A stretch of 64,000 nucleotides of DNA from Novipirellula aureliae (GTDB lineage: Bacteria; Planctomycetota; Planctomycetia; Pirellulales; Pirellulaceae): positions 1,139,132-1,203,131 of the forward strand of contig NZ_SJPY01000001.1 of NCBI RefSeq assembly GCF_007860185.1, written 5' to 3'. The stretch's first letter is position 1, and the number at the start of each line of letters is the position of its first letter. Both the position numbers and the translations under genes were made by a program. Below the pieces are notes generated by a model. The model saw only the letters and a program-made list of their open reading frames with translations. It searched no databases and was not told the DNA's origin. Positions 1-64,000 of this stretch are shown piece by piece.

Positions 1-1130
1 TCAGTCATGGAAAACCAAAGCGGGTTGAAAAAGACCCGAATAGTTTAACCGGACACTATCTCGCCGGACGGAAACGCATTCCGATCCCAGCTGAACGACG
101 CAAGCCAAAACGATCGCAATGGCTGACGCTATCCGATGTGCAAACCCATAATCTAAAAAAAGTGACCGCAAGATTTCCGCTCGGGTTATTGGTCGGTATT
201 AGCGGTGTATCGGGCAGTGGTAAAAGTTCGCTCGTCAACGATACACTCGCTCCTGCCCTGGCAGCTCATCTTGGTTTGCAAGCGGATGCACCGGGGCCGT
301 TTACGAAAATGACAGGCGCCGAACAGATCGATAAGATGATCGTGATCGATCAGTCACCTATCGGCCGAAGCCCACGAAGTTGTCCCGCAACCTACAGTGG
401 CGTTCTCGACGAAATCCGCAAGGTTTTCGCAAAGACTCGCGAGGCAAAAACTCGCGGGTTTACCACCAGCCGGTTCTCGTTCAATGCGGCGGCAGGTCGC
501 TGCGAGCTTTGTAAAGGCCTGGGGGTCGAACGAATCGAAATGAACTTTTTGAGTGACTTGTTTGTTACTTGCACACGCTGTGGTGGCAAACGATTCAATC
601 GACAAACGCTGCAAGTCCGCTTTAAGGGAGCTTCGATTGCAGACGTGTTGGCGATGAGCATTGACGATGCCGCATCGTTCTTTGAGAACGTGCCACGAAT
701 CGAGCGGCAACTTCACTCGCTACAATCGGTTGGACTTGGCTACGTCCATCTGGGACAATCGAGCACAACGCTTAGTGGTGGCGAAGCCCAGCGGATCAAA
801 CTGGGGACCGAACTCGCGCGAGTATCCACGGGGCGAACATTGTACTTGCTCGATGAACCAACGACGGGACTTCATTTTCAAGACATCGAGCGATTGGTAA
901 ATGTACTCAATCAACTCGTCGATGCGGGCAACACGGTCCTCGTTATCGAGCACCAATTCGACTTGCTGGCAGCCTGTGATTGGATCATCGACCTGGGACC
1001 TACCGGTGGAGTGGAAGGAGGCCAGATTGTTGGCACGGGATCGCCGGAGCAACTCGCCAATGATCCGACCACGGCCACTGGCAAATACCTCCAACAAACG
1101 CTTGGTCGATTTTCTCACACTTCGTCCTGA
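1..1130 (+). CDS. uvrA: UvrA excinuclease ATPase, C-terminal part (5' end outside window)
   Basis: This is the carboxy-terminal third of UvrA, the DNA-damage recognition ATPase of nucleotide excision repair. The reading frame is open from base 3, so the gene enters from the left. The visible part starts with the SLTGHYL segment, then the second P-loop region (SGSGKSS), the DQSPIGRSPRS segment, a zinc-finger with CELC and CTRC pairs, the ABC signature LSGGEAQRIKL and the Walker B LYLLDEPTTGLH followed by a switch histidine (VIEHQ). All catalytic motifs of the second ABC module are present. The stop is TGA at 1128-1130. Planctomycete UvrA proteins can be unusually long, but this cannot be judged from the fragment. 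Confidence 0.95.
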   Translation, partial: SHGKPKRVEKDPNSLTGHYLAGRKRIPIPAERRKPKRSQWLTLSDVQTHNLKKVTARFPLGLLVGISGVSGSGKSSLVNDTLAPALAAHLGLQADAPGPFTKMTGAEQIDKMIVIDQSPIGRSPRSCPATYSGVLDEIRKVFAKTREAKTRGFTTSRFSFNAAAGRCELCKGLGVERIEMNFLSDLFVTCTRCGGKRFNRQTLQVRFKGASIADVLAMSIDDAASFFENVPRIERQLHSLQSVGLGYVHLGQSSTTLSGGEAQRIKLGTELARVSTGRTLYLLDEPTTGLHFQDIERLVNVLNQLVDAGNTVLVIEHQFDLLAACDWIIDLGPTGGVEGGQIVGTGSPEQLANDPTTATGKYLQQTLGRFSHTSS

Positions 1131-1261
1131 TCGTCCGCTGGTCGACTTCCGATCGACTCGGACTCACTGTCAATCTTGGGCGGATCAATGACGGATTCGA
1201 TGCCTTGAGAGAAGCCTTGATAGATTTCGCGGACAAATCCAATGTCCGTATGCGGATACGC

Positions 1262-1303
1262 CGGCGCGGATACGTCGGCGCGGATACGCGGGCGCGGATA
1301 CCA
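1262..1303. repeat. 14-bp tandem repeat, three units
   Basis: Three head-to-tail 14-bp units share the core GGCGCGGATAC (starts at about 1262, 1276 and 1290), with a partial unit just before them. They lie in the 207-bp gap between uvrA and the next gene and directly precede its ribosome-binding region. No function is evident. Confidence 0.75.
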
Positions 1304-1337
1304 AGGTGGCTTATCTTCGTAGCATGGAGATGCTAGA

Positions 1338-2570
1338 TTGCAATTCATGAGTGCCTCCAATCTCGAACCGAAACCCGAACGCGCTCTGATCGAGATTGGG
1401 GTCATCGTTGCCGGGCCCCTCGACTTCGTCGATTCACGAGCAATCAAGTTGGCGGTGGAACAAGCCGACGATCGGCTGAGCGAACTGTTTCCCGAATTTC
1501 ACTTTGATTTCTTTGAAAACCGACGTCCTGAATTGATGGGAGCTGGACGAGTCGAACCGAGCTTGCTGCTACGTCAAGCGGTGGAGGAGCGTGATGCCAA
1601 GCATTGGGATTTTGCGTTTGTATTGACAGCCGCCGAGTTGATCGGCAACTACTCACCCTATTGTTTCGCCGCCCTCAGTCGTCCACTTGATGCGGCGGTG
1701 ATCTCGATGTCGTTGATTGATCCACAAGCCTTGGGGGTCGAAGTCAATTCGACGGAACGAATTGAGCGAATTGCCCGCCGCTTGAGCCGGCTGATGCTAC
1801 ATAGCCTTGGCCATTTATCAGGGCTTCCCAAAAGCGATCATCCAAATGATTTACTATACCACCCGCCCAATGCAGCCGCTCTCGATTTGATGGCGGGTCT
1901 CGATTCAGAGAACTTGGAGCGGCAACGCAGCGCATTGGCTGAAATCGCTGACCAGCGTCTCGAAGAACGTTTTGGCAAACGGAAGCTAGGTGCGGTCAAC
2001 TTTATCCTGCGAGCCGTTTGGATTAATCGACGCGAAATCTACCAAGCCGTCTTTGCGGCGCGTCCATGGGAATTTCCAAAACGACTGAGCCGTTTAACGA
2101 TCGCGTCGTTTTCAACGCTGGCAATTTTGCTGCTAACCGCGGAGGCCTGGGATTTGGCATTGGCCCAAGGAACGGTCCGTGTCATGGCGTTGGTCGCCGT
2201 TTCACTGGTCGCGACCACGGCCTACGTCGTCGCCCGCCAACAATTGCTCATTCGCCGTGGCACTCGCCGTACCGAACAATCCGTGATGACCAGTGCATCG
2301 GCAATCGGCACCGTTTTCGTCGGCATGTTGACAACTTGGTTGACGTTGGTTGTCGTTGGTTTGTGCTTGGCACACTTGCTCTTTCCGTCTCAGTTAATTG
2401 CGACCTGGGCCGCGTCAAGTTTTGAACAACCGCGAGAACTTGGTTCGACGACCCGCCCCCAAATGGCATTCTTCTGTTCCTCGCTGGCCCTTCTTATTGG
2501 TTCGCTCGGTGCCAGTTTCGAATCGCAATATTACTTTCGCCATATCATCTTCGTCGATGAAGAGATTTAG
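1338..2570 (+). CDS. Membrane protein with degenerate metzincin-like motif, function unknown
   Basis: Not recognised as a named family. The first roughly 240 residues look like a soluble domain. They contain LMLHSLGHLSGL followed by a nearby Asp, which resembles the HExxHxxG zinc site of archaemetzincin-type peptidases but has Ser where the catalytic Glu should be and no third His at the expected place. The last 160 residues hold about four hydrophobic segments (roughly 250-268, 280-297, 320-350 and 380-397). A TTG start at 1338 has GGAG at 1326-1329 with 8-nt spacing; the ATG at 1347 is the alternative. It may be an inactive protease relative anchored in the membrane, which is inference from the motif only. 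Confidence 0.7.
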   Translation: MQFMSASNLEPKPERALIEIGVIVAGPLDFVDSRAIKLAVEQADDRLSELFPEFHFDFFENRRPELMGAGRVEPSLLLRQAVEERDAKHWDFAFVLTAAELIGNYSPYCFAALSRPLDAAVISMSLIDPQALGVEVNSTERIERIARRLSRLMLHSLGHLSGLPKSDHPNDLLYHPPNAAALDLMAGLDSENLERQRSALAEIADQRLEERFGKRKLGAVNFILRAVWINRREIYQAVFAARPWEFPKRLSRLTIASFSTLAILLLTAEAWDLALAQGTVRVMALVAVSLVATTAYVVARQQLLIRRGTRRTEQSVMTSASAIGTVFVGMLTTWLTLVVVGLCLAHLLFPSQLIATWAASSFEQPRELGSTTRPQMAFFCSSLALLIGSLGASFESQYYFRHIIFVDEEI

Positions 2571-2587
2571 GTCGGGCCGTAGCCAAC

Positions 2588-2652
2588 CTCGCCAGAGATG
2601 GGACGCCATCCAATACACCGACCCAATCTCTGCGAGATCGGCCTCTGGCGAG
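2588..2652 (+). terminator. Inverted repeat downstream of the membrane protein gene
   Basis: Perfect 10-base arms CTCGCCAGAG (2588-2597) and CTCTGGCGAG (2643-2652), with further pairing inside (AGAGATGGG against CCCAATCTCT). It starts 17 bases after the upstream stop codon. There is no U-run, so a terminator role is only suggested. Confidence 0.4.
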
Positions 2653-2740
2653 ATCGGCAGACGATAGAGCATGGCACGAGGTTTGCACCTCAGCACCCGC
2701 GTCGCTGAACCATCAAACGCTTTCCCCACTCGAGGATCGA

Positions 2741-3091
2741 ATGACTCCAACCAATCCCCAAATCGAAAAACAGCTCAATGAACTGGCCAATCTATGTTGT
2801 GAAACGCTCGATGGAGACGAGGCGGGACTGAACGCACGTAGCAAGCCGATCCTCAAGGCTTTGCTGATGAGCGGCTACGTTCGCAAACAAGGAAATAACC
2901 TGCGATCCGAAGTCGAATCGAGAGCGAAATCTCGATGCCGTGATGCCGCGATGCACCGCGGCGGTGCCCTGTCGGGAATTACCAGGAAACTACAACAACA
3001 ATTCGATGACTTGGTGCGATTCGAATCTCAACAGCCAACCGATCAGACCGACGCAAAGGCTGCCAATATCAGTTCAGCGACCGACGCATAA
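2741..3091 (+). CDS. Small hypothetical protein (116 aa)
   Basis: Not recognised. It encodes a soluble, polar protein of 116 residues with a Cys pair near residue 19 (LCCETL), a basic middle (SRAKSRCRDAAMHRGG) and a helical C-terminal half (GITRKLQQQFDDLVRF). There is no signal peptide or membrane segment. The ATG at 2741 is preceded by GAGGA at about 2732-2736, which supports translation. The next gene is convergent, 61 bases beyond its stop. Confidence 0.6.
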   Translation: MTPTNPQIEKQLNELANLCCETLDGDEAGLNARSKPILKALLMSGYVRKQGNNLRSEVESRAKSRCRDAAMHRGGALSGITRKLQQQFDDLVRFESQQPTDQTDAKAANISSATDA

Positions 3092-3152
3092 GGTCGTCAA
3101 GAAAACAGCTGCACCTTTTTGACTTCTTCGATCAATGCAATGGAAACCGAAA

Positions 3153-4493
3153 CTACTGTTTCGAATACTTCCGATTGAACAATTCAGGGTCAAACGGGTT
3201 GCCAACTTGAGGTAGTCGTGCGGGCTGTCGTTGCGGAGCGTCCAGGGAGTTTCCGACCGCGCCTTCAGTTTCCTCCTCCCGCTGCATCTGCGACCCTTCC
3301 CGCTGTATCTGCGAATTGTCTTCACCCGATGCGTCAACTCGAGAGGTGTCGAGTTCCATGGTATTGCCAAGATCTGCGAATTGGCCTAACGACTGAGCAT
3401 CCATCTCGGCAATCTCTTGAACTTCACTGCGCAAATGCTGGGTCGTCCTTCCGACGGACGCGATCCATTTTTGCAGGGCATCTGCGGTCGTCTTGCGGCG
3501 ATTCGCTGCGGCGTGAGGATCGATCTCCGTTTGCTCGTCGCCATGAGCGACCGCAGCTTTTGTCAATATCGTACTCTCCGATGGCGAAGCCAGGTCAACC
3601 TGTGCAAGCGTCGCTTTCAGGTTCTCCTTGGTCATGCGGGCGGTCGCACGTTGCCCCGTCGCAGGCGTCGTCAGACGCCAAGTTCCACCGGATGACGCGT
3701 TCCAATGGTTGTGGCATTGACCACAATGGCTGATCAGTAAAGGTTGTACGTAGCGAGCAAAATCCGATAGTCCAGTCGATGATTCAACCACGGCATCGTA
3801 CACGTTTGAAGCATGCGTCGATGTGGATCTCTCGGCCGCAGGTTGTTGAATTTCAGCCGGGACCACTTCCTTGGCGTTGGTTACCGCGTTCTGCGTTTGC
3901 TTGGCCGTGTCACGCAAGCGTTTCTCTAAACGCTGAGCTTCCCGATGCTCTGGCGCAACGGCGTACACTTCGATGAGTTCAAGTGCTGCGAGATCAAATA
4001 ATTCGTATCGCAGACACCAGCGAATGTCTTCGATGCGAGCCTGTAGCAGCGTTTGCTGATCATACTTTGATCGTTGGTTCACACGATACGTGTAGAGATC
4101 GCGAACGGAAGCGGCCCAACAGGCGACATCGGTTCGAGACAACCTGATCTCGGAGTGGTCCTCGCGAGCGATGACAACAAACTCGCCGAGCTGACTCGCG
4201 GTTCCGAAAAGAACATTTCCGTTCTTCAGCAGTACGCACGGTTGAGGCCGATTCGGCTCGGGTGTTTCAGGTTCCGTCGCTTCGGTCTGGCCCGACTTCG
4301 AAATACCCTGCTGCGAAATTTGCGGCCCTTGCAACTTTTGCTTTTCTTCCGGCTCGAAATTCGTCTTCGCGTTGACAATACGCAGCACCGACGGTTCGCC
4401 ACAAAAGGCGACGCCGAAAAGGCATATCATTATCAGCAATCCAAAAGGAATGGTTGCTCGTCGAAAAAGTCGGTTGCACATAGCACTGGACAT
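3153..4493 (-). CDS. Secreted planctomycete protein with a CxxCH heme-type motif
   Basis: A 446-residue protein with an N-terminal signal sequence (hydrophobic stretch FGLLIMICLFGVAFC after RRAT). Around residues 85-110 is a segment of the type VLLKNGNVLFGTASQ. Near residue 257 is FARYVQPLLISHCGQCHNHW, with the CGQCH motif of c-type heme attachment embedded in the context typical of planctomycete cytochrome-C-like domains. The C-terminal third is polar and low in complexity. Heme attachment outside the cytoplasm is inferred from motif plus signal peptide; no other redox domain is seen. It is the third gene of a minus-strand run after msrB and the pyroglutamyl peptidase, 60 bases after the latter. 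Confidence 0.7.
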   Translation of the reverse strand: MSSAMCNRLFRRATIPFGLLIMICLFGVAFCGEPSVLRIVNAKTNFEPEEKQKLQGPQISQQGISKSGQTEATEPETPEPNRPQPCVLLKNGNVLFGTASQLGEFVVIAREDHSEIRLSRTDVACWAASVRDLYTYRVNQRSKYDQQTLLQARIEDIRWCLRYELFDLAALELIEVYAVAPEHREAQRLEKRLRDTAKQTQNAVTNAKEVVPAEIQQPAAERSTSTHASNVYDAVVESSTGLSDFARYVQPLLISHCGQCHNHWNASSGGTWRLTTPATGQRATARMTKENLKATLAQVDLASPSESTILTKAAVAHGDEQTEIDPHAAANRRKTTADALQKWIASVGRTTQHLRSEVQEIAEMDAQSLGQFADLGNTMELDTSRVDASGEDNSQIQREGSQMQREEETEGAVGNSLDAPQRQPARLPQVGNPFDPELFNRKYSKQ

Positions 4494-4553
4494 ACCAGCA
4501 ATCGATCGAGCAAGTCAACCTCGTTCGCCAACACTCAATCACCGGTCGCCGGG

Positions 4554-5132
4554 CTAGCTTGATCGAAGTTTCTCGATCATTAACGCCAATGCCGCGCTAA
4601 CCATTTGTGTGCTCATGCTAGCCAATTTTCCGCTATCTTTTGCCGCTTGGGACGGCGCCAGCGGTAGATGAACAAATACGCTTTTTGTCTTCATCCCGAA
4701 GGTGGACGCGTAATGCTGGCTCAAATACAAGGCAGCATTACAGAGATAAGTTCCGGCATGATGTGAAACTTCGCACGGAATGCCAGCATCGACGAGCGTT
4801 TTTTGGCTCTCGTCCAGTGGCAGCGCCGATCGGTAGGCGGCAGGTGAATTGGCTAGCAATTCGGTACCATCACTACGGATATTCAAACCGATCGCTTCGA
4901 GTTTAATGAGAGTTGATCCGGGCGATTGGCCAAGATGGATCGCTAAATCGTAGTTTTCCTGCAGATCCGCTCGAAGTTTTTGGCTCATCTCCGTCAACTC
5001 GACTGGATAGCGGCGTGTGACCAATTCAGCTGACCCGTCGTACCAACGTGTCAATTCGATCAAGGCCATCCAACTACTGTTTTCAGGCCATCGATCGTAA
5101 GGTTCAAATGCCGTTAGCAGTACGCGAGTCAC
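4554..5132 (-). CDS. pcp: Pyroglutamyl-peptidase I (peptidase family C15)
   Basis: Removes N-terminal pyroglutamate from peptides in the cytoplasm. The 192-residue length is close to the family norm (about 200-215). It opens with VLLTAFEPYDRWPENSS, corresponding to the family's TGFEPF start. The catalytic Glu lies in KLEAIGLNI, the Cys in AGTYLCNAALY and the His in SVFVHLPL, so the C15 triad appears complete. The start is GTG at 5132, chosen because it gives the family's usual N-terminus. It lies between msrB and the CxxCH protein gene on the same strand. Confidence 0.85.
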   Translation of the reverse strand: MTRVLLTAFEPYDRWPENSSWMALIELTRWYDGSAELVTRRYPVELTEMSQKLRADLQENYDLAIHLGQSPGSTLIKLEAIGLNIRSDGTELLANSPAAYRSALPLDESQKTLVDAGIPCEVSHHAGTYLCNAALYLSQHYASTFGMKTKSVFVHLPLAPSQAAKDSGKLASMSTQMVSAALALMIEKLRSS

Positions 5133-5236
5133 AAATAGAATCCAATGGGAAGCCTAACGGCAAGAAATGAGAAGTTTCCCAAGCATAGCTCAAAAAAAAG
5201 GGAAGGCTAGATTTTTGTTGCACGCTCGCCTTTGGC

Positions 5237-5911
5237 TCATTTGGTTTTGAGCTCGGTGGCCGTTTTCGATTTCTCCACTACTGCTTTTGCTGGATTGACG
5301 ATCATCGGTGGCAGCTCCTTCCCTTCGGGAACAAACCGCATCGAAATCGAGTTGACGCAGTGCCGAGTGTTTTTCGGGGTGAACCGTTCTCCTTCGAACA
5401 CGTGGCCCAGGTGGCCCTCACAATTGTGGCATACGATCTCAATTCGACGTCCATCCGCGTCCAAATGTCGATCGACTCGGCCATCGATTTCATCGTCAAA
5501 ACTAGGCCAACCACAATGACTCTCAAATTTGGTATCCGATGTGTACAGCGGTGCATTGCATTGTCGGCAAATATAGGTTCCCGGATCCTTTTGGGTTGTA
5601 TATTCACCGATCCCCGGTCGCTCGGTACCTTTACCGAGGATGACGCGAGCTTCCGCCCTGGTCAAAGTGTTGTATTTAGGTTTCTTTGCAGTGCTCATTC
5701 GGGAACCTTGTCGTTGGGTTACTGTTACTGATCGTTGGGTTGTTTGTTGTCGCACCGTATTTTTAGCGGGTGCCTGTGACGTTTGATCCGTGGCAACGCT
5801 AGCATTCTCGCCAGCTGGTAAAACCGTATCGGGCGAATCGGCAAACGAGAAGTTACTCAGCAGCATCGATGGGCTGCACAGCAGAGCCAAAAGGAAGTTG
5901 TGATATCGCAA
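5237..5911 (-). CDS. msrB: Exported peptide-methionine (R)-S-oxide reductase
   Basis: Reduces the R-epimer of methionine sulfoxide in proteins. The C-terminal 135 residues form a full MsrB domain: YICRQC and VCHNC zinc pairs, [15 protein letters not shown] and the catalytic Cys in [11 protein letters not shown]. About 85 residues precede it, starting with a signal-like segment ([20 protein letters not shown]) and a Thr/Gln-rich linker, so the enzyme is probably exported. The TTG at 5911 is preceded on the minus strand by AGGAG (5919-5923) with 7-nt spacing. An upstream TTG at 5938 lacks such a site and would put ten polar residues before the signal peptide. Confidence 0.88.
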
Positions 5912-6090
5912 TAGATTGCTCCTGTTTCGGGTTTTCAAGTGATGGGATCAGCCGGCAAGAGATTGTCGGCTTGAGCCGCTCTGATATATTCTAGCGGCTT
6001 CATCAAGTCCCATGCCAATGGATGCACAAATTCAGGTAGAATTGGAGGGGACAAAGCTATTATTTTCTCGACTCTTAGGAAATTTAATCA

Positions 6091-8082
6091 ATGACGGACG
6101 CGAATTCCGGACAAATGGGTGCTGGTCAAACGGATTCTGGCCAAATCGACAACGTACTCATCGAAGATCGATTGTTCCTGCCGCCTGCCGAGTTTACCAA
6201 AAAAGCAGTCTTTTCGACACAACAGCAGTACGAGGAGATGTACGAGCGGGCGAAGAACGAGCCAGATGGGTTCTGGAAGGAAGAGGCGGAGGAGCATTTG
6301 CATTGGTTTGAACCCTTTGGCGAAGTGTGCCAATGGAACGCACGGCATGTCCAGTGGTTCGTTGGCGGAAAAACAAATGCGAGCTACAATTGTTTGGACC
6401 GAAACATTGATGCGGGGCGTGGCGATCGAACGGCGATCATCTGGGAAGGCGAGCCCGGCGATGAGCGAACCTTGACCTACAACGAGCTTCGCCACGAGGT
6501 CTGCAAATGCGCCGCTGGCCTCAAGCAACTTGGCGTTTCGGCTGGCGATGTCGTTAGTATCTACATGCCGATGACGCCTGAGTTGGCGATTGCCATGTTG
6601 GCGTGTGCCCGGATCGGTGCCATTCACTCCGTTATCTTCGCTGGATTTAGTGCGGAATCGATTGCAGACCGCAACAACGATGCCAATGCCAAGCTGATGA
6701 TTACCGCCGACGGACTGTACCGACGCGGTAAGGTTTTGCCGCTCAAGCAAACCGTCGATGAAGCCCTGGCAAAGTCGCCTACCGTTGAGCACTGTTTAGT
6801 CCTCCGCCGTGTCAACGACGAGAGCGTCTCCATGACCGAACCACGGGACGTTTGGTGGCACGATGTCGTCGATCCCCAGTCGGGTGAGCTGGCCGCGACC
6901 CCGCTCGACAGCGAAGCACCGCTGTTCATCCTCTACACCTCGGGTAGTACCGGAAAACCGAAAGGCATTCTACACACCACCGCTGGCTACAACCTATGGG
7001 CTAAGCGAACGTTCGAATGGGTCTTCGATCATCGCGACGACGATATCTATTGGTGTACCGCCGATTGCGGGTGGATTACTGGCCATAGCTATATCGTGTA
7101 CGGACCCTTGTCCGCAGGAGCGACCTGCCTGATGTACGAGGGAGCACCCAACTATCCTGCCGAGGATCGATTCTGGGATCTAGTCGAAAAGCACAAAGTC
7201 ACGATTCTTTACACAGCGCCAACGGCCGTTCGAGCGTTCATCAAGTGGGGGGACCAACATGTCGATAAGCATGACCTGTCGAGTCTGCGGTTACTCGGCA
7301 GCGTTGGCGAGGGTATCAACCCCGAGGCGTGGATGTGGTATCACAAGAAGATCGGTGCCGAGCGGTGTCCAATCGTCGACACTTGGTGGCAAACGGAAAC
7401 GGGCGGTATCATGATGAGTCCGCTGCCTGGGATCACGGCAACCAAGCCCGGCTCCTGCACCCGTCCGCTACCAGGTGTCGTGCCGATCATCGTGGATGAA
7501 ACGGGCTCCGAGGTACACGACCATCACGGTGGCATGCTGTGTATCGACAAACCTTGGCCAGGAATGCTGCGAGGAATCTGGGGCGACGAACAACGCTTCA
7601 TCCAGCAGTACTGGGCCAGTGTTCCGGGCAAGTACCTGACAGGCGACAATGCGCGGCGAGACAAGGATGGGTACTACTGGATCATGGGCCGCATCGACGA
7701 TGTGATCAATGTCTCGGGGCATCGGCTTAGCACGATCGAGGTCGAAAGCGCCTTGGTCAGTCATGAAGCGGTTTGTGAAGCGGCCGTCGTCGGACGCCCG
7801 GACGAGTTGAAAGGACAAGCGATTGCAGCATTCGTCAGTGTCCGCGACCGGGAACCGAACGACGAACTGCGCCAGGAGCTATTGATGCACGTCCGCAAAC
7901 AGATTGGAGCACTAGCTCAACCCGATGATTTGCGGTTTACGGCAACACTTCCGAAAACACGAAGTGGTAAAATCATGCGGCGTCTTTTAAGAGACATCGC
8001 CTCAGGCAAAGAGATCGCAGGGGATACATCAACACTCGAGGATTTATCGGTCCTCGCAAAGCTTCGCGAAGAAGAGAGCTAA
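6091..8082 (+). CDS. acsA: Acetyl-CoA synthetase
   Basis: Activates acetate to acetyl-CoA via acetyl-AMP. The length of 663 residues fits the family (about 650). It has the AMP-binding P-loop motif [12 protein letters not shown], the [10 protein letters not shown] motif, the hinge [16 protein letters not shown] and the C-terminal catalytic, acetylation-regulated Lys in [14 protein letters not shown]. The ATG at 6091 has TTAGGA about 11 bases upstream. It is transcribed alone, divergent from msrB. The N-terminus carries a Gly/Gln/Asp-rich stretch of about 20 residues not needed for the fold. Confidence 0.96.
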
Positions 8083-8209
8083 GCAAAATCGTTCCATGCA
8101 GTTTGGGACTCTGTGGCGAAACCACGGTGGGTTTTGCCCCAGACACCCGTCCGAATGGCGTGAATGCTTTCGTGGTGAAAGTCGTGAAGGGACGACCGAA
8201 ATGCTGGTC

Positions 8210-8701
8210 TTACTCGCTAGCAACAAACCGTCCAAGATCGATCTCGGGATAGCCGTCGTAAAAACGGCGTATCCAATGGCGGCCAGCCCAATCTTCGAGA
8301 TGCGGTTGCCAACCACATCGACGCAGAAACCGGTCGCTAATCGAACCGTTGCTGATGTGTGCGACAATTGCCAATGCGCCACGAAGCCGAGCGATTTCGC
8401 TGAGAATCTCTAGCGATCCGATAAACGATTGGTATCCAGCACTCTTGCCCGCATGCACATAATCGAGAGTCAAAAAGGCAGGCATCCCGAGCGGCTGATG
8501 ATAGTCAAGATAACATGTGTCATTGCGCATGCGGCCATGCTTTGCCTGCCACCAAACCTTGGCGATCGAAGGACGTGATGCCATCAAACGATGCTCGACA
8601 CTCACCAATCGTCCGGATTGCATACGAATACGCCCACAACGCCAACGGCGAAGTTGGTTTGCACCGGTTGTCAGGTTCGTAACGGTTCCAATAGTTAGCA
8701 T
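8210..8701 (-). CDS. Conserved-looking hypothetical protein (163 aa)
   Basis: Not recognised with confidence. The C-terminal half (ISDRFLRRCGWQPH then GRHWIRRFYDGYP) has the look of the last strands of a GNAT acetyltransferase fold, and the middle (FLTLDYVHAGKSAGYQSFIG) is a compact hydrophobic core. The acetyl-CoA pyrophosphate loop is not evident, so enzymatic function is not claimed. The ATG at 8701 gives 163 residues; internal Met codons are possible starts. It is convergent with acsA, 127 bases apart. Confidence 0.6.
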   Translation of the reverse strand: MLTIGTVTNLTTGANQLRRWRCGRIRMQSGRLVSVEHRLMASRPSIAKVWWQAKHGRMRNDTCYLDYHQPLGMPAFLTLDYVHAGKSAGYQSFIGSLEILSEIARLRGALAIVAHISNGSISDRFLRRCGWQPHLEDWAGRHWIRRFYDGYPEIDLGRFVASE

Positions 8702-8798
8702 CAGAGAACAGACAGTATCTTGCGGTAGGTATCAGACGATTCATCTAAAACCTAGCACACAGAAATCCCCGTAGCGAAACTCGCCAAGCGTTTCAGAG

Positions 8799-9218
8799 TC
8801 ACCGAGAGTTGGACCTGAACTCCGGTTGTCCGGCTTTCCGGCGGATCCAATTCATGGATGCCATGACTGGTTTTTGGCGTACGATCAAACGTTCAATTTG
8901 ATACTTGCCGGGAAAGTCCATGAGCGATAGGCCGATCAGAATGCTCAAGATTCCTTGGCCGGGTAGAACGAGCATTGCGATTCCCATAAACACAAACACG
9001 ATGCCACTAAAATTTTTCAATATCATCCAGCCATAGTAGAGTCCAGGCCCATGAGGGGCGAATCGTGACCGATGACGCCTTGAATGCAGAAAATAGTCCA
9101 CTGGCAAGCGAACGATGATTGCCGGAATGGCCATTAGTGACGCAAGGAACATCACGACCGAAACCGCGACCATCCACCAAACCCATTGGTCATGAAGCAG
9201 TGCTATGGAGGCGGTCAT
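8799..9218 (-). CDS. Small integral membrane protein, PGPGW-like family
   Basis: 139 residues with three hydrophobic segments (about 12-38, 67-85 and 87-100). The segment VLPGQGILSILIGLSLM matches the pattern of the PGPGW transmembrane family, whose hallmark turn Pro-Gly-x-Gly lies between two helices; here the last residue is Ile rather than Trp. The family's role is unknown. A basic loop (HSRRHRSRF) and a basic tail suggest cytoplasmic ends. It is separate from the neighbouring genes. Confidence 0.65.
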   Translation of the reverse strand: MTASIALLHDQWVWWMVAVSVVMFLASLMAIPAIIVRLPVDYFLHSRRHRSRFAPHGPGLYYGWMILKNFSGIVFVFMGIAMLVLPGQGILSILIGLSLMDFPGKYQIERLIVRQKPVMASMNWIRRKAGQPEFRSNSR

Positions 9219-9368
9219 CGTCAGCCAATAAAGAGGAAGTGGATCTACCGACCACCCAAGAAAATCAAACGCTATAGCGAAGTCTAATCAACAATCCGCA
9301 ACCCGAGTTCAAAAAAATGCGATCGGCTTTTCTTGAGTGTTGCGGTTGTCATTGTGGGACGACATTTC

Positions 9369-9511
9369 GCGTCTCGGAGAGACACGGTAGCTGTTTGAGG
9401 AAGGGATTTCGCGTCTCGGAGAGACGCGGCTACTGTTTGTAGAAGGGGGTTCGCGTCTCGGAGAGACGCGGTGGCTGTTTGAGGAAGGGATTTCGCGTCT
9501 CGGAGAGACGC
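9369..9511. repeat. Array of four 42-bp units with a palindromic core, at the 3' end of sthA
   Basis: Four copies of the palindromic core GCGTCTCGGAGAGACGC start at 9369, 9411, 9453 and 9495, exactly 42 bases apart. The first copy ends in ACAC instead of ACGC. Intervening sequence is also conserved (GGCTACTGTTTG and AGGAAGGGATTT types). The last unit runs into the sthA stop codon region (stop at 9517-9519). The same core builds the 39-bp array between nqrA and nqrB. Confidence 0.9.
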
Positions 9512-9516
9512 GGCTA

Positions 9517-10989
9517 CTAGAATAATCGGTTCATTCCGTTGAGGGCGGCAACTCGGTACGCTTCCGCCATCGTGGGATAGTTGAACGTTGTCTCGGTGAA
9601 GTACTCTAATGTGTTTCGGCCGTTGGGCTGATTCATGACCGCTTGACCAATATGAATGATCTCCGATGCGTTGACACCAAAACAATGCACGCCAAGAATT
9701 TCCAGGGTATCGCGGTGGAACAGGATCTTGAGCATCCCTGTGGTCTCGCCCGTAATCTGGGCCCGGGCGAGTGAGCGGAATAGGCTGTGCCCAACCTCGT
9801 ATGGCACTTTCGCTGCCGTCAACTCACGCTCGGTCTTGCCAACGGAACTAATCTCGGGACTGGTGTAGATCCCTGTGGGAATATCGTCGACTCGCAAATT
9901 GCCATCGACTTGACCGAGCATGTGCATTGCTGCCGCACGGCCTTGCGTATACGCGGCGCTGGCGAGCGATGGGAAACCAATCACATCGCCAACGGCATAG
10001 ATATGAGGCACCGAGGTTTGGAATTGTTCGTCAACCTCGATTTGGCCGCGAGAATTCGCTTCGAGCGGAATGTTATCGAGCCCGAGCTTGTCGGTGTTGC
10101 CCGTCCGTCCATTGGCCCAAAGAAAGACATCGGTTTTCACTCGTTTGCCACTTTCGAGATGCAACACAACACCATCCTCACAGCCTTCCACTCGTCGCAT
10201 CGTTTCGTTGTGTCGAATGATCACGCCTTGATCGCGAAGGTGATACGAAAGGGCATCGGTGATCTCATCGTCGAGAAACTCCAGTAACTTCTCGCGAGTA
10301 TTGACCAAGTTGACCTTGATCCCCAAATTGCGAAACATCGAGGCGTATTCGGTACCAATCACCCCCGCGCCATAGACCGCCATGCTCTGTGGTCGTTCCT
10401 TGAGCATGAGTACCGAGTCACTGTCGAAAATGCGAGGATGATTGAAGTCGACCCCGTCAGGATGAAAAGGACGCGACCCCGTGGCGATGACAAAATGCTT
10501 TGCCCTGAGCGGTTCGCAACCGTCGACCGAGATCGTTTGCTTGTCCAAAAAGCGGGCTTCGCCACGTAATACCGGCACCCCATTGCGTTCGTAAAACGAT
10601 TGACGCATCGAGACTTGTTTGCCGATGATGGTTTGCGTACCCTGGCGCAATTGTTCGAGCGTAGGGCTGACGTTCACGCCCATTTGGCGGAATGTCGGAT
10701 TCTGCAGCGCCTTCATCGTCGATGTGATACAGTAGCGAAGAGCTTTGCTGGGAATGGTCCCCCAGTGAGTGCAACCGCCGCCGATTTGCGTATAACGTTC
10801 AGCGATGGCGACTCGCATTCCACCTTTGGCGGCTTGCATCGCGGCGCCTTCGCCTCCTGGGCCCGATCCCAGGACGATCAAGTCGAAATCGAACTTTTTG
10901 GGCCTCGATGCGTTTTGGAGCGTCTCGTTTTGGCTAGCCCCGTTTTCATTGTCTTCCAATTGTTTATCTTTCTTTTGCGAATCGTTCAT
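9517..10989 (-). CDS. sthA: Soluble pyridine nucleotide transhydrogenase
   Basis: FAD-dependent enzyme that moves reducing equivalents between NADPH and NAD+. It has the N-terminal FAD-binding motif [15 protein letters not shown] and the family signature [16 protein letters not shown], in which only one of the two redox Cys of related disulfide reductases remains, as usual for SthA. It also has the NAD(P)-binding [16 protein letters not shown] and the ANGRTGNT and [10 protein letters not shown] motifs. A polar extension of about 32 residues precedes the domain. It is divergent from the nitrilase gene with 62 bases between starts. Its 3' end coincides with a palindromic repeat array that could act in termination or RNA stability (inference). 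Confidence 0.94.
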
Positions 10990-11051
10990 TTGCAGAGGAC
11001 TATCCCTTTAACCTGTCCGGTTTTACTTCCTATCATCAGGCTTGTTTTACG

Positions 11052-11870
11052 ATGTTGATCGCTTGTGTCCAGACGGATATCGCATTTGCCGATTTTGATG
11101 AAAACAAAAAACGAGTTTTTCGTGCGATCGAAGAGGCTGGGAAACAGAACGCCGATTTAGTGGTAATGCCTGAGTGTATGCTGTGCGGCTATGCCTATGA
11201 AAGCCGTCGATCGGCATTGGAGCAGGCAATCACGGACGAAAACGATGCATTCAAGCAGATCGCCGAGGCAGCCCAAAAAGCGAATCTGCACATCACACTC
11301 GGTTTTCTAGAGAAACAAGGCGACCAACTTTTCAATGCATCGGTATTGGTCGGGGCAAGCGGTGTGGTCGGCAAATACCGCAAGATCCATCTGCCACATC
11401 TCGGTGTCGACCGCTTCGTCGATCGCGGCGATATCCCCTATACCGTTTACCAAGCCGACGATGTGAGAATCGGCATGGCGATTTGCTACGACAGTTCTTT
11501 CCCAGAACCGATGCGGGTGCTCGGCTTGGCCGGCGCCGACGTGATTGCGCTGGGGACCAATTGGCCGGTGACGGCCATGCGGACCGCTGAAGTCGTTCCG
11601 CCTGCCCGTAGTATGGAGAACCATTTGTTCTTTGTTGCCGCCAATCGAATCGGTAGCGAGGGCGGATTCGATTTTTGTGGACTTAGCACTATCTGCGGCC
11701 CCGATGGTGTCGTGCTCGCTCGCAGCGATAACGATCGCCCAGTGATTTTGTATGCCGACATCGATCCCGAGGAAGCGAGAAACAAGACGATCGAGCGGAC
11801 GGCCGGAACACACGTGATCGACCGCTTCAAAGATCGACGACCCGAATTCTACGGTCCCATTGGCAAGTAG
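11052..11870 (+). CDS. Carbon-nitrogen hydrolase (nitrilase superfamily)
   Basis: 272-residue hydrolase with the complete Glu-Lys-Cys triad: Glu41 in LVVMPECMLCGY, Lys111 in KYRKIHLPHLG and Cys145 in GMAICYDSSFPE. The C-terminal part keeps HLFFVAANRIG and the GPDGVVLA motif. The family cleaves non-peptide C-N bonds (amides, nitriles, carbamoyl groups); the substrate cannot be told from the sequence. There is no signal peptide, so it is cytoplasmic. It starts at the ATG at 11052, divergent from sthA. Confidence 0.88.
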   Translation: MLIACVQTDIAFADFDENKKRVFRAIEEAGKQNADLVVMPECMLCGYAYESRRSALEQAITDENDAFKQIAEAAQKANLHITLGFLEKQGDQLFNASVLVGASGVVGKYRKIHLPHLGVDRFVDRGDIPYTVYQADDVRIGMAICYDSSFPEPMRVLGLAGADVIALGTNWPVTAMRTAEVVPPARSMENHLFFVAANRIGSEGGFDFCGLSTICGPDGVVLARSDNDRPVILYADIDPEEARNKTIERTAGTHVIDRFKDRRPEFYGPIGK

Positions 11871-12203
11871 GCCCAATGGAGAGAAGGCTGAGCCGGGGGG
11901 CTCAAAATCGGGTTTTCAGTGCAAATCCGTTATGCATTTTGATGCTGGCTTCCTCGCGATAGCGACGACAGAGTCTGATGGGCAGGCAAAACCCGGAGCG
12001 ATGAACACCAGTCGTCGCTTTGCGACTCACCGGCCCAACCGAATTTTGAAACCTGGGAACTGCGCCCCAGTCTTGTGCCCATCGTCCCTGTCGGGACGAA
12101 AGCTTGCTGTCTAGGTGAAAATGGATTGACGCAGATTTTGTTCCAGATCTCTTTTCTGCGCCAAAGGCGTATTTGACGAATGCAGGAACGGAAAGGAGAT
12201 AGC
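11871..12203. other. Gene-free stretch between nitrilase and typA
   Basis: About 330 bases with no credible coding region; short open frames here lack a start context and family resemblance. The only structure seen is the hairpin at 12204-12242 at its right end. It may contain decayed sequence, but nothing specific is recognisable. Confidence 0.5.
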
Positions 12204-12242
12204 CTCAAGCGGCTCAAAAGCGGCGTTTTTGAGCCGCTTGAG
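12204..12242 (-). terminator. Strong hairpin after typA
   Basis: A perfect 16-base stem (CTCAAGCGGCTCAAAA at 12204-12219 pairing with 12227-12242) with a 7-base loop. It begins 16 bases beyond the typA stop on the minus strand. An A/T-rich inner end makes it look bidirectional, but no U-run follows the stem. Confidence 0.65.
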
Positions 12243-12258
12243 AACCAGCTTATCAACG

Positions 12259-14124
12259 CTAGCGGTTGCGACCGAGGCGGCGGCGGGCCGATTCGGTTAA
12301 GACGATCTTTCTCAAGCGAATGCTTTCTGGCGTAACCTCGACGATTTCGTCTTCTTCGATATACTCGAGAGCCGCTTCGAGCGACAGATCTCGCGGGGGT
12401 TTCAGGATCACGTTGTCGTCGCTACCGGCAGCACGAATGTTGGTTAGCTTCTTCTCTCGGCAAGCATTGACGATCATATCGTTGTCTCGAGCGTTCTCGC
12501 CGACGATCATGCCCTCGTAAACTTCGACACCAGGGGGCACAAACATTTCGCTGCGGTCTTGCAGTAAGAACATTGCATGCGGCATCGTTTTGCCGGAGGT
12601 CATCGAAACCAAAACCCCGTTGGCTCGCTTGGGCAAGTCACCTTCCACTTCTCGATAGCTTTCGAAGCGATGGTGAATGATCGCGGTTCCTCGCGTGGCA
12701 TTGAGCAGTCGCGTCCTCAACCCGATTAAACCTCGAGAGGGGATCAGGAATCGCAACAAACTGTACTCGCCACGTTGGGCGATTTCTTCAATTTGCCCTC
12801 GGCGGTTACCGACCAATTCCATCACGGGACCCATCGACTCGGTTGGTACTTCGACTCGCAGGGTCTCAAACGGCTCGTGTTGCTTGCCATCGATTTCGCG
12901 AAAGATCACGCGAGGTTTCCCGACACTCAGCTCGAAACCTTCACGGCGCATCGTTTCAATGAGGATGGCTAAGTGCAGTACGCCTCGCCCTTTGACCGCG
13001 TACGCCTCGGTGCCTTCGACCATCTCGACCCGTAGAGCGACGTTTCGTTCGAGCTCCTTTTCGAGTCGCCCTTTGAGTTGACGCGTCGTCACGTATTTGC
13101 CTTCGCGGCCAACCATCGGTGATGTGTTGACGCTAAAAACCATTTCCAGGGTCGGCTCGTCGACCGTTAGACGCGGCAACGCTTCGCCGACATCGACGGC
13201 GGTGATCGTGTCACCGATCTCTACCTTTGCCAATCCTTCGATGGCAACAATGTCACCGGCACCTGCTGATTCGGCAGCGGTCCGTCCCAGTTTATCAAAC
13301 ACGTAAAGGTTCGCAATCTTTTGTTTCGTGACGCCCGATTTTTGATGCAAATCGATTGTTTGCCCCGCCTTGATGCTGCCGCCCGAAATCCGGCCGATCG
13401 CGATTCGCCCGACATACTCACTCCAATCAAGCGTCGTAACCATCATTTGTAGCGGTGAATCCGTATCCACTTCTGGCCCTGGAAGGGCATCGACCAGCAA
13501 ATCCAATAGAGGGCGCATGTCGGTCGTCGGCTTGGCTGGATCGAGCGTCGCGTAGCCTTCCTTGCTGCTAGCGAAAACGAAAGCGGCCTGGTCGAGTTGC
13601 TCTTCGCCGCCGAGTTCAGCGAGCAGCTCCAACGCCTCGTCGAGCGCCTCGTGAGGCCGCCCGTCGGGACGATCGACTTTATTGACAACCACGATCGGAC
13701 GACAGCCTGCTTGCAGTGCTTTTTCAAGGACGAAGCGAGTCTGAGGCATTGGCCCCTCGGCAGCATCGACAAGCACGAGTGCTCCGTCAGCCATTTTGAC
13801 GACCCGCTCGACCTCGCCACCAAAATCAGCGTGACCGGGCGTGTCGATTAAATTGATTTTCACACCGCGATACTCAATTGCGATGTTCTTGGACAAAATC
13901 GTGATCCCTCGTTCACGCTCGAGATCGTTCGAATCGAGAATCTGCTCTCCTCGCAATTCCGTATCGCGAAATTGTCCACTTTGTCGAAGCAGGCAATCGA
14001 CGGTGGTGGTTTTGCCATGATCGACGTGGGCGATGATGACCACGTTGCGAATATCGTTTCGTCGCACAGGTTCTTGCAGTGAGTGATTGGTTTCGTCGGC
14101 GGCCGCGAGAATAGATGATGTCAT
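12259..14124 (-). CDS. typA: GTP-binding elongation-factor-like protein TypA/BipA
   Basis: Ribosome-associated translational GTPase. It has G1 AHVDHGKTT, G3 DTPGHADFG and G4 NKVDRPDGR, followed by EF-Tu-like domain 2, the EF-G-like domain III/V segments (RGVLHLAILIETMRREG and SRGLIGLRTR) and a TypA-specific C-terminal domain. The length of 621 residues is normal plus about 20 polar residues at the N-terminus. The ATG at 14124 is used; an internal start would remove only the extension. It is divergent from the NQR operon with 429 bases between starts. Confidence 0.95.
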   Translation of the reverse strand: MTSSILAAADETNHSLQEPVRRNDIRNVVIIAHVDHGKTTTVDCLLRQSGQFRDTELRGEQILDSNDLERERGITILSKNIAIEYRGVKINLIDTPGHADFGGEVERVVKMADGALVLVDAAEGPMPQTRFVLEKALQAGCRPIVVVNKVDRPDGRPHEALDEALELLAELGGEEQLDQAAFVFASSKEGYATLDPAKPTTDMRPLLDLLVDALPGPEVDTDSPLQMMVTTLDWSEYVGRIAIGRISGGSIKAGQTIDLHQKSGVTKQKIANLYVFDKLGRTAAESAGAGDIVAIEGLAKVEIGDTITAVDVGEALPRLTVDEPTLEMVFSVNTSPMVGREGKYVTTRQLKGRLEKELERNVALRVEMVEGTEAYAVKGRGVLHLAILIETMRREGFELSVGKPRVIFREIDGKQHEPFETLRVEVPTESMGPVMELVGNRRGQIEEIAQRGEYSLLRFLIPSRGLIGLRTRLLNATRGTAIIHHRFESYREVEGDLPKRANGVLVSMTSGKTMPHAMFLLQDRSEMFVPPGVEVYEGMIVGENARDNDMIVNACREKKLTNIRAAGSDDNVILKPPRDLSLEAALEYIEEDEIVEVTPESIRLRKIVLTESARRRLGRNR

Positions 14125-14553
14125 CGAGAAGGTGGGTGGTTTGTATTTGGTATGAAAGAATGGTTACCCACCTATCAAACCCGCTAGGCACGATTTAGTC
14201 GAGATGAAAAGTTCGCGTTTTAATGTCACGCCCCCTTGCAACCGGCTACGGGGGCGACGATCATCTTTACCCTAATTCAAAAATAGAATTTTTTGAAGCT
14301 CCCTACTTCGCCGTTGCCAGCGTTGCTATGGTATGCCATAGTTTGGCGAAGCAGAAAACGGCCCTATTTGAATCTCCATCTTGTAACCACCCCCGCTTCA
14401 AGTCGTTTTTAGTGGGGTCTTTAGACCATCTCAGTTTGTGAATTTTTTCACAATCTCGAGTGTGCGGTCGGTTGCGGAGGAGCGTTTTTGTTTCCGACGG
14501 ATGATGCTTTCGACAAAGGCATTCGAACTTTTTCAAATCGATCTTCAATACCT
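14125..14553. other. Divergent intergenic region typA / nqrA
   Basis: 429 bases with no gene. It must hold the promoters for typA and for the NQR operon, but no unambiguous -35/-10 pair or operator was identified. It contains short A/T-rich runs around 14276-14297 and an imperfect palindrome CTATGG/CCATAG near 14326-14341. Confidence 0.5.
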
Positions 14554-15900
14554 ATGACAACGATTAAACAAGGGCTGGATCTGCCGATTGCAGGTGCTCC
14601 CGAGCAGCATATTGACGGGGCCAAGCACGTCAGCCGAGTTGCACTTTTGGGCGACGATTACATCGGCATGAAACCCACCATGCTGGTCGCCGAAGGGGAC
14701 ACGGTCCGGCAAGGCCAAGCAGTCTTTGAAGACAAGAAGAACCCTGGTGTTTTGTTCACGGCTCCTGCGTCGGGTAAGGTTGCCGCGGTCAATCGTGGAG
14801 CCAAGCGACGTTTTGAGTCGTTGGTGATCGATGTTGAGGGCGATGAGCGGACCGAATTCAACGATGCGAAGGGTGTCGACCCGCTGAGCCTTGATCGCGA
14901 AGCGGTCGAGAAGCATTTGTTGGCGAGCGGCCTTTGGACTGCGATTCGTACTCGGCCATTTGGCAGGGTTCCAGCCCCCGGTAGTTTGCCCCACTCGATT
15001 TTCGTTCAAGCGATTGACACCTCGCCACTTTCAGCTGACCCTGCCGTTGCGATCGCAAATCGCAAAGACCCGTTCACGCTTGGTTTGGCAGCGTTGACGA
15101 AGCTAACCGAAGGAAAGGTTTTTTTGTGTAAGGCCGAAGGTGCAGAGATTCCTGGTTCGGGCATCGATCGCGTCCAGGTCGAATCCTTTGCTGGCCCGCA
15201 TCCTGCTGGTTTGGTTGGCACACACATTCATTTTCTTGACCCCGTCGGACCGAACAAGACGGTTTGGTATATCAATTACCAGGACGTTTGTGCAATCGGC
15301 AGCCTGTTTCAAACTGGTTTGCTCGACACCAGGCGTGTCATTTCGATCGCGGGACCGATGGTCAAGCAGCCAAGGCTTTTGGAGACTCAGTTGGGCGTCG
15401 AAATTGCCCCGCTAATCGAAGGCGAATTGAGTTCGGACGATCCTTCGCGAGTGATTTCCGGTTCGGTGCTATACGGACGCAAGTGCGAAGGGAACGTTGG
15501 CTTCTTGGGGCGATACCACAATCAAATCTCGGTGATTGCCGAAGGGTATGAGCGAGAGTTTTTAGGTTGGCAAATGCCAGGATTTGACAAGTTTTCGACG
15601 ACTCGCGTCTACGCGTCAGCCGCCACGCCACATAAAAAATTCAAGCTTACGTCATCCACTCACGGCAGCGTGCGTGCGATGGTGCCGCTGGGGACTTACG
15701 AAAAAGTAATGCCCCTCGACATTTTGGCGACTCAATTGTTGCGTTCACTTATCTACCGCGACACCGATGAAGCTCAGCAATTGGGCGTCTTGGAACTAGA
15801 GGAGGAAGATTTATCGCTCTGCACGTTCGTGTGTCCCGGGAAGTACGACTACGGCTCACTCATCCGTGAAAGTTTGGCAACGATTGAGCGAGAAGGATAG
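14554..15900 (+). CDS. nqrA: Na+-translocating NADH:quinone reductase subunit A
   Basis: Subunit A of the Na+-pumping NADH:ubiquinone oxidoreductase, a cytoplasm-facing subunit without flavin. The ATG at 14554 gives [16 protein letters not shown], which matches the canonical NqrA N-terminus ([12 protein letters not shown]); the frame continues 22 codons upstream to a TTG that is unlikely to be used. At 448 residues it is the family length. Features seen include the biotinyl/lipoyl-like segment early in the protein and the C-terminal [21 protein letters not shown], typical of NqrA/RnfC-like ends. First gene of nqrABCDEF-apbE. The gap to nqrB is unusually large (447 bases) and filled by repeats. 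Confidence 0.95.
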
Positions 15901-15905
15901 TATCG

Positions 15906-16257
15906 GCATCTCCTCCAAGACGCTCAGGAAAAAACAGTAGCAGCGTCTCTCCGAGACGCTGAAGACACAGAAACAGTACCAGCATCTCTCCGAGACGCTA
16001 AAGACACAGAAACAGCAGCAGCATCTCACCGAGACGCTAAACACAGAAACGGTAGCAGCATCTCTCCGAGACGCTGGAGGCATAGAAGCAGTAGCAGCGT
16101 CTCTCCGAGACGCTGAAGACATAGAAACAGCAGCAGCATCTCTCCGAGACGCTGAAGACACAGAAACAGTAGCAGCGTCTCTCCGAGACGCTGAAGACAT
16201 AGAAACAGCAGCAGCGTCTCTCCGAGACGCTGGAAACCCCGCGTCTCGGAGAGACGC
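15906..16257. repeat. 39-bp palindromic tandem array in the nqrA-nqrB gap
   Basis: Eight cores of the type GCGTCTCTCCGAGACGCT start at 15943, 15982, 16021, 16058, 16097, 16136, 16175 and 16214. Spacing is 39 bases except one of 37. Each core has 7-base inverted arms around a 3-base loop, and the spacer (GAAGACACAGAAACAG type) is conserved too. A degenerate unit precedes the array at about 15906 and an inverted core GCGTCTCGGAGAGACGC closes it at 16241-16257. The array fills most of the gap inside an operon that is normally compact. Each core could fold in RNA. Confidence 0.92.
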
Positions 16258-16347
16258 GTCTACGAGACACTAAGCAAGACGCGGCTACGATACGCGGTTG
16301 ACTATCACAATGTTTACTACGAACAATCCCATTGGTGGGAAAAACTT

Positions 16348-17625
16348 ATGAAAGCACTTCGCTACGCTCTCGACAAAGTCCATCCTTGGTTCGCCAAAGG
16401 GGCTCCGTTAGAAAAGGCGTATCCTGTCTTTGAAGCACTCGACACGTTCTTGTACACGCCAGGCGACGTTACGACTGGGTCCACACACGTTCGCGACGCG
16501 ATTGACCTGAAGCGAATGATGACGACCGTCGTTGTGGCTCTGATTCCGGTCACGCTCTTTGGTATGTGGAACGTTGGTTATCTGGCCAACAGTGCCTATC
16601 AGGAAATGACAGCGGTCGGGATGGACGCTTCGGGTTCTTGGCAGTACTGGGTACACGAAACTCTCGGTTTTGGGCACGATCCAGGCAACTTTCTCGATAA
16701 TTTCCTACTGGGGGCGATCCATTTTATACCCGTCTATGCCGTTTGCATGTTTGTCGGCGGGCATATCGAAATGGTATTTAGCGTGCTTCGCGGTCACGAG
16801 ATCAACGAAGGGTTTCTCGTGACTGGATTACTGTTTCCGCTGATCCTTCCACCGACGATTCCGCTTTGGCAAGTCGCCTTGGGAATCGCCTTTGGCGTTA
16901 TTGTAGCCAAGGAGGTATTTGGCGGCACGGGCCGAAACTTCTTGAATGTTGCCCTCACTGCTAGAGCGTTTTTGTATTTCGCTTATGCCGCTGAAATCAG
17001 TGGTGAGAAGGTTTGGACCGCCGTCGATGGATTCAGTGGTGCGACAGCTCTGGGGCAAATGGCAAGTGCGGCGCCGAGCGATACAATCGCCAATCCCGCC
17101 GTGGCTTCGCTCGGATCAATCTCCTACGTTTGGGGTGAGACAGGTGCGATCACTTGGATGGATGCATTTTTGGGGACGGTTCAAGGCTGCTTTGGTGAAA
17201 CGAGCACTTTGCTTTGCATCGTCGGTGCCGCCATTTTGATTGCAGCAGGAGTCGGGTCATGGAAGGTGATGTCAGGTGTTGTGCTAGGTGCGATCGGAAC
17301 GTCGCTTTTGTTCAATGCAATCGGTTCGGAAACCAATCCCATGTTAGGCGTCCCATTCTATTGGCACTTGGTTGTCGGTGGCTTGGCGTTCGGTTTGGTC
17401 TTTATGGCAACCGATCCGGTAAGTGCTTCGATGACAGAGAAGGGCAAATGGATCTACGGTGTTTTGATCGGGTTCATGACGATTCTAATTCGAGTCATCA
17501 ATCCAGCGTTCCCCGAAGGGATTATGTTGGCGATCTTGTTTGGTAATGTGTTCGCCCCCTTGATTGATTATTCAGTTGTTTACTTCAACGTTCGTCGGAG
17601 GAACCTACGCTATGCTACAACGTAA
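16348..17625 (+). CDS. nqrB: Na+-translocating NADH:quinone reductase subunit B
   Basis: Polytopic membrane subunit carrying covalently bound FMN and riboflavin, part of the Na+ path. The flavinylation motif SGAT is in [12 protein letters not shown], with the acceptor Thr at residue 233. About ten hydrophobic segments are visible, and [21 protein letters not shown] and [16 protein letters not shown] are family-typical. At 425 residues it is close to the usual 410-415. The ATG at 16348 has GGTGGGA about 10 bases upstream. The last 14 bases overlap nqrC. Confidence 0.95.
17597..17603 (+). promoter_or_regulatory. Ribosome-binding site deciding the nqrC start
   Basis: GGAGGAA lies 8 bases before the ATG at 17612, inside the 3' end of nqrB. 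It supports that start over the in-frame ATG at 17564. Confidence 0.75.
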
Positions 17626-18487
17626 TTCGACTCTTTACACAATTGTCGTTGCCACCATTCTATGCGTGGTTTGTTCGTTCATGGTCAGTGCCGCTGCCGT
17701 TGTGCTGCGACCCTACCAGGAAGCCAACAAGCGGCTCGATCGTCAGCGAAACATTCTCGATGCGGCCGGGTTGGCGATCGGTGAGTTTGGCTTGCCTGCG
17801 AGTGAATTGACCCGAAAGCAAGTTGACGAACTGTATGATCGCGTCAGCGAAAAGCTGGTTGACTTGGAAACGGGTGAATACAACACCGACTTGGATCCGA
17901 AGACCTACGACCCGCGTGAAGCGATCGACAATAAAGATCAAAGCATCGCGATCGAAGACGTCAAATACAACCCTGGCGAGCGACGTCGTGAAAAGGTCGC
18001 TCGCGTTTACTTCGTGAAGAAACCTGGCAGTGAAAAGATCGATCAGGTTGTTTTGCCAATCTATGGCAAAGGTTTGTGGTCGACCCTTTATGGATTCATG
18101 GCACTCAAGAGCGACCTAACAACGATTAGTGGATTGACATTCTACGAGCATGGTGAAACGCCTGGTCTTGGTGGCGAGGTGGATAACCAAAACTGGAAAC
18201 AGCAATGGAATGGTCAAAAGTTGTACAACGAAAAAGGGGAGCCTGCGGCATTTGTCTACAAGGGTGCGGCTCCTCCCGACAACCCCTACGCCGTCGATGG
18301 GCTTTCGGGGGCAACGATTACATCTAACGGCGTCACGAATTTGATGCGTTATTGGGCGAGTGACGATGGGTATGGTCATTTCCTTGACAAGTTGGCTGGT
18401 GAACTTTCGAGTGAGTCCGATTCGGATCAAGTGGATTCCTCGACTTCCGCTCAAGTGGACAACGACATTCCAAACGGAGACGCATAA
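17612..18487 (+). CDS. nqrC: Na+-translocating NADH:quinone reductase subunit C
   Basis: Membrane-anchored subunit with covalent FMN on the outer side. One N-terminal transmembrane helix ([22 protein letters not shown]) is followed by a periplasmic domain. The ApbE-target motif SGAT is in [13 protein letters not shown], with the acceptor Thr at residue 235. At 291 residues it is longer than typical NqrC (about 257), mainly through an acidic Ser/Asp-rich C-terminal tail. It overlaps nqrB by 14 bases and ends 2 bases before nqrD, indicating tight coupling. Confidence 0.94.
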
Positions 18488-18489
18488 CG

Positions 18490-19101
18490 ATGGCAACAAT
18501 CAAAGCGAAAGAGGCCCTGTTTGGGCCGGTGATCGACAACAATCCGATCGCTCTTCAAATTCTGGGAATCTGTAGTGCACTTGCGGTCACGACGAAGATG
18601 GAAACATCGGTCGTCATGGCGATTGCCGTGATTGCGGTAACCGCGTTTAGCAATTTAGCTGTCAGCGCGATTCGGCATTACATTCCCAGCAGCATCCGAA
18701 TCATCGTCCAAATGACCGTGATTGCATCGTTGGTGATCGTCGTTGATCAAATACTCAAAGCATTCTTGTTTGACATTAGCAAACAGCTTTCCGTTTTTGT
18801 CGGGTTGATCATTACGAACTGCATCGTGATGGGACGAGCCGAAGGGTTTGCGATGAAGAACGGCCCCGGGATCAGTTTCCTCGATGGGATTGGCAATGGT
18901 TTGGGGTATGGTTTTGTTCTTTTGTTCGTCGCTTTCTTTCGAGAACTCTTCGGTGCCGGATCGCTATTTGGTGTTCGGATCATGCCCGAGTTTTACGAAC
19001 CCAACAATTTGATGTTACTGCCGCCTAGCGCGTTTTTCTTGATCGGCTTTTTGATTTGGGCGATTCGCACCATCAAGCCAGAACAAATTGAAGAGGCTTA
19101 A
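18490..19101 (+). CDS. nqrD: Na+-translocating NADH:quinone reductase subunit D
   Basis: Six-helix membrane subunit, homologous to NqrE, RnfA and RnfE. Together with NqrE it holds an iron centre ligated by four Cys at the middle of the membrane. The two expected Cys are present: Cys28 in LGICSALAV and Cys111 in [15 protein letters not shown]. Its 203 residues agree with the family. The start ATG at 18490 lies 2 bases after the nqrC stop. Confidence 0.95.
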
Positions 19102-19105
19102 TTCG

Positions 19106-19747
19106 ATGGAACATTACTTTAGCATTTTGATGAAGGCGATCTTTGTCGAGAATCTTGCGTTGGCCTTCTTTCTCGGCATGTGTACCTTCTTGGCGGTAAG
19201 CAAGAATGTTAAAACCGCGCTTGGACTTGGAGTCGCGGTCGTTGCGATCTTAACGATTACGGTTCCGGCAAACCAATTGATCTACTCGCTACTGCTCAAA
19301 AAGGGAGCGCTCGGCTGGGTCAATGAAACGTTTGGCGTTGCCACTGCGACCATGGACTTTTCCACCGTCGACTTGACGTTTTTAGGGTTTATTAGCTACA
19401 TCGGCGTGATCGCGGCAATGGTTCAAATCCTAGAAATGACGCTCGATAAATTTTTTCCACCACTCTACAACGCACTCGGGATCTTCCTGCCATTGATCAC
19501 CGTCAATTGTGCAATCCTCGGTGCTTCGTTGTTCATGGAACAGCGAAAGTACGACTTTGTTGATAGTTGTGTCTATGGATTCGGTTGTGGAATCGGTTGG
19601 GCGATCGCGATCGCCGCATTGGCAGGGATTCGCGAGAAGATGAAGTACAGTGATGTGCCACCACCCCTGCGTGGACTAGGGATCACGTTTATTACCGTCG
19701 GCTTGATGGCGTTGGCCTTCATGTCGTTTGGCGGGATTCAATTGTAG
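19106..19747 (+). CDS. nqrE: Na+-translocating NADH:quinone reductase subunit E
   Basis: Partner of NqrD in the membrane iron site. It contributes Cys26 ([12 protein letters not shown]) and Cys135 ([13 protein letters not shown]). Its 213 residues slightly exceed the usual 198. The ATG at 19106 gives [22 protein letters not shown], the canonical NqrE start, and AAGAGG at 19091-19096 in the nqrD 3' end is well placed; the in-frame TTG at 19088 is rejected. It lies 4 bases after nqrD. Confidence 0.95.
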
Positions 19748-19826
19748 AGAAGCGATGCAGCGATGTGGTGCAAACCCTGCTGAGAATTAACCATTACCTT
19801 TTTGTTTTCGGACGAATTTAACAAAG

Positions 19827-21050
19827 ATGAATACCATCTTACTTGGCGTCGCGATGTTCACAGTCGTCGTGCTCGCGTTAGTTTTGATTATCCTTGCGGC
19901 GAAGAGCCAATTAGTCGCTTCGGGACCCGTCAAGATCTTGATCAATCATGAGAAAGAGATAGAAGTGCCGGCGGGTGGGAAATTGCTCGGAGCGCTTGCA
20001 GATGCAGGCGTCTTCGTCTCGAGCGCTTGCGGCGGCGGCGGTACTTGCGCCCAATGTAAAGTAAAGGTCGAATCGGGCGGCGGCGATATCCTGGCCACCG
20101 AAAAAGGTCATATCAACAAGAAGGAAGCCGCCGAAGGCGAACGACTCAGTTGCCAAGTGGCGGTCAAACAAGACATGGTCGTCGAGGTGCCTGCCGAAGC
20201 GTTTGATACCAAAAAATGGGAATGCACCGTCCGTAGCAACAATAACGTTGCAACGTTCATCAAGGAGTTCGTGCTAGAACTTCCCGAAGGTGAAGAGGTT
20301 GATTTCCGAGCGGGCGGTTATATTCAAATCGAGTGCCCACCACACGAAGTCCACTATAAAGATTTTGTCATCGAAGATCGCTTTCGCGAAGATTGGGACA
20401 AATTCGATGTCTGGCGTTACGTGTCGAAGGTCGATGAACCCGTCGTACGTGCGTACTCGATGGCCAACTACCCCGGCGAAAAAGGCATCATTATGCTCAA
20501 TGTGCGTGTGGCATCACCACCGCCTCGAGCACCCGAAGGTACTCCACCTGGAAAAATGAGTAGTTGGATCTTTAGTTTGAAGCCTGGCGACAAGGCTACC
20601 ATTAGCGGGCCCTACGGAGAGTTCTTTATCAAGGATACCGACGCCGAAATGGTTTACATCGGTGGGGGTGCCGGAATGGCTCCGCTGCGAAGTCACATCT
20701 TTGAACTGTTCAAGCGAAAGAAGACCAACCGAAAGGTCTCGTATTGGTACGGTGGTCGATCTAGCCGCGAACTGTTTTATGTCGATCATTTCCGTGAAAT
20801 TGAGAAAGAGTTCCCGAACTTCCAATTCAATATCGCCCTTTCCGAACCCCTTCCGGAAGACAATTGGTCGGGGTATCAAGGCTTCATTCACCAAGTCTTG
20901 CTTGAAAACTACTTGTCCAAACATCCGGCTCCCGAAGACATCGAGTACTACATTTGTGGACCGCCGATGATGAACCAAGCGGTCTTCAAAATGCTTGATG
21001 ACCTTGGTGTGGAACCTGAAAACATCGCCTATGACGATTTCGGCGGCTAA
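19827..21050 (+). CDS. nqrF: Na+-translocating NADH:quinone reductase subunit F
   Basis: NADH-oxidising subunit. An N-terminal membrane helix (residues about 5-25) is followed by a 2Fe-2S ferredoxin domain with Cys68, Cys74, Cys77 and Cys109. Next come a ferredoxin-reductase-type FAD domain (RAYSMANYP) and an NADH domain ([22 protein letters not shown]). The length of 407 is identical to well-known NqrF proteins. The gap to nqrE is 79 bases; the apbE-like gene begins 2 bases after its stop. Confidence 0.96.
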
Positions 21051-21052
21051 AC

Positions 21053-22384
21053 ATGTTATGCAAAACCATTCGCCAAACGGTCCTGGTAACGCTTTGTCTT
21101 TGTAGCGTCGCGGTCCCGATTGGCGAATTGCATGCCGGTGATGCGGAGATACTTGAACTTCGCGGACCGACGATGGGGACGACCTACATGGTCAAAATCT
21201 ACGATCCCCCGGCGTTCAAAGAACCGATCGCTGAAGAAATCGATGCGGAACTCCGTCTGGTCAATGACCAGATGTCGACCTACTTGAAGTCGTCCGAGCT
21301 GAGTCGTTTTAACGACTCCGATTCAACGGATTGGTTTGAGGTCAGCCGCGACACGGCGCTCGTGGTGCAGATGGCTTTGGAAGTTGCCGAAGCGACTGGC
21401 GGAGCGTTCGATCCGACGGTCGGACCACTTGTCAATGCGTGGAGTTTTGGGCCAGACCCCAAGACACAGGAGGTTCCATCGGAACAAAAGCTTGCCGAGC
21501 TGCGCAAATTGGTCGGTTACAAGAACCTCTCCGTGCGAACCGATCCGCCCGCTCTAAAGAAGTTGATCCCGAGTTTGCGAGTCGATTTGTCAGCAATCGC
21601 CAAGGGGCATGGCGTCGACCGTGTTGTCGAACTGCTCGCACAAGCGGACGCGAAAAATGTCTTTGTCGAAATCGGGGGAGAAGTCCGCACGGTCGGCAGG
21701 AAGGGGGATGATCGATGGAAAGTTGGTATCCAGAATCCTGAAACCCGCTTTGTAACGACTGGACAAACATCTGCGATGCCTCCATCGATCGCTGCAGCTC
21801 ATCCGCTAACCAATCAAGCGATGGCGACCTCGGGCGATTACCAGAACTACTTTGAAGTGGATGGAAAACGTTATTCTCATACAATCGACCCCAGAACGGG
21901 TCGACCTGTCGAACATGGTCTAGCGTCCGTCTCCGTCATCTCGGATACTTGTATGAAAGCGGATGCTTGGGCAACCGCGATCGATGTCCTCGGCATGAAG
22001 GACGGACTTCGCGCAGCCCAAGAACAATCACTCGACGTTTTTTTGATTTCACGAAACGAATCGGGAATTGTGAAAGTTGGTACGGGGGCGCTCAAGCAGT
22101 ATGCGGAAGGAAAATCGCTAGATGAAGTGACTGTCACGCAGCAAGACATTCCTTGGCTGACCCGGTTCATGCCAACCTTGGTGGTTACGATAATAGGCTT
22201 CACGGTCTTCTTGATCGCCATGGCGATCGGCGTGCTGCTCGGCGGAAAGCGAATCAGCGGATCGTGTGGCGGTTTGGCGGGGAAAGAGAATCCGGACGGC
22301 AGTATCCGTTGCTCGATGTGCGGAACTCCATCCGAGGGCTGCAAAGAATTACGCGAAAAAATGCAGAACAGTACATCCAAATAA
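21053..22384 (+). CDS. ApbE-type FAD:protein FMN transferase fused to an NqrM-like module
   Basis: Residues about 1-28 are a signal peptide. Residues 30-355 form an ApbE domain (ELRGPTMGTTYMVK, VDLSAIAKGHGVD, MATSGDYQNYFEVDGKRYSHTIDPRTG, MKADAWATAIDVLG), the enzyme that attaches FMN to Thr of SGAT sites in NqrB and NqrC outside the membrane. Residues 371-443 are different: one transmembrane helix (about 373-395), a basic GGKR, then ISGSCGGLAG and Cys405, Cys420, Cys423 and Cys430. This matches the layout of NqrM (DUF539), the membrane protein needed to build the NqrD/E iron centre. The topology (ApbE outside, Cys tail inside) follows from signal peptide and positive-inside rule. Its position directly behind nqrF supports a combined maturation protein; the fusion assignment is inference. 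Confidence 0.88.
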   Translation: MLCKTIRQTVLVTLCLCSVAVPIGELHAGDAEILELRGPTMGTTYMVKIYDPPAFKEPIAEEIDAELRLVNDQMSTYLKSSELSRFNDSDSTDWFEVSRDTALVVQMALEVAEATGGAFDPTVGPLVNAWSFGPDPKTQEVPSEQKLAELRKLVGYKNLSVRTDPPALKKLIPSLRVDLSAIAKGHGVDRVVELLAQADAKNVFVEIGGEVRTVGRKGDDRWKVGIQNPETRFVTTGQTSAMPPSIAAAHPLTNQAMATSGDYQNYFEVDGKRYSHTIDPRTGRPVEHGLASVSVISDTCMKADAWATAIDVLGMKDGLRAAQEQSLDVFLISRNESGIVKVGTGALKQYAEGKSLDEVTVTQQDIPWLTRFMPTLVVTIIGFTVFLIAMAIGVLLGGKRISGSCGGLAGKENPDGSIRCSMCGTPSEGCKELREKMQNSTSK

Positions 22385-22489
22385 TGGTTTCGTCGCGAGA
22401 GTTGCCAAGACTTTCGGCAGCAAGCAGGAACGGAAGTACAGGCAGAACATCACAACACGGAATTCCAGAAAGCGAATATGGGTACGGCG

Positions 22490-22768
22490 ATGAAAGTAAA
22501 CGAATACTTCGACGGCAACGTCAAATCGATTGGTTTTGAAAACAGGGAAGGCCGAGCCACGAGCGGCGTGATGGCGGTTGGGCAGTATGAGTTTGGCACC
22601 AGCGAGAACGAGCGAGTAAAAGTCGTTTCGGGTGAGTTGATTGTCAAACTGCCGGGCCAAAGTGAGTATGTGGCCTATCCATCGGGAAGTGAATTCCAGG
22701 TAGCCGCGGATGAGAAATTCCAATTAAAGGTCGAACAGCCGACCGCGTATTTGTGTTTTTATAGCTAG
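22490..22768 (+). CDS. ppnP: Pyrimidine/purine nucleoside phosphorylase PpnP (DUF1255)
   Basis: Small cupin-like enzyme that phosphorolyses several nucleosides to base plus ribose-1-phosphate. The sequence [13 protein letters not shown], the central [13 protein letters not shown] and [12 protein letters not shown], and the end [10 protein letters not shown] follow the E. coli protein closely. The ATG at 22490 gives 92 residues, almost the reference length; an ATG four codons upstream (22478) is also possible. It lies about 100 bases beyond the apbE-like gene on the same strand and could be co-transcribed. Confidence 0.9.
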
Positions 22769-22803
22769 TGCTTCAACCAGATTAAAATTTAGGGTTGGTC
22801 GTA

Positions 22804-22865
22804 GTGGACGAGGCTACGAGTCCCTTACGGCACAGCGGTCCAAAAGGACTCGTTACCTCGTCCAC
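22804..22865. repeat. Inverted repeat between ppnP and the gamma-carbonic anhydrase gene
   Basis: Arms GTGGACGAGGCTACGAGTCC (22804-22823) and its near-perfect complement (22846-22865, 18 of 20 matching) flank a 22-base loop. It could terminate ppnP transcription or be a small dispersed element; no U-run follows. Confidence 0.65.
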
Positions 22866-22920
22866 CACCTTTGATTTCAAGGCAGACAATTTCTATCCCT
22901 CTCCATTCGATTTGTACAAC

Positions 22921-23439
22921 ATGAGCATCATTAAATCCGTCCGTGGTTTTACCCCTCAATTTGGTGACAATTGTTTTCTTGCCGACAATGCGGTCGTTGT
23001 CGGGGATGTCGTCATGGGCAATGAGTGCTCGGTTTGGTTCGGGGCGGTCGTTCGCGGCGATGTCAATTCGATTCGAATTGGCAACAAAGTCAACATTCAA
23101 GATGGGGCGGTTCTACATACGTTGTATCAAAAGTCGGTCATCGAGATTGATGATAATGTTTCGATCGGGCACAACGTCTGTGTTCATGGTGCGAAGATCG
23201 AAAAGAATTGTTTGATTGGAATCGGTTCCGTGGTTCTCGATCATGTCGTCGTCGGTGAAGGCTCCATCATTGGTGCAGGATCGGTCGTGTTGCAAGGCAC
23301 TCAGATTGAGCCTGGCAGTTTGTATGCGGGTACCCCGGCGAAACGCATCAAGGATGTCGATCCTGAACAGGCGAAAGAGATGATCGAACGAATTGCAAAC
23401 AACTATGTCTTTTATTCAAGTTGGTACAAAGAATCGTAA
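22921..23439 (+). CDS. Gamma-class carbonic anhydrase / hexapeptide-repeat protein
   Basis: Left-handed beta-helix protein of 172 residues with repeated hexapeptides (IGNKVNIQDGAVLHT, IDDNVSIGHNVCVHGAKI). The three metal-binding His are present in VLHT, IGHN and CVHG, and RGDVNSI matches the gamma-CA substrate region. Likely a zinc enzyme interconverting CO2 and bicarbonate, or a PaaY/YrdA-type relative; activity varies in this family. The ATG at 22921 fits the family N-terminus. The longer upstream frame would run through the inverted repeat and is rejected. Confidence 0.86.
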   Translation: MSIIKSVRGFTPQFGDNCFLADNAVVVGDVVMGNECSVWFGAVVRGDVNSIRIGNKVNIQDGAVLHTLYQKSVIEIDDNVSIGHNVCVHGAKIEKNCLIGIGSVVLDHVVVGEGSIIGAGSVVLQGTQIEPGSLYAGTPAKRIKDVDPEQAKEMIERIANNYVFYSSWYKES

Positions 23440-23564
23440 AACGTCTTCGCCGGTAGTGGATCTTGTTAAAGATGCCCCAGCGCCGGGACCTTTGGCCCGA
23501 TCAACGACGCATGGATGAGAATGCAAATAGAGTCAAAAGACTCAAGGTTCCGAGCGTCCGACAA

Positions 23565-24812
23565 TTAAGACTTATCGACCTGGACCGGGATTTGGCACTG
23601 AGTTAAAAAAGCTTCGAGCCTATCGTTCCCAAACAATCTCCATCCGCCCGGTGATTGGTTACACTGGAGCAGAATGGTTTCACACGGTTCGGCGATCTCC
23701 GCAGCAAACTCTGGTTTGCCATTGTTCAAAACCGTATCGAGAACGCTTGGCCAACAGAGGCCGACAAAAGAACTCGATTTTCCCGTGTCCGTCTTGGCGG
23801 TTCCCATCAATCGTTGATAGTGCTCGAGAAGAGGGAACACGGGGACTTGGGAAAACAGGACGATCATCCCGTTGGATCCCCATCCATTTTGAACCCATTC
23901 GACTCGCTGCTGAGGATCGACAATGGGTACCATCCGTGGCGAAACCTCGGCGGCAACAGCAGGCGGGATGTTCGCCAACAAGTAATCGGGCATCGTCTCG
24001 TCGACGGCTTCGGTAGCAGCAAGCTGAGTGCGTCCAAAGTCGACGATGAACGTCGTCGGGCATGCGAACGCTAATCGTTCGACGATCATTGACGGATCAG
24101 CCCATGCCGAAAGTTGGGTGGCACACATCAATCCCGACGGGCAACGGTGAAGTTGCAGTTCCAAGTGCCCCAGCGGGGGAGATGGCTTCTTTTTTATTTT
24201 TGGAATTTCAGGGACGTTCGTATCTGAAATGTCCGTTCTCGGAACCTCAAACGCGGGTGGTGACGTAGCGGGTTCGGTCGCTCGGGTTTCAAACTCTGAA
24301 AATTCGTCCTCCGGAACGGTATCCTGGTTGGAGAGCGTTTTTGGGGGAGTTGTCTCGGCAGGGGCGGTAGGTGGCGATTGCCACTCGGGCAGATCGGCTG
24401 GAGCTAAATCGGCTGGAGCTAGATCGGCTGGGGGAAGCGGTATCTCTGCCGCAGCGGAATGAGGATCATGATCGGTCGTGATTGGGGATGGGACGATCGG
24501 ATGGGTGGCATAGGAGGAGTCGAACTGGAACGCGAATACAAATTGGCCTGCCCGGATGCGATCACCATCGTTGAGCACGATTGATCGAATCGGTTCGTCG
24601 TTCATCCACGTGCCGTTAGTCGATTGCAAATCCTCGATGACGCACGCATCGCCCTCGATCGAGACGTGAAAGTGCCGCGACGACAAACTAGGATCTTCAC
24701 CGAGAATCACATCGGCGCGTTCGGTTCGTCCAAAAACCATCGTTTCGCCTGGCCTCAGCAGCCAACGGGCGCCCGGTCGTGGGCCTGACTCGACAATGAT
24801 GACAACCCGCAA
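23565..24812 (-). CDS. FHA-domain protein with a DUF4123-like C-terminal domain
   Basis: Residues 1-95 form a forkhead-associated domain (VFGRTERADVIL, SLSSRHFHV, LQSTNGTWMND), a phosphothreonine-peptide reader. Residues about 115-205 are a Pro/Ala/Glu-rich linker with a triplicated PADLA repeat. Residues about 210-415 resemble DUF4123 (SPRMVPIVD, then WVQNGWGSNGMIVLFS), a domain known from type VI secretion adaptor-like proteins; this second assignment is tentative. The TTG start at 24812 is supported by AAGGAG (24819-24824, minus strand) with 6-nt spacing. It is divergent from the 1646-residue caspase-like/vWA gene with 182 bases between starts, suggesting shared control. Confidence 0.8.
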   Translation of the reverse strand: MRVVIIVESGPRPGARWLLRPGETMVFGRTERADVILGEDPSLSSRHFHVSIEGDACVIEDLQSTNGTWMNDEPIRSIVLNDGDRIRAGQFVFAFQFDSSYATHPIVPSPITTDHDPHSAAAEIPLPPADLAPADLAPADLPEWQSPPTAPAETTPPKTLSNQDTVPEDEFSEFETRATEPATSPPAFEVPRTDISDTNVPEIPKIKKKPSPPLGHLELQLHRCPSGLMCATQLSAWADPSMIVERLAFACPTTFIVDFGRTQLAATEAVDETMPDYLLANIPPAVAAEVSPRMVPIVDPQQRVEWVQNGWGSNGMIVLFSQVPVFPLLEHYQRLMGTAKTDTGKSSSFVGLCWPSVLDTVLNNGKPEFAAEIAEPCETILLQCNQSPGGWRLFGNDRLEAFLTQCQIPVQVDKS

Positions 24813-24818
24813 TGTATT

Positions 24819-24824
24819 CTCCTT
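24819..24824 (-). promoter_or_regulatory. Ribosome-binding site for the TTG start of the FHA gene
   Basis: AAGGAG on the minus strand lies 6 bases before the TTG at 24812. It decides an otherwise unusual start codon. Confidence 0.75.
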
Positions 24825-24994
24825 GTGAAATAGGACGACGTCGTATTATAATCAAACTGCAGTGTGGCGGGGGGCGATCAATCCGCTCGAGTTGTCGGGG
24901 CGATTCTTTACGCCACGCAAAATAGGCTTGAGCAGAACCGAATCGCGATATCGGCTTACTTGATCTATGTTAGCGAAAAAAGGCACGAGTAACG

Positions 24995-27900
24995 ATGCGG
25001 GGTAATCATTCACGCGAAGAACGCAGCGGATGGCGGAAATCGACTCGAAAGTCAGCAGCCCCGATCGCCAACGCGGGTGGTTTCGGATCGCGAGGTCGTG
25101 ATCGTCGGCAGCTTGTCTTTCGAGTCAGTGCGTTGGCGACGCTGGCAATCGGGCTGGTCGTTATCTTCATTGTTTATCTGCTTCGGCAACCCGACCGCGA
25201 CGTTCCGCTGATCGCCATTGCGGTTTCCCAATCAGCACCTCGCAACGATTCGGACCCGCTGTCGGCTCCGCCGAATCCGTTTGCATACGAAGACGTTGAG
25301 TTGTTTAACAAGTGGTTCAATGCTGACTCCAACCAACACGTTTTGTTTCACGGTCGAGTCGCTGAGCATACTGGCCCGATGGAGCGATCCACGGGAGACG
25401 AAAAAACGCTCGTCAATAAAGTGACGCGAGCTATTGCAACGGCCGTCCCAGGTGGCCCAGGCGATGACATGATCGCGGTGTTCCTAACCGCTCATGGCTT
25501 GGTCCATGAAAACATACCCTACTTTTTAGTCGGCGACAGCGTTCCCGACGATCCATCGACTTGGGTTTCCGTTAAGTCGCTACTCGATGGAATCGATCAA
25601 GAGCTGAAACAACATTCGACGCCAGATTGTCGAGTCATTCTGTTTATCGACGCAATGCGTGGTGGCGATATCTGGGAATGGGGTAAGTTCGATGACTCGT
25701 TCACACGAAGATGTCGTGAAGTGACCGAGGATGCAAAAGTCGATCGAATTGCTGTGTTCCTCTCCAGCGATAAGGGCGAGCGAAGTTGGTGGAATCCCGG
25801 TCGTGGATCGAGTTTATTTGCGGGAGCGATCATTCAGGCATTTACTGGGAAAGGGGACTTGAACGATGACGGATATGTTACGGTCGGCGAGATTGCCGAA
25901 AAACTTCGCTCGCAAGTTTCGACCGAAGCGGAAGTGATTTGGTCAGCTTCTCAGCATCCGTTGTTACTCGGCGAAGCAGCGAGATCATGGAAAGTGATCC
26001 AGCAGCCTCGAGAACTGCCTTCCCCCGTGATCGATCCCGTCGATACCGATCGCTTGGCTAAGACGTTTGATCGCATCGATCGTTTATGGCAACGTCACAA
26101 TCAACTCGAAAAACACTCGCATCCTCCATTGGCGACCAATCCGGTCGCGTGGTCCGTATTGGAGAAGCACTTGGCGAGACTCGATCAATTGGCGTTGTCG
26201 GGTAAGCATTACATGAGTGAACAAGAGGACTTGCTCGGCAGTTGCGATAAAGTGCTCAGCGAATTTGAAAGCGGCTCACCCGCTGCACCGAGCCCAATCG
26301 ATTTACCCGAACTTCGCTTGGTCGACTACTTCCATGACCCGATGCCAATCAGCGAAGCTCAACGCGAATTCTACAATGCTTGGGCAAAAGAACCTCTCGC
26401 CCAGAAAATTCAAGTTCCCGAGGGGGTGGATGAAGAGAGCATCATCCGACTTCTATGGCCTTGGCTTGAAGAGCGATCGTTCCAGCCCGAAGCGATGCAA
26501 GCTGCGGTCCAATTGATCGACAAGTCAAAGGTTGCCGAGAATACTCCTGCCCGGTTTTTGGAAACGCATCTAATCCGACTGATGACTGCAGATGATCTTT
26601 CAGGCGTTGAACCTGACGTTGCGAAGTGGGTGGCCGAGACGAATCGTGCCAGCCGTGATGCCATCTTGACGCCCGATCTACGTGCCTACTTTTGGATTCG
26701 TCAACCTTCGATACAGGCGGATCTGCTTCGCATGAATGACGTTGATCGCGTCTTCTCACCAGGTGCGAATAAAGGGGCCGGTGATCGACTTGAACGAATG
26801 CGAGGCAGTCAATATGCAGAACTCGTCCGCCAAGGGGAATCGGTTTCAATGGCGTATCGCCTGAGGGATCAAATGCTGCACGAGATTCCGCGTCTATCGC
26901 AAACGTTGCTTTCGGATGTTGGTGCGTTTCTCGACGAAGAAAAAGCAAGCCGATCGATCCCGTTGATCGTAAACGCCACCCGTGAAGCGAATTGCTTGGC
27001 TGCGAAATTGCGTCTCGCCGAAATCGGTAGCTTGACGAACCCCTCGACCGCCGTTTCCGATGTCGTCATCCAGACCGAGCAAGCGTCAAAAGCCTTTGAA
27101 AAATTACGCGGCCGATTGGACGAACGAGTACGGTCCGTTTCACAGAATGTCGCTGGTGACGAACGAGGACTTCGGCAATCGGTGGCACTGCTCCATGGGG
27201 CCGCTGTCAATCATGCAGACCAACGCCGTAGCATCCACACTCGAATCCTCGAAATGGTCAAGCCACTAAGCGTTCGCTCAAGCGAGTTGGTTGTGACCGC
27301 TGGCAGCGAATCCGCGAAGAATGGCGATCACTCGGGACAGGCGATCGAAACCGATGAACTCGACCGCGTCGTGATGATTGAAAAGACCCATCCGTGGGTT
27401 TATTGGCTGAATCAATGTCAACAGTGGACTTGTGACGATCAACTGCCTCCAACCAGCGACAAGAATACGCTCGCAAGAGCCAGCGCCGTCAGCGACACTT
27501 CGCTCGTCGAGCAGGGTGGCGTCGTTCGCGAGACCTCTCGTCGATTGACCACCGACAATTACCTTCCGACTCTCGAGCAGCCCGAGATCTTGACGAATGA
27601 GGGCAAAAGTATCGCCGCCGTACGGCAATCGGTTGATGACTTGGATGCGCGTTTAAGATCGCAAACGTTCTTGTTGACTTACCGAAACCAGAATGTGCAA
27701 CGAGCTGGACAAGCTCGCTTTGATCTCGATGTTCGCTTGTTTACGCTCGAACACGCAGCACGCACACTGAATGAATTTTGGTGTGAAGCAAGACCAAGCG
27801 AATTTGCTTTTTGCGTCTCTGCTGCGACTCGGCTTCTACAATCGGGAGGATTCCGCTTGACGCATCGCATCGATAACGTTGATTTGGACGATCGCGTCCG

Positions 27901-29935
27901 AAACTGTGAAAAATCGATCGATGATCGCTCAACGCTTAAGGCCAAACCGATTGGTGAGTTTGCCAATGGGGCATTGTTGAATCTAGTGAGTGACAAGCCA
28001 GTCGACTTTGAATTCGAATGCCCAGCCGTTTTACCGAGCGGTAGCATTAGCATTCGTACTCGGGCGCAGTCTCCGCTATTGGCGAATGAACCATCCAAGG
28101 GCGGGCCGTTGTCGACGTCAATCGTCGTCCCGAGTGACATGCAACCTGAGGATGATTTTTTCGAAGTGAAGAGCTTCTTCCGAGGGTTAAGGCGAAACGG
28201 TGGAATGTCACTCCGACACATGGGGCAAGCTCAAACGGTCGTATACGAGTTACCTCGATATGACGCTCCAAAAGCCTTCGTCAAAACCGATCCGAAAGCA
28301 GCCGAAAGGATTGTGTTTGTGTTCGATTGCTCGTTATCGATGAACAAGTCGTCGGGCAATATGTCTCGGCTCGATGATGCAAGAGAATCCTTAAAAGCTT
28401 TTCTGAAAGTCTTGAATGCGCGTCGTGCTAATGTCGGGCTGATCCTATTTGGAAACCGCTATGGATGGGTTCAAGACGAAGATGATCGCTTAGTCAAAGA
28501 CGCGGCGGCAAGCGGACGCAAATATAAAACCGTGACGATCCGTAATCGGATGCTTGTCCCCCTACCGTCCCTAGCGCTGACGGATACCGATGCTAGACAT
28601 CACCCCGACACCGACGTCCAGGTCGTTTCGGAGCTATCGCAAATGGATAATGCTCACCTTAATGGATTGATTGGACAACTCAACAATACCAACGCAATCG
28701 GTGTCACACCCACCTACTTGGCAATCGACCAAGCCTATGACGTGATCGGTCGTGACCCGGGACACATCATCGTCCTGACCGACGGAAAACCGTTCCTGAC
28801 CGGCGGACGCCCTTCGCCCGATCGAGCTCGCGCTATCGCAAAATTTCAACAAAGATCGAATAGTGTTCGATTGAGCATCGTGAGTTTCGCGAATACTGAC
28901 AAACAGCTCGATTTGCGCAGCGACTTCAAGGGGTGTGTGGTCAACGCAAAAGACGGGCGAGAATTGTCCGATTTGCTGGAAAAAACGTTGGCCGAAACGG
29001 GGGTGGTTTGGAAAAAGGACAATGAAGCCGCCAGCGACCGAGTCGAGCTGGGGCGAACCGTCGCGATTAAGCGTTGGCCGCCAAGCAACTCGAAAACACT
29101 GCCCGGTCAATTGGTTCGCCAGCCACTGCGATATGATGTCCAAGCGACAAGCGGTACAAAGGAACCTGCAAATGCGGCCGTGCGGGTCACAGGAGGCGAG
29201 GCGTTTCAATTCGAAGTCCAAGGTGAACAACTAGAGCATATCCCCTTTCCTCGCCATCAACATGTTTTCGAAGAACTAGCGATTGAGGATCAAAGTAGCC
29301 GCTTTACCGTCCTGGCATTGCCGCCTGACTTGTCAAACAATCGTGAGTTGACACTCAGGCTAGTCGTCGAAAACGAAAACCGATCGGCCTTTACTCCTCG
29401 CCCAAGTGATGTGTGGATTGATTTGGTTGGCTACAATTCGCGAACATCCGAAAAAGCCACGTATTCGATCAGCGTAGCAGAGTTTGAACTGAATCAGCCC
29501 GTGCCCGTACTGATATGCCGCGTCCGCGATTGGCCACTCTGGGCAACACGTGTCCAAATCGATCTGGCACTGCGTTTTGCTGACCCCGAAGCACCTCGTA
29601 GTTCTCTATCGCTTGATCGAGCCGGTAGCTTTTCGCTTGCGGAAGTAAAGGATGTCTCGTTCCGCGTTACCAGATCAAGGGGCCAGACACAGCGTTTTAC
29701 AATCACTGAAACGCATTCACCTGGGGTTGCGACTGAGCGGTTGCGGATCCAGAGCGACCCGATGCCCGACGAACTCGAAACGCGATACTACCCCAATGAT
29801 GGAATCGTTGTTCGCGATTTTAGCTATTCACAAACGCCAGACGATTTGCAAGTCTTCGTAACCGAGAAAGACAAGATTATCGAAGGGGCAACCGTCCGAG
29901 CAAGAGGAAGCATCGCGGTCAGCCGAGGACGCTAA
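24995..29935 (+). CDS. Giant membrane protein with inactive caspase-like and von Willebrand A domains
   Basis: 1646 residues. A basic N-terminus precedes one transmembrane helix (about 41-63). Residues 70-330 look like a caspase-type (C14) domain: AVFLTAHGLVHENIPYFLVG has the His-Gly, but the Cys position in IDAMRGGDIWEWG is Met221 where active enzymes have DxCRSG. An EF-hand-like loop GDLNDDGYVTVGEI (288-301) follows, as in many such proteins. Residues 330-1100 are a long helical region. A vWA domain spans about 1103-1345 with MIDAS residues in DCSLSMN, GVTPTY and LTDGKP. The last 300 residues are beta-rich. The divergent neighbour is an FHA protein. A role in protein-protein signalling or assembly is inferred; no exact family is known to me. 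Confidence 0.8.
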   Translation: MRGNHSREERSGWRKSTRKSAAPIANAGGFGSRGRDRRQLVFRVSALATLAIGLVVIFIVYLLRQPDRDVPLIAIAVSQSAPRNDSDPLSAPPNPFAYEDVELFNKWFNADSNQHVLFHGRVAEHTGPMERSTGDEKTLVNKVTRAIATAVPGGPGDDMIAVFLTAHGLVHENIPYFLVGDSVPDDPSTWVSVKSLLDGIDQELKQHSTPDCRVILFIDAMRGGDIWEWGKFDDSFTRRCREVTEDAKVDRIAVFLSSDKGERSWWNPGRGSSLFAGAIIQAFTGKGDLNDDGYVTVGEIAEKLRSQVSTEAEVIWSASQHPLLLGEAARSWKVIQQPRELPSPVIDPVDTDRLAKTFDRIDRLWQRHNQLEKHSHPPLATNPVAWSVLEKHLARLDQLALSGKHYMSEQEDLLGSCDKVLSEFESGSPAAPSPIDLPELRLVDYFHDPMPISEAQREFYNAWAKEPLAQKIQVPEGVDEESIIRLLWPWLEERSFQPEAMQAAVQLIDKSKVAENTPARFLETHLIRLMTADDLSGVEPDVAKWVAETNRASRDAILTPDLRAYFWIRQPSIQADLLRMNDVDRVFSPGANKGAGDRLERMRGSQYAELVRQGESVSMAYRLRDQMLHEIPRLSQTLLSDVGAFLDEEKASRSIPLIVNATREANCLAAKLRLAEIGSLTNPSTAVSDVVIQTEQASKAFEKLRGRLDERVRSVSQNVAGDERGLRQSVALLHGAAVNHADQRRSIHTRILEMVKPLSVRSSELVVTAGSESAKNGDHSGQAIETDELDRVVMIEKTHPWVYWLNQCQQWTCDDQLPPTSDKNTLARASAVSDTSLVEQGGVVRETSRRLTTDNYLPTLEQPEILTNEGKSIAAVRQSVDDLDARLRSQTFLLTYRNQNVQRAGQARFDLDVRLFTLEHAARTLNEFWCEARPSEFAFCVSAATRLLQSGGFRLTHRIDNVDLDDRVRNCEKSIDDRSTLKAKPIGEFANGALLNLVSDKPVDFEFECPAVLPSGSISIRTRAQSPLLANEPSKGGPLSTSIVVPSDMQPEDDFFEVKSFFRGLRRNGGMSLRHMGQAQTVVYELPRYDAPKAFVKTDPKAAERIVFVFDCSLSMNKSSGNMSRLDDARESLKAFLKVLNARRANVGLILFGNRYGWVQDEDDRLVKDAAASGRKYKTVTIRNRMLVPLPSLALTDTDARHHPDTDVQVVSELSQMDNAHLNGLIGQLNNTNAIGVTPTYLAIDQAYDVIGRDPGHIIVLTDGKPFLTGGRPSPDRARAIAKFQQRSNSVRLSIVSFANTDKQLDLRSDFKGCVVNAKDGRELSDLLEKTLAETGVVWKKDNEAASDRVELGRTVAIKRWPPSNSKTLPGQLVRQPLRYDVQATSGTKEPANAAVRVTGGEAFQFEVQGEQLEHIPFPRHQHVFEELAIEDQSSRFTVLALPPDLSNNRELTLRLVVENENRSAFTPRPSDVWIDLVGYNSRTSEKATYSISVAEFELNQPVPVLICRVRDWPLWATRVQIDLALRFADPEAPRSSLSLDRAGSFSLAEVKDVSFRVTRSRGQTQRFTITETHSPGVATERLRIQSDPMPDELETRYYPNDGIVVRDFSYSQTPDDLQVFVTEKDKIIEGATVRARGSIAVSRGR

Positions 29936-30032
29936 CTCGCTCGTCTATCTATCAAGAACTTGAAACCTAGATAGTGGAAGATTTTGAGTGAATCGATAGG
30001 GAAGTTGCAAAGCAATAATCCACTACTTACTA

Positions 30033-30064
30033 TTTCGGCCTGATCAAATTTCGGCCTGATCAAA
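30033..30064. repeat. 16-bp tandem duplication
   Basis: TTTCGGCCTGATCAAA occurs twice head to tail (30033-30048 and 30049-30064), left of the IS remnant. No function is evident. Confidence 0.8.
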
Positions 30065-30294
30065 CAATACGCCCCCAAAACCGGTTGATATGGCCCTCGC
30101 CGTTGACGCAAATGAAAGTATTGTCCAGCCGGCAGTTGAGATAGGGCCAGTCTTGGCCAACAACAGCAAAGCACCATGTCAGTACGATTTCCTAGATGCC
30201 AAGTATCTGTCATGCCTTCCGCATGTATTGCCTCAGCTGAATCTGGAGTTTGCCGCTGATCGGATTATTCGATTGTCCGAAGGAGGGCTTTACG

Positions 30295-30553
30295 ATGACA
30301 CGATCTCGACGAACATTTGCCGCCCATGAAAAAGCCGCGGTTGTGAAGCGATACTTGGTCGACAATGTTCCCGTTTCCGACCTCTGCGACGCTCCTTGGG
30401 CTACAACCCATGCAAATCTACTAATGGCAGAAGCAGCTCTTTGGCAACGCGAAAGACAAAAAGATCGAGGCCCTCGAAGCTAAGATCCAGCTCAAAAACG
30501 AAGTCGTCGCTGAACTTCTTCAGGAGCACGTTCAGCTAAAAAAAGGGCTCTAA
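30295..30553 (+). pseudogene. IS3-family orfA transposase remnant
   Basis: The frame from the ATG at 30295 encodes MTRSRRTFAAHEKAAVVKRY and LVDNVPVSDLCD, the helix-turn-helix start of IS3-type OrfA. After about residue 40 the similarity continues only in another frame: GLQPMQIY, a TAA at 30422-30424, then WQKQLFGNAKDKKIEALEAK and a leucine-zipper-like end with QLKKGL before the TAA at 30551-30553. So the gene has one frameshift and one nonsense codon. No orfB (DDE) part follows; the sequence passes straight into an inverted-repeat element. It is a decayed, non-mobile copy. Confidence 0.88.
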
Positions 30554-30810
30554 CCCGGATGATTCATGGGCTTGCAAATTGTTTTGCTAACGTCTACGCC
30601 TTCAAGCGTTTACGTTCATTGCTCGAAAAACAGTCTGCGTATTAGCCGTTTTGGCGTTAGCGGGCTGTCGATTTAATCGGTTTGACTCGACTGATTGTTT
30701 AACGCCAAGCCATAGGCGACCGCTTATGGAAAAGCTGTCGCCTTCGGCTAGGCGTTAAACGATTAAATCGACAGGCCGCTATCGCCAAAACGGCTAATGA
30801 ATAATCCGGG
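30554..30810. repeat. Nested inverted-repeat element (hairpin family, copy 1)
   Basis: The outermost arms CCCGGATGATTCAT (30554-30567) and 30797-30810 match at 13 of 14. Inside, 39-base arms 30641-30679 and 30760-30798 match at 37 of 39. The innermost part has GTTTAACGCC...GGCGAC arms around a CGCTTATGGAAAAGCT loop. The inner 118 bases (30661-30778) recur at 46752-46869 and, truncated, at 46920-47006. It carries no coding sequence and resembles a MITE-like or structured-RNA element. Confidence 0.85.
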
Positions 30811-31168
30811 CTAAGCAAGTTACTCCTCAGCAGAGCCAGGCCGGAGGCCGAAACATCCTTGCCGGTGAGCGTGAGCCACCGGGATGGCGATTAACGCTGC
30901 TTTGCTCGGTCGAAGGTCGGCCACGGATTTCACGAATGGACACGAATTACCGCGAGGTTCCCGGAATGGTGTTCATTCGTTCGATTCGTGGCTTGTTTCT
31001 TGATGCTTTCGTGGCTGATGAATGCCGCGTTGTTTGCTACGTTGGAGGTCGTTCGCTCGATCTTGCTTGCCGCTGCCAATGCCTAGCTTCCACCGCATAA
31101 GCCTGGTTCCAATTCTCCGGTTCTCTGACGCGTGGATGCAGGCACTGAAGTGTGGGGGCCGTGACAAC

Positions 31169-32209
31169 CTATATTTCGACGACGATACGGCCCGAGACAC
31201 CGCCTGCTAGAATTCGCTCAACCCATGCAGGCATCTGGTCCAATGATGCTAGCGTGGCTAGCGATTCAAGGCCATCGAGTTTCCAATCGCCCGATAGTTT
31301 TTCCCACACGATTTTTCGTTTTGGCATCGGGCACATCGCTGAATCAATTCCGGCCAGCGTAATCCCACGAAGAATAAACGGATGAACGGTCGTGTTGAGT
31401 TCCGCGCCTCCGGTCACGCCCATTGCCGCTACACAACCACGATAGGAAATCATCTTCAAAACGGTTGCCAACATCGATCCACCGACCGTGTCGATTGCAC
31501 CAGCATACTTGCCACTTAGCAGCGGTCGTTTACTGTCGTCAATAAAGTCGCTGCGGTTGAGCACTTCGCTGACACCACGATCGATGAGCGATTGATGGTG
31601 ATCTTTCTTGCCAGTCACCGCTGCGATCTTAAAACCAAGTTTCCGAAGGATCTCGATCGAAACACTTGCGACACCACCCGTAGCACCGGTGACAAGAATG
31701 GTTCCTGATTCAGGCGTGACTTCATGGTTCAAGAGTGCCATGACCGACTGCGCAGCCGTGAAGCCTGCGGTTCCGAGCGTCATCGCCTCGGTAGGAGAGA
31801 GAGTATTGGGCAATGGCAATACCCACGACGCGGGGACATCGATGAACTCAGCCCAGCCGCCGAAGTGGCCAACGCCGAGGTCATTGCCGGTAACGATAAC
31901 TTGATCGCCAACCGAGAACGTTGCATCGTCGCTCGCAATGACCTCTCCGACCGAGTCGATCCCAGGGATGTGAGGAAACTTACGGACGATTCCTGGGTTA
32001 CCTGTCGCCGCCATCGCATCTTTGAAATTCAGTGAAGACAATTGCACGCGGATGCGAACGCGGGGTATCGTTTCGCCTGGCTTCGATTTCGCGGCGCAGT
32101 AGGCTGCCGCCGCATCGTCTAAAACAGAAATCGGCTTTGATGTCACGCCCGCTATCAGATTGCCTTGGTCGTCCTTGTCGACGAAGTAACATCGCATTTG
32201 GTCACTCAT
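31169..32209 (-). CDS. YhdH/AcuI-type NADPH-dependent quinone/acrylyl-CoA reductase
   Basis: Medium-chain dehydrogenase/reductase without the structural zinc site. It has SSLNFKDAMAATGNPGIVRKFP, HIPGIDSVGEV, the nucleotide-binding VTGATGGVASVSIEIL and a C-terminal ISYRGCVAAMGVTGG with a GIDS segment, all typical of the YhdH/AcuI subfamily, in which characterised members reduce acryloyl-CoA to propionyl-CoA. The substrate here is inferred from the subfamily only. At 346 residues it is slightly longer than the usual 325-330. It has an ATG start and is transcribed alone after lepA on the same strand. Confidence 0.88.
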   Translation of the reverse strand: MSDQMRCYFVDKDDQGNLIAGVTSKPISVLDDAAAAYCAAKSKPGETIPRVRIRVQLSSLNFKDAMAATGNPGIVRKFPHIPGIDSVGEVIASDDATFSVGDQVIVTGNDLGVGHFGGWAEFIDVPASWVLPLPNTLSPTEAMTLGTAGFTAAQSVMALLNHEVTPESGTILVTGATGGVASVSIEILRKLGFKIAAVTGKKDHHQSLIDRGVSEVLNRSDFIDDSKRPLLSGKYAGAIDTVGGSMLATVLKMISYRGCVAAMGVTGGAELNTTVHPFILRGITLAGIDSAMCPMPKRKIVWEKLSGDWKLDGLESLATLASLDQMPAWVERILAGGVSGRIVVEI

Positions 32210-32321
32210 GTCATTTTCCTTTTGTCGTTGTTGTGTTGATGTTCGTTAAATCACGTGGGCAACGCCCCGCGAGTCACCGGTAGAAACATGCGACCCGACG
32301 GGCACGCGGTCAAACGGAAAC

Positions 32322-34118
32322 TCAATCCTTATCGGCCCGCAGCACGGAGATGAAGGCCTTTTGAGGGATGTTGACCGTTCCAAATTGTTTCATCTTGGCC
32401 TTGCCCTTTTTCTGTTTATCAAGCAACTTGTTCTTTCGCGTCACATCGCCACCGTAAAGCTTTGCGGTGACATCTTTTCGGAACGGTTGAATGGTTGCTC
32501 GCGCAATGATCGTGCCACCAATTGCGCCTTGGATTGGGATTTTGAACTGGTGACGCGGAATCGCTTCGGCAAGTTGTTCACAATAGTGCAAAGCACGCGC
32601 TCGTGATTTCTCGCGGTGGACGAGGTACGACAACGCGTCGACCGGTTCTTTATTGACCAAAATATCGACCTTCACCACATCGGTTTTGCGGTATTCAATT
32701 GGCTCATAGTCAAACGATCCGTAGCCGCGAGTGATCATTTTTAGTTTGCCATAAAAATCAAAGAGGACTTCACCGAGTGGCATCTCACTGCTGACTTCCA
32801 CTCGTCCGGCAGACAAGTAGTTCATCGTCGGATTCTCCGAACGATGTTCCCGACAGAGTTCCATCACGGGACCGACATATTCTTCGGGAGTCAAGATCGA
32901 AGCCTTAATGTAGGGCTCACTCGCGGAATCAATATTCGTCGGATCCGGCCAATAGGTAGGGTTGTCCACTTCGATTGTTGAGCCATCTTTTAAGTTGAGC
33001 TTGTACTTGACCGAAGGAGCTGAGATGACCAACCCCAAATCGAACTCTCGCTGCAAGCGTTCTTGAATGACATCCAAATGGAGTAGTCCTAAAAAGCCAC
33101 AGCGAAACCCGAACCCGAGTGCCGCCGAACTGTCTTTCTCGTAGGTCAATGCAGCATCGTTGATCGCCAACTTGTCGAGTGCTTTGGTTAGGTCGCCGTA
33201 CTCGTCGGTGCTCATCGGATAGACCGAGGAAAAAACGACCTGTTTGGCGGGTTGATAGCCAGGGATCGGCTCCGAAGCGGGGCGATCGACGAGCGTAATC
33301 GTATCACCGATTTCGATATCTTGAACACTCTTTACACCCGCTACGATATAGCCCACCTCGCCGACGCTAAGCTGTTTTTTCGGTTTCAATTTGAATTGGT
33401 TGTAGCCAAGCTCATCGATCTTGTAGTCTTTTTCGGCGTGCATGAAGTGAATCGTTTGCCCTGTCTTGAGCGTTCCTTCCATTACCCGGCACTGCAAAAT
33501 AACGCCTCGGTATTTGTCGAAATGCGCATCGAAAACCAATGCCTTTAGCGGAGCATTTGGGTCGCCTTGCGGGGGCGGAAGATGTTTGACAATGCCGGCG
33601 AGCACATCCTCGATACCGACACCTGTTTTTGCAGAGACGGGAATGGCGACAAAGGGGTCAAGTCCCAAGTCCTCATCAATCTCCTCGCGAACCCGGTCAA
33701 CGTCAGCCGCTGGTAGGTCAATCTTGTTAATGACTGGCAACAACGCCAAGTCGTACTCTAACGCCAGATACAGATTTGCCACCGTTTGTGCTTCGACACC
33801 TTGCGAGGCATCGATGACGATCAAAGCACCTTCGCAAGCCATCAACGAGCGGCGAACTTCATGCGAAAAGTCGACGTGGCCAGGAGTGTCGATCAGGTTC
33901 AACAAGTATTCTTGACCATCCGGTGCGGTGTAGTCAAGCGTGATCGTATTGCTCTTGATGGTGATCCCCCGTTCTCGTTCGATATCCATCGAATCGAGCA
34001 TCTGGTCATGGAACTCTCGCAGCGAAACACCACCACAAGCCTGGATTAAACGATCAGCCAATGTTGACTTTCCGTGGTCGATATGGGCGATAATGCAAAA
34101 GTTGCGAATCGGTTTCAT
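32322..34118 (-). CDS. lepA: Elongation factor 4 (LepA)
   Basis: Ribosome-bound translational GTPase that acts on stalled or mistranslocated ribosomes. It has G1 AHIDHGKSTLADRL, G3 DTPGHVDFSHEV and G4 NKIDLPAAD, the EF-G-like domains, and the LepA-specific C-terminal domain ending in the basic segment TRKNKLLDKQKKGKAKMK with PQKAFISVL. Length 598, exactly the family norm. ATG start at 34118. It is followed on the same strand by the YhdH/AcuI-type gene 112 bases on. Confidence 0.97.
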   Translation of the reverse strand: MKPIRNFCIIAHIDHGKSTLADRLIQACGGVSLREFHDQMLDSMDIERERGITIKSNTITLDYTAPDGQEYLLNLIDTPGHVDFSHEVRRSLMACEGALIVIDASQGVEAQTVANLYLALEYDLALLPVINKIDLPAADVDRVREEIDEDLGLDPFVAIPVSAKTGVGIEDVLAGIVKHLPPPQGDPNAPLKALVFDAHFDKYRGVILQCRVMEGTLKTGQTIHFMHAEKDYKIDELGYNQFKLKPKKQLSVGEVGYIVAGVKSVQDIEIGDTITLVDRPASEPIPGYQPAKQVVFSSVYPMSTDEYGDLTKALDKLAINDAALTYEKDSSAALGFGFRCGFLGLLHLDVIQERLQREFDLGLVISAPSVKYKLNLKDGSTIEVDNPTYWPDPTNIDSASEPYIKASILTPEEYVGPVMELCREHRSENPTMNYLSAGRVEVSSEMPLGEVLFDFYGKLKMITRGYGSFDYEPIEYRKTDVVKVDILVNKEPVDALSYLVHREKSRARALHYCEQLAEAIPRHQFKIPIQGAIGGTIIARATIQPFRKDVTAKLYGGDVTRKNKLLDKQKKGKAKMKQFGTVNIPQKAFISVLRADKD

Positions 34119-34200
34119 GCAATATAATCTTTGAGAACTGGGGTCACCTGGAGCGTTTATCGTAGTAAACTACCGATGATTTTGACAGGGACCGTAGGCT

Positions 34201-34330
34201 AGTGCTTTGTCACAACTTGATTTTTGGCTTGGCAAAAGAGTGGCCGGGGCCTCTTGCCCCCGAAAGCTGCGACTGCAAGCCACTGCGACGAAAGACCGTA
34301 ACCCTAAATTCTTAGTTGTGACAAAGCACT
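34201..34330. repeat. 130-bp element with perfect 17-bp terminal inverted repeats
   Basis: AGTGCTTTGTCACAACT (34201-34217) is repeated in perfect inverse orientation at 34314-34330, enclosing 96 bases without coding content. The structure is that of a miniature inverted-repeat element. No clear target-site duplication is seen. It lies between divergent lepA and msrA. Confidence 0.7.
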
Positions 34331-34435
34331 CGTTGAGGCTTTCGTTGAGCCGCACGCCCCTCGGGACGCGTGTGATGTCGGGCATCGCAAGGCGTTGCCC
34401 ATGCGGTTTGATACAAATGGACAGGAGAATCGAGA

Positions 34436-34945
34436 ATGTCACAAAGAGCTGTATTAGCAGGCGGATGTTTTTGGGGAATGCAAGATTTGATTCGAAAAAT
34501 GCCTGGAATCGAGAGCACTCGCGTTGGCTACACGGGGGGCGAAATTCCCAACGCAACCTATCGCAACCATGGAAATCATGCCGAAGGCATTGAGATCCTC
34601 TTCGATCCTGAGATCATTTCCTATCGAGAATTACTGGAGTTTTTCTTTCAAATCCACGATCCCACCACTCCAAATCGTCAAGGCAACGACCGCGGGGCAT
34701 CCTATCGTTCCGCAATTTATTACGTGGATGAACAGCAGAGGCAAATTGCGATCGATACGATTGCGGATGTGAACGCGTCTGGGATTTGGCCGGGGGAAGT
34801 GGTCACCGAAGTCGAACCGGTCGGCGATTTCTGGGAAGCGGAACCCGAACACCAAGACTATTTAGAACGAATTCCAAATGGGTACACGTGTCACTTTGTG
34901 CGGCCCAATTGGGTTTTGCCAAGACGGTCTGCTAGACGTTGGTAA
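34436..34945 (+). CDS. msrA: Peptide-methionine (S)-S-oxide reductase
   Basis: Reduces the S-epimer of methionine sulfoxide. The catalytic Cys11 is in the hallmark GGCFWGMQ, followed by [32 protein letters not shown] and an EHQDYL segment that supplies conserved substrate-binding residues. 169 residues, single domain, cytoplasmic. The ATG at 34436 has AGGAG at 34423-34427 with 8-nt spacing. Its R-specific counterpart in this window (5237-5911) carries an export signal, so the two activities appear separated by compartment. Confidence 0.95.
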
Positions 34946-34988
34946 GTCGCCTCGCCGTTTGGTGTCCTTTCGTCGCCTTGGCCGCCCT

Positions 34989-35069
34989 GCTCTCCGAACG
35001 GATACCCTCTTCGCCTGGGGAGCGAAGGTTGGCCTGGGCTAAGCGGAGGGCACTATCCGCTCGGAGAGC
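34989..35069. terminator. Inverted repeat between convergent msrA and the SHD1-like gene
   Basis: GCTCTCCGAACGGATA (34989-35004) pairs with 35054-35069 at 15 of 16 positions. It lies between two convergent genes, as expected for a shared bidirectional terminator, although the 49-base loop is long and there is no U-run. Confidence 0.45.
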
Positions 35070-35111
35070 TACCCGACGTTGCGACGATGCTGCGACAAAC
35101 GTCAATCGCGA

Positions 35112-36503
35112 CTAATAAAAATCGCGGTCTCGGTCTGATCGCGAAGCTTCGGGAAACCAGTCTTTCAGGATCGGAACCGATCGTAAAAATGGTATCAGTA
35201 TGCCTCCGACCGAAGTAACTCCTGTCAATTGCTGGTCGAGCGCCTGGTGGAATTCGGCTTTCGATTCGATCGTACTCAACCGTTCAATTTTGGGCTGAAC
35301 AAACAGGCTCAGCCCGCTGAGTGCCGAATTGTTTAGCATCGCCATTATCCCCGATTGATCACTGATCGACTTTTCGAGCGATTCCATTCGCGTCGCCCAA
35401 TTTTCAGCCAGTTCCTTTTCGACCCAATATCCATCAACCAACTGGTACGTGGCCGTCTGCTGGTTTTCGTTGAGCGATCGAGTAACAATCATTTCTTTGG
35501 CCCCTTCGGGCTCCGCCTCACCCGATTGATTGCTATTCTCATCTGGGTCCATCGGTTCGTCCATTTCATACTCATACATATCGTCATCGTCCATTTCGTC
35601 ATAGCCATAAGGCGAATTGCTCCTCGCTGCTCCTAATTGGTAACTCGGTTGCACAGGCTGCATCACCTCCGCGACCTGTTTCCAATAGGGAGCCAACTTC
35701 GCGTCACGGGCGACCAACCAATCGCGAAACGGTTCGCTACGAAGCGATTCGATATCGAGTGTATCGGGTGAGAACGCCGTTTTGAGTAGACCTGCGGAAG
35801 CTAACAAAAGATCTCGAAAGTAGGATTCCGTGGAATCATCGAGCGACTTGACTCGAGGATGACTAAGCAGATAGTTTTGATGAGACAGAACGAAATCGCC
35901 GAGCGAATACAGCGGAGCAAAGTTCGACGGAATGGCCGCAGGATCCATTTTCTCCGCCGCCGCTTTGACAAGCGAATCGATGTCCTTTCGATACTTTGGC
36001 GGAAAGGAATCGTATGCTGCAAGGAGTGCGTGGCCGCTGGCCGCTTGAGTTTCATAGTGCTGCAACGCAGTGATGGCATCCGCACCACTCCCTAGCGGTT
36101 CATACGCGGGTGCCGCAGGTGGCGAAGGAATCGGATCGGGAGCGGGCGCATTGGCTTGTTCCACTTGCCCTTTGAGTTGAACGATTCGCTCTTGTAACTG
36201 ACTCGCTTTGTTGTTTCCTAACTTTTGTGCTTGAATACGGCTATCGCTTCGCAGATTCGTCAATTCGACCGAGACACGGCGTCCGTCACCGAGCAATAGG
36301 ATCGCGTTGTCCTCCCAAATGCCGAGCAGTTCGGCCTCGACTTGATAGTTGCCCCGTAGCCCAACCCACGTTTCCGCTTGGGCACGGCTAGCATGGAGTG
36401 CAACCGATAGAAAAATGAAGAGAAAGCCCCAAACGATCGTCGCGATCGAAGGAGTACGTTGACTTGGTAGACTTCGGATGAAAATAATTCTCGGGTTGGA
36501 CAT
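35112..36503 (-). CDS. Secreted protein with an SHD1-like N-terminal domain
   Basis: 463 residues from the ATG at 36503, which places a signal peptide first (IATIVWGFLFIFLSVALHASRAQA). The segment ETWVGLRGNYQVEAELLG, then DGRRVSVELTNL, matches the SHD1-type domain that is frequent in planctomycete secreted proteins. A Pro/Ala-rich linker follows, then a helical domain, a very acidic patch (about MDDDDMYEYEMDEPMD) and a C-terminal region with FVQPKIERL. An in-frame ATG 27 codons upstream (36584) would put polar sequence before the signal peptide. No enzymatic motif is seen. Function unknown. Confidence 0.68.
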   Translation of the reverse strand: MSNPRIIFIRSLPSQRTPSIATIVWGFLFIFLSVALHASRAQAETWVGLRGNYQVEAELLGIWEDNAILLLGDGRRVSVELTNLRSDSRIQAQKLGNNKASQLQERIVQLKGQVEQANAPAPDPIPSPPAAPAYEPLGSGADAITALQHYETQAASGHALLAAYDSFPPKYRKDIDSLVKAAAEKMDPAAIPSNFAPLYSLGDFVLSHQNYLLSHPRVKSLDDSTESYFRDLLLASAGLLKTAFSPDTLDIESLRSEPFRDWLVARDAKLAPYWKQVAEVMQPVQPSYQLGAARSNSPYGYDEMDDDDMYEYEMDEPMDPDENSNQSGEAEPEGAKEMIVTRSLNENQQTATYQLVDGYWVEKELAENWATRMESLEKSISDQSGIMAMLNNSALSGLSLFVQPKIERLSTIESKAEFHQALDQQLTGVTSVGGILIPFLRSVPILKDWFPEASRSDRDRDFY

Positions 36504-36787
36504 TGTTAAAGCAGCAAGAATGAAGGGTGAAGATAGGCGGGAAAAAACCAAGCTACGGTAGTTTTTCGTGTCATTAGGCAACACGGGCTACCTAGAAAAC
36601 GATTATATTAGAGATCGCCCTGCTTTGCTTGAGGCATCTGCAGCGAACGATAGTTTATTTTTTTGGGCCTCTGTCGTGGCTGGGGGCATCCAGCCCCGGC
36701 AGACAGCTTAAGCAAGGGGGGGGAGAGAAACCCCAGCCGCACCGAAGCGTCGCGCCCAGTTATTACGATCCCCATTTGGCATGCTGC

Positions 36788-36793
36788 AAGGAG
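36788..36793 (+). promoter_or_regulatory. Ribosome-binding site deciding a TTG start for the ferredoxin reductase gene
   Basis: AAGGAG lies 6 bases before the TTG at 36800. The in-frame ATG at 36629 would add 57 residues without family resemblance. Confidence 0.75.
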
Positions 36794-36799
36794 CAAATT

Positions 36800-37765
36800 T
36801 TGAGTGAGATTGTTGAAACGGTACCGTTTGATGCTAAACGAATCGGCGAATTAAAAAACAAATACTACAACGCGACGGTTGTTCACCGCATCGATACCCA
36901 TCCCGATCTCGCTCGATTCCGAATCCGGCCTGACAAGCCGTTTCCGCCCTTCGAGCCAGGCCAATTCGTCTCCTTGGGGATCGGGAATTGGGAAAATCGC
37001 GTCGAAGATACGCAAGAGGAAGCGTTAACCGAAAAGGATTGGGCCAAGTGTATTCAGCGGGCCTATTCGATCTCTTGCCCAATGCTCGATGAGCACGGCA
37101 ATCTCGCGACCGTCAATGACGTCGACTACTTGGAATTCTACGTCACGCTTGTCCGGCACGCCGATCCCGGCCAGCCGCCTCCGGTCGTGACGCCCCGGTT
37201 GTTTGGCTGTGGCATTGGCGACCGCTTGATGATTGGCAAAAAAATCGTCGGTCACTACACGATCGGCAGCATTAACCCCGATGATACGATTCTAATGCTC
37301 AGCACTGGAACGGGCGAAGCGCCGCATAACGCAATGGCTGCTCATTTGTTGTCCAACAACCACCGCGGGCGGATTGTCAATGCGACATCGGTTCGCAATC
37401 GTATCGACTTGGCCTATACCGCAGAGCACGCGAGGTTGATGGACCAGTATTCCCAATATTGTTACCTACCGTTCTCAACACGTGATCCCGAGAACATCGA
37501 CGCCAACCATCCTGGCTATGTTGGCAAGCAATATTTGCAAGAGCTTTTTGTCTCAGGCAAGTTGGCCGAAATGGCGGACGATCCACTCGATCCAAAGAAC
37601 ACGCATGTCTTTCTATGTGGCAATCCTGCGATGATCGGCTACGTGCCGCCGGGAGCGGAGCCACCCTCGGCAACTGGCATGCTACCCCTGTTAAAAGAAG
37701 CTGGATTCAAAGACGATCACGATTATGAGGGGCCCGGTTCGATTCGTTTTGAAAAGTATTGGTGA
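36800..37765 (+). CDS. fpr: Ferredoxin--NADP+ reductase-like flavoprotein
   Basis: FAD enzyme that exchanges electrons between NADPH and ferredoxin or flavodoxin. It has FAD-binding RAYSISCP, a first-domain segment PFEPGQFVSLGI and NADP-binding LSTGTGEAPHNAM, with a C-terminal VFLCGNPAMIG. The 321 residues are longer than E. coli Fpr (248), with insertions between the FAD motif and the NADP domain, as in some long bacterial homologues. The TTG start at 36800 is chosen because of the AAGGAG site; the upstream extension from 36629 looks non-coding. It is followed by glgC 129 bases on. Confidence 0.85.
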   Translation: MSEIVETVPFDAKRIGELKNKYYNATVVHRIDTHPDLARFRIRPDKPFPPFEPGQFVSLGIGNWENRVEDTQEEALTEKDWAKCIQRAYSISCPMLDEHGNLATVNDVDYLEFYVTLVRHADPGQPPPVVTPRLFGCGIGDRLMIGKKIVGHYTIGSINPDDTILMLSTGTGEAPHNAMAAHLLSNNHRGRIVNATSVRNRIDLAYTAEHARLMDQYSQYCYLPFSTRDPENIDANHPGYVGKQYLQELFVSGKLAEMADDPLDPKNTHVFLCGNPAMIGYVPPGAEPPSATGMLPLLKEAGFKDDHDYEGPGSIRFEKYW

Positions 37766-37894
37766 CCGATTGCCGCACTTACTTTTCACTGTCCTTTAGA
37801 CCCGGTACAACGTCAGGATAACAACCGTAATACAAATGAACGGACGATACCGTCCATCTCTAACATTTCAACCACTTAGGCGAGCAACGCGATC

Positions 37895-39181
37895 ATGAAT
37901 CTTAACAAAACTATCGCACTTATTCTTGGCGGCGGGCGAGGAACTCGATTATTTCCGCTGACCAAAATTCGTGCCAAGCCTGCTGTGCCTCTGGCCGCAA
38001 AGTATCGTTTGATCGATATCCCCATCAGTAATTGCATCAACAGCAATCTGAACCGCGTGTACGTGCTGACTCAGTTTCTTTCCGAAAGCCTGCACCGACA
38101 CCTTCGGCAAACCTATCACTTCGATCATTTTAGTGGCGGTTTTGTCGAGTTGCTGGCGGCGCAGCAAACGGTCGAAGAGGGAACCGATTGGTATCAGGGC
38201 ACCGCCGATGCCGTTCGCAAAAACTTGGTCCACCTCGAAGAGGATTGGATCGAGCATGTATTGATTCTATCGGGTGACCAATTGTACCGAATGGACTTCC
38301 GCGAAATGATGCAAACCCACATCGATTCGGGGGCGGACGCTACGATTGCCGGGATCCCCGTTTCGCGAAAAGATGCCTCCGCCTTGGGCATCATGCAAGT
38401 TGACAATGAAGGCCAAGTTCGCGGCTTTGTCGAAAAACCACAAACCGATGAAGAATTGGCGACCGTTCGCATGGACCCCGCTTGGATCGATGCGCATGGT
38501 ATTCCCAGCCACGGTCGAGATTGCTTGGCAAGCATGGGACTCTACATTTTCAATAAAGACGTGATGGTCGATCTGCTCAAGAACACCGAGCATGAGGATT
38601 ACGGAAAAGGCATTTTTCCCGAAGCGATCAAGTCGCACAAAGTGCAATTGCACCTGTTCGATGGTTACTGGGAAGACATTGGAACGATCCGTGCGTTTTA
38701 CGAAGCGAACCTTGGATTGGCAGGCAAAAACCCACCGTTTGATCTTCGCAACAAAGATGCTCCGATCTACAGTCGACCACGCTACCTGCCTCCGACCTTG
38801 ATGGGCAAAACAACGATCCACAACAGCTTGATTGCGGATGGATGTAAGATCGGTGACAACGTCACGATTGAGAATAGTGTAATCGGGCTGCGGACGGTGA
38901 TCGGTGATAACGTCACGATCAAGGATTCCGTCGTGATGGGAGCCGATGAAATCGAAAAGGATCTCAGTTTGCTACCCCCCGGTATGCTGCCAACCGGGAT
39001 CGGCAGCAATAGTTACATCAGCGGTGCGATCTTGGACAAGAATTGTCGGATCGGCGAAAACGTTCGCATCACCAACGAAGCGGACCAAGACCATCAAGGC
39101 GAAGACACTCCGCTACAGATTCGTGATGGCATTTCGATCGTGATCAAGAATGCCCAAATCGAAAATGGGTTTAAGGCGTAG
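37895..39181 (+). CDS. glgC: Glucose-1-phosphate adenylyltransferase
   Basis: Makes ADP-glucose for glycogen synthesis. The nucleotide-binding loop ILGGGRGTRLFPLTKIRAKP is followed by YRLIDIPISNCINS, GTADAVRKN, SGDQLYRMD, FVEKPQ and the C-terminal left-handed helix (SLIADGCKIGD and similar repeats). 428 residues, family length. The ATG at 37895 is used. Its last 11 bases overlap the 3' end of the convergent desaturase gene. Confidence 0.96.
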   Translation: MNLNKTIALILGGGRGTRLFPLTKIRAKPAVPLAAKYRLIDIPISNCINSNLNRVYVLTQFLSESLHRHLRQTYHFDHFSGGFVELLAAQQTVEEGTDWYQGTADAVRKNLVHLEEDWIEHVLILSGDQLYRMDFREMMQTHIDSGADATIAGIPVSRKDASALGIMQVDNEGQVRGFVEKPQTDEELATVRMDPAWIDAHGIPSHGRDCLASMGLYIFNKDVMVDLLKNTEHEDYGKGIFPEAIKSHKVQLHLFDGYWEDIGTIRAFYEANLGLAGKNPPFDLRNKDAPIYSRPRYLPPTLMGKTTIHNSLIADGCKIGDNVTIENSVIGLRTVIGDNVTIKDSVVMGADEIEKDLSLLPPGMLPTGIGSNSYISGAILDKNCRIGENVRITNEADQDHQGEDTPLQIRDGISIVIKNAQIENGFKA

Positions 39182-40247
39182 CGGGTTTCTCCTGCTTCCC
39201 ATTCTTCTCGCTGGCAGTTCGGTAGTCGACCACATCCCAAACCAATCCGGTTGCTCTTAGTAGCCGGATCGCTTGCCACGTGATGTCGAATTCCCACCAC
39301 TTATGACCATGTTTGGCCATTCTCGGGTAAGCGTGGTGGTTGTTGTGCCAACCTTCGCCATAAGCAACGATCGCGACCAACCAATTGTTCCGGCTGTCGT
39401 CGCTCGTCTCATAATTCTTGTAGCCCCAAATGTGCGATGCGCTATTGACCATCCAAGTTGCATGAAGGACTAACACAAGTCGTACGAACATCCCCCAAAC
39501 GACAAGCGATGTACCGAGTTGGACGCCCTCCAAGGCATAGCCGATTCCGAACAGGATAAAACCTGTGAGAATGTGTAGCGGCAAAAACATGACGTCCAAA
39601 ATTCGCATTCCGCGTTGCTTATACAAATCGGGGACCCATCGTTTCAGGTACGCTGCTCGGTTGCCGTTATGGGTATGGAAGGCGAGCCAAAAGACGTGCG
39701 ACCACCATCCGCCATCATGCGGCGAATGCGGGTCACCTTCTTGGTCGCTATGCGCATGATGTTTACGGTGGTCCGCAACCCAATCGAGCGGTGACCCTTC
39801 GCCCGCCAACGTTCCAATGGTGGCAAACGTGTAACGCACCCAGGGATACGTTTTCATCCCCGTATGCGTTAGCAACCGGTGGTAGCCCAAGCAGATCCCC
39901 AAGCTGCCGGTGACCCAGTGCAAAAAGAACATGGTCGCGATACCTGCCCACGAAAAGGTGTAAGAAAACGTGAACGGAACACTCAAGACGACCAAATGAG
40001 CGACGGTCAACCAGCCGATTGCCCAAGGACTCAAATTGTTCCAGCGGCGGCGGTCGGCAGCATTTGCATTGGTGTTCGTTTGCTTCGCAGCCGATGGGGC
40101 ATCGCTGGCATTCTCCACTCCAGCACGGATCGTGTCACGACTTGTTGGCTTTTCAAATTTCGAAGCCTTGCCGGCAGTCTTGCTAGCAAATCGCTTGGAT
40201 TTCTTAGGACGATTTTGTTTTGTAGGTGGCTGAATGACCGAAGCCAT
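39171..40247 (-). CDS. Acyl-CoA / fatty acid delta-9-type desaturase
   Basis: Membrane di-iron desaturase introducing a double bond into acyl chains. The three His boxes are GYHRLLTH, HRKHHAHSDQEGDPHSP and GWHNNHHAYP, with four hydrophobic segments around them. A Lys/Thr/Asn-rich N-terminal region of about 70 residues precedes the first helix and looks cytoplasmic. The 358 residues include that extension. Regiospecificity is inferred from the stearoyl-CoA-desaturase-like box pattern. Convergent with and overlapping glgC by 11 bases. Confidence 0.9.
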   Translation of the reverse strand: MASVIQPPTKQNRPKKSKRFASKTAGKASKFEKPTSRDTIRAGVENASDAPSAAKQTNTNANAADRRRWNNLSPWAIGWLTVAHLVVLSVPFTFSYTFSWAGIATMFFLHWVTGSLGICLGYHRLLTHTGMKTYPWVRYTFATIGTLAGEGSPLDWVADHRKHHAHSDQEGDPHSPHDGGWWSHVFWLAFHTHNGNRAAYLKRWVPDLYKQRGMRILDVMFLPLHILTGFILFGIGYALEGVQLGTSLVVWGMFVRLVLVLHATWMVNSASHIWGYKNYETSDDSRNNWLVAIVAYGEGWHNNHHAYPRMAKHGHKWWEFDITWQAIRLLRATGLVWDVVDYRTASEKNGKQEKPATP

Positions 40248-40532
40248 AAGGGTCTCCCGAACGATGTTTCATAGTAAAAAGGGGAACGGATAGTTTCATT
40301 CAAGCTCGATTCTAGCGATGACGGCAATCGCTTCTGTCACACCCCGACCCAGGTTTTGTAACGAAAACGTAAAACTTGGCGATTGTCGTTGAGGCTTGAT
40401 TTTTCCGCTCAGGCCACATCCTTTGGCGATTTCGTTTAAAATGCGAATCTTGCGGTTTAGCGAGAAAAGAGACGTCACCGCGTTGCCAAGCGGCTAATAC
40501 AAAACATTGAAACGCCCGCGATCAGGAATCTT

Positions 40533-41534
40533 GTGCCAACCACTCCACCACCTCCGGCTAGAAACCGTACCCCAACCGAGACCTCAGCCGCCGCGGTGGG
40601 GGAATTGGCAAAACGAGTGATCGGCAATGTCGAATTGGCGATCGTCGGCAAACGTAAGCAGTTGGTGTTGTCATTGGTGGCCTGGCTTAGCGGTGGCCAT
40701 CTTCTGCTCGAAGATGTTCCTGGCGTCGCAAAAACGATGCTCGCCCGCGCTCTGGCTCGAAGCTTGGGATGCCATTTCAAGCGAGTGCAATGCACGCCTG
40801 ATCTGTTGCCAAGTGATGTCACAGGCACTTCGATTTTCAATCAGAAGACGAGCGAGTTCGAATTCCGAGCGGGGCCCGTCTTTACTCAAATCCTGTTGGC
40901 CGACGAAATCAATCGAGCCACGCCACGAACGCAGGCGTCGCTTTTAGAAGCGATGGCCGAATCTTGCGTCACGGTCGATGGGACGACGCATTCGTTGGCC
41001 AAACCGTTCCTGGTCATCGCCACTCAAAATCCCGTCGACCATGAGGGAACGTTCCCGCTTCCCGAAGCCCAGTTGGACCGATTTATGATGCGGTTCACTC
41101 TTGGCTATCCGTCGATGCAAGAGGAACTTCGGATGTTGGAATTGCTCAAGGATGTCCATCCGATCGACCAGCTTCAAGCGGTTGCCAAAGCCGAAGAATT
41201 TGTGATGGCCCAATCCGAGATTCGCAAGGTCCACGTCGACCCGAGAGTGCGAGAGTACTTGTTGCAAATTGTTCATCAAACCCGTATGCACAACGACTTA
41301 ACGCTCGGTGGTAGTCCTCGGGCAACGATCGCATTGTTTCGTTGTTCGCAAGCAATGGCGGCGATACGTGGGCGAGCCTTTGTCTTGCCAGACGACGTGA
41401 AACGAATTGTGGCTCCGGTGATGAACCACCGTTTGATCGTGCGTCCGGAAAGTCGGTTGCGAAAGGTAACCGCCGAGAACGTGCTCGAAGAAATCGTCAG
41501 CGACATAGCGGTGCCAACCATTGACGCATCCTAA
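40533..41534 (+). CDS. MoxR-family AAA+ ATPase
   Basis: AAA+ chaperone-like ATPase with P-loop EDVPGVAKTML, Walker B ILLADEINRATPRTQASLLEAM, sensor 1 ATQNP and an RAFVLPDDVKR C-terminal lid. Length 333. MoxR proteins work with DUF58/vWA partners in protein or cofactor maturation, and here DUF58 and transglutaminase genes follow directly. The GTG at 40533 has AGGA at 40524-40527. The 3' end overlaps the next gene by 14 bases. Confidence 0.93.
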   Translation: MPTTPPPPARNRTPTETSAAAVGELAKRVIGNVELAIVGKRKQLVLSLVAWLSGGHLLLEDVPGVAKTMLARALARSLGCHFKRVQCTPDLLPSDVTGTSIFNQKTSEFEFRAGPVFTQILLADEINRATPRTQASLLEAMAESCVTVDGTTHSLAKPFLVIATQNPVDHEGTFPLPEAQLDRFMMRFTLGYPSMQEELRMLELLKDVHPIDQLQAVAKAEEFVMAQSEIRKVHVDPRVREYLLQIVHQTRMHNDLTLGGSPRATIALFRCSQAMAAIRGRAFVLPDDVKRIVAPVMNHRLIVRPESRLRKVTAENVLEEIVSDIAVPTIDAS

Positions 41535-42879
41535 ACCAACCATCGAGACTTCATCGGAACGGTTCTCTAAGTTCACGCTCGTCGCCAGCATTTCAGCATT
41601 GCTTCTGTTGGGAATGTTGTTCGGCGCTTCGCTTTGGTTGCTGGTCGGAATGGCAACGGCGCTGCTCGTGTTTGCCAATTACTACCTGGCGATCCTGTGG
41701 ACACGGTCGGTCGTTGCGACACGTCGCGGTGGTGATTGCGAACTCAAGATCGGATCGACTGTATGCATTGAAATCAAACTCAGCAATCGCAGCCGGCTAC
41801 CGGTGCTATGGGTATTGGTAGAAGATCTATTGCCACGGCGGGCTTTGATGTTCAATCCGCCAGCGCTTGGCGTTGACGGCACTCGAATTCAAGTGATGTT
41901 CTTATGGGGGAACCAAACAAAGCACTTGAAGTATGAAATGCAGCTCAATCGTCGTGGCTACTTTCAAATTGGGCCGACGGTTTTAGAAACGGGTGATTTG
42001 ATGGGTTTGTATCGCCGCTACCGGGTTGGTACCGATCCTCAATACATCACCGTGCTGCCAAACATCATCCCATTGGCTGCTTATGAAATAGGATCGCGCC
42101 GACCGATTGGCGAGATAAAGATGCGGGCGAATGTGATGGACGATCCGACCCGACTTCGTGGCATCCGACGTTGGCAACCAGGCGATCCGATGCGCAGCGT
42201 TCATTGGGCAGCTACGGCACGAACGGGCACGCTGCATAGCAAAATCTATGAGCCATCCTCAATCGCGGGAGCGACGTTGATCCTGGACCTCCACACGACC
42301 AGCAATCCGCAGCAGCATGAGCCGGTCCGCAGCGACTTGGCCATCACAGCAGCAGCTTCGATTGCACACGCATTGCACGACCTGGGTGAACCGTGTGGGT
42401 TAGCCACCAACGGGCGAGACGCAGCGGACCGAATTCGCAGCGAAGGTTGGGTAGGCGATTACCGCGTTCGAGGGCAAGCGAGCGAAGCGACGTCGATGCT
42501 GGAAAAGAGTGACCGGCTGAGGCCTATCGTCAAGATGGCATCACGAGACACCGCAAACCTGCGTGAAATCGTTTCGACACTTGCTCGTCTCGAACGCAGC
42601 GATGGACTCACTCTGTCAGAATTGCTCATCGAATCCGAATCAAGGTTGTCGAGCGAAACCACCATGTTGATACTGCTTCAGCAGTGTGCTCCTGAATCAC
42701 TTGCAGCGATTCTAGGTTTATCGCGTCGTGGTTGGGCGGTTGCGGTCATGATCAACACGTATGATATCAATGATTACTCCGCAATCGCGGGCCCACTTAT
42801 CGCGGCTCGCATCCCGACGTTTTATTTATCGTCCGCCGAATCGATTGCCGAAGTATGCCGGCAATCGATATTACGTTAG
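41521..42879 (+). CDS. DUF58-domain membrane protein
   Basis: 452 residues. Two hydrophobic segments at the N-terminus (about 19-60) anchor it. The DUF58 signature RRWQPGDPMRSVHWAATART is near residue 215, and the C-terminal part resembles a divergent vWA fold. DUF58 proteins are the usual partners of MoxR ATPases. The TTG start at 41521 lies inside the last codons of the MoxR gene, a typical coupling arrangement; no better start is seen close by. The last 25 bases overlap the next gene if its first ATG is used. Confidence 0.88.
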   Translation: MTHPKPTIETSSERFSKFTLVASISALLLLGMLFGASLWLLVGMATALLVFANYYLAILWTRSVVATRRGGDCELKIGSTVCIEIKLSNRSRLPVLWVLVEDLLPRRALMFNPPALGVDGTRIQVMFLWGNQTKHLKYEMQLNRRGYFQIGPTVLETGDLMGLYRRYRVGTDPQYITVLPNIIPLAAYEIGSRRPIGEIKMRANVMDDPTRLRGIRRWQPGDPMRSVHWAATARTGTLHSKIYEPSSIAGATLILDLHTTSNPQQHEPVRSDLAITAAASIAHALHDLGEPCGLATNGRDAADRIRSEGWVGDYRVRGQASEATSMLEKSDRLRPIVKMASRDTANLREIVSTLARLERSDGLTLSELLIESESRLSSETTMLILLQQCAPESLAAILGLSRRGWAVAVMINTYDINDYSAIAGPLIAARIPTFYLSSAESIAEVCRQSILR

Positions 42880-45059
42880 AATGGCTGCGAATCCCACGTG
42901 ATTCGCCATTAGCCTATAATTCGAGTAAACGTCCGTTTCACTGGAAAGTAAGAGTATCGACGATGATGTCGCGTTACGGTTGGACCCTCATTGTTCTGAT
43001 CATGCTGCTTTGCGGTTTTTCGGCGCAAACTTTCGATTCATGGCCAACCGTTTTGGTGCTAATCGCTTTGGCATTGTTGGTGGTTGCTACCAGAAGAGTC
43101 GGCGGGCAACCGGCTTCGACACTTTTTCGACGGCTGCTGGTGATGCTTTTGGGCACGATCGTGGCCGTGATCGTTTCATCGACCCGGGTGACACCCTATC
43201 TTCGTCAGGATGCCGTCAATTTCCTGTCGGCGGGCGCAGACTTGGTTTGCCATGCTGCCCTTACGCTCATCCTGTTCGTATGGTCGATCCGAAATGCTTC
43301 GGGGCACCCCATCATGCTGGGGTTTGGGTTGCTCGTCGTTTTGATGTGCTCGATTGCGGGTGGGGGGAGCCAAACCATTAACGGCCAAATCACCGTCGCA
43401 TTTTGTACATGTGTAGGTTATCTGTTTGCTTCCCAAGCAATTCTAGGACCTCGGTTCGAAAATAAGAAAAGCCATACCGAGCCAACCGATGGAGCACGTC
43501 CATCAAAGCTTGGTTGGAGCCGCGCATCTTTTCTGCTTTCAACCTTGACCGTTTCAGCCATTCTGACATGCACCGGTTTGCTCGGACAAGCGACGGGACG
43601 ATCGCTCGGGGATATCCAAAAGGCCGTACACGCTTCGCTAAAAGATTCTTTGGATCAGGCGATCGATAAGTTTGCGATTTCAGGGACGAGGTATGTTTAC
43701 GGTGCAACGATCGGTTCGGTAAAAAAACGGATCGTCGATAATACCAACGAGGTTGCTCTGCGTGTTTGGGCCGATTCGACCCCCGGTTATCTTCGTGGCA
43801 ACGTTTTCGATTTTTACGAGCGGCGCCTTTGGCGCACCACTTCGGGACGCCGTTATAGCGGGGAATGGAATTCACCGTTGATGCGAGACACGGTGCTTGA
43901 ACCTGATCAAGTAGGCACTTCAGCATTGAAGAGCAGTTCGCAAATCGAACTCAACCGGTTCTATCTCCGAGGCGAACCTCGACGCAAAACCACCACATCG
44001 ATTGAGATTCGAAATATTCCCCTGAAAGGGACGACTATCTTTACACCACTATCAACCGAGTGGATTGAGGGGAATAGCAGCAGCATCACATTGTCGCATC
44101 AACAAGCGGTGTTGCATGGCGTTAACGTGACCGCTCCTTACGTTCTTGGAATAGCACGCGAGCCAGCTTCCGAAAAACTGGAGGGCCTGCGAAAAAATGC
44201 TTTGTTATTCGTCTCTCCAACCGAAAAGGAAGTACTCGATCCGATTGCAAAATTCATTTGTGATGGATCAGAAACGGCACCCCAAAAAGCAAGGCAAATC
44301 GAACAGTTCTTTCATCGCAACTTCAGTTATTCCTTAGAGGTGCCGAGTGCGCCGTTGTCTCAAGATCCAATCATTCATTTTGTCGAAAATCAATATCCAG
44401 CGCACTGTGAGTATTTCGCATCAGCAACATGTTTGCTTCTACGCTGTGTCGGTGTGCCAACTCGATATGTTACAGGCTACGTTGTCGATGAACGCGAACC
44501 AGATGACCGCTACTGGATCGCTCGAAATGGTTCCGCTCATGCTTGGGTTGAAGCTTATGACGCGGATTCTCAAACATGGTTCTCGGTCGAATCGACGCCT
44601 GGACGAAGCTATCAATCAATTGGATCCACGGCACCCACTGACGCATTGGTTGCCAATCAATGGGAAGATGACTTTGTTTCCGACAGCAATGGTTCTAACT
44701 GGATCTTGGCCTTCATCGCGACGATTCGCACGTCGGATCCCATCGGGTTCATCTTCAAACTCGCTCAAGCACCACTATTCTTGCTCATCTGTTTCCTCTT
44801 TTGGCGGCGTTATCGCTACTACCAAGGGGCATCGGGGAGCGAAGTCGATCGATACAGCTACAAGCTGCTGAAGAGGATGGATCGAAGAATGAAACGCGTT
44901 TCTCTCGTGCGAGAGCATGCCGAAACGATGCACCAGTTCGCCGACCGAATGGAGCGAAGATATGTGAATGAGCCCAAGGAGACACAAGTTTGGGTTCAAT
45001 CTACAGCCGATTGGTATCGAAAATTCGCCGAAGCTCGCTATCAAGGCATCCGCCCTTAG
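42855..45059 (+). CDS. TgpA-like membrane protein with transglutaminase domain
   Basis: 734 residues. Six or seven hydrophobic segments span residues 40-260, then an outer domain with a transglutaminase core: Cys518 in PAHCEYFASATCLLLRC, His562 in GSAHAWVEAY, and Glu579 in WFSVESTPGR where the family usually has Asp. One helix near residue 640 and a cytoplasmic DUF4129-like tail follow. Third gene of the MoxR-DUF58-transglutaminase set common in bacteria; the role is probably envelope peptide processing, unproven. The first ATG at 42855 overlaps DUF58 by 25 bases; the ATG at 42963 would start right before the first helix and is a fair alternative. Confidence 0.86.
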   Translation: MPAIDITLEWLRIPRDSPLAYNSSKRPFHWKVRVSTMMSRYGWTLIVLIMLLCGFSAQTFDSWPTVLVLIALALLVVATRRVGGQPASTLFRRLLVMLLGTIVAVIVSSTRVTPYLRQDAVNFLSAGADLVCHAALTLILFVWSIRNASGHPIMLGFGLLVVLMCSIAGGGSQTINGQITVAFCTCVGYLFASQAILGPRFENKKSHTEPTDGARPSKLGWSRASFLLSTLTVSAILTCTGLLGQATGRSLGDIQKAVHASLKDSLDQAIDKFAISGTRYVYGATIGSVKKRIVDNTNEVALRVWADSTPGYLRGNVFDFYERRLWRTTSGRRYSGEWNSPLMRDTVLEPDQVGTSALKSSSQIELNRFYLRGEPRRKTTTSIEIRNIPLKGTTIFTPLSTEWIEGNSSSITLSHQQAVLHGVNVTAPYVLGIAREPASEKLEGLRKNALLFVSPTEKEVLDPIAKFICDGSETAPQKARQIEQFFHRNFSYSLEVPSAPLSQDPIIHFVENQYPAHCEYFASATCLLLRCVGVPTRYVTGYVVDEREPDDRYWIARNGSAHAWVEAYDADSQTWFSVESTPGRSYQSIGSTAPTDALVANQWEDDFVSDSNGSNWILAFIATIRTSDPIGFIFKLAQAPLFLLICFLFWRRYRYYQGASGSEVDRYSYKLLKRMDRRMKRVSLVREHAETMHQFADRMERRYVNEPKETQVWVQSTADWYRKFAEARYQGIRP

Positions 45060-45652
45060 CTGGGAGGTACTGCAAAAAGTTGGTGCCAGTTTCGTTTCTT
45101 AGCGATCCTTTGGCCGACCCGCTTCGCGATGCCGCCAGTAGGAAGGTACGCACCCATTGCGTCCATTCCGGGGGAAGGAGCCTATCTCACGAGTTTGCAT
45201 GCCTGATTGTTGATAATCAAACACGATAGGCAAACAAGAATCCCGATGAATTCTGTTCGGGTGTTGCTGTATCACCTGCAATGATGCTCTGTCCCTTGGC
45301 TGTGTCTGTCCCTTGGCTGTGTCTCTCACCTGCAATGATGCTCTGTCCCTTGGCTGTGTCTGTCCCTTGGCTGTGTCTCGGTTGGGTGGACGTCGCAAAG
45401 CTTTAAGGCGTCGTCACGGGCACTGATTCTACCCTAGCGAAGCGTGTCAAAGTTCGTGCTTTAGGTGGTCGATAGGAACCATGATCGGCGACATTGGTCG
45501 TCACTTTTCGCATTCTCGTCAAATCGAATGCCCACTTGTTTGGTGAAACCTGGAACGGTCCATATTGTCGCACCTTGCGGGTTTTCCAAAGACGGGGATA
45601 ATTCATTCATTCACCCGTTTACCCTCCTTCAGGATAGTTAGGTAATTTCAAC
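45060..45652. other. Gene-poor gap before the aldolase gene, with tandem repeats
   Basis: 593 bases. The central part holds a 54-bp tandem duplication (45273-45379). A 67-codon minus-strand frame (45403-45606) ends near it but has no family resemblance. The promoter of fba should lie at the right end; no clear boxes were identified. Confidence 0.5.
45273..45379. repeat. 54-bp tandem duplication with internal 17-bp doubles
   Basis: Two units starting CACCTGCAATGATGCT (45273 and 45327, 54 apart). Each unit contains CTGTCCCTTGGCTGTGT twice, so that motif occurs four times. The unit length is a multiple of three and one antisense frame stays open, but coding is not supported. Confidence 0.85.
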
Positions 45653-46666
45653 ATGGCCTTAGTTCCCCTTCGCGTTGTCCTCGACCACGCAGCTGAAAAC
45701 AACTACGGCGTTGCAGCATTCAACGTCAACAATATGGAACAGATCCAAGCGATCATGGAGGCGGCGAAAGAGACCGATTCGCCAGTGATCGTCCAAGCAT
45801 CTCGCGGCGCACGATCTTATACTCAAGATAACTATTTGCGTCACTTGATGTTGGCTGCGTCCGAGCTTTATCCGCAGATTCCAACGGTCATGCACCAAGA
45901 TCACGGCAACAGCCCCGAAACCTGCGCGTCGGCAATCGACAACGGTTTCACTAGTGTAATGATGGACGGCTCGCTCGAAGCGGACGGCAAGACTCCCGCT
46001 AGCTACGACTACAACGTCAAGGTAACAGCGGAAGTCGTCAAGCTGGCTCACGCTCGCGGCGTCAGTGTCGAAGGCGAACTCGGATGCCTAGGATCGCTAG
46101 AATCAGGCGGTGGCGAACAAGAGGATGGGCATGGTGCCGAAGGCGTCTTGAGCCACGATCAATTGTTGACCGATCCCGACGAAGCGAAGCGATTTGTCGA
46201 AGAAACAGGCGTCGATGCGCTGGCTGTCGCGATTGGAACCAGTCACGGTGCGTACAAGTTCACCAAGAAACCAACCGGCGAAGTCTTGGCGATGAGCCGC
46301 ATCGAAGAGATCCACGCCAAGATTCCTAATACTCACTTGGTCATGCACGGCAGCAGCAGCGTGCCGCAAGAACTTCAAGACATCATCAACAAGTATGGTG
46401 GTCAAATGAAGCAAACCTACGGTGTGCCTGTCGAGGAGATCCAACGCGGTATCAAGAGTGGTGTTCGTAAGATCAACGTTGATACCGATTGCCGCATGGC
46501 GATCACCGGAGCGATCCGCAAGGTGTTTGCCGAGGATCCAGCCGCGTTTGACCCACGCGCCTACTTGAAGCCCGCTCGCGAAGCGATGAAAGCCGTTTGC
46601 GTAGCTCGCATGACTTCATTCGGTCAAGCCGGCAACGGCGAGAAGCTTCGCAAAGCTCTTGGCTAG
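45653..46666 (+). CDS. fba: Fructose-bisphosphate aldolase, class II
   Basis: Zn-dependent aldolase of glycolysis and gluconeogenesis. It has [24 protein letters not shown], the active-site [11 protein letters not shown] (Asp and metal-binding His), [19 protein letters not shown], the metal His in [10 protein letters not shown] and in [10 protein letters not shown], and [10 protein letters not shown]. 337 residues. The sequence belongs to the longer class IIB type known from Calvin-cycle-type enzymes. The ATG at 45653 is used. It is followed by hairpin elements. Confidence 0.96.
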
Positions 46667-46751
46667 GGCACGTTACCAAAGCTCAGGGCTATCGCATTTA
46701 TTGGATGGATAAGTGATGGGGCCGTGACTTCGGCTATCCGAGTACGGAGGA

Positions 46752-46869
46752 CGGGCTGTCGATTTAATCGGTTTGACTCGACTTGTCGTTTAACGCCAAG
46801 CCGTAGGCGACCGCTTATGGAAAAGCTGACGCCTTCGGCTAAGCGTTAAACGATTAAATCGACAGCCCG
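46752..46869. repeat. Hairpin element family, copy 2 (complete inner element)
   Basis: 118 bases almost identical to the inner part of the 30.7-kb element: outer arms CGGGCTGTCGATTTAATCG with its complement at 46851-46869, inner arms GTTTAACGCC..GGCGAC and GACGCC..GCGTTAAAC, loop CGCTTATGGAAAAGCT. It lies 85 bases beyond the aldolase stop and could double as its terminator. Confidence 0.88.
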
Positions 46870-46919
46870 GTGAACCACCGGCCCACAAATGTGCGTACTT
46901 ACTTGCCCTGAGAGGTTGT

Positions 46920-47006
46920 GACTTGTTTAACGCCAAGCCATAGGCGACCGCTTATGGAAAAGCTGACGCCTTCGGCTAAGCGTTAAACGATTAAATCGAC
47001 AGCCCG
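46920..47006. repeat. Hairpin element family, copy 3 (left arm missing)
   Basis: 87 bases matching copy 2 from GACTTG onward, including the inner stem and right outer arm, but lacking the left outer arm. It ends 19 bases before the GTG start of the next gene, so it forms part of that gene's leader or promoter region. Confidence 0.85.
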
Positions 47007-47025
47007 TCACGCCACCGGCAAAGAC

Positions 47026-48486
47026 GTGGCTGCCTCCGGCCTGTTAAGCAGGAACAAAGACATCATCCTCTTCGACTCATTCGAAAACCACGTCAAACGT
47101 CGTCCTACCTCGACTGCTTTGGTCGTTGATGATGCCGGTCGCGCCGAATCATTTACCTGGTCGGAGCTAGCCAGTCTTGTCGATCGTACCGCCGGTTATT
47201 TAAAGAAGCGACTGGTCACATACACGTCTGAAAAGACGTACGTTGGTTACCGAAGTGGCAACACGCTCGATGACATTCTGTTAACGCTTTCGTGCGCGAA
47301 AATCGGTGCGGTCAACGTACCGCTCAACCAATATGCCGGTGACAAAATGGTGGAAGCATGTTGGGATCGGATCGATGGACTGTGGATTGAAACAATCAGG
47401 GAAAGCCAACCCCCGTGGCGATCCTTCATCGACTCTGTTTCATCCGATCCGCCCGCACGCGTTGATCCCTTTGAACCGGCATTGATTCTTTGGACCAGTG
47501 GCACAAGCGGAACAACAAAGGGCGTTGTCCTATCGCATGCATCGCTAAAAAGTAACGCAGCTGCAAAACTAGCCGCCGTCCCACAAACTTGCGACGACGT
47601 TCGCTTGACATGTCTGTCGCTCGCGCACGCTTACGCACGAACATGCGATCTTGGGACTTGGCTCTTGTCGGGCTGCACATTGGCACTGACTTATGGTTTT
47701 GATGGCTGGAACCGTCTGGCGCCAATTGTCAAACCGACGATTGCAAACGTTGTCCCTTCAATCGCTGAGCGATTACTAGGCTTAGAAGCGACTACCGCTG
47801 GGCTGGAACGTTTGCGAGTTCTTGGTGTTGGTGGCGCAGGCTTGTCCGAGCAAGCGTTTGAAGCGTGGAAATCGAGAGGGGTTGTTGTGACTCAAGGCTA
47901 CGGATGCAGCGAGACCGCTCCAGTGATTTGCAGTGCAACTCCCAATGATGCTCGGGCAAATTTGGTTGGCAAACCGGTACAAGGTTGGCAAACCGATATC
48001 CGTGACGGGCGATTGTTTGTCAAAGGGGAGCATTTGATGATCGGCTACTTTAATGATCCCGAGGCAACCAAGGCGAAAATCGACCCCGACGGTTGGTTCG
48101 ATACAGGCGATCTTGTCGAAGTGGATGATCTGTCGCAGCAATATCGAATCCTAGGTCGGACCGATGAAGTGATCGTTTTGCCCAACGGGCACAAAATCTT
48201 TCCGACGACAATCGAACGGCTCGTCAACGCGTTGGCGAACGTCGAACATTCAATGCTGCGCTACGATGATGGTCGACTGCAGCTTTGGCTTGATTTGAAA
48301 TGCGAATCCGATTTTGACTTGCAGTTGCAAATTGAAAACACATTACAGAGCCAACCACATTGGGCTCGGCCTCGATCGATCGATCAATTCAGCATCCCAT
48401 TGAGCATTGATGAAGGTGAACTCACCCCAAAAGGAACGTTGTGTCGCAGCCGGATTGAAAAGAATCGCTTTCGCCATCATCGATAA
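47026..48486 (+). CDS. AMP-binding acyl-CoA synthetase-like protein
   Basis: ANL-superfamily adenylating enzyme of 486 residues. It has the P-loop motif LILWTSGTSGTTKGVVLSH, VTQGYGCSETAPVI, the DGWFDTGD motif, the hinge ILGRTDEVIVLPNGHKIFP and a C-terminal domain ending in ELTPKGTLCRSRI with a candidate catalytic Lys. The closest general type is long-chain fatty acid-CoA ligase; the substrate is not determinable. The GTG at 47026 is the first start after a hairpin repeat copy; the N-terminus DIILFDSFENHVKRRP fits the family start. It ends 168 bases before the convergent sugar transferase gene. Confidence 0.85.
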   Translation: MAASGLLSRNKDIILFDSFENHVKRRPTSTALVVDDAGRAESFTWSELASLVDRTAGYLKKRLVTYTSEKTYVGYRSGNTLDDILLTLSCAKIGAVNVPLNQYAGDKMVEACWDRIDGLWIETIRESQPPWRSFIDSVSSDPPARVDPFEPALILWTSGTSGTTKGVVLSHASLKSNAAAKLAAVPQTCDDVRLTCLSLAHAYARTCDLGTWLLSGCTLALTYGFDGWNRLAPIVKPTIANVVPSIAERLLGLEATTAGLERLRVLGVGGAGLSEQAFEAWKSRGVVVTQGYGCSETAPVICSATPNDARANLVGKPVQGWQTDIRDGRLFVKGEHLMIGYFNDPEATKAKIDPDGWFDTGDLVEVDDLSQQYRILGRTDEVIVLPNGHKIFPTTIERLVNALANVEHSMLRYDDGRLQLWLDLKCESDFDLQLQIENTLQSQPHWARPRSIDQFSIPLSIDEGELTPKGTLCRSRIEKNRFRHHR

Positions 48487-48654
48487 GGCGGGTGATCCTG
48501 CAATTTCGCTTATCTTTTCAAGCTGGCCGTGTCCACCGACTGGATCGAATCAACCTTCGCTGTCCACGCCAAAGACGGTTAGTGCTCGGAGTGCAAAGCG
48601 ACAAATATCAATAAACGGCGTGATCGGAGAATCTTTGAGGGGCAACCAGCACGC

Positions 48655-50055
48655 CTAGTAGGCTTCGGGTTGTCCCCAGACAACCCGCACGGTTTTTAGT
48701 AGAATCTTTATGTCTAACCACAGCGACCAGCTGCGGATATATCGATGATCCCAGTCGACGCGTTGTTCCATTTTTTCGATCGTGTCGGTCTCGCCTCGGC
48801 AACCGTTCACCTGGGCGAGACCTGTAATACCTGGTTTGACTTTGTGACGAAGCATGTAGCCGCGAATCCGGCTTCGGTACTGCTCGTTATGAGCGGACGC
48901 GTGCGGTCGGGGGCCAACCAATGACATCGAGCCTTCGATCACATTGAACAATTGCGGTAGTTCATCCAAGCTGGTTCGCCGCAGTATCCCGCCGATTCGT
49001 GTCACTCGAGGATCGTTTTTGGTCGCTTGTTTCACGACCGGGCCGTTGTCGCAAGTCCGCATGCTGCGGAACTTCCAAACCAGAATTTCGCGTCCATCGA
49101 GACCGTAGCGTTTTTGCCGAAAGAAAACGGGGCCAGCCGACGTCGCTTTGACCACCGCGGCAATTAGCATCATCGGGATTGCCGCGACGACAAGTCCTGC
49201 AGTCGCTAGCACGACATCGGTGACTCGCTTCATGACTCCATCGACGCCAAACAGTGGGTTTTCGAAGACGCTAACCGCTGGGATTCCTCCCATGCTGGTC
49301 CAGCGTGAATGCAAAAGCTCAAACACAAAAAAATCGGGAACGATGTAAACCGAGACCGTCGAATCGCTCAATTGATTTAGCAGGTTTCGGATTCGTTCTT
49401 CGGCACGCATGGGGAGCGTGATGAAGATCGTGTCGATTTCGCCGGCGCGAGCCAGTTTGACCATCTCGGTCAAATTGCCTGTCAGCGGTGTCGTATCCCT
49501 ACGAGTCGACTCGAATCGCTTCTCGATCCGATCATCAAAAAAGCCTTTTAGCTGAAAACCCAACGAAGGGTCTTGCTCAACATTTTCAGCCATTTGTAGG
49601 CCGAGTTCGTTGAGTCCCGCGATTGCAATTTTCCGGGTACCGACTCCTTGGCGAAGCAATCCTTGTTGGACGATTCGTAAACACATGCGGAGTAGTCCGA
49701 CGAGAGCGGGGGCCGAGACAATCCATGCTAACATTACCGAGCGAGCAAATTCTTGGCTGTAGCGTGTCGCAAATCCGAGTAGCGCGAGGACCAGAATGGT
49801 GACGCTCCAGGTTGCCGCAATGCTCGATATTTCGTTGTTAGCGGAACCCGCATGGTTTCTTCGGTACAACCCCGTCAACTGGCCTGTCAATAAAAATACA
49901 ACGACCGCGATCAATCCCATCGCTTTCGCTGCATCGTCCACGTAGCCTCGAGCAACCCATTTGACGGCCACCAAAGACACGAAAACAGCAGCAGCGTCAA
50001 GAGTCGGATGTATGAGATCCCAGCAACGGCGGTGATGATTGATTGGAAGTTGCAT
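48655..50055 (-). CDS. Undecaprenyl-phosphate sugar phosphotransferase, WcaJ/EpsE type
   Basis: Starts exopolysaccharide synthesis by moving a sugar-1-phosphate onto undecaprenyl phosphate. Four to five N-terminal hydrophobic segments precede a Rossmann-like CoA-binding-type domain (IAIAGLNELGLQMAENV), then one helix and the bacterial sugar transferase domain: KRVTDVVLATAGLVV, GPVFFRQKRYGLDGREILVWKFRSM, RRTSLDELPQLFNVIEGSMSLVGPRP and KPGITGLAQVNG. 466 residues, normal. ATG start at 50055. The nadC gene lies upstream on the same strand 57 bases away. Confidence 0.94.
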   Translation of the reverse strand: MQLPINHHRRCWDLIHPTLDAAAVFVSLVAVKWVARGYVDDAAKAMGLIAVVVFLLTGQLTGLYRRNHAGSANNEISSIAATWSVTILVLALLGFATRYSQEFARSVMLAWIVSAPALVGLLRMCLRIVQQGLLRQGVGTRKIAIAGLNELGLQMAENVEQDPSLGFQLKGFFDDRIEKRFESTRRDTTPLTGNLTEMVKLARAGEIDTIFITLPMRAEERIRNLLNQLSDSTVSVYIVPDFFVFELLHSRWTSMGGIPAVSVFENPLFGVDGVMKRVTDVVLATAGLVVAAIPMMLIAAVVKATSAGPVFFRQKRYGLDGREILVWKFRSMRTCDNGPVVKQATKNDPRVTRIGGILRRTSLDELPQLFNVIEGSMSLVGPRPHASAHNEQYRSRIRGYMLRHKVKPGITGLAQVNGCRGETDTIEKMEQRVDWDHRYIRSWSLWLDIKILLKTVRVVWGQPEAY

Positions 50056-50112
50056 GAGCTGAGTTCAAAGGTGTACTTGGTGCGAAGAATCTAACCACAC
50101 CCTGAACTTAGC

Positions 50113-51036
50113 TTAGTGTTCACCAATCCAATCCAATCCAAGGTCTAAAGAAGTCGCTTGGTGCGTCAATGCTCCGCAGCTGATTCGTTCTACACCCGTC
50201 GTAGCGATTTCAGCGATTGTGTCGAGGCGTACGTTGCCCGATGCTTCCAATTCGATGCGGACGTTGGCGGCATCGCGAATCGCAACCGCCTCACGCAATT
50301 CGTCCACAGAAAAGTTGTCAAGCAAGACGATATCGGGTCCCGTTTTGATCACGTCTCGAAATTGGTCAAGCGAATCGACTTCGATTTCGATAATCTCGGG
50401 AGCCACCAAATGTTCGACCCTCGCCCCCCGCCATGCGATCGCTTTTTCCGCTCCTTCACGAGCCGACAAGGGGTGACTCGATTCGCCAGCTAATGCCAAG
50501 TGGTTGTCTTTGATCAAAAATCCGTCGTACAAACCGCTGCGGTGATTGTGGCCACCGCCGCAGTGGACGGCATACTTTTCAAGTAACCGCCATCCGGGCG
50601 TGGTTTTACGAGTGTCGTACAAGCGAGCTTTGCTTGAACCGATCGCCTCAACGTAAGACCGGGTCAATGTTGCGATGCCGCACAACCGGTTGAGAATGTT
50701 AAGCAAGGTTCGCTCACATGTCACCAAGTCACGGGCATTTCCGCTTAACCGAGCGATCGGACGACCCGGTAAAAGCTCCGATGTATCCAACTGCAAACAC
50801 TCAGCCTCGAGATCGGCATCAAACTCGTCCACAATCCAAGCCACGGTTGCCAATCCCGCGCAAACACCGATCTCTCGCGGTACAACCTCGCAAATACCCC
50901 TTCGATCGGGATCGATCAAGCAAACCGTCGTCCAATCGACCGAACGACGAAGGTCTTCGGCAATCGATAACCGAACCAAGGCGCGAAGATCATTTTCGAG
51001 GAGTGAGTTTGCCGTAACGGTCGTGTAATCAGTCAT
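50113..51036 (-). CDS. nadC: Nicotinate-nucleotide pyrophosphorylase (carboxylating)
   Basis: Converts quinolinate and PRPP to nicotinate mononucleotide in NAD synthesis. It has LSIAEDLRRSVDWTT near the start, ERTLLNILNRLCGIATLTR, DTRKTTPGWRLLEKYAVHCGGGHNHR, the IKDNH motif and the C-terminal ISCGALTHQATSLDLGLD. The ATG at 51036 gives 307 residues and the family N-terminus; the frame extends 43 codons upstream to 51165, but that part has no similarity. Followed on the same strand by the sugar transferase. Confidence 0.94.
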   Translation of the reverse strand: MTDYTTVTANSLLENDLRALVRLSIAEDLRRSVDWTTVCLIDPDRRGICEVVPREIGVCAGLATVAWIVDEFDADLEAECLQLDTSELLPGRPIARLSGNARDLVTCERTLLNILNRLCGIATLTRSYVEAIGSSKARLYDTRKTTPGWRLLEKYAVHCGGGHNHRSGLYDGFLIKDNHLALAGESSHPLSAREGAEKAIAWRGARVEHLVAPEIIEIEVDSLDQFRDVIKTGPDIVLLDNFSVDELREAVAIRDAANVRIELEASGNVRLDTIAEIATTGVERISCGALTHQATSLDLGLDWIGEH

Positions 51037-51337
51037 CAATCGTGCAACCCAAAGCAAGGTAGATGTCGTGTTTTGCTGGCAAAACACTGTTGTTTTTTCA
51101 AGGAAACTGCGATCCGTCACCGGGCAAACGGTTGATCGGATCGTTCGCTCGCCATGATAATGCACTGAAACGTTTACTCATACGCCACTGTTCGAGGCAC
51201 TGCCTCGAAATGTAACGCAAGTCGCCAAGTCTTTCGCCCGCCGGAGGCTTTTGTCGAGGCAGCATCGATCGTCCTGACGGCTTCCGCTACGACCAAGCAG
51301 CATCGGGCAAAATCGAAATCGAAATGGAACGTGATTC

Positions 51338-51733
51338 ATGGCTGATTTTTCACAAGCCCATCGCGACGCATCCCCGCTTGCTCAATCAAGAGTCCAATGG
51401 ACTTTGGTGACTGGGATTTCTTTGGCTTTTGTGATTTTGAGTTTCGCGTTGATAACCCTCCCGACGAATGCCCCCCGCGTTTCATTTCCTAGCATGACTT
51501 CTCGATCGATCGTGCTGGACTTGAATATCGCCAAGTCTCATGAATTGGCTTTGCTGCCGAGCATTGGTCCCATCTTGGCGGAGCGAATCGTTGAGGATCG
51601 AGAACATCATGGGCGTTTCGATTCCGTCGATGATCTGAAACGCGTACCAGGGATTGGCCCCAAGAAGTTAGTGGCGATCGCTGACTACTGCCGCGTCACG
51701 CCAATCGACCGAATTGCCTTGAGCAGACATTGA
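51338..51733 (+). CDS. ComEA-like helix-hairpin-helix protein
   Basis: 131 residues. One transmembrane segment (about 28-45) is followed by a C-terminal double helix-hairpin-helix: LDLNIAKSHELALLPSIGPILAERI and VDDLKRVPGIGPKKLVAIADYC. This is the ComEA-type DNA-binding module found in DNA-uptake and unrelated membrane proteins. Outside orientation and DNA binding are inferred. It lies 172 bases downstream of the long nadC frame, divergent from it. Confidence 0.85.
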   Translation: MADFSQAHRDASPLAQSRVQWTLVTGISLAFVILSFALITLPTNAPRVSFPSMTSRSIVLDLNIAKSHELALLPSIGPILAERIVEDREHHGRFDSVDDLKRVPGIGPKKLVAIADYCRVTPIDRIALSRH

Positions 51734-51783
51734 AGGCCAACAGGAATTGGAAGTTTGGAAGCCAATTTGCTTTGTTGCCGCTC

Positions 51784-51807
51784 AGGTACTCGCTTTTGCA
51801 AGTACCT
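51784..51807 (+). terminator. Small hairpin after the ComEA-like gene
   Basis: AGGTACTCGC (51784-51793) pairs 9 of 10 with GCAAGTACCT (51798-51807) around a TTTT loop, 50 bases past the stop codon. TTTG follows. Weak but plausible terminator. Confidence 0.45.
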
Positions 51808-52037
51808 TTGATCGCGAACAAGCGGTCTTGCCAATTCGCAGCATGAATTTTACTCGATGCGTAAAACGCTGATTTCCATTGCAAAACATCAAACGTTTCG
51901 ATGGCAAATCCGTATCGAACCGCCCATGCTGAACGATTTGGCATACCAATCGCTACGTCTATCGATCAGTCGCGACAATTTGGACGCGATTCGCAGTCGA
52001 TGCGATGTTTGCACCTGCGTCACACTCTTTTAGACTT
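51808..52037. other. Non-coding stretch before the DUF1328 gene
   Basis: About 230 bases without a supported gene. It is open in the frame of the downstream small protein, but no similarity or ribosome-binding site is seen until 52038. Confidence 0.45.
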
Positions 52038-52047
52038 GGAGAAAACC

Positions 52048-52215
52048 ATGTTAGGTTGGGCTGTCACTTTTTTGATTATCGCATTGATTGCTGGCGTCTT
52101 GGGATTCGGCGTCGTAGCGGGGACCGCAGCAACGATTGCGAAAATATTGTTCTTCGTATTTTTGGTGCTGTTCGTGATCGGATTGGTCATGGGCCGCCGC
52201 GGCCCCGTGGTCTAA
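52048..52215 (+). CDS. Small DUF1328 (YtjA-type) membrane protein
   Basis: 55 residues, almost entirely two transmembrane helices ([20 protein letters not shown] and [20 protein letters not shown]). It matches the DUF1328 family of small, often stress-induced bacterial membrane proteins; function unknown. GGAGA at 52038-52042 lies 5 bases before the ATG at 52048. The C-terminal GPVV-stop coding sequence is repeated three times in tandem downstream. Confidence 0.88.
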
Positions 52216-52245
52216 GGCCCCGTGGTCTAAGGGCCCGTGGTCTAA
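52201..52245 (+). repeat. 15-bp tandem repeat containing the stop codon, three copies
   Basis: Three units of GGCCCCGTGGTCTAA type (52201-52215, 52216-52230, 52231-52245) encode GPVV followed by TAA. The first contains the real stop of the DUF1328 gene; the next two are in frame, giving backup stops. A degenerate fourth follows. Confidence 0.92.
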
Positions 52246-52418
52246 GGACCTGTTGTCCACGTATACGGCAATGTCGCTCCGCTCTCCGATCCGTCAGCGT
52301 CGTTTAATCGGTTGGGGCTGATTGGTGGAAGTAACGATTGCTTTCCATGTGGAAACGCTTTCAGGTCGGAGATCAGAGCGACAATCACCAGGCTTAGAAC
52401 GGAATAAGCCCCGTTCTA

Positions 52419-52886
52419 CTATTCCGTCTCTCCCTCGGCGACCTCTTCACCATTGTCGGCTTCGACGGTCTCATTGTACGAGCCGTAAGTCCACGTCAAA
52501 GTCGCTGGGGGGACGATCATCGTGCTTCCGATTCCTTGCTTTGCAAAATCGCCATTCACTTTAAATGTCCAGCCTTCGTTGGAACCCGTTTCAATCCCGT
52601 CGATCGAATGGACGAACGCGGTCATCCCGGAGCCTTCGATTACAACCGGTATCTCATCTACCGCCCGCATGACTGATTCGACCGTTGCACCCGGTGCAAT
52701 TTCTGTTCGTTCGAATTCTTTCTCGCCTCGTTCCGATTGGATAATGATGGTCACGGATCCAGCGTCCGCAGAAACCTCCTGATCCACCGTGTTAACCGTC
52801 GTTTCGACGTTTGAGGCGCCGCAACCGCCGAACGCTACGGCGACGATGCAGAATAGGGGGTAGAGTTGTGATCGATCGACATTCAT
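52419..52886 (-). CDS. Lipoprotein with DUF4430 (transcobalamin-like C-terminal) domain
   Basis: 155 residues from the ATG at 52886. The N-terminus LYPLFCIVAVAFGGCGAS has a lipobox ending in FGGC, so a lipid-anchored, exported protein. The domain from about residue 45 onward ends with EGWTFKVNGDFAKQGIGS and LTWTYGSYN, characteristic of the DUF4430 fold also seen in cobalamin-binding proteins. The ligand is unknown. An in-frame start 29 codons upstream would put polar sequence before the signal and is rejected. It is divergent from the dGTPase gene. Confidence 0.82.
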   Translation of the reverse strand: MNVDRSQLYPLFCIVAVAFGGCGASNVETTVNTVDQEVSADAGSVTIIIQSERGEKEFERTEIAPGATVESVMRAVDEIPVVIEGSGMTAFVHSIDGIETGSNEGWTFKVNGDFAKQGIGSTMIVPPATLTWTYGSYNETVEADNGEEVAEGETE

Positions 52887-52997
52887 TGGTAAATTCCATT
52901 GAGTGGTGTTGGGGTGGCTGTTTGAAAAAAAGTCGTTTTCACCGTTTTGACTTTGCCCCATTTGACTTGGCACAGATCAATCGATCAAGATACCGGT

Positions 52998-54140
52998 ATG
53001 AAATCAACTCGCCTTTACGACCAACGCGAACATTTGCTGTTAGCCAGTTATGCAATGCATAGTTGCGACAGTGAAGGTCGGAAACATCCTGAACCACGGC
53101 ACCCTTACCGTGGCCCGTTTGCACGCGACCGTGATCGGATTTTGCATAGTAGTGCGTTTCGCCGATTGAGCGGTAAAATGCAGGTTTTTACTGGTGAAAT
53201 GGGTATTTACCATCGAACCCGTTTGACTCATTCGTTCGAGGTCGCATCCGTTGCTCGCACGATGGCCCGCGTGCTGCGACTGAACGAAGATTTGACCGAA
53301 GCCCTCGCTCTGATGCATGATATTGGCCATCCTCCCTTTGGGCATTGTGGCGAGGATGTGCTTTGTGAACGGATGGCGTCCGCAGGAGGATTTTCTCACA
53401 ACAGGTTTGCATTGGTAATCGTTGAAGAGTTGGAACAACGCTACAGCGAGTTCCAGGGACTGAATTTGTCGCATGAGACGTTGGCGGGCCAAGACGTTCG
53501 CGCTCATAAGAGCGAAGCTGCCGTAGGGCGGGCGCCACTACTCGAGGTCCAGTTGGTCGATGCTGCGGATTCGATTGCCTATGACGCCCACGACGTCGAT
53601 GATGCACTGCAAATGGGATTGTTGACCGTCGATGAACTGAGCGAATTGGCAATCGTTCGGCGGGCGATGGAAGGTATCCGTGGTCGACACGGAATGTTGC
53701 CGATACGTGAGCTAAGGCAAGCGTTGGTCCACGAATTGATCGATCTTCAGGTCAGTGAACTATTGCAAATTGCCGTTCAGCAAATGCAGATCTATGAGGG
53801 ACGCAATTACCAAGACATCCAACACCTTGGCGTTCGATTTCATCATGGCAACGTCCTGCAGAAAGAGCGTCGCGAGTTGGAATCCTTCTTGTTTGAGGCT
53901 GTTTATCGGCATCCGAGATTGATTCCGGTACGCGAATCCGCAGCCCAACGATTAAATGAATTGTTCGATATCTTGATGGCTGATCCGAGTCGGCTGCCGT
54001 TGCGGTTTCGAGTTCGCCAACAAAGGATGCCTACTGAAAAAGTGGTCGGAGAATACTTGGCGGGTATGACGGACGCCTTTTGTGACCAACAACATTGCTA
54101 TGCGACAACAACGCCACGCGGCCCATTGGCGGATTGGTAA
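52998..54140 (+). CDS. dgt: Deoxyguanosinetriphosphate triphosphohydrolase-like protein
   Basis: HD-superfamily hydrolase removing triphosphate from dNTPs. It has RGPFARDRDRILHSSAFRRL, TRLTHSFEVASVARTMAR and the HD metal motif ALMHDIGHPPFGHCGED, then EVQLVDAADSIAYDAHDVDDAL. The ATG at 52998 gives 380 residues; the frame runs back to a TTG at 52947 that is less likely. This is the shorter class of the family (E. coli Dgt is about 505), so substrate range may be broader than dGTP. Confidence 0.92.
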   Translation: MKSTRLYDQREHLLLASYAMHSCDSEGRKHPEPRHPYRGPFARDRDRILHSSAFRRLSGKMQVFTGEMGIYHRTRLTHSFEVASVARTMARVLRLNEDLTEALALMHDIGHPPFGHCGEDVLCERMASAGGFSHNRFALVIVEELEQRYSEFQGLNLSHETLAGQDVRAHKSEAAVGRAPLLEVQLVDAADSIAYDAHDVDDALQMGLLTVDELSELAIVRRAMEGIRGRHGMLPIRELRQALVHELIDLQVSELLQIAVQQMQIYEGRNYQDIQHLGVRFHHGNVLQKERRELESFLFEAVYRHPRLIPVRESAAQRLNELFDILMADPSRLPLRFRVRQQRMPTEKVVGEYLAGMTDAFCDQQHCYATTTPRGPLADW

Positions 54141-54148
54141 GCGTTTGT

Positions 54149-55345
54149 CTAATTTGGCAGCGATAACATCGCGGCGGTATAACCAAGTACATCGTTGTGC
54201 GTGCGGCAGTAGTCGAGAATCGTCTCGGTCGCCCGCTCTCGCTGTTCCGCTGAATCAATGTGATTGCGAAGCTCCAATAGACGTGGGATGAGCCGCTGAG
54301 AGGGGACATCCGATGGTACCAAATCAACCGCAACTTGGATCGCTGTTGCGGATTGTCCGCAGCGATCGAGTAAGTCGATGTAGGTTTCGATGCCAGCTGT
54401 CCCGTGCTTCTTCGTATCGAGTGTTCGAGCTTTACGTTCGAATAGTTTCAAGCCCGCTTCACGGTTGTTTCCTAGCAGGACGGAGTAGTAGGCCGAATAG
54501 GCAGGGTAAAAGTCGACAAACGGTTCATCACCTGGGTACTGGTACGTCGCGGCTAAGCGGCGACCGTATTGGCAAAGCTCAAATGCTCTTTGCTGTTCCT
54601 GAGGGTCGTCAAGAATCGAAGCGATTCGTATGGTCGACGCAAGGTGAGTCGTGTCAAGATGGTAGTGGTCCTGATCAAATAGTGAAGGACACGCGGTTAT
54701 CATTTGTAACAGTGTTTCGTGCTCCGTAGCACGAGCGTCCGCGTTCGAACGCGAGCGGCGGGTGATATCGGCTCGGACCAGGTCGACCAATTCATCGTAA
54801 AGATGATTGAGGAGCACGGAGGCTGCTGCTTGCTGATTGCGTTTGCCTTGCGAAGCGATCGCTTGTTCATACAAGGTGATGCTATTGCAAGTTCCTTGGA
54901 ACTTCACGACGGCTGCAAAACCGCGTCCAACATCGAGTCCCTCGTTGACGAGAACTTGAACCATCGCGTCAAGGTTCTCTTCGGTAATCGCGATTTCCGC
55001 GATCCGTTTGCGTCCCATTTCTTTATCACCCGTGGGCCGCAGGTACATCCACCCTTCGGCGACTTTTCCTTCTGCGAACAACATGTCACTGACTTCCCGG
55101 CAAGCATCGAGCAGCCCCATTTCCAATTGATGTTCAATTTCTTCTGGTCGAGATTGGTCGTGTTCCGAGGTCGTGAGTGGTAAGTTCAAGCGTCCGCGAA
55201 TTTGCATTTTCAAGGCTTCGAACAACTCCATCGGCTGGCTTGTTTCTCGGAAATGAGCGACCATCTCCGAAAGCACTTTTGCTTTGTCGTCGCGAGTTTT
55301 GCAAAGCCGTTCAAAGATTGTGGAGGATGGATTGGGTTCAATCAT
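54149..55345 (-). CDS. Hypothetical helical-repeat protein (398 aa)
   Basis: Not recognised as a named family. Starting at the ATG at 55345 it encodes 398 residues, almost all helical and polar, with repeated helix pairs of the type seen in TPR-like or HEAT-like folds (FERLCKTRDDKAKVLSEM, ELFERKARTLDTKKHGTAG and a QRAFELCQYGRRLAATY segment). No signal peptide, no membrane segment, no catalytic motif. A scaffold or regulator is possible. It is convergent with dgt (8 bases apart) and divergent from ligA. Confidence 0.7.
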   Translation of the reverse strand: MIEPNPSSTIFERLCKTRDDKAKVLSEMVAHFRETSQPMELFEALKMQIRGRLNLPLTTSEHDQSRPEEIEHQLEMGLLDACREVSDMLFAEGKVAEGWMYLRPTGDKEMGRKRIAEIAITEENLDAMVQVLVNEGLDVGRGFAAVVKFQGTCNSITLYEQAIASQGKRNQQAAASVLLNHLYDELVDLVRADITRRSRSNADARATEHETLLQMITACPSLFDQDHYHLDTTHLASTIRIASILDDPQEQQRAFELCQYGRRLAATYQYPGDEPFVDFYPAYSAYYSVLLGNNREAGLKLFERKARTLDTKKHGTAGIETYIDLLDRCGQSATAIQVAVDLVPSDVPSQRLIPRLLELRNHIDSAEQRERATETILDYCRTHNDVLGYTAAMLSLPN

Positions 55346-55497
55346 GATCAAATGGAAAAAACGTGGTTCATGGCATAATGGAGTACATTGTAACAACCAG
55401 TGTTCATTTTGTACGATAAGGACGAGACGCAATCGACTCAGCACAATCGAAGCGTATCCATTTCAACCAACAAGTGATTTTCGAAGGACCAAAGCTA

Positions 55498-57561
55498 GTG
55501 AGTGATGCGGCTAGAAAGCGAGTGGAAAACCTTCGCAGTGAGATTCGGCGGCTTGATCATCTGTACTATGTCGAAGCCAAGCCAGCGGTGACCGATCTCG
55601 AGTACGATCGCTTGCTCGAAGAATTGAAACAACTCGAAACGGAAAATCCGGAGCTATTGTCACCGGATTCGCCGACGCAGCGAGTTGGGGACGCTCCGGT
55701 GGAACATCTCGTTCAAGTGCCTCATGTCGTGCCCATGTTGTCGATCGATAACACCTACAGCCGCGAAGAGCTAAAGGCGTATTTTGATCGGACCGAGAAA
55801 ACGCTCGGGGGGCCGACCGAATGGGTGATGGAGTACAAAATTGATGGAGTCGCAGCGTCCATTCGCTACGAAGAGGGGGGGATGGTGATGGCGTTAACTC
55901 GCGGCAACGGGAAAGTTGGTGACGATATCACGCATAACATTCGCACGATTCGTGATTTGCCGCTGCGTCTCGTCGGCGAGAAAGTCCCGGATGTCTTGGA
56001 AGTACGTGGTGAAGTTTACATGACTAATTCCGACTTGGCCGATTTGAACGTCCGTCAGACCAACGCGGGCAACGAACCGTTCAAAAACACTCGCAACGTG
56101 ACCGCCGGTACGATTCGGCTGCTCGATCCTGCGATTGCGGCCCAGCGGAATCTACGTTTCTTTTGCCACGGCGTCGGCGAAACAAAGGGGTTCTCTGCTG
56201 AAAACCATATCGATTTTTTGAAAGAGGTTGGAGAGCTTGGCATCCCGCCGACACCGGGTGTTCAACTGCTTCAAAATTCAGCACAGGCACTCAAAGCGGT
56301 TGCTGCTCTAGAAGAATCGATGCCCGATCTGCCATTCGAGGTCGACGGCATCGTCTTTAAAGTCAATCGCTTTGATCTCAGAAATGAGTTGGGGATTCGT
56401 AGCAAGAGTCCACGCTGGTTGATCGCTTACAAATTTGAACGCTACGAAGCCACCACAACGCTCGAATCGATCAGCGTGCAGGTTGGCAAGACCGGGGCGA
56501 TCACGCCCGTTGCTCATTTGCAGCCGGTGGAAATCGCAGAAACGACGGTGTCACGTGCGTCGCTTCACAATGCGGATGAAATTGAACGATTGGATGTTCG
56601 TGTCGGCGATGTCGTGGTTGTCGAGAAAGCAGGTAAGATCATTCCCAAAGTCGTCCGCGTCGAAAAGCATGAGCGAAAAAGTGAGCTAGCTCCGTTCAAG
56701 TTTCCAACGCATTGTCCCGTCTGTGAAACCAAGTTGGTTCGAGATGATGGGGGCGTCTATATCCGCTGCCCGAATCCGAGCTGTCCCGCCCAGCTTCGCC
56801 AGCGATTGATCTATTTTGGCAGCCGTACGGGAATGGATATCGATGGGTTAGGTGAAGAGTTTGTCGACTTGCTAATCCAGCGAAAAGTGGTCGCCAGTTT
56901 TGCCGATTTGTATCGCTTGACGGCTGAGCAGATTGCAAACTTGAATTGGACTCGTAAACGAAAAGGGAAAGATGGCAAGATGATCGATGTCCAAGTTGGC
57001 CAGAAAAACGCGGCTAATTTGATCGCAGGCATCGAGGCGAGCCGCTCGAGAGGCCTGGCGAGAGTCTTGTCGTCGATATCGATTCGCCACGTCGGACCGC
57101 GAGTGGCTCAGTTGATTACAAAAGCCTATCCGACGATTGACGAGCTGCAGCAAGCGTCGCCCGAGGACTTGGCAGCGATTCATGAGATCGGTGATGCGAT
57201 CGCGCAAAGTGTCCACGAATTTTTGCACAGCGATTATGGATCGACGACGCTGAAAGAACTTGCTGCCGCCGGTGTCGATCTCACTCAGCCGATCGATGCA
57301 AATGAAGCAGAGAAAGGACCGCTTTCAGGCAAAACGTTTGTCGTGACCGGAACGCTCGCTCATTACAAACGTGATGAGATCAAAAGGTTGATCGAAAGGT
57401 TAGGAGGCCGAGCATCAAGTAGTATCAGCAAGAACACGGATTACTTGGTCGCTGGCGACAAGGCCGGCAGCAAATTAGAAAAAGCCAAGAAGCTAGGGGT
57501 CGAAGTTCTCAGCGAGGAAGCGTTTAAAACGTTGGCGGAAGGGGAATCGCATGACGACTGA
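55498..57561 (+). CDS. ligA: NAD-dependent DNA ligase
   Basis: Seals nicks in DNA. Adenylation Lys is in MEYKIDGVAASIRY; further motifs are TRGNGKVGDDITHN, EVRGEVYM and FEVDGIVFKVN. Next come the OB fold, a four-Cys zinc finger (CPVC and CPNPSC), the HhH region and a C-terminal BRCT domain (GKTFVVTGTLAHYKRDE). The GTG at 55498 with AAGGA at 55484-55488 gives 687 residues and the family N-terminus; a GTG eight codons upstream has no such site. Full length. Confidence 0.95.
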   Translation: MSDAARKRVENLRSEIRRLDHLYYVEAKPAVTDLEYDRLLEELKQLETENPELLSPDSPTQRVGDAPVEHLVQVPHVVPMLSIDNTYSREELKAYFDRTEKTLGGPTEWVMEYKIDGVAASIRYEEGGMVMALTRGNGKVGDDITHNIRTIRDLPLRLVGEKVPDVLEVRGEVYMTNSDLADLNVRQTNAGNEPFKNTRNVTAGTIRLLDPAIAAQRNLRFFCHGVGETKGFSAENHIDFLKEVGELGIPPTPGVQLLQNSAQALKAVAALEESMPDLPFEVDGIVFKVNRFDLRNELGIRSKSPRWLIAYKFERYEATTTLESISVQVGKTGAITPVAHLQPVEIAETTVSRASLHNADEIERLDVRVGDVVVVEKAGKIIPKVVRVEKHERKSELAPFKFPTHCPVCETKLVRDDGGVYIRCPNPSCPAQLRQRLIYFGSRTGMDIDGLGEEFVDLLIQRKVVASFADLYRLTAEQIANLNWTRKRKGKDGKMIDVQVGQKNAANLIAGIEASRSRGLARVLSSISIRHVGPRVAQLITKAYPTIDELQQASPEDLAAIHEIGDAIAQSVHEFLHSDYGSTTLKELAAAGVDLTQPIDANEAEKGPLSGKTFVVTGTLAHYKRDEIKRLIERLGGRASSSISKNTDYLVAGDKAGSKLEKAKKLGVEVLSEEAFKTLAEGESHDD

Positions 57562-57683
57562 TTTGGACACCTTTTCTAAACCATTCGCCCAATGGGCCGC
57601 GCGGTGTGATCTACCGAACGCAGGCAGTGTTGCCACACGTGGTGCAACCGTTTTATCGTATAGCTACCAACGGTTTCCAATAC

Positions 57684-60600
57684 CTAACCCGGTAGCTCGA
57701 TCGTATACAATCTGGCAAACCGATCGGGGCGTTTAATGCCGTGGCGGACCATTCGCTCGTGAAGCAGCCCCGGGGATTCACCGCCCTCTAGAATCGTCAA
57801 AGCGTCTTGTGCCGCCAATTGGAAAGGGCGAAGCTGCTCAGCGGTCGAGATTTCAATCGCATCGGAAAACCGATCCTTCGCACGCGTCCGATCGGATACG
57901 GTCTGTGCCGTTAATGCCGATAGAAGACCAGCGTACAAGGAGCTGACGGCATCGCAGTAAGGGTTATGCTCGCGACTCAGTTTGCGAAGATAGTAGCGAG
58001 TTTTTCGGATTGGGTTTTGGTCGATCGCATGGTCTCTCGCGTTCTCTCGAAGCCGATGAAGACAAATCAGTGCACCGGTTAGCGAGACGCTAGCTCGGAT
58101 GAGTTGCACCCTCGAAAAGGGGAGACGTTTGAGATCGCGTTCCATCGAACGAAACGTATCCCAGGCCGAGTCAAAATGACCTAAATAGACTTGCAAATGA
58201 ATCGATGCCAGCCATTCCGCAAAATCAAACAATTGAATGCCGACGTTGGACGCAACCGTCTTCGCATTCTCTTTTCGAATCTGTTCGCATTCCTTCACTT
58301 GATCGCGTGCCAGCCATGCGGATGCCCCCAGCCCTCCACTAAAGGACATCCATTCAAACAAGTCGTTACGTTGCTTGGCATCTTCTTCCAGTTCGGCCGA
58401 CAGCTTTAGCATGGAACTCCAACGACCCAAATTCCACAGCGCCCAACTCTCTTGCCATCGAGTATGGGCGATTTCGAAGCGAACCGGTTTTGTTTGGGAT
58501 CGATAGTGCTGCATACAGATTTCGAGCGAACTTTGAACCTGCTTCCAACGCATCGCAAAGCTGTGGGAGTGAACCGTAGCGGCCCAGACGTCGCCGAGCA
58601 CTTTCCTGTCTCCGCATGCAATGGCACGTGGCAATAATTGTTGCAAAGACATTTCAGACCGTATCCGCGTTCGACCACGATCATAGCAACCGAACACTGC
58701 CTCGCCTGCTTCTGCCATTATCTTTTGCGATTCGCTTCCATACCGAGACGCATAGATAGTACCAGCCAAGTTCAATTCGGCAGCATGAAGGTTGTCAAAC
58801 ATCGACAGCGCTCGAGCGACTTCCAAACAGAAGTCGATGCGTTTGTGGGCACGAGTGTCTTCGCCTACACGCAGGGCTATGGAATACTTCTGTATGGTTT
58901 TCTCAAATTTGTAGCTGCTCGCTACGGCAAGTAACCGAAGTTTGCTAAGCCAATCTGGCTTGGAAACAGGCAAGCCAAGCAATCGGCACAGTCCACCCAG
59001 TTGGTCCCTCGCAACATCAAAATGTCCGCTTCGCATTAGCAGCGTCGTCGCAGCGATTTTATGTTCGACGCTTTCGTCTATTTCAACCTCAGAGGCTAGT
59101 ATTTGGAAATAGTGGGCCGCTTCGGCAGGCCGGTCGGCTTCAGCAAACTTGATAGCCGCTTGGCGGATTTTCTCAAGCCGCTCGGGACCACTCATGAAAG
59201 GGATCACTCGCGCATACCAACGCGCGGCTTCGGTCTGTGCAACATACCGTTCCGCGATCGCCGCCGCTTTGATCGCATAGGGGACTGCTTCGTGGGGAAG
59301 GTCGGCATTGAAAAAGTGGCCGGCAATCCTCGCAGCCAACTGGTCATCGTCATTTTGATTTGATAAATATTCAGCCCATGCTCGATGACAAGCTTGTTTC
59401 GACTCCGCTTCCATCGCGTGTAACAATCCTTCGGCTACACCGTCATGAATGATTGAAATGCATTCTGCTCCGGTTGCATCATCCTGAACCAATCGCTGCT
59501 GAGCCAATTCCGATACGATCTGATCAAGCTTGGATTCGCGAGGTGCGAGTTCGACAAGTTGAGCCATCGAGACGGCTTGGCCTGCGGTCACGATTAACGC
59601 GAGCACGGATTTTGCGTCGGCGCTAAGTCGAGCAAAACGTTTTCGCCAAAGCTGCGAAAGGTCTGGCGTGACGCCTGTTTCGACGGAGAGAGATTCGTCA
59701 CCATTCTCAGCGATTGTGAGTGCATCGTGAAAGGCACCGCCAGGCCGGAATTCTTCGCTGAAGTCAATCAAACAGAACGGGTTGCCGGCGGCCGCGTCCA
59801 CGATTTGTTGAATCAGTTTCTCGCTGATCGTCAGACGGCATCTTCGTGCGGCATTGGTCAAAATCAACCTCGCTGCATCTTCGGAAAGCTCGCTTAACGT
59901 CAAACGAACATCAGGCGGTATACGTTGTCGATCGGCATCGGGCCGGGAGATAGTGATGATGCCAAGCGAACCACCGCTGGCAGTTTGCAAACGGTCCAAA
60001 ATGTTCAAACTATCATGATCCGCCCACTGCGAATCATCAATGATGAGGATCAACGGCCCCACGATGCGAAGTTGCTCGCTCAAACGTAGTCCAGCCTCGA
60101 GAGCATCGAGACGCCGCGAATCCTTGTGGGCTGGATCGACCGACATACTCGCTTGGACCACATTGTTGAGCACGGGGAAGGCGCTATGCAGAATTTCGGT
60201 GCTGACCGGGTCCACTTCCATCACCTCTCGATCACTTCTCATATAGCGAGTCGCGATCGCATCACAAATCTGATCAAACGCTTGTAGCGGATGGTTTTCG
60301 CCACGACGACATTTCGCTCGAAAAACTTGTCCCCAGCGTTTTGATTTTATGTAATGTTCGACTTCATCGATAAGCCTCGTTTTTCCAATTCCCGATGCCC
60401 CTTCGACATGCAAACGCCCGGCACCCCCTTCGAAGATGGAGTCGACCCAGCTGTAACAAATCTGCAACTCATCGTCGCGGCCCATAATCGAGCTTTCCAT
60501 CCATAGAGCGGACGGAGTCGCCAGGGATCCCAAACGTGCCAACTCAATCGCGCTGGGGCGGTCTCCCGGATCTGACGCAAGCATTTCTTGGCAGGCTTCT

Positions 60601-61526
60601 CGAAGCGTGCCCGGAACATTCGATGAGAGGTCCTCGAAAAATTCACTGATTTTTTCTTCGTCGGCTTGGCGGTTTGCGGATGATCGCTGAATCGACGACT
60701 CAGCCTCTTCGTCATCGCGTTGACTTTCGCGATCGAGTAAGTGAAGTGTTTCCAAGACGACAAGTCCGAGGCTGAAAATGTCGCTGGCGGGTAGATAAAA
60801 CTGATCCCAAAGTGTCTCGGGTGCAAAATAATGTCTTGGCCCCACCAAATAGTCCCGAAAACCTTTCGGATCGCTGTCTAAATCAATCGTTCCGACCAAT
60901 CCGTAGTCGATCACGCGGCCATGACCATTCGCATCGACCATGAGGTTCTGGGGTTTGATATCGCGGTGAACCAAACCATGTGAATGCATTACCGCTAAGG
61001 CTGCGGCATATTGACGCGTCAGGTCAAGAAGCTTCTGGTAGGCAGCTTCAATTGGATCTGTCGAACGATCCGACAAGGGAACAGACGGTTCTTCTCGTAG
61101 CGATCGTAGCAGCGATTTTCGCCAACGATCAAAGGTCAAACCTTCAATTTCTTCCATCGAAAAAGCGGTGTAGCGATCCAGTTGGTAGATGCGATCGACG
61201 TGCATCAATCCAGGGTGTCGTAGCGAGATCATGCGACGAAAACCGAGTTTGTTTCGGATCAAATCTTCATATTTGGCGGGTAAAAGCAACTTCAGTGCAC
61301 AATGCCGTTGCGTACTTTGGTCGAACGCACGGTAGACGAAACCGCTTGATCCCTTGCCGAGAAACTGCCCTAAAACAAACGACCCCAGTTTGTCGCCCTC
61401 TTTCCAAGGCGGCTCACCGGTTTCGGACCGCATATCGGATTGATACGTCTCATTATCACCCTGTCCACGGATTTTCGTATCCGAGGAAGGATGAAGCGGA
61501 AAGAGTTGATTGTGTTCGTCTCGCAT
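57684..61526 (-). CDS. Giant Ser/Thr protein kinase with STAND-type ATPase and helical repeats
   Basis: 1280 residues. The kinase domain (about 48-330) has the Gly loop GKGSSGFVYRAF, Lys79 in ALKLL, HRDIKPQN at 187-194 and Asp207 in IDYGL in place of the usual DFG. Next, an AAA/STAND-type ATPase with P-loop GASGIGKT (376-383) and Walker B LILIIDDSQWADHDS. Residues 640-1280 are TPR-like helices. No transmembrane segment is seen. Such PknB-AAA proteins act as signal-integrating regulators; the target is unknown. ATG start at 61526, 73 bases after the peptidase gene on the same strand; convergent with ligA. Confidence 0.9.
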   Translation of the reverse strand: MRDEHNQLFPLHPSSDTKIRGQGDNETYQSDMRSETGEPPWKEGDKLGSFVLGQFLGKGSSGFVYRAFDQSTQRHCALKLLLPAKYEDLIRNKLGFRRMISLRHPGLMHVDRIYQLDRYTAFSMEEIEGLTFDRWRKSLLRSLREEPSVPLSDRSTDPIEAAYQKLLDLTRQYAAALAVMHSHGLVHRDIKPQNLMVDANGHGRVIDYGLVGTIDLDSDPKGFRDYLVGPRHYFAPETLWDQFYLPASDIFSLGLVVLETLHLLDRESQRDDEEAESSIQRSSANRQADEEKISEFFEDLSSNVPGTLREACQEMLASDPGDRPSAIELARLGSLATPSALWMESSIMGRDDELQICYSWVDSIFEGGAGRLHVEGASGIGKTRLIDEVEHYIKSKRWGQVFRAKCRRGENHPLQAFDQICDAIATRYMRSDREVMEVDPVSTEILHSAFPVLNNVVQASMSVDPAHKDSRRLDALEAGLRLSEQLRIVGPLILIIDDSQWADHDSLNILDRLQTASGGSLGIITISRPDADRQRIPPDVRLTLSELSEDAARLILTNAARRCRLTISEKLIQQIVDAAAGNPFCLIDFSEEFRPGGAFHDALTIAENGDESLSVETGVTPDLSQLWRKRFARLSADAKSVLALIVTAGQAVSMAQLVELAPRESKLDQIVSELAQQRLVQDDATGAECISIIHDGVAEGLLHAMEAESKQACHRAWAEYLSNQNDDDQLAARIAGHFFNADLPHEAVPYAIKAAAIAERYVAQTEAARWYARVIPFMSGPERLEKIRQAAIKFAEADRPAEAAHYFQILASEVEIDESVEHKIAATTLLMRSGHFDVARDQLGGLCRLLGLPVSKPDWLSKLRLLAVASSYKFEKTIQKYSIALRVGEDTRAHKRIDFCLEVARALSMFDNLHAAELNLAGTIYASRYGSESQKIMAEAGEAVFGCYDRGRTRIRSEMSLQQLLPRAIACGDRKVLGDVWAATVHSHSFAMRWKQVQSSLEICMQHYRSQTKPVRFEIAHTRWQESWALWNLGRWSSMLKLSAELEEDAKQRNDLFEWMSFSGGLGASAWLARDQVKECEQIRKENAKTVASNVGIQLFDFAEWLASIHLQVYLGHFDSAWDTFRSMERDLKRLPFSRVQLIRASVSLTGALICLHRLRENARDHAIDQNPIRKTRYYLRKLSREHNPYCDAVSSLYAGLLSALTAQTVSDRTRAKDRFSDAIEISTAEQLRPFQLAAQDALTILEGGESPGLLHERMVRHGIKRPDRFARLYTIELPG

Positions 61527-61599
61527 GGCTATGCTTGACTATGTTCAATTGGAACCCAGATTTCAAGCCACGTGAGGCCAGTTATAACAAAAAGGCGTC

Positions 61600-63384
61600 C
61601 TAGGGACGGCGGCTTACCCAGTTTCGCTGAGAGTCTTGAGGCTCGATATTGAGATTGGCATTGACGTTGCCGTTAGCCAATTTTAGGACCGCTTGTTGAA
61701 GCACAGCGTCCTCTTGGTCGGTCGTCATTTGACCGCTGCTGTTGGGCCGAGCTGCAACGTAGGTTGACTCGACGGGCACACTTGGATCGACGCCATGTTG
61801 GCTAATCGCCTTGCCGCTCGGCGAATAGAATTTGGCGGTCGTCAAACAGAGGCCGAATTTCGCAGCCTGCATTCGAAAGATGCCTTGAACGCTGCCCTTT
61901 CCATAGCTGGTTTCGCCGACGACTTCGCCTCGCCCGCTGTCCGCAATCGCTCCAGCGAAAATTTCGCTCGCACTCGCACTATCCCGGTCGATCAATACAG
62001 CCATCGGGATATTCCAGGTATTCGCTCGGTGGGCGGTGTAATCGAAGTTTTCACGAACGTTACGACCTCGGGTCGTAACGATGCGACCGTTTCCGAGGAA
62101 ACGGTCGGCTACTTCAACAGCAGCTGACAGCAACCCCCCCGGATTCCCGCGAACATCGATGATTAGCGACTGCATTCCTTGACGATGTAGATCCCATAAC
62201 GCTTGCTCGACGTCGCGAGTCGTTGTTTTTTGGAAGTTGGTCAAACGCAGGTAGCCAACTTTGTTTTGGAGATCGACGAGATGGACGTTCTCGACACATG
62301 GAACCTCGACACGTCGACGCTCGACCGTCAGGTCCCGGGTCGTCCCATTCGCGCTGGTCAAACGGATTGAAACGAACGAGTTTTCTGGCCCTCGCAGTAG
62401 ATCGGCTGCATAGTTCGAATCACCGTTGGTCGTTTCGCAATCATCAACGCGGACGATCCTGTCACCCGCAACGATCCCAGCTTGCTCAGCCGGTCCGCCT
62501 GGAATCACCGAAACGATCTGCAGGTAATCGGTTTCCGCTTTCAATTCGATGCCCAGACCAACAAAGTTTCCTTCGATATTCGAGAACATCTCGTCAAGTT
62601 GGTTGCCTGACAACAAACGTGTGTAGGGATCGAGGGTAGAGACAGCACCCCCAACGTATTCCAGAATCGTGGCTGTCGGTGAGAGTCCAATGCGTTCTTT
62701 CGCAATCCCCGCGACGTAGGCCACATTGGCACGCAAATCAAAACGAGTTGAGGTGCTGCGGTTCGTTAATTCATGATGCACGTTTTGCCGAAAATGCTCC
62801 ACTGCATTCGGGTCCGCCTTCTGCAGCAAATGGGATGCGAATCGATCTTCGGTCAAGGCAACTTCGAGCGCGGCGGTCCCATGCAACATCACGCGGCCCC
62901 AATCGACATCATCCACGTAGTGGGTTTGTAGATTGGCAAGGATCTCGGAGTACAGATCCAATGCTTGCTCGGTCGACAATTGATCAATCGAACTCACAAA
63001 ACTGCTGTCTTGATATCGACGGTTGACGTCATAGTGCAGTTTGGCGATCACCATGCGCTGATACAGCATCGCATTTTCGGGATACTTCTTGATCGCCTTT
63101 TCGTAGTGACGGACTGCGTCAGCCCACAAATGAGATTGCTCGAACTCGAGGCCTATGGTGAGCAGCTCATCGTCGCTGTGGATCGGTGCCAGACTCGTCG
63201 GTTCGGATTCGTTTTCCGAACTCGAGTGAGCGGCCTCGGTTTTGGGCGAGATCCACGAAGGGCCCTGTGCCGACACTCGGCATACACAACCCAACAGCGA
63301 AGCGAGCGTCAATGAACCTGCGACTGCGATGCGAAGACAGCACCGACGCGACAAGCGGCCAGAGATCTGATTGATCCAATCCAT
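61600..63384 (-). CDS. C-terminal processing peptidase (S41 family) with PDZ domain
   Basis: 594 residues from the ATG at 63384; the upstream TTG at 63408 would add eight residues. A signal sequence (RIAVAGSLTLASLLGCVCRVSAQG) makes it exported; the LLGC could also serve as a lipobox. A TPR-like segment (WADAVRHYEKAIKKYP) precedes a PDZ domain (GIELKAETDYLQIVSVIPGG) and the S41 protease core with the nucleophile motif SASASEIFAG and Lys in SYGKGSVQG. It probably trims periplasmic protein C-termini. It lies upstream of the giant kinase gene on the same strand. Confidence 0.9.
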   Translation of the reverse strand: MDWINQISGRLSRRCCLRIAVAGSLTLASLLGCVCRVSAQGPSWISPKTEAAHSSSENESEPTSLAPIHSDDELLTIGLEFEQSHLWADAVRHYEKAIKKYPENAMLYQRMVIAKLHYDVNRRYQDSSFVSSIDQLSTEQALDLYSEILANLQTHYVDDVDWGRVMLHGTAALEVALTEDRFASHLLQKADPNAVEHFRQNVHHELTNRSTSTRFDLRANVAYVAGIAKERIGLSPTATILEYVGGAVSTLDPYTRLLSGNQLDEMFSNIEGNFVGLGIELKAETDYLQIVSVIPGGPAEQAGIVAGDRIVRVDDCETTNGDSNYAADLLRGPENSFVSIRLTSANGTTRDLTVERRRVEVPCVENVHLVDLQNKVGYLRLTNFQKTTTRDVEQALWDLHRQGMQSLIIDVRGNPGGLLSAAVEVADRFLGNGRIVTTRGRNVRENFDYTAHRANTWNIPMAVLIDRDSASASEIFAGAIADSGRGEVVGETSYGKGSVQGIFRMQAAKFGLCLTTAKFYSPSGKAISQHGVDPSVPVESTYVAARPNSSGQMTTDQEDAVLQQAVLKLANGNVNANLNIEPQDSQRNWVSRRP

Positions 63385-63408
63385 GCGTGCAAAATCCAAA
63401 AGCGTCAA

Positions 63409-64000
63409 CCAGCGGAGGTCCCGCAGCCGTCAAGGGAGGTGACGGTCGCTTGAAGCTGCGAGCCAGACGCTGAGAGCAGGCAGCTGAGGAAATATAGGTC
63501 ACGAAAAGTGCCGGGTCAAAAAATGGCATGGGTGAAAATTCCGGAAATTTAAACCAAACCCACTCGCTGGTATTGTCGCAAGTAGGTCGATAGGATCGTT
63601 CCGGTCCTGCGGCTAACTAGGCTTGAAAAAAACGCCGCATATTCTTGTCTTATGGTCGCGTTTAATGCTTTCGCATCTCTCCAAAGTTTCACAAGAATGT
63701 TTCACACGGGCCAAATTACCTTTCATGCATCCGCTGCAATAAAACCGATTTTGCAATCGTTGTGGCTTCCACGCTAACAATAGGCATTGTCCAGCTACGG
63801 GACAATGAATATTCAAGCGAAATGGTCAGAAAATCAGGTTGACATGCGAGGCCAATTCTTTCTACCGTCAGACTCGGTTTTTCTATGAATTTTTACCATC
63901 GGATCGCACCGTCTATTTCGACGACCAAACTGCATGACGCATCGCGTTTTACCGGACGGATCTGTCGCCATTGACACGCCAAAGCGTGGCAATGCAGGAC
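63409..64000. other. Gene-free right end of the window
   Basis: 592 bases without a supported gene, RNA or clear repeat. A 67-codon minus-strand frame near 63613-63816 has no start context or similarity. It may contain the upstream region of a gene beyond the window. Confidence 0.5.

Follow-up and report, generated by a model that had tools for sequence, protein, structure and literature searches.

The window, the whole 64,000-nucleotide stretch of Novipirellula aureliae DNA that was analysed, carries an nqr operon on the forward strand, followed by an apbE-nqrM fusion gene encoding 443 aa. The nqrF stop codon ends at 21050 and the fusion ATG lies at 21053, leaving a gap of 2 bp, just as the initial annotation had it when it placed this gene directly after nqrF. 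The span it singled out, 22161-22384, runs from about residue 370 to the stop of the fusion gene. Pfam, hydropathy and AlphaFold bear out its description of a signal peptide, an ApbE domain, one helix and a Cys-rich tail within a single gene, and the four tail cysteines are exactly those it named (405, 420, 423 and 430), with GSCGG surrounding Cys405. The features of the operon and of the fusion gene are as follows.

14488-21050, + strand: nqrA, nqrB, nqrC, nqrD, nqrE and nqrF, upstream of the fusion (NCBIfam, all six over the curated cut-off)
17026-17046, + strand: NqrB flavinylation motif DGFSGAT, expected ApbE target (pattern match)
18296-18316, + strand: NqrC flavinylation motif DGLSGAT, expected ApbE target (pattern match)
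18571-18573, + strand: NqrD Cys28, expected iron-site ligand (Cys position)
18820-18822, + strand: NqrD Cys111, expected iron-site ligand (Cys position)
19181-19183, + strand: NqrE Cys26, expected iron-site ligand (Cys position)
19508-19510, + strand: NqrE Cys135, expected iron-site ligand (Cys position)
21053-22384, + strand: apbE-nqrM fusion gene, 443 aa (ORF list, Pfam, AlphaFold)
21053-21136, + strand: putative Sec-type signal peptide spanning roughly residues 1-28, probably cleaved behind LHA, limits set by eye (hydrophobic windows starting at residues 5-10)
21173-22039, + strand: ApbE flavin transferase domain, residues 41-329 (PF02424 E 3.6e-91; Foldseek 6nxi; His276)
22151-22243, + strand: predicted single membrane helix (the NqrM helix), residues 367-397 (AlphaFold helix and hydropathy)
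22244-22384, + strand: NqrM-type Cys tail, residues 398-443 plus the stop codon, expected to be cytoplasmic (PF04400 in relatives, hhalign, charge pattern)
22265-22267, + strand: TGT codon of Cys405, which aligns with Vibrio NqrM Cys33 (alignment)
22310-22321, + strand: Cys420 and Cys423, CSMC (alignment)
22340-22342, + strand: Cys430 (alignment)

The second hydrophobic stretch of the fusion protein is marked by 19-residue windows starting at residues 369-385. NqrD and NqrE have two cysteines each at matching places; we take these four (NqrD Cys28 and Cys111, NqrE Cys26 and Cys135) to be the iron-site ligands of the NQR literature. Separately, in the gap between nqrA and nqrB (window 15856-16200), a minus-strand ORF encodes SSASRRDAA units over and over, which amounts to a tandem DNA repeat inside the operon.

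A complete ApbE domain joined to an NqrM-type tail

Judged by its sequence and its predicted fold, the ApbE domain of the fusion protein is complete. The PF02424 match is full-length (profile positions 1-264 of 266, 305.8 bits against a cut-off of 25.6), and His276 of SHTIDPRTG is invariant in all 36 alignment rows. The AlphaFold model, built from 36 rows (mean pLDDT 87.1, pTM 0.77), reproduces the ApbE fold, and a Foldseek comparison with solved structures returned ApbE chains as the best matches, Vibrio cholerae ApbE (6nxi) first with a TM of 0.92 on target. Three ApbE genes are present in this genome. For the tail, whose structure prediction had been proposed as a check, the model gives a helix at residues 367-397 (pLDDT about 74-91 in blocks of ten residues), followed by a loop and, at 428-440, by a short helix, and pLDDT falls below 50 at residues 405-409 and 419-424.

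NqrM (DUF539, PF04400) is a maturation factor of the Na+-NQR of Vibrio, and its layout, one helix followed by GSCGG and further cysteines, is present in the window protein. The earlier comparison of the tail with NqrM stands through the fused relatives and through profile alignment, and falls short for the window's own tail in the HMM search: alone it scores 16.1 bits against PF04400 (E 0.01) and as part of the whole protein 11.7, below the cut-off of 22. All seven fused relatives scanned pass that cut-off at 23.5-28.4 bits (L036, 23.7; L037, 26.9; L041, 26.6; L045, 28.2; L078, 23.5; L079, 25.5; L080, 28.4), as does a separate-gene relative (L083). Across the tail family, fused and separate, 21 of 23 members match NqrM at E<=1 (best 6.4e-9), and hhalign aligned the 14-row planctomycete tail set with 16 proteobacterial NqrM sequences over 70 columns (E 1e-23, probability 99.6). 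All rows of the 14-row tail alignment (13 fused, one separate) share the GSCGG Cys and the two Cys that follow it, and at least 90% of them also have the fourth. The GSCGG Cys aligns with residue 33 of Vibrio NqrM. A 2016 NqrM paper reportedly found Cys33 to be the one essential Cys of the Vibrio harveyi protein. By homology, then, the tail is NqrM.

Within the N. aureliae genome, the tail query and two tail-family profiles each match one place, the window itself, and none of the three finds a second tail homologue; the proposed check for a separate nqrM thus yielded none of the nqr type. The initial annotation had set a separate complete nqrM, together with a tail lacking any DUF539 match, against its own reading, and the outcome of these searches favours NqrM. 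PF04400 itself gives five sub-cut-off matches in the genome, of which the window tail ranks third.

The first of these five is a 62-aa ORF beside the rnf operon (G000:C3, L001:1363-1551, + strand). It lies right after rnfA, is single-helix and Cys-rich, and bears a weak likeness to NqrM (E 0.026, below the PF04400 cut-off). An ORF in the same place occurs in a second genome (G121, L263:1500-1676), so that the pair, 58-62 aa in size, represents 2 of the 117 genomes of the order searched. Possibly it is an NqrM counterpart for Rnf. Between rnfA and this ORF, at about 1110-1330 of L001, lie repeated short inverted units of the AGGCTAGAAGCCTGGG type.

The tail family accompanies nqrF and is recurrently fused to ApbE

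Among 294 Planctomycetota genomes, the tail was matched (E<=0.01) in 41 and nqrF in 43. Both occur in 36 genomes, the tail only in five, nqrF only in seven and neither in 246 (Fisher p 1e-33, uncorrected for kinship). At E<=0.1, the tail-family profile picks up only G017 among the seven nqrF-only genomes and nothing in the five that have the tail only. Six of the 43 nqrF genomes are left in which NqrM is not found even by the profile (G024, G026, G028, G035, G051 and G089). One of them, G024, is a near-complete single-contig genome with nqr, in which neither the tail query nor the profile finds NqrM, and its genus group also includes two fused genomes. Because this genome is near complete and in one contig, its NqrM is either truly absent or very different.

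The fusion recurs in planctomycetes, where a survey had been suggested. Six of the 41 tail-bearing genomes are fused, the window's included, a count in which ten of the matches came without a fetched locus (frames of 49-267 aa). The window's order gave 73 tail matches better than 1e-10 among 246 genomes, and 21 of the 72 loci examined (all but that of G392) are fused. Each of these 21 genomes has exactly one tail match, and 19 of them carry nqrF or a piece of it immediately upstream of the fusion, in the same orientation. Many relatives carry this module as a small gene of its own, immediately behind apbE in the nqr operon. Among the best 80 loci of a named collection, eight are fused, all from Planctomycetota (Rubripirellula, Rhodopirellula sp. 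JC639, Stieleria tagensis and five planctomycete MAGs); the other loci either have nqrM as a gene of its own behind apbE, as Vibrio does, or yielded no nqrM. NqrM was found in 49 of 299 Pseudomonadota genomes, and none of the 52 matches lies in a frame long enough for an ApbE fusion (65-172 aa). In these samples, which cover other phyla unevenly, the fusion is confined to Planctomycetota.

Besides the window's, 29 non-identical fused sequences entered a tree of 97 ApbE domains (30 fused), among them those of two named isolates, Rhodopirellula sp. JC639 and Stieleria tagensis. With 29 other such sequences at hand, the in-frame join is neither chance nor an assembly error. This tree was built quickly, with SH-aLRT support only, and no single branch sets its outgroup apart from the rest. 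It requires 11 changes of the fused state, with at least five fused/separate changes forced by well-supported branches, and it does not distinguish fusion from fission. The window protein falls within a fused clade with Pirellulaceae.

Four fused genomes (G274, G137, G194 and G291) carry the fusion at a distance from nqr, and the sequence retrieved around their nqr operons shows no apbE. In a fifth fused genome (G266) the contig ends in nqrF. Two loci (L081 and L082) are cut off by contig edges, and either may conceal a fusion. A candidate second nqrM beside nqr in G274 (L068, tail match E 0.006) was rejected, its frame being only 21 aa. Also rejected as fused was the 456-aa frame of G025 (L044), where a separate nqrM is out of frame with ApbE, and L053 and L055 were not counted for the same reason.

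Searches of the open-licence literature, as far as its text was accessible, returned no description of an ApbE–NqrM fusion. The accessible text of a 2025 NQR review (PMC12174285) contains neither "fused" nor "fusion", and that of an ApbE review (PMC12052999) names fumarate reductase as the sole ApbE fusion partner and lacks the term NqrM. The accessible text of an NQR evolution study (PMC4014512) mentions neither ApbE nor DUF539.

Membrane anchoring and alternative readings of the tail

The orientation first proposed, with ApbE outside and the Cys tail inside, is supported by the signal peptide and by the charge pattern around the helix. Residues 355-369, before the helix, contain no K/R and three D/E, and residues 394-408, after it, contain two K/R and no D/E. 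From these two features we infer that the ApbE domain is exported and that the tail faces the cytoplasm.

A strict lipobox pattern matches 3 of 26 fused and 37 of 61 separate planctomycete ApbEs, and a broad pattern 5 of 26 and 49 of 61, with start codons chosen by rule and after removal of five rows, four fused and one separate, whose N-terminus was unusable. Neither pattern matches the window protein (L166). On independent pairs the same trend appears, with only five pairs and a median p of 0.5, a number at which significance is out of reach. Because most fused ApbEs are without a lipobox, the helix probably anchors them.

That role for the helix, and the position of the window tail below the Pfam NqrM cut-off, would also fit a tail that serves only as a membrane anchor for ApbE, its Cys motif being a functionless relic. 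We consider this improbable: the GSCGG Cys and the two that follow are invariant across the 14 rows, no second tail homologue was found in the N. aureliae genome, and the tail family co-occurs with nqrF. There is also an outside chance that an internal start yields free NqrM as well, which would make this a partly coupled two-product gene. In 9 of 30 fused genes, the window's included, an ATG survives no more than two codons from the former NqrM start, but a strong Shine-Dalgarno-like match stands upstream of only one of those nine (L041), and the window's ATG has none. A zinc-ribbon identity for the tail, with no kinship to NqrM, is scarcely credible and was rejected, for although the tail alone matches PF13240 (Zn_Ribbon_1) with a better E-value than NqrM (0.0012 against 0.01), this match is below its cut-off (19 bits against 25), spans one CxxC of the ribbon and recurs in only 1 of 23 tail-family members against 21 for NqrM, with which the helix and [KRS]GSCGG align over the entire length. 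Solved structures searched by NqrM sequence gave zinc-finger chains only, at E>0.07.

A UGA codon at the Cys405-equivalent position in Desulfuromonadales

An in-frame TGA was first seen in two NqrM-like loci (L136 near 4990 and L137 near 10095). In the class of G535, whose record is titled Desulfuromonadales, 55 of 194 genomes match an NqrM-like query and six of them have an in-frame TGA; G536 is a seventh such genome. In all seven (L228, L229, L236, L238, L239, L241 and L244) the TGA falls exactly at the equivalent of Cys33 and Cys405 (LRGG-TGA-..DCRC). The frame continues beyond it into the next conserved Cys pair, and close relatives have TGT or TGC there. The Cys forms of this protein match proteobacterial NqrM (E 2.5e-14), and the TGA-read-through protein gave no PF04400 match. 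selB is above cut-off in 12 of 13 TGA and control genomes; in the thirteenth, G637, which is one of the seven TGA genomes, selB was seen just in part, where a contig ends.

From these sequence patterns, the UGA is likely to encode selenocysteine, in a new selenoprotein form of NqrM. A SECIS-like hairpin after the TGA is weak support: 95.9% of its cells are paired, its covariation is no better than that of shuffles (146/500), and almost the same bases occur in a relative that carries Cys. If real, selenocysteine here points to a reactive residue at Cys405. NqrM is not named in the accessible text of three selenoprotein papers, and NqrE, not NqrM, has been listed as a selenoprotein (PMC9312934).

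Proposed function and comparison with known systems

For Na+-NQR, a sodium-pumping respiratory enzyme, two specific maturation factors are known, ApbE and NqrM. The anatomy of the gene, the homology of both halves, the nqr link and the recurrence of the fusion are observations, upon which the reading that we favour (probability about 0.82) assigns both activities by homology: one helix-anchored protein would flavinylate NqrB and NqrC outside and mature the iron site of NqrD and NqrE inside. The exported ApbE domain would move FMN from FAD to the NqrB and NqrC threonines at the outer membrane face. The NqrM helix would span the membrane once and tether the protein to it, a task usually done by a lipid anchor. 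The cytoplasmic Cys tail, above all through Cys405, would help to build the NqrD/NqrE iron site. The accessible text of the 2025 review describes NqrM as needed for the intramembrane [2Fe-2S] of NQR (PMC12174285).

Because its halves are fused, both maturation steps may take place at the same complex, and the flavin and iron steps may be coupled in place or time. The arrangement suggests that both loading steps happen together on a half-built enzyme. More tentatively, and short of even odds, a single membrane-spanning factor would dock once on the immature NqrB-E core, flavinylating outside and building the iron site inside. Cys405 would act as a reactive thiol, not merely as a structural ligand, a role hinted at by the selenocysteine-type UGA codons at this NqrM position in the Desulfuromonadales group. 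The natural fusion to an exported domain would also set the orientation of NqrM generally, with its N-terminus out and its Cys domain in.

As a recurrent natural fusion, this protein indicates that ApbE and NqrM can act as one unit. It would also fix a testable NqrM topology, with the Cys tail inside, and in a single fusion gene, flavin and iron maturation should be separable by point mutations.

With Vibrio NqrM, the tail has in common one helix, basic residues, GSCGG and two to three further Cys. The gene neighbourhood is likewise similar, the planctomycete module and Vibrio nqrM both lying beside apbE and nqr; in Vibrio cholerae, apbE and nqrM follow nqr (accessible text of PMC12174285). 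Vibrio NqrM is a free small protein, whereas here it forms the C-terminal part of an exported ApbE, and 13 residues separate GSCGG from a CxxC where Vibrio NqrM has 11 before a CxC. The ApbE half shares with nqr-linked ApbE (PF02424, PDB 6nxi) its fold, the HTIDPRTG segment and the gene position after nqrF. According to the accessible text of the ApbE review (PMC12052999), characterised ApbEs are mostly N-terminally lipidated lipoproteins; the fusion protein instead has a plain signal peptide and a C-terminal helix. The same text describes the ApbE–fumarate reductase of trypanosomatids, likewise a natural ApbE fusion. In trypanosomatids ApbE is joined to its own target, whereas in Novipirellula aureliae it is joined to a second maturation factor.
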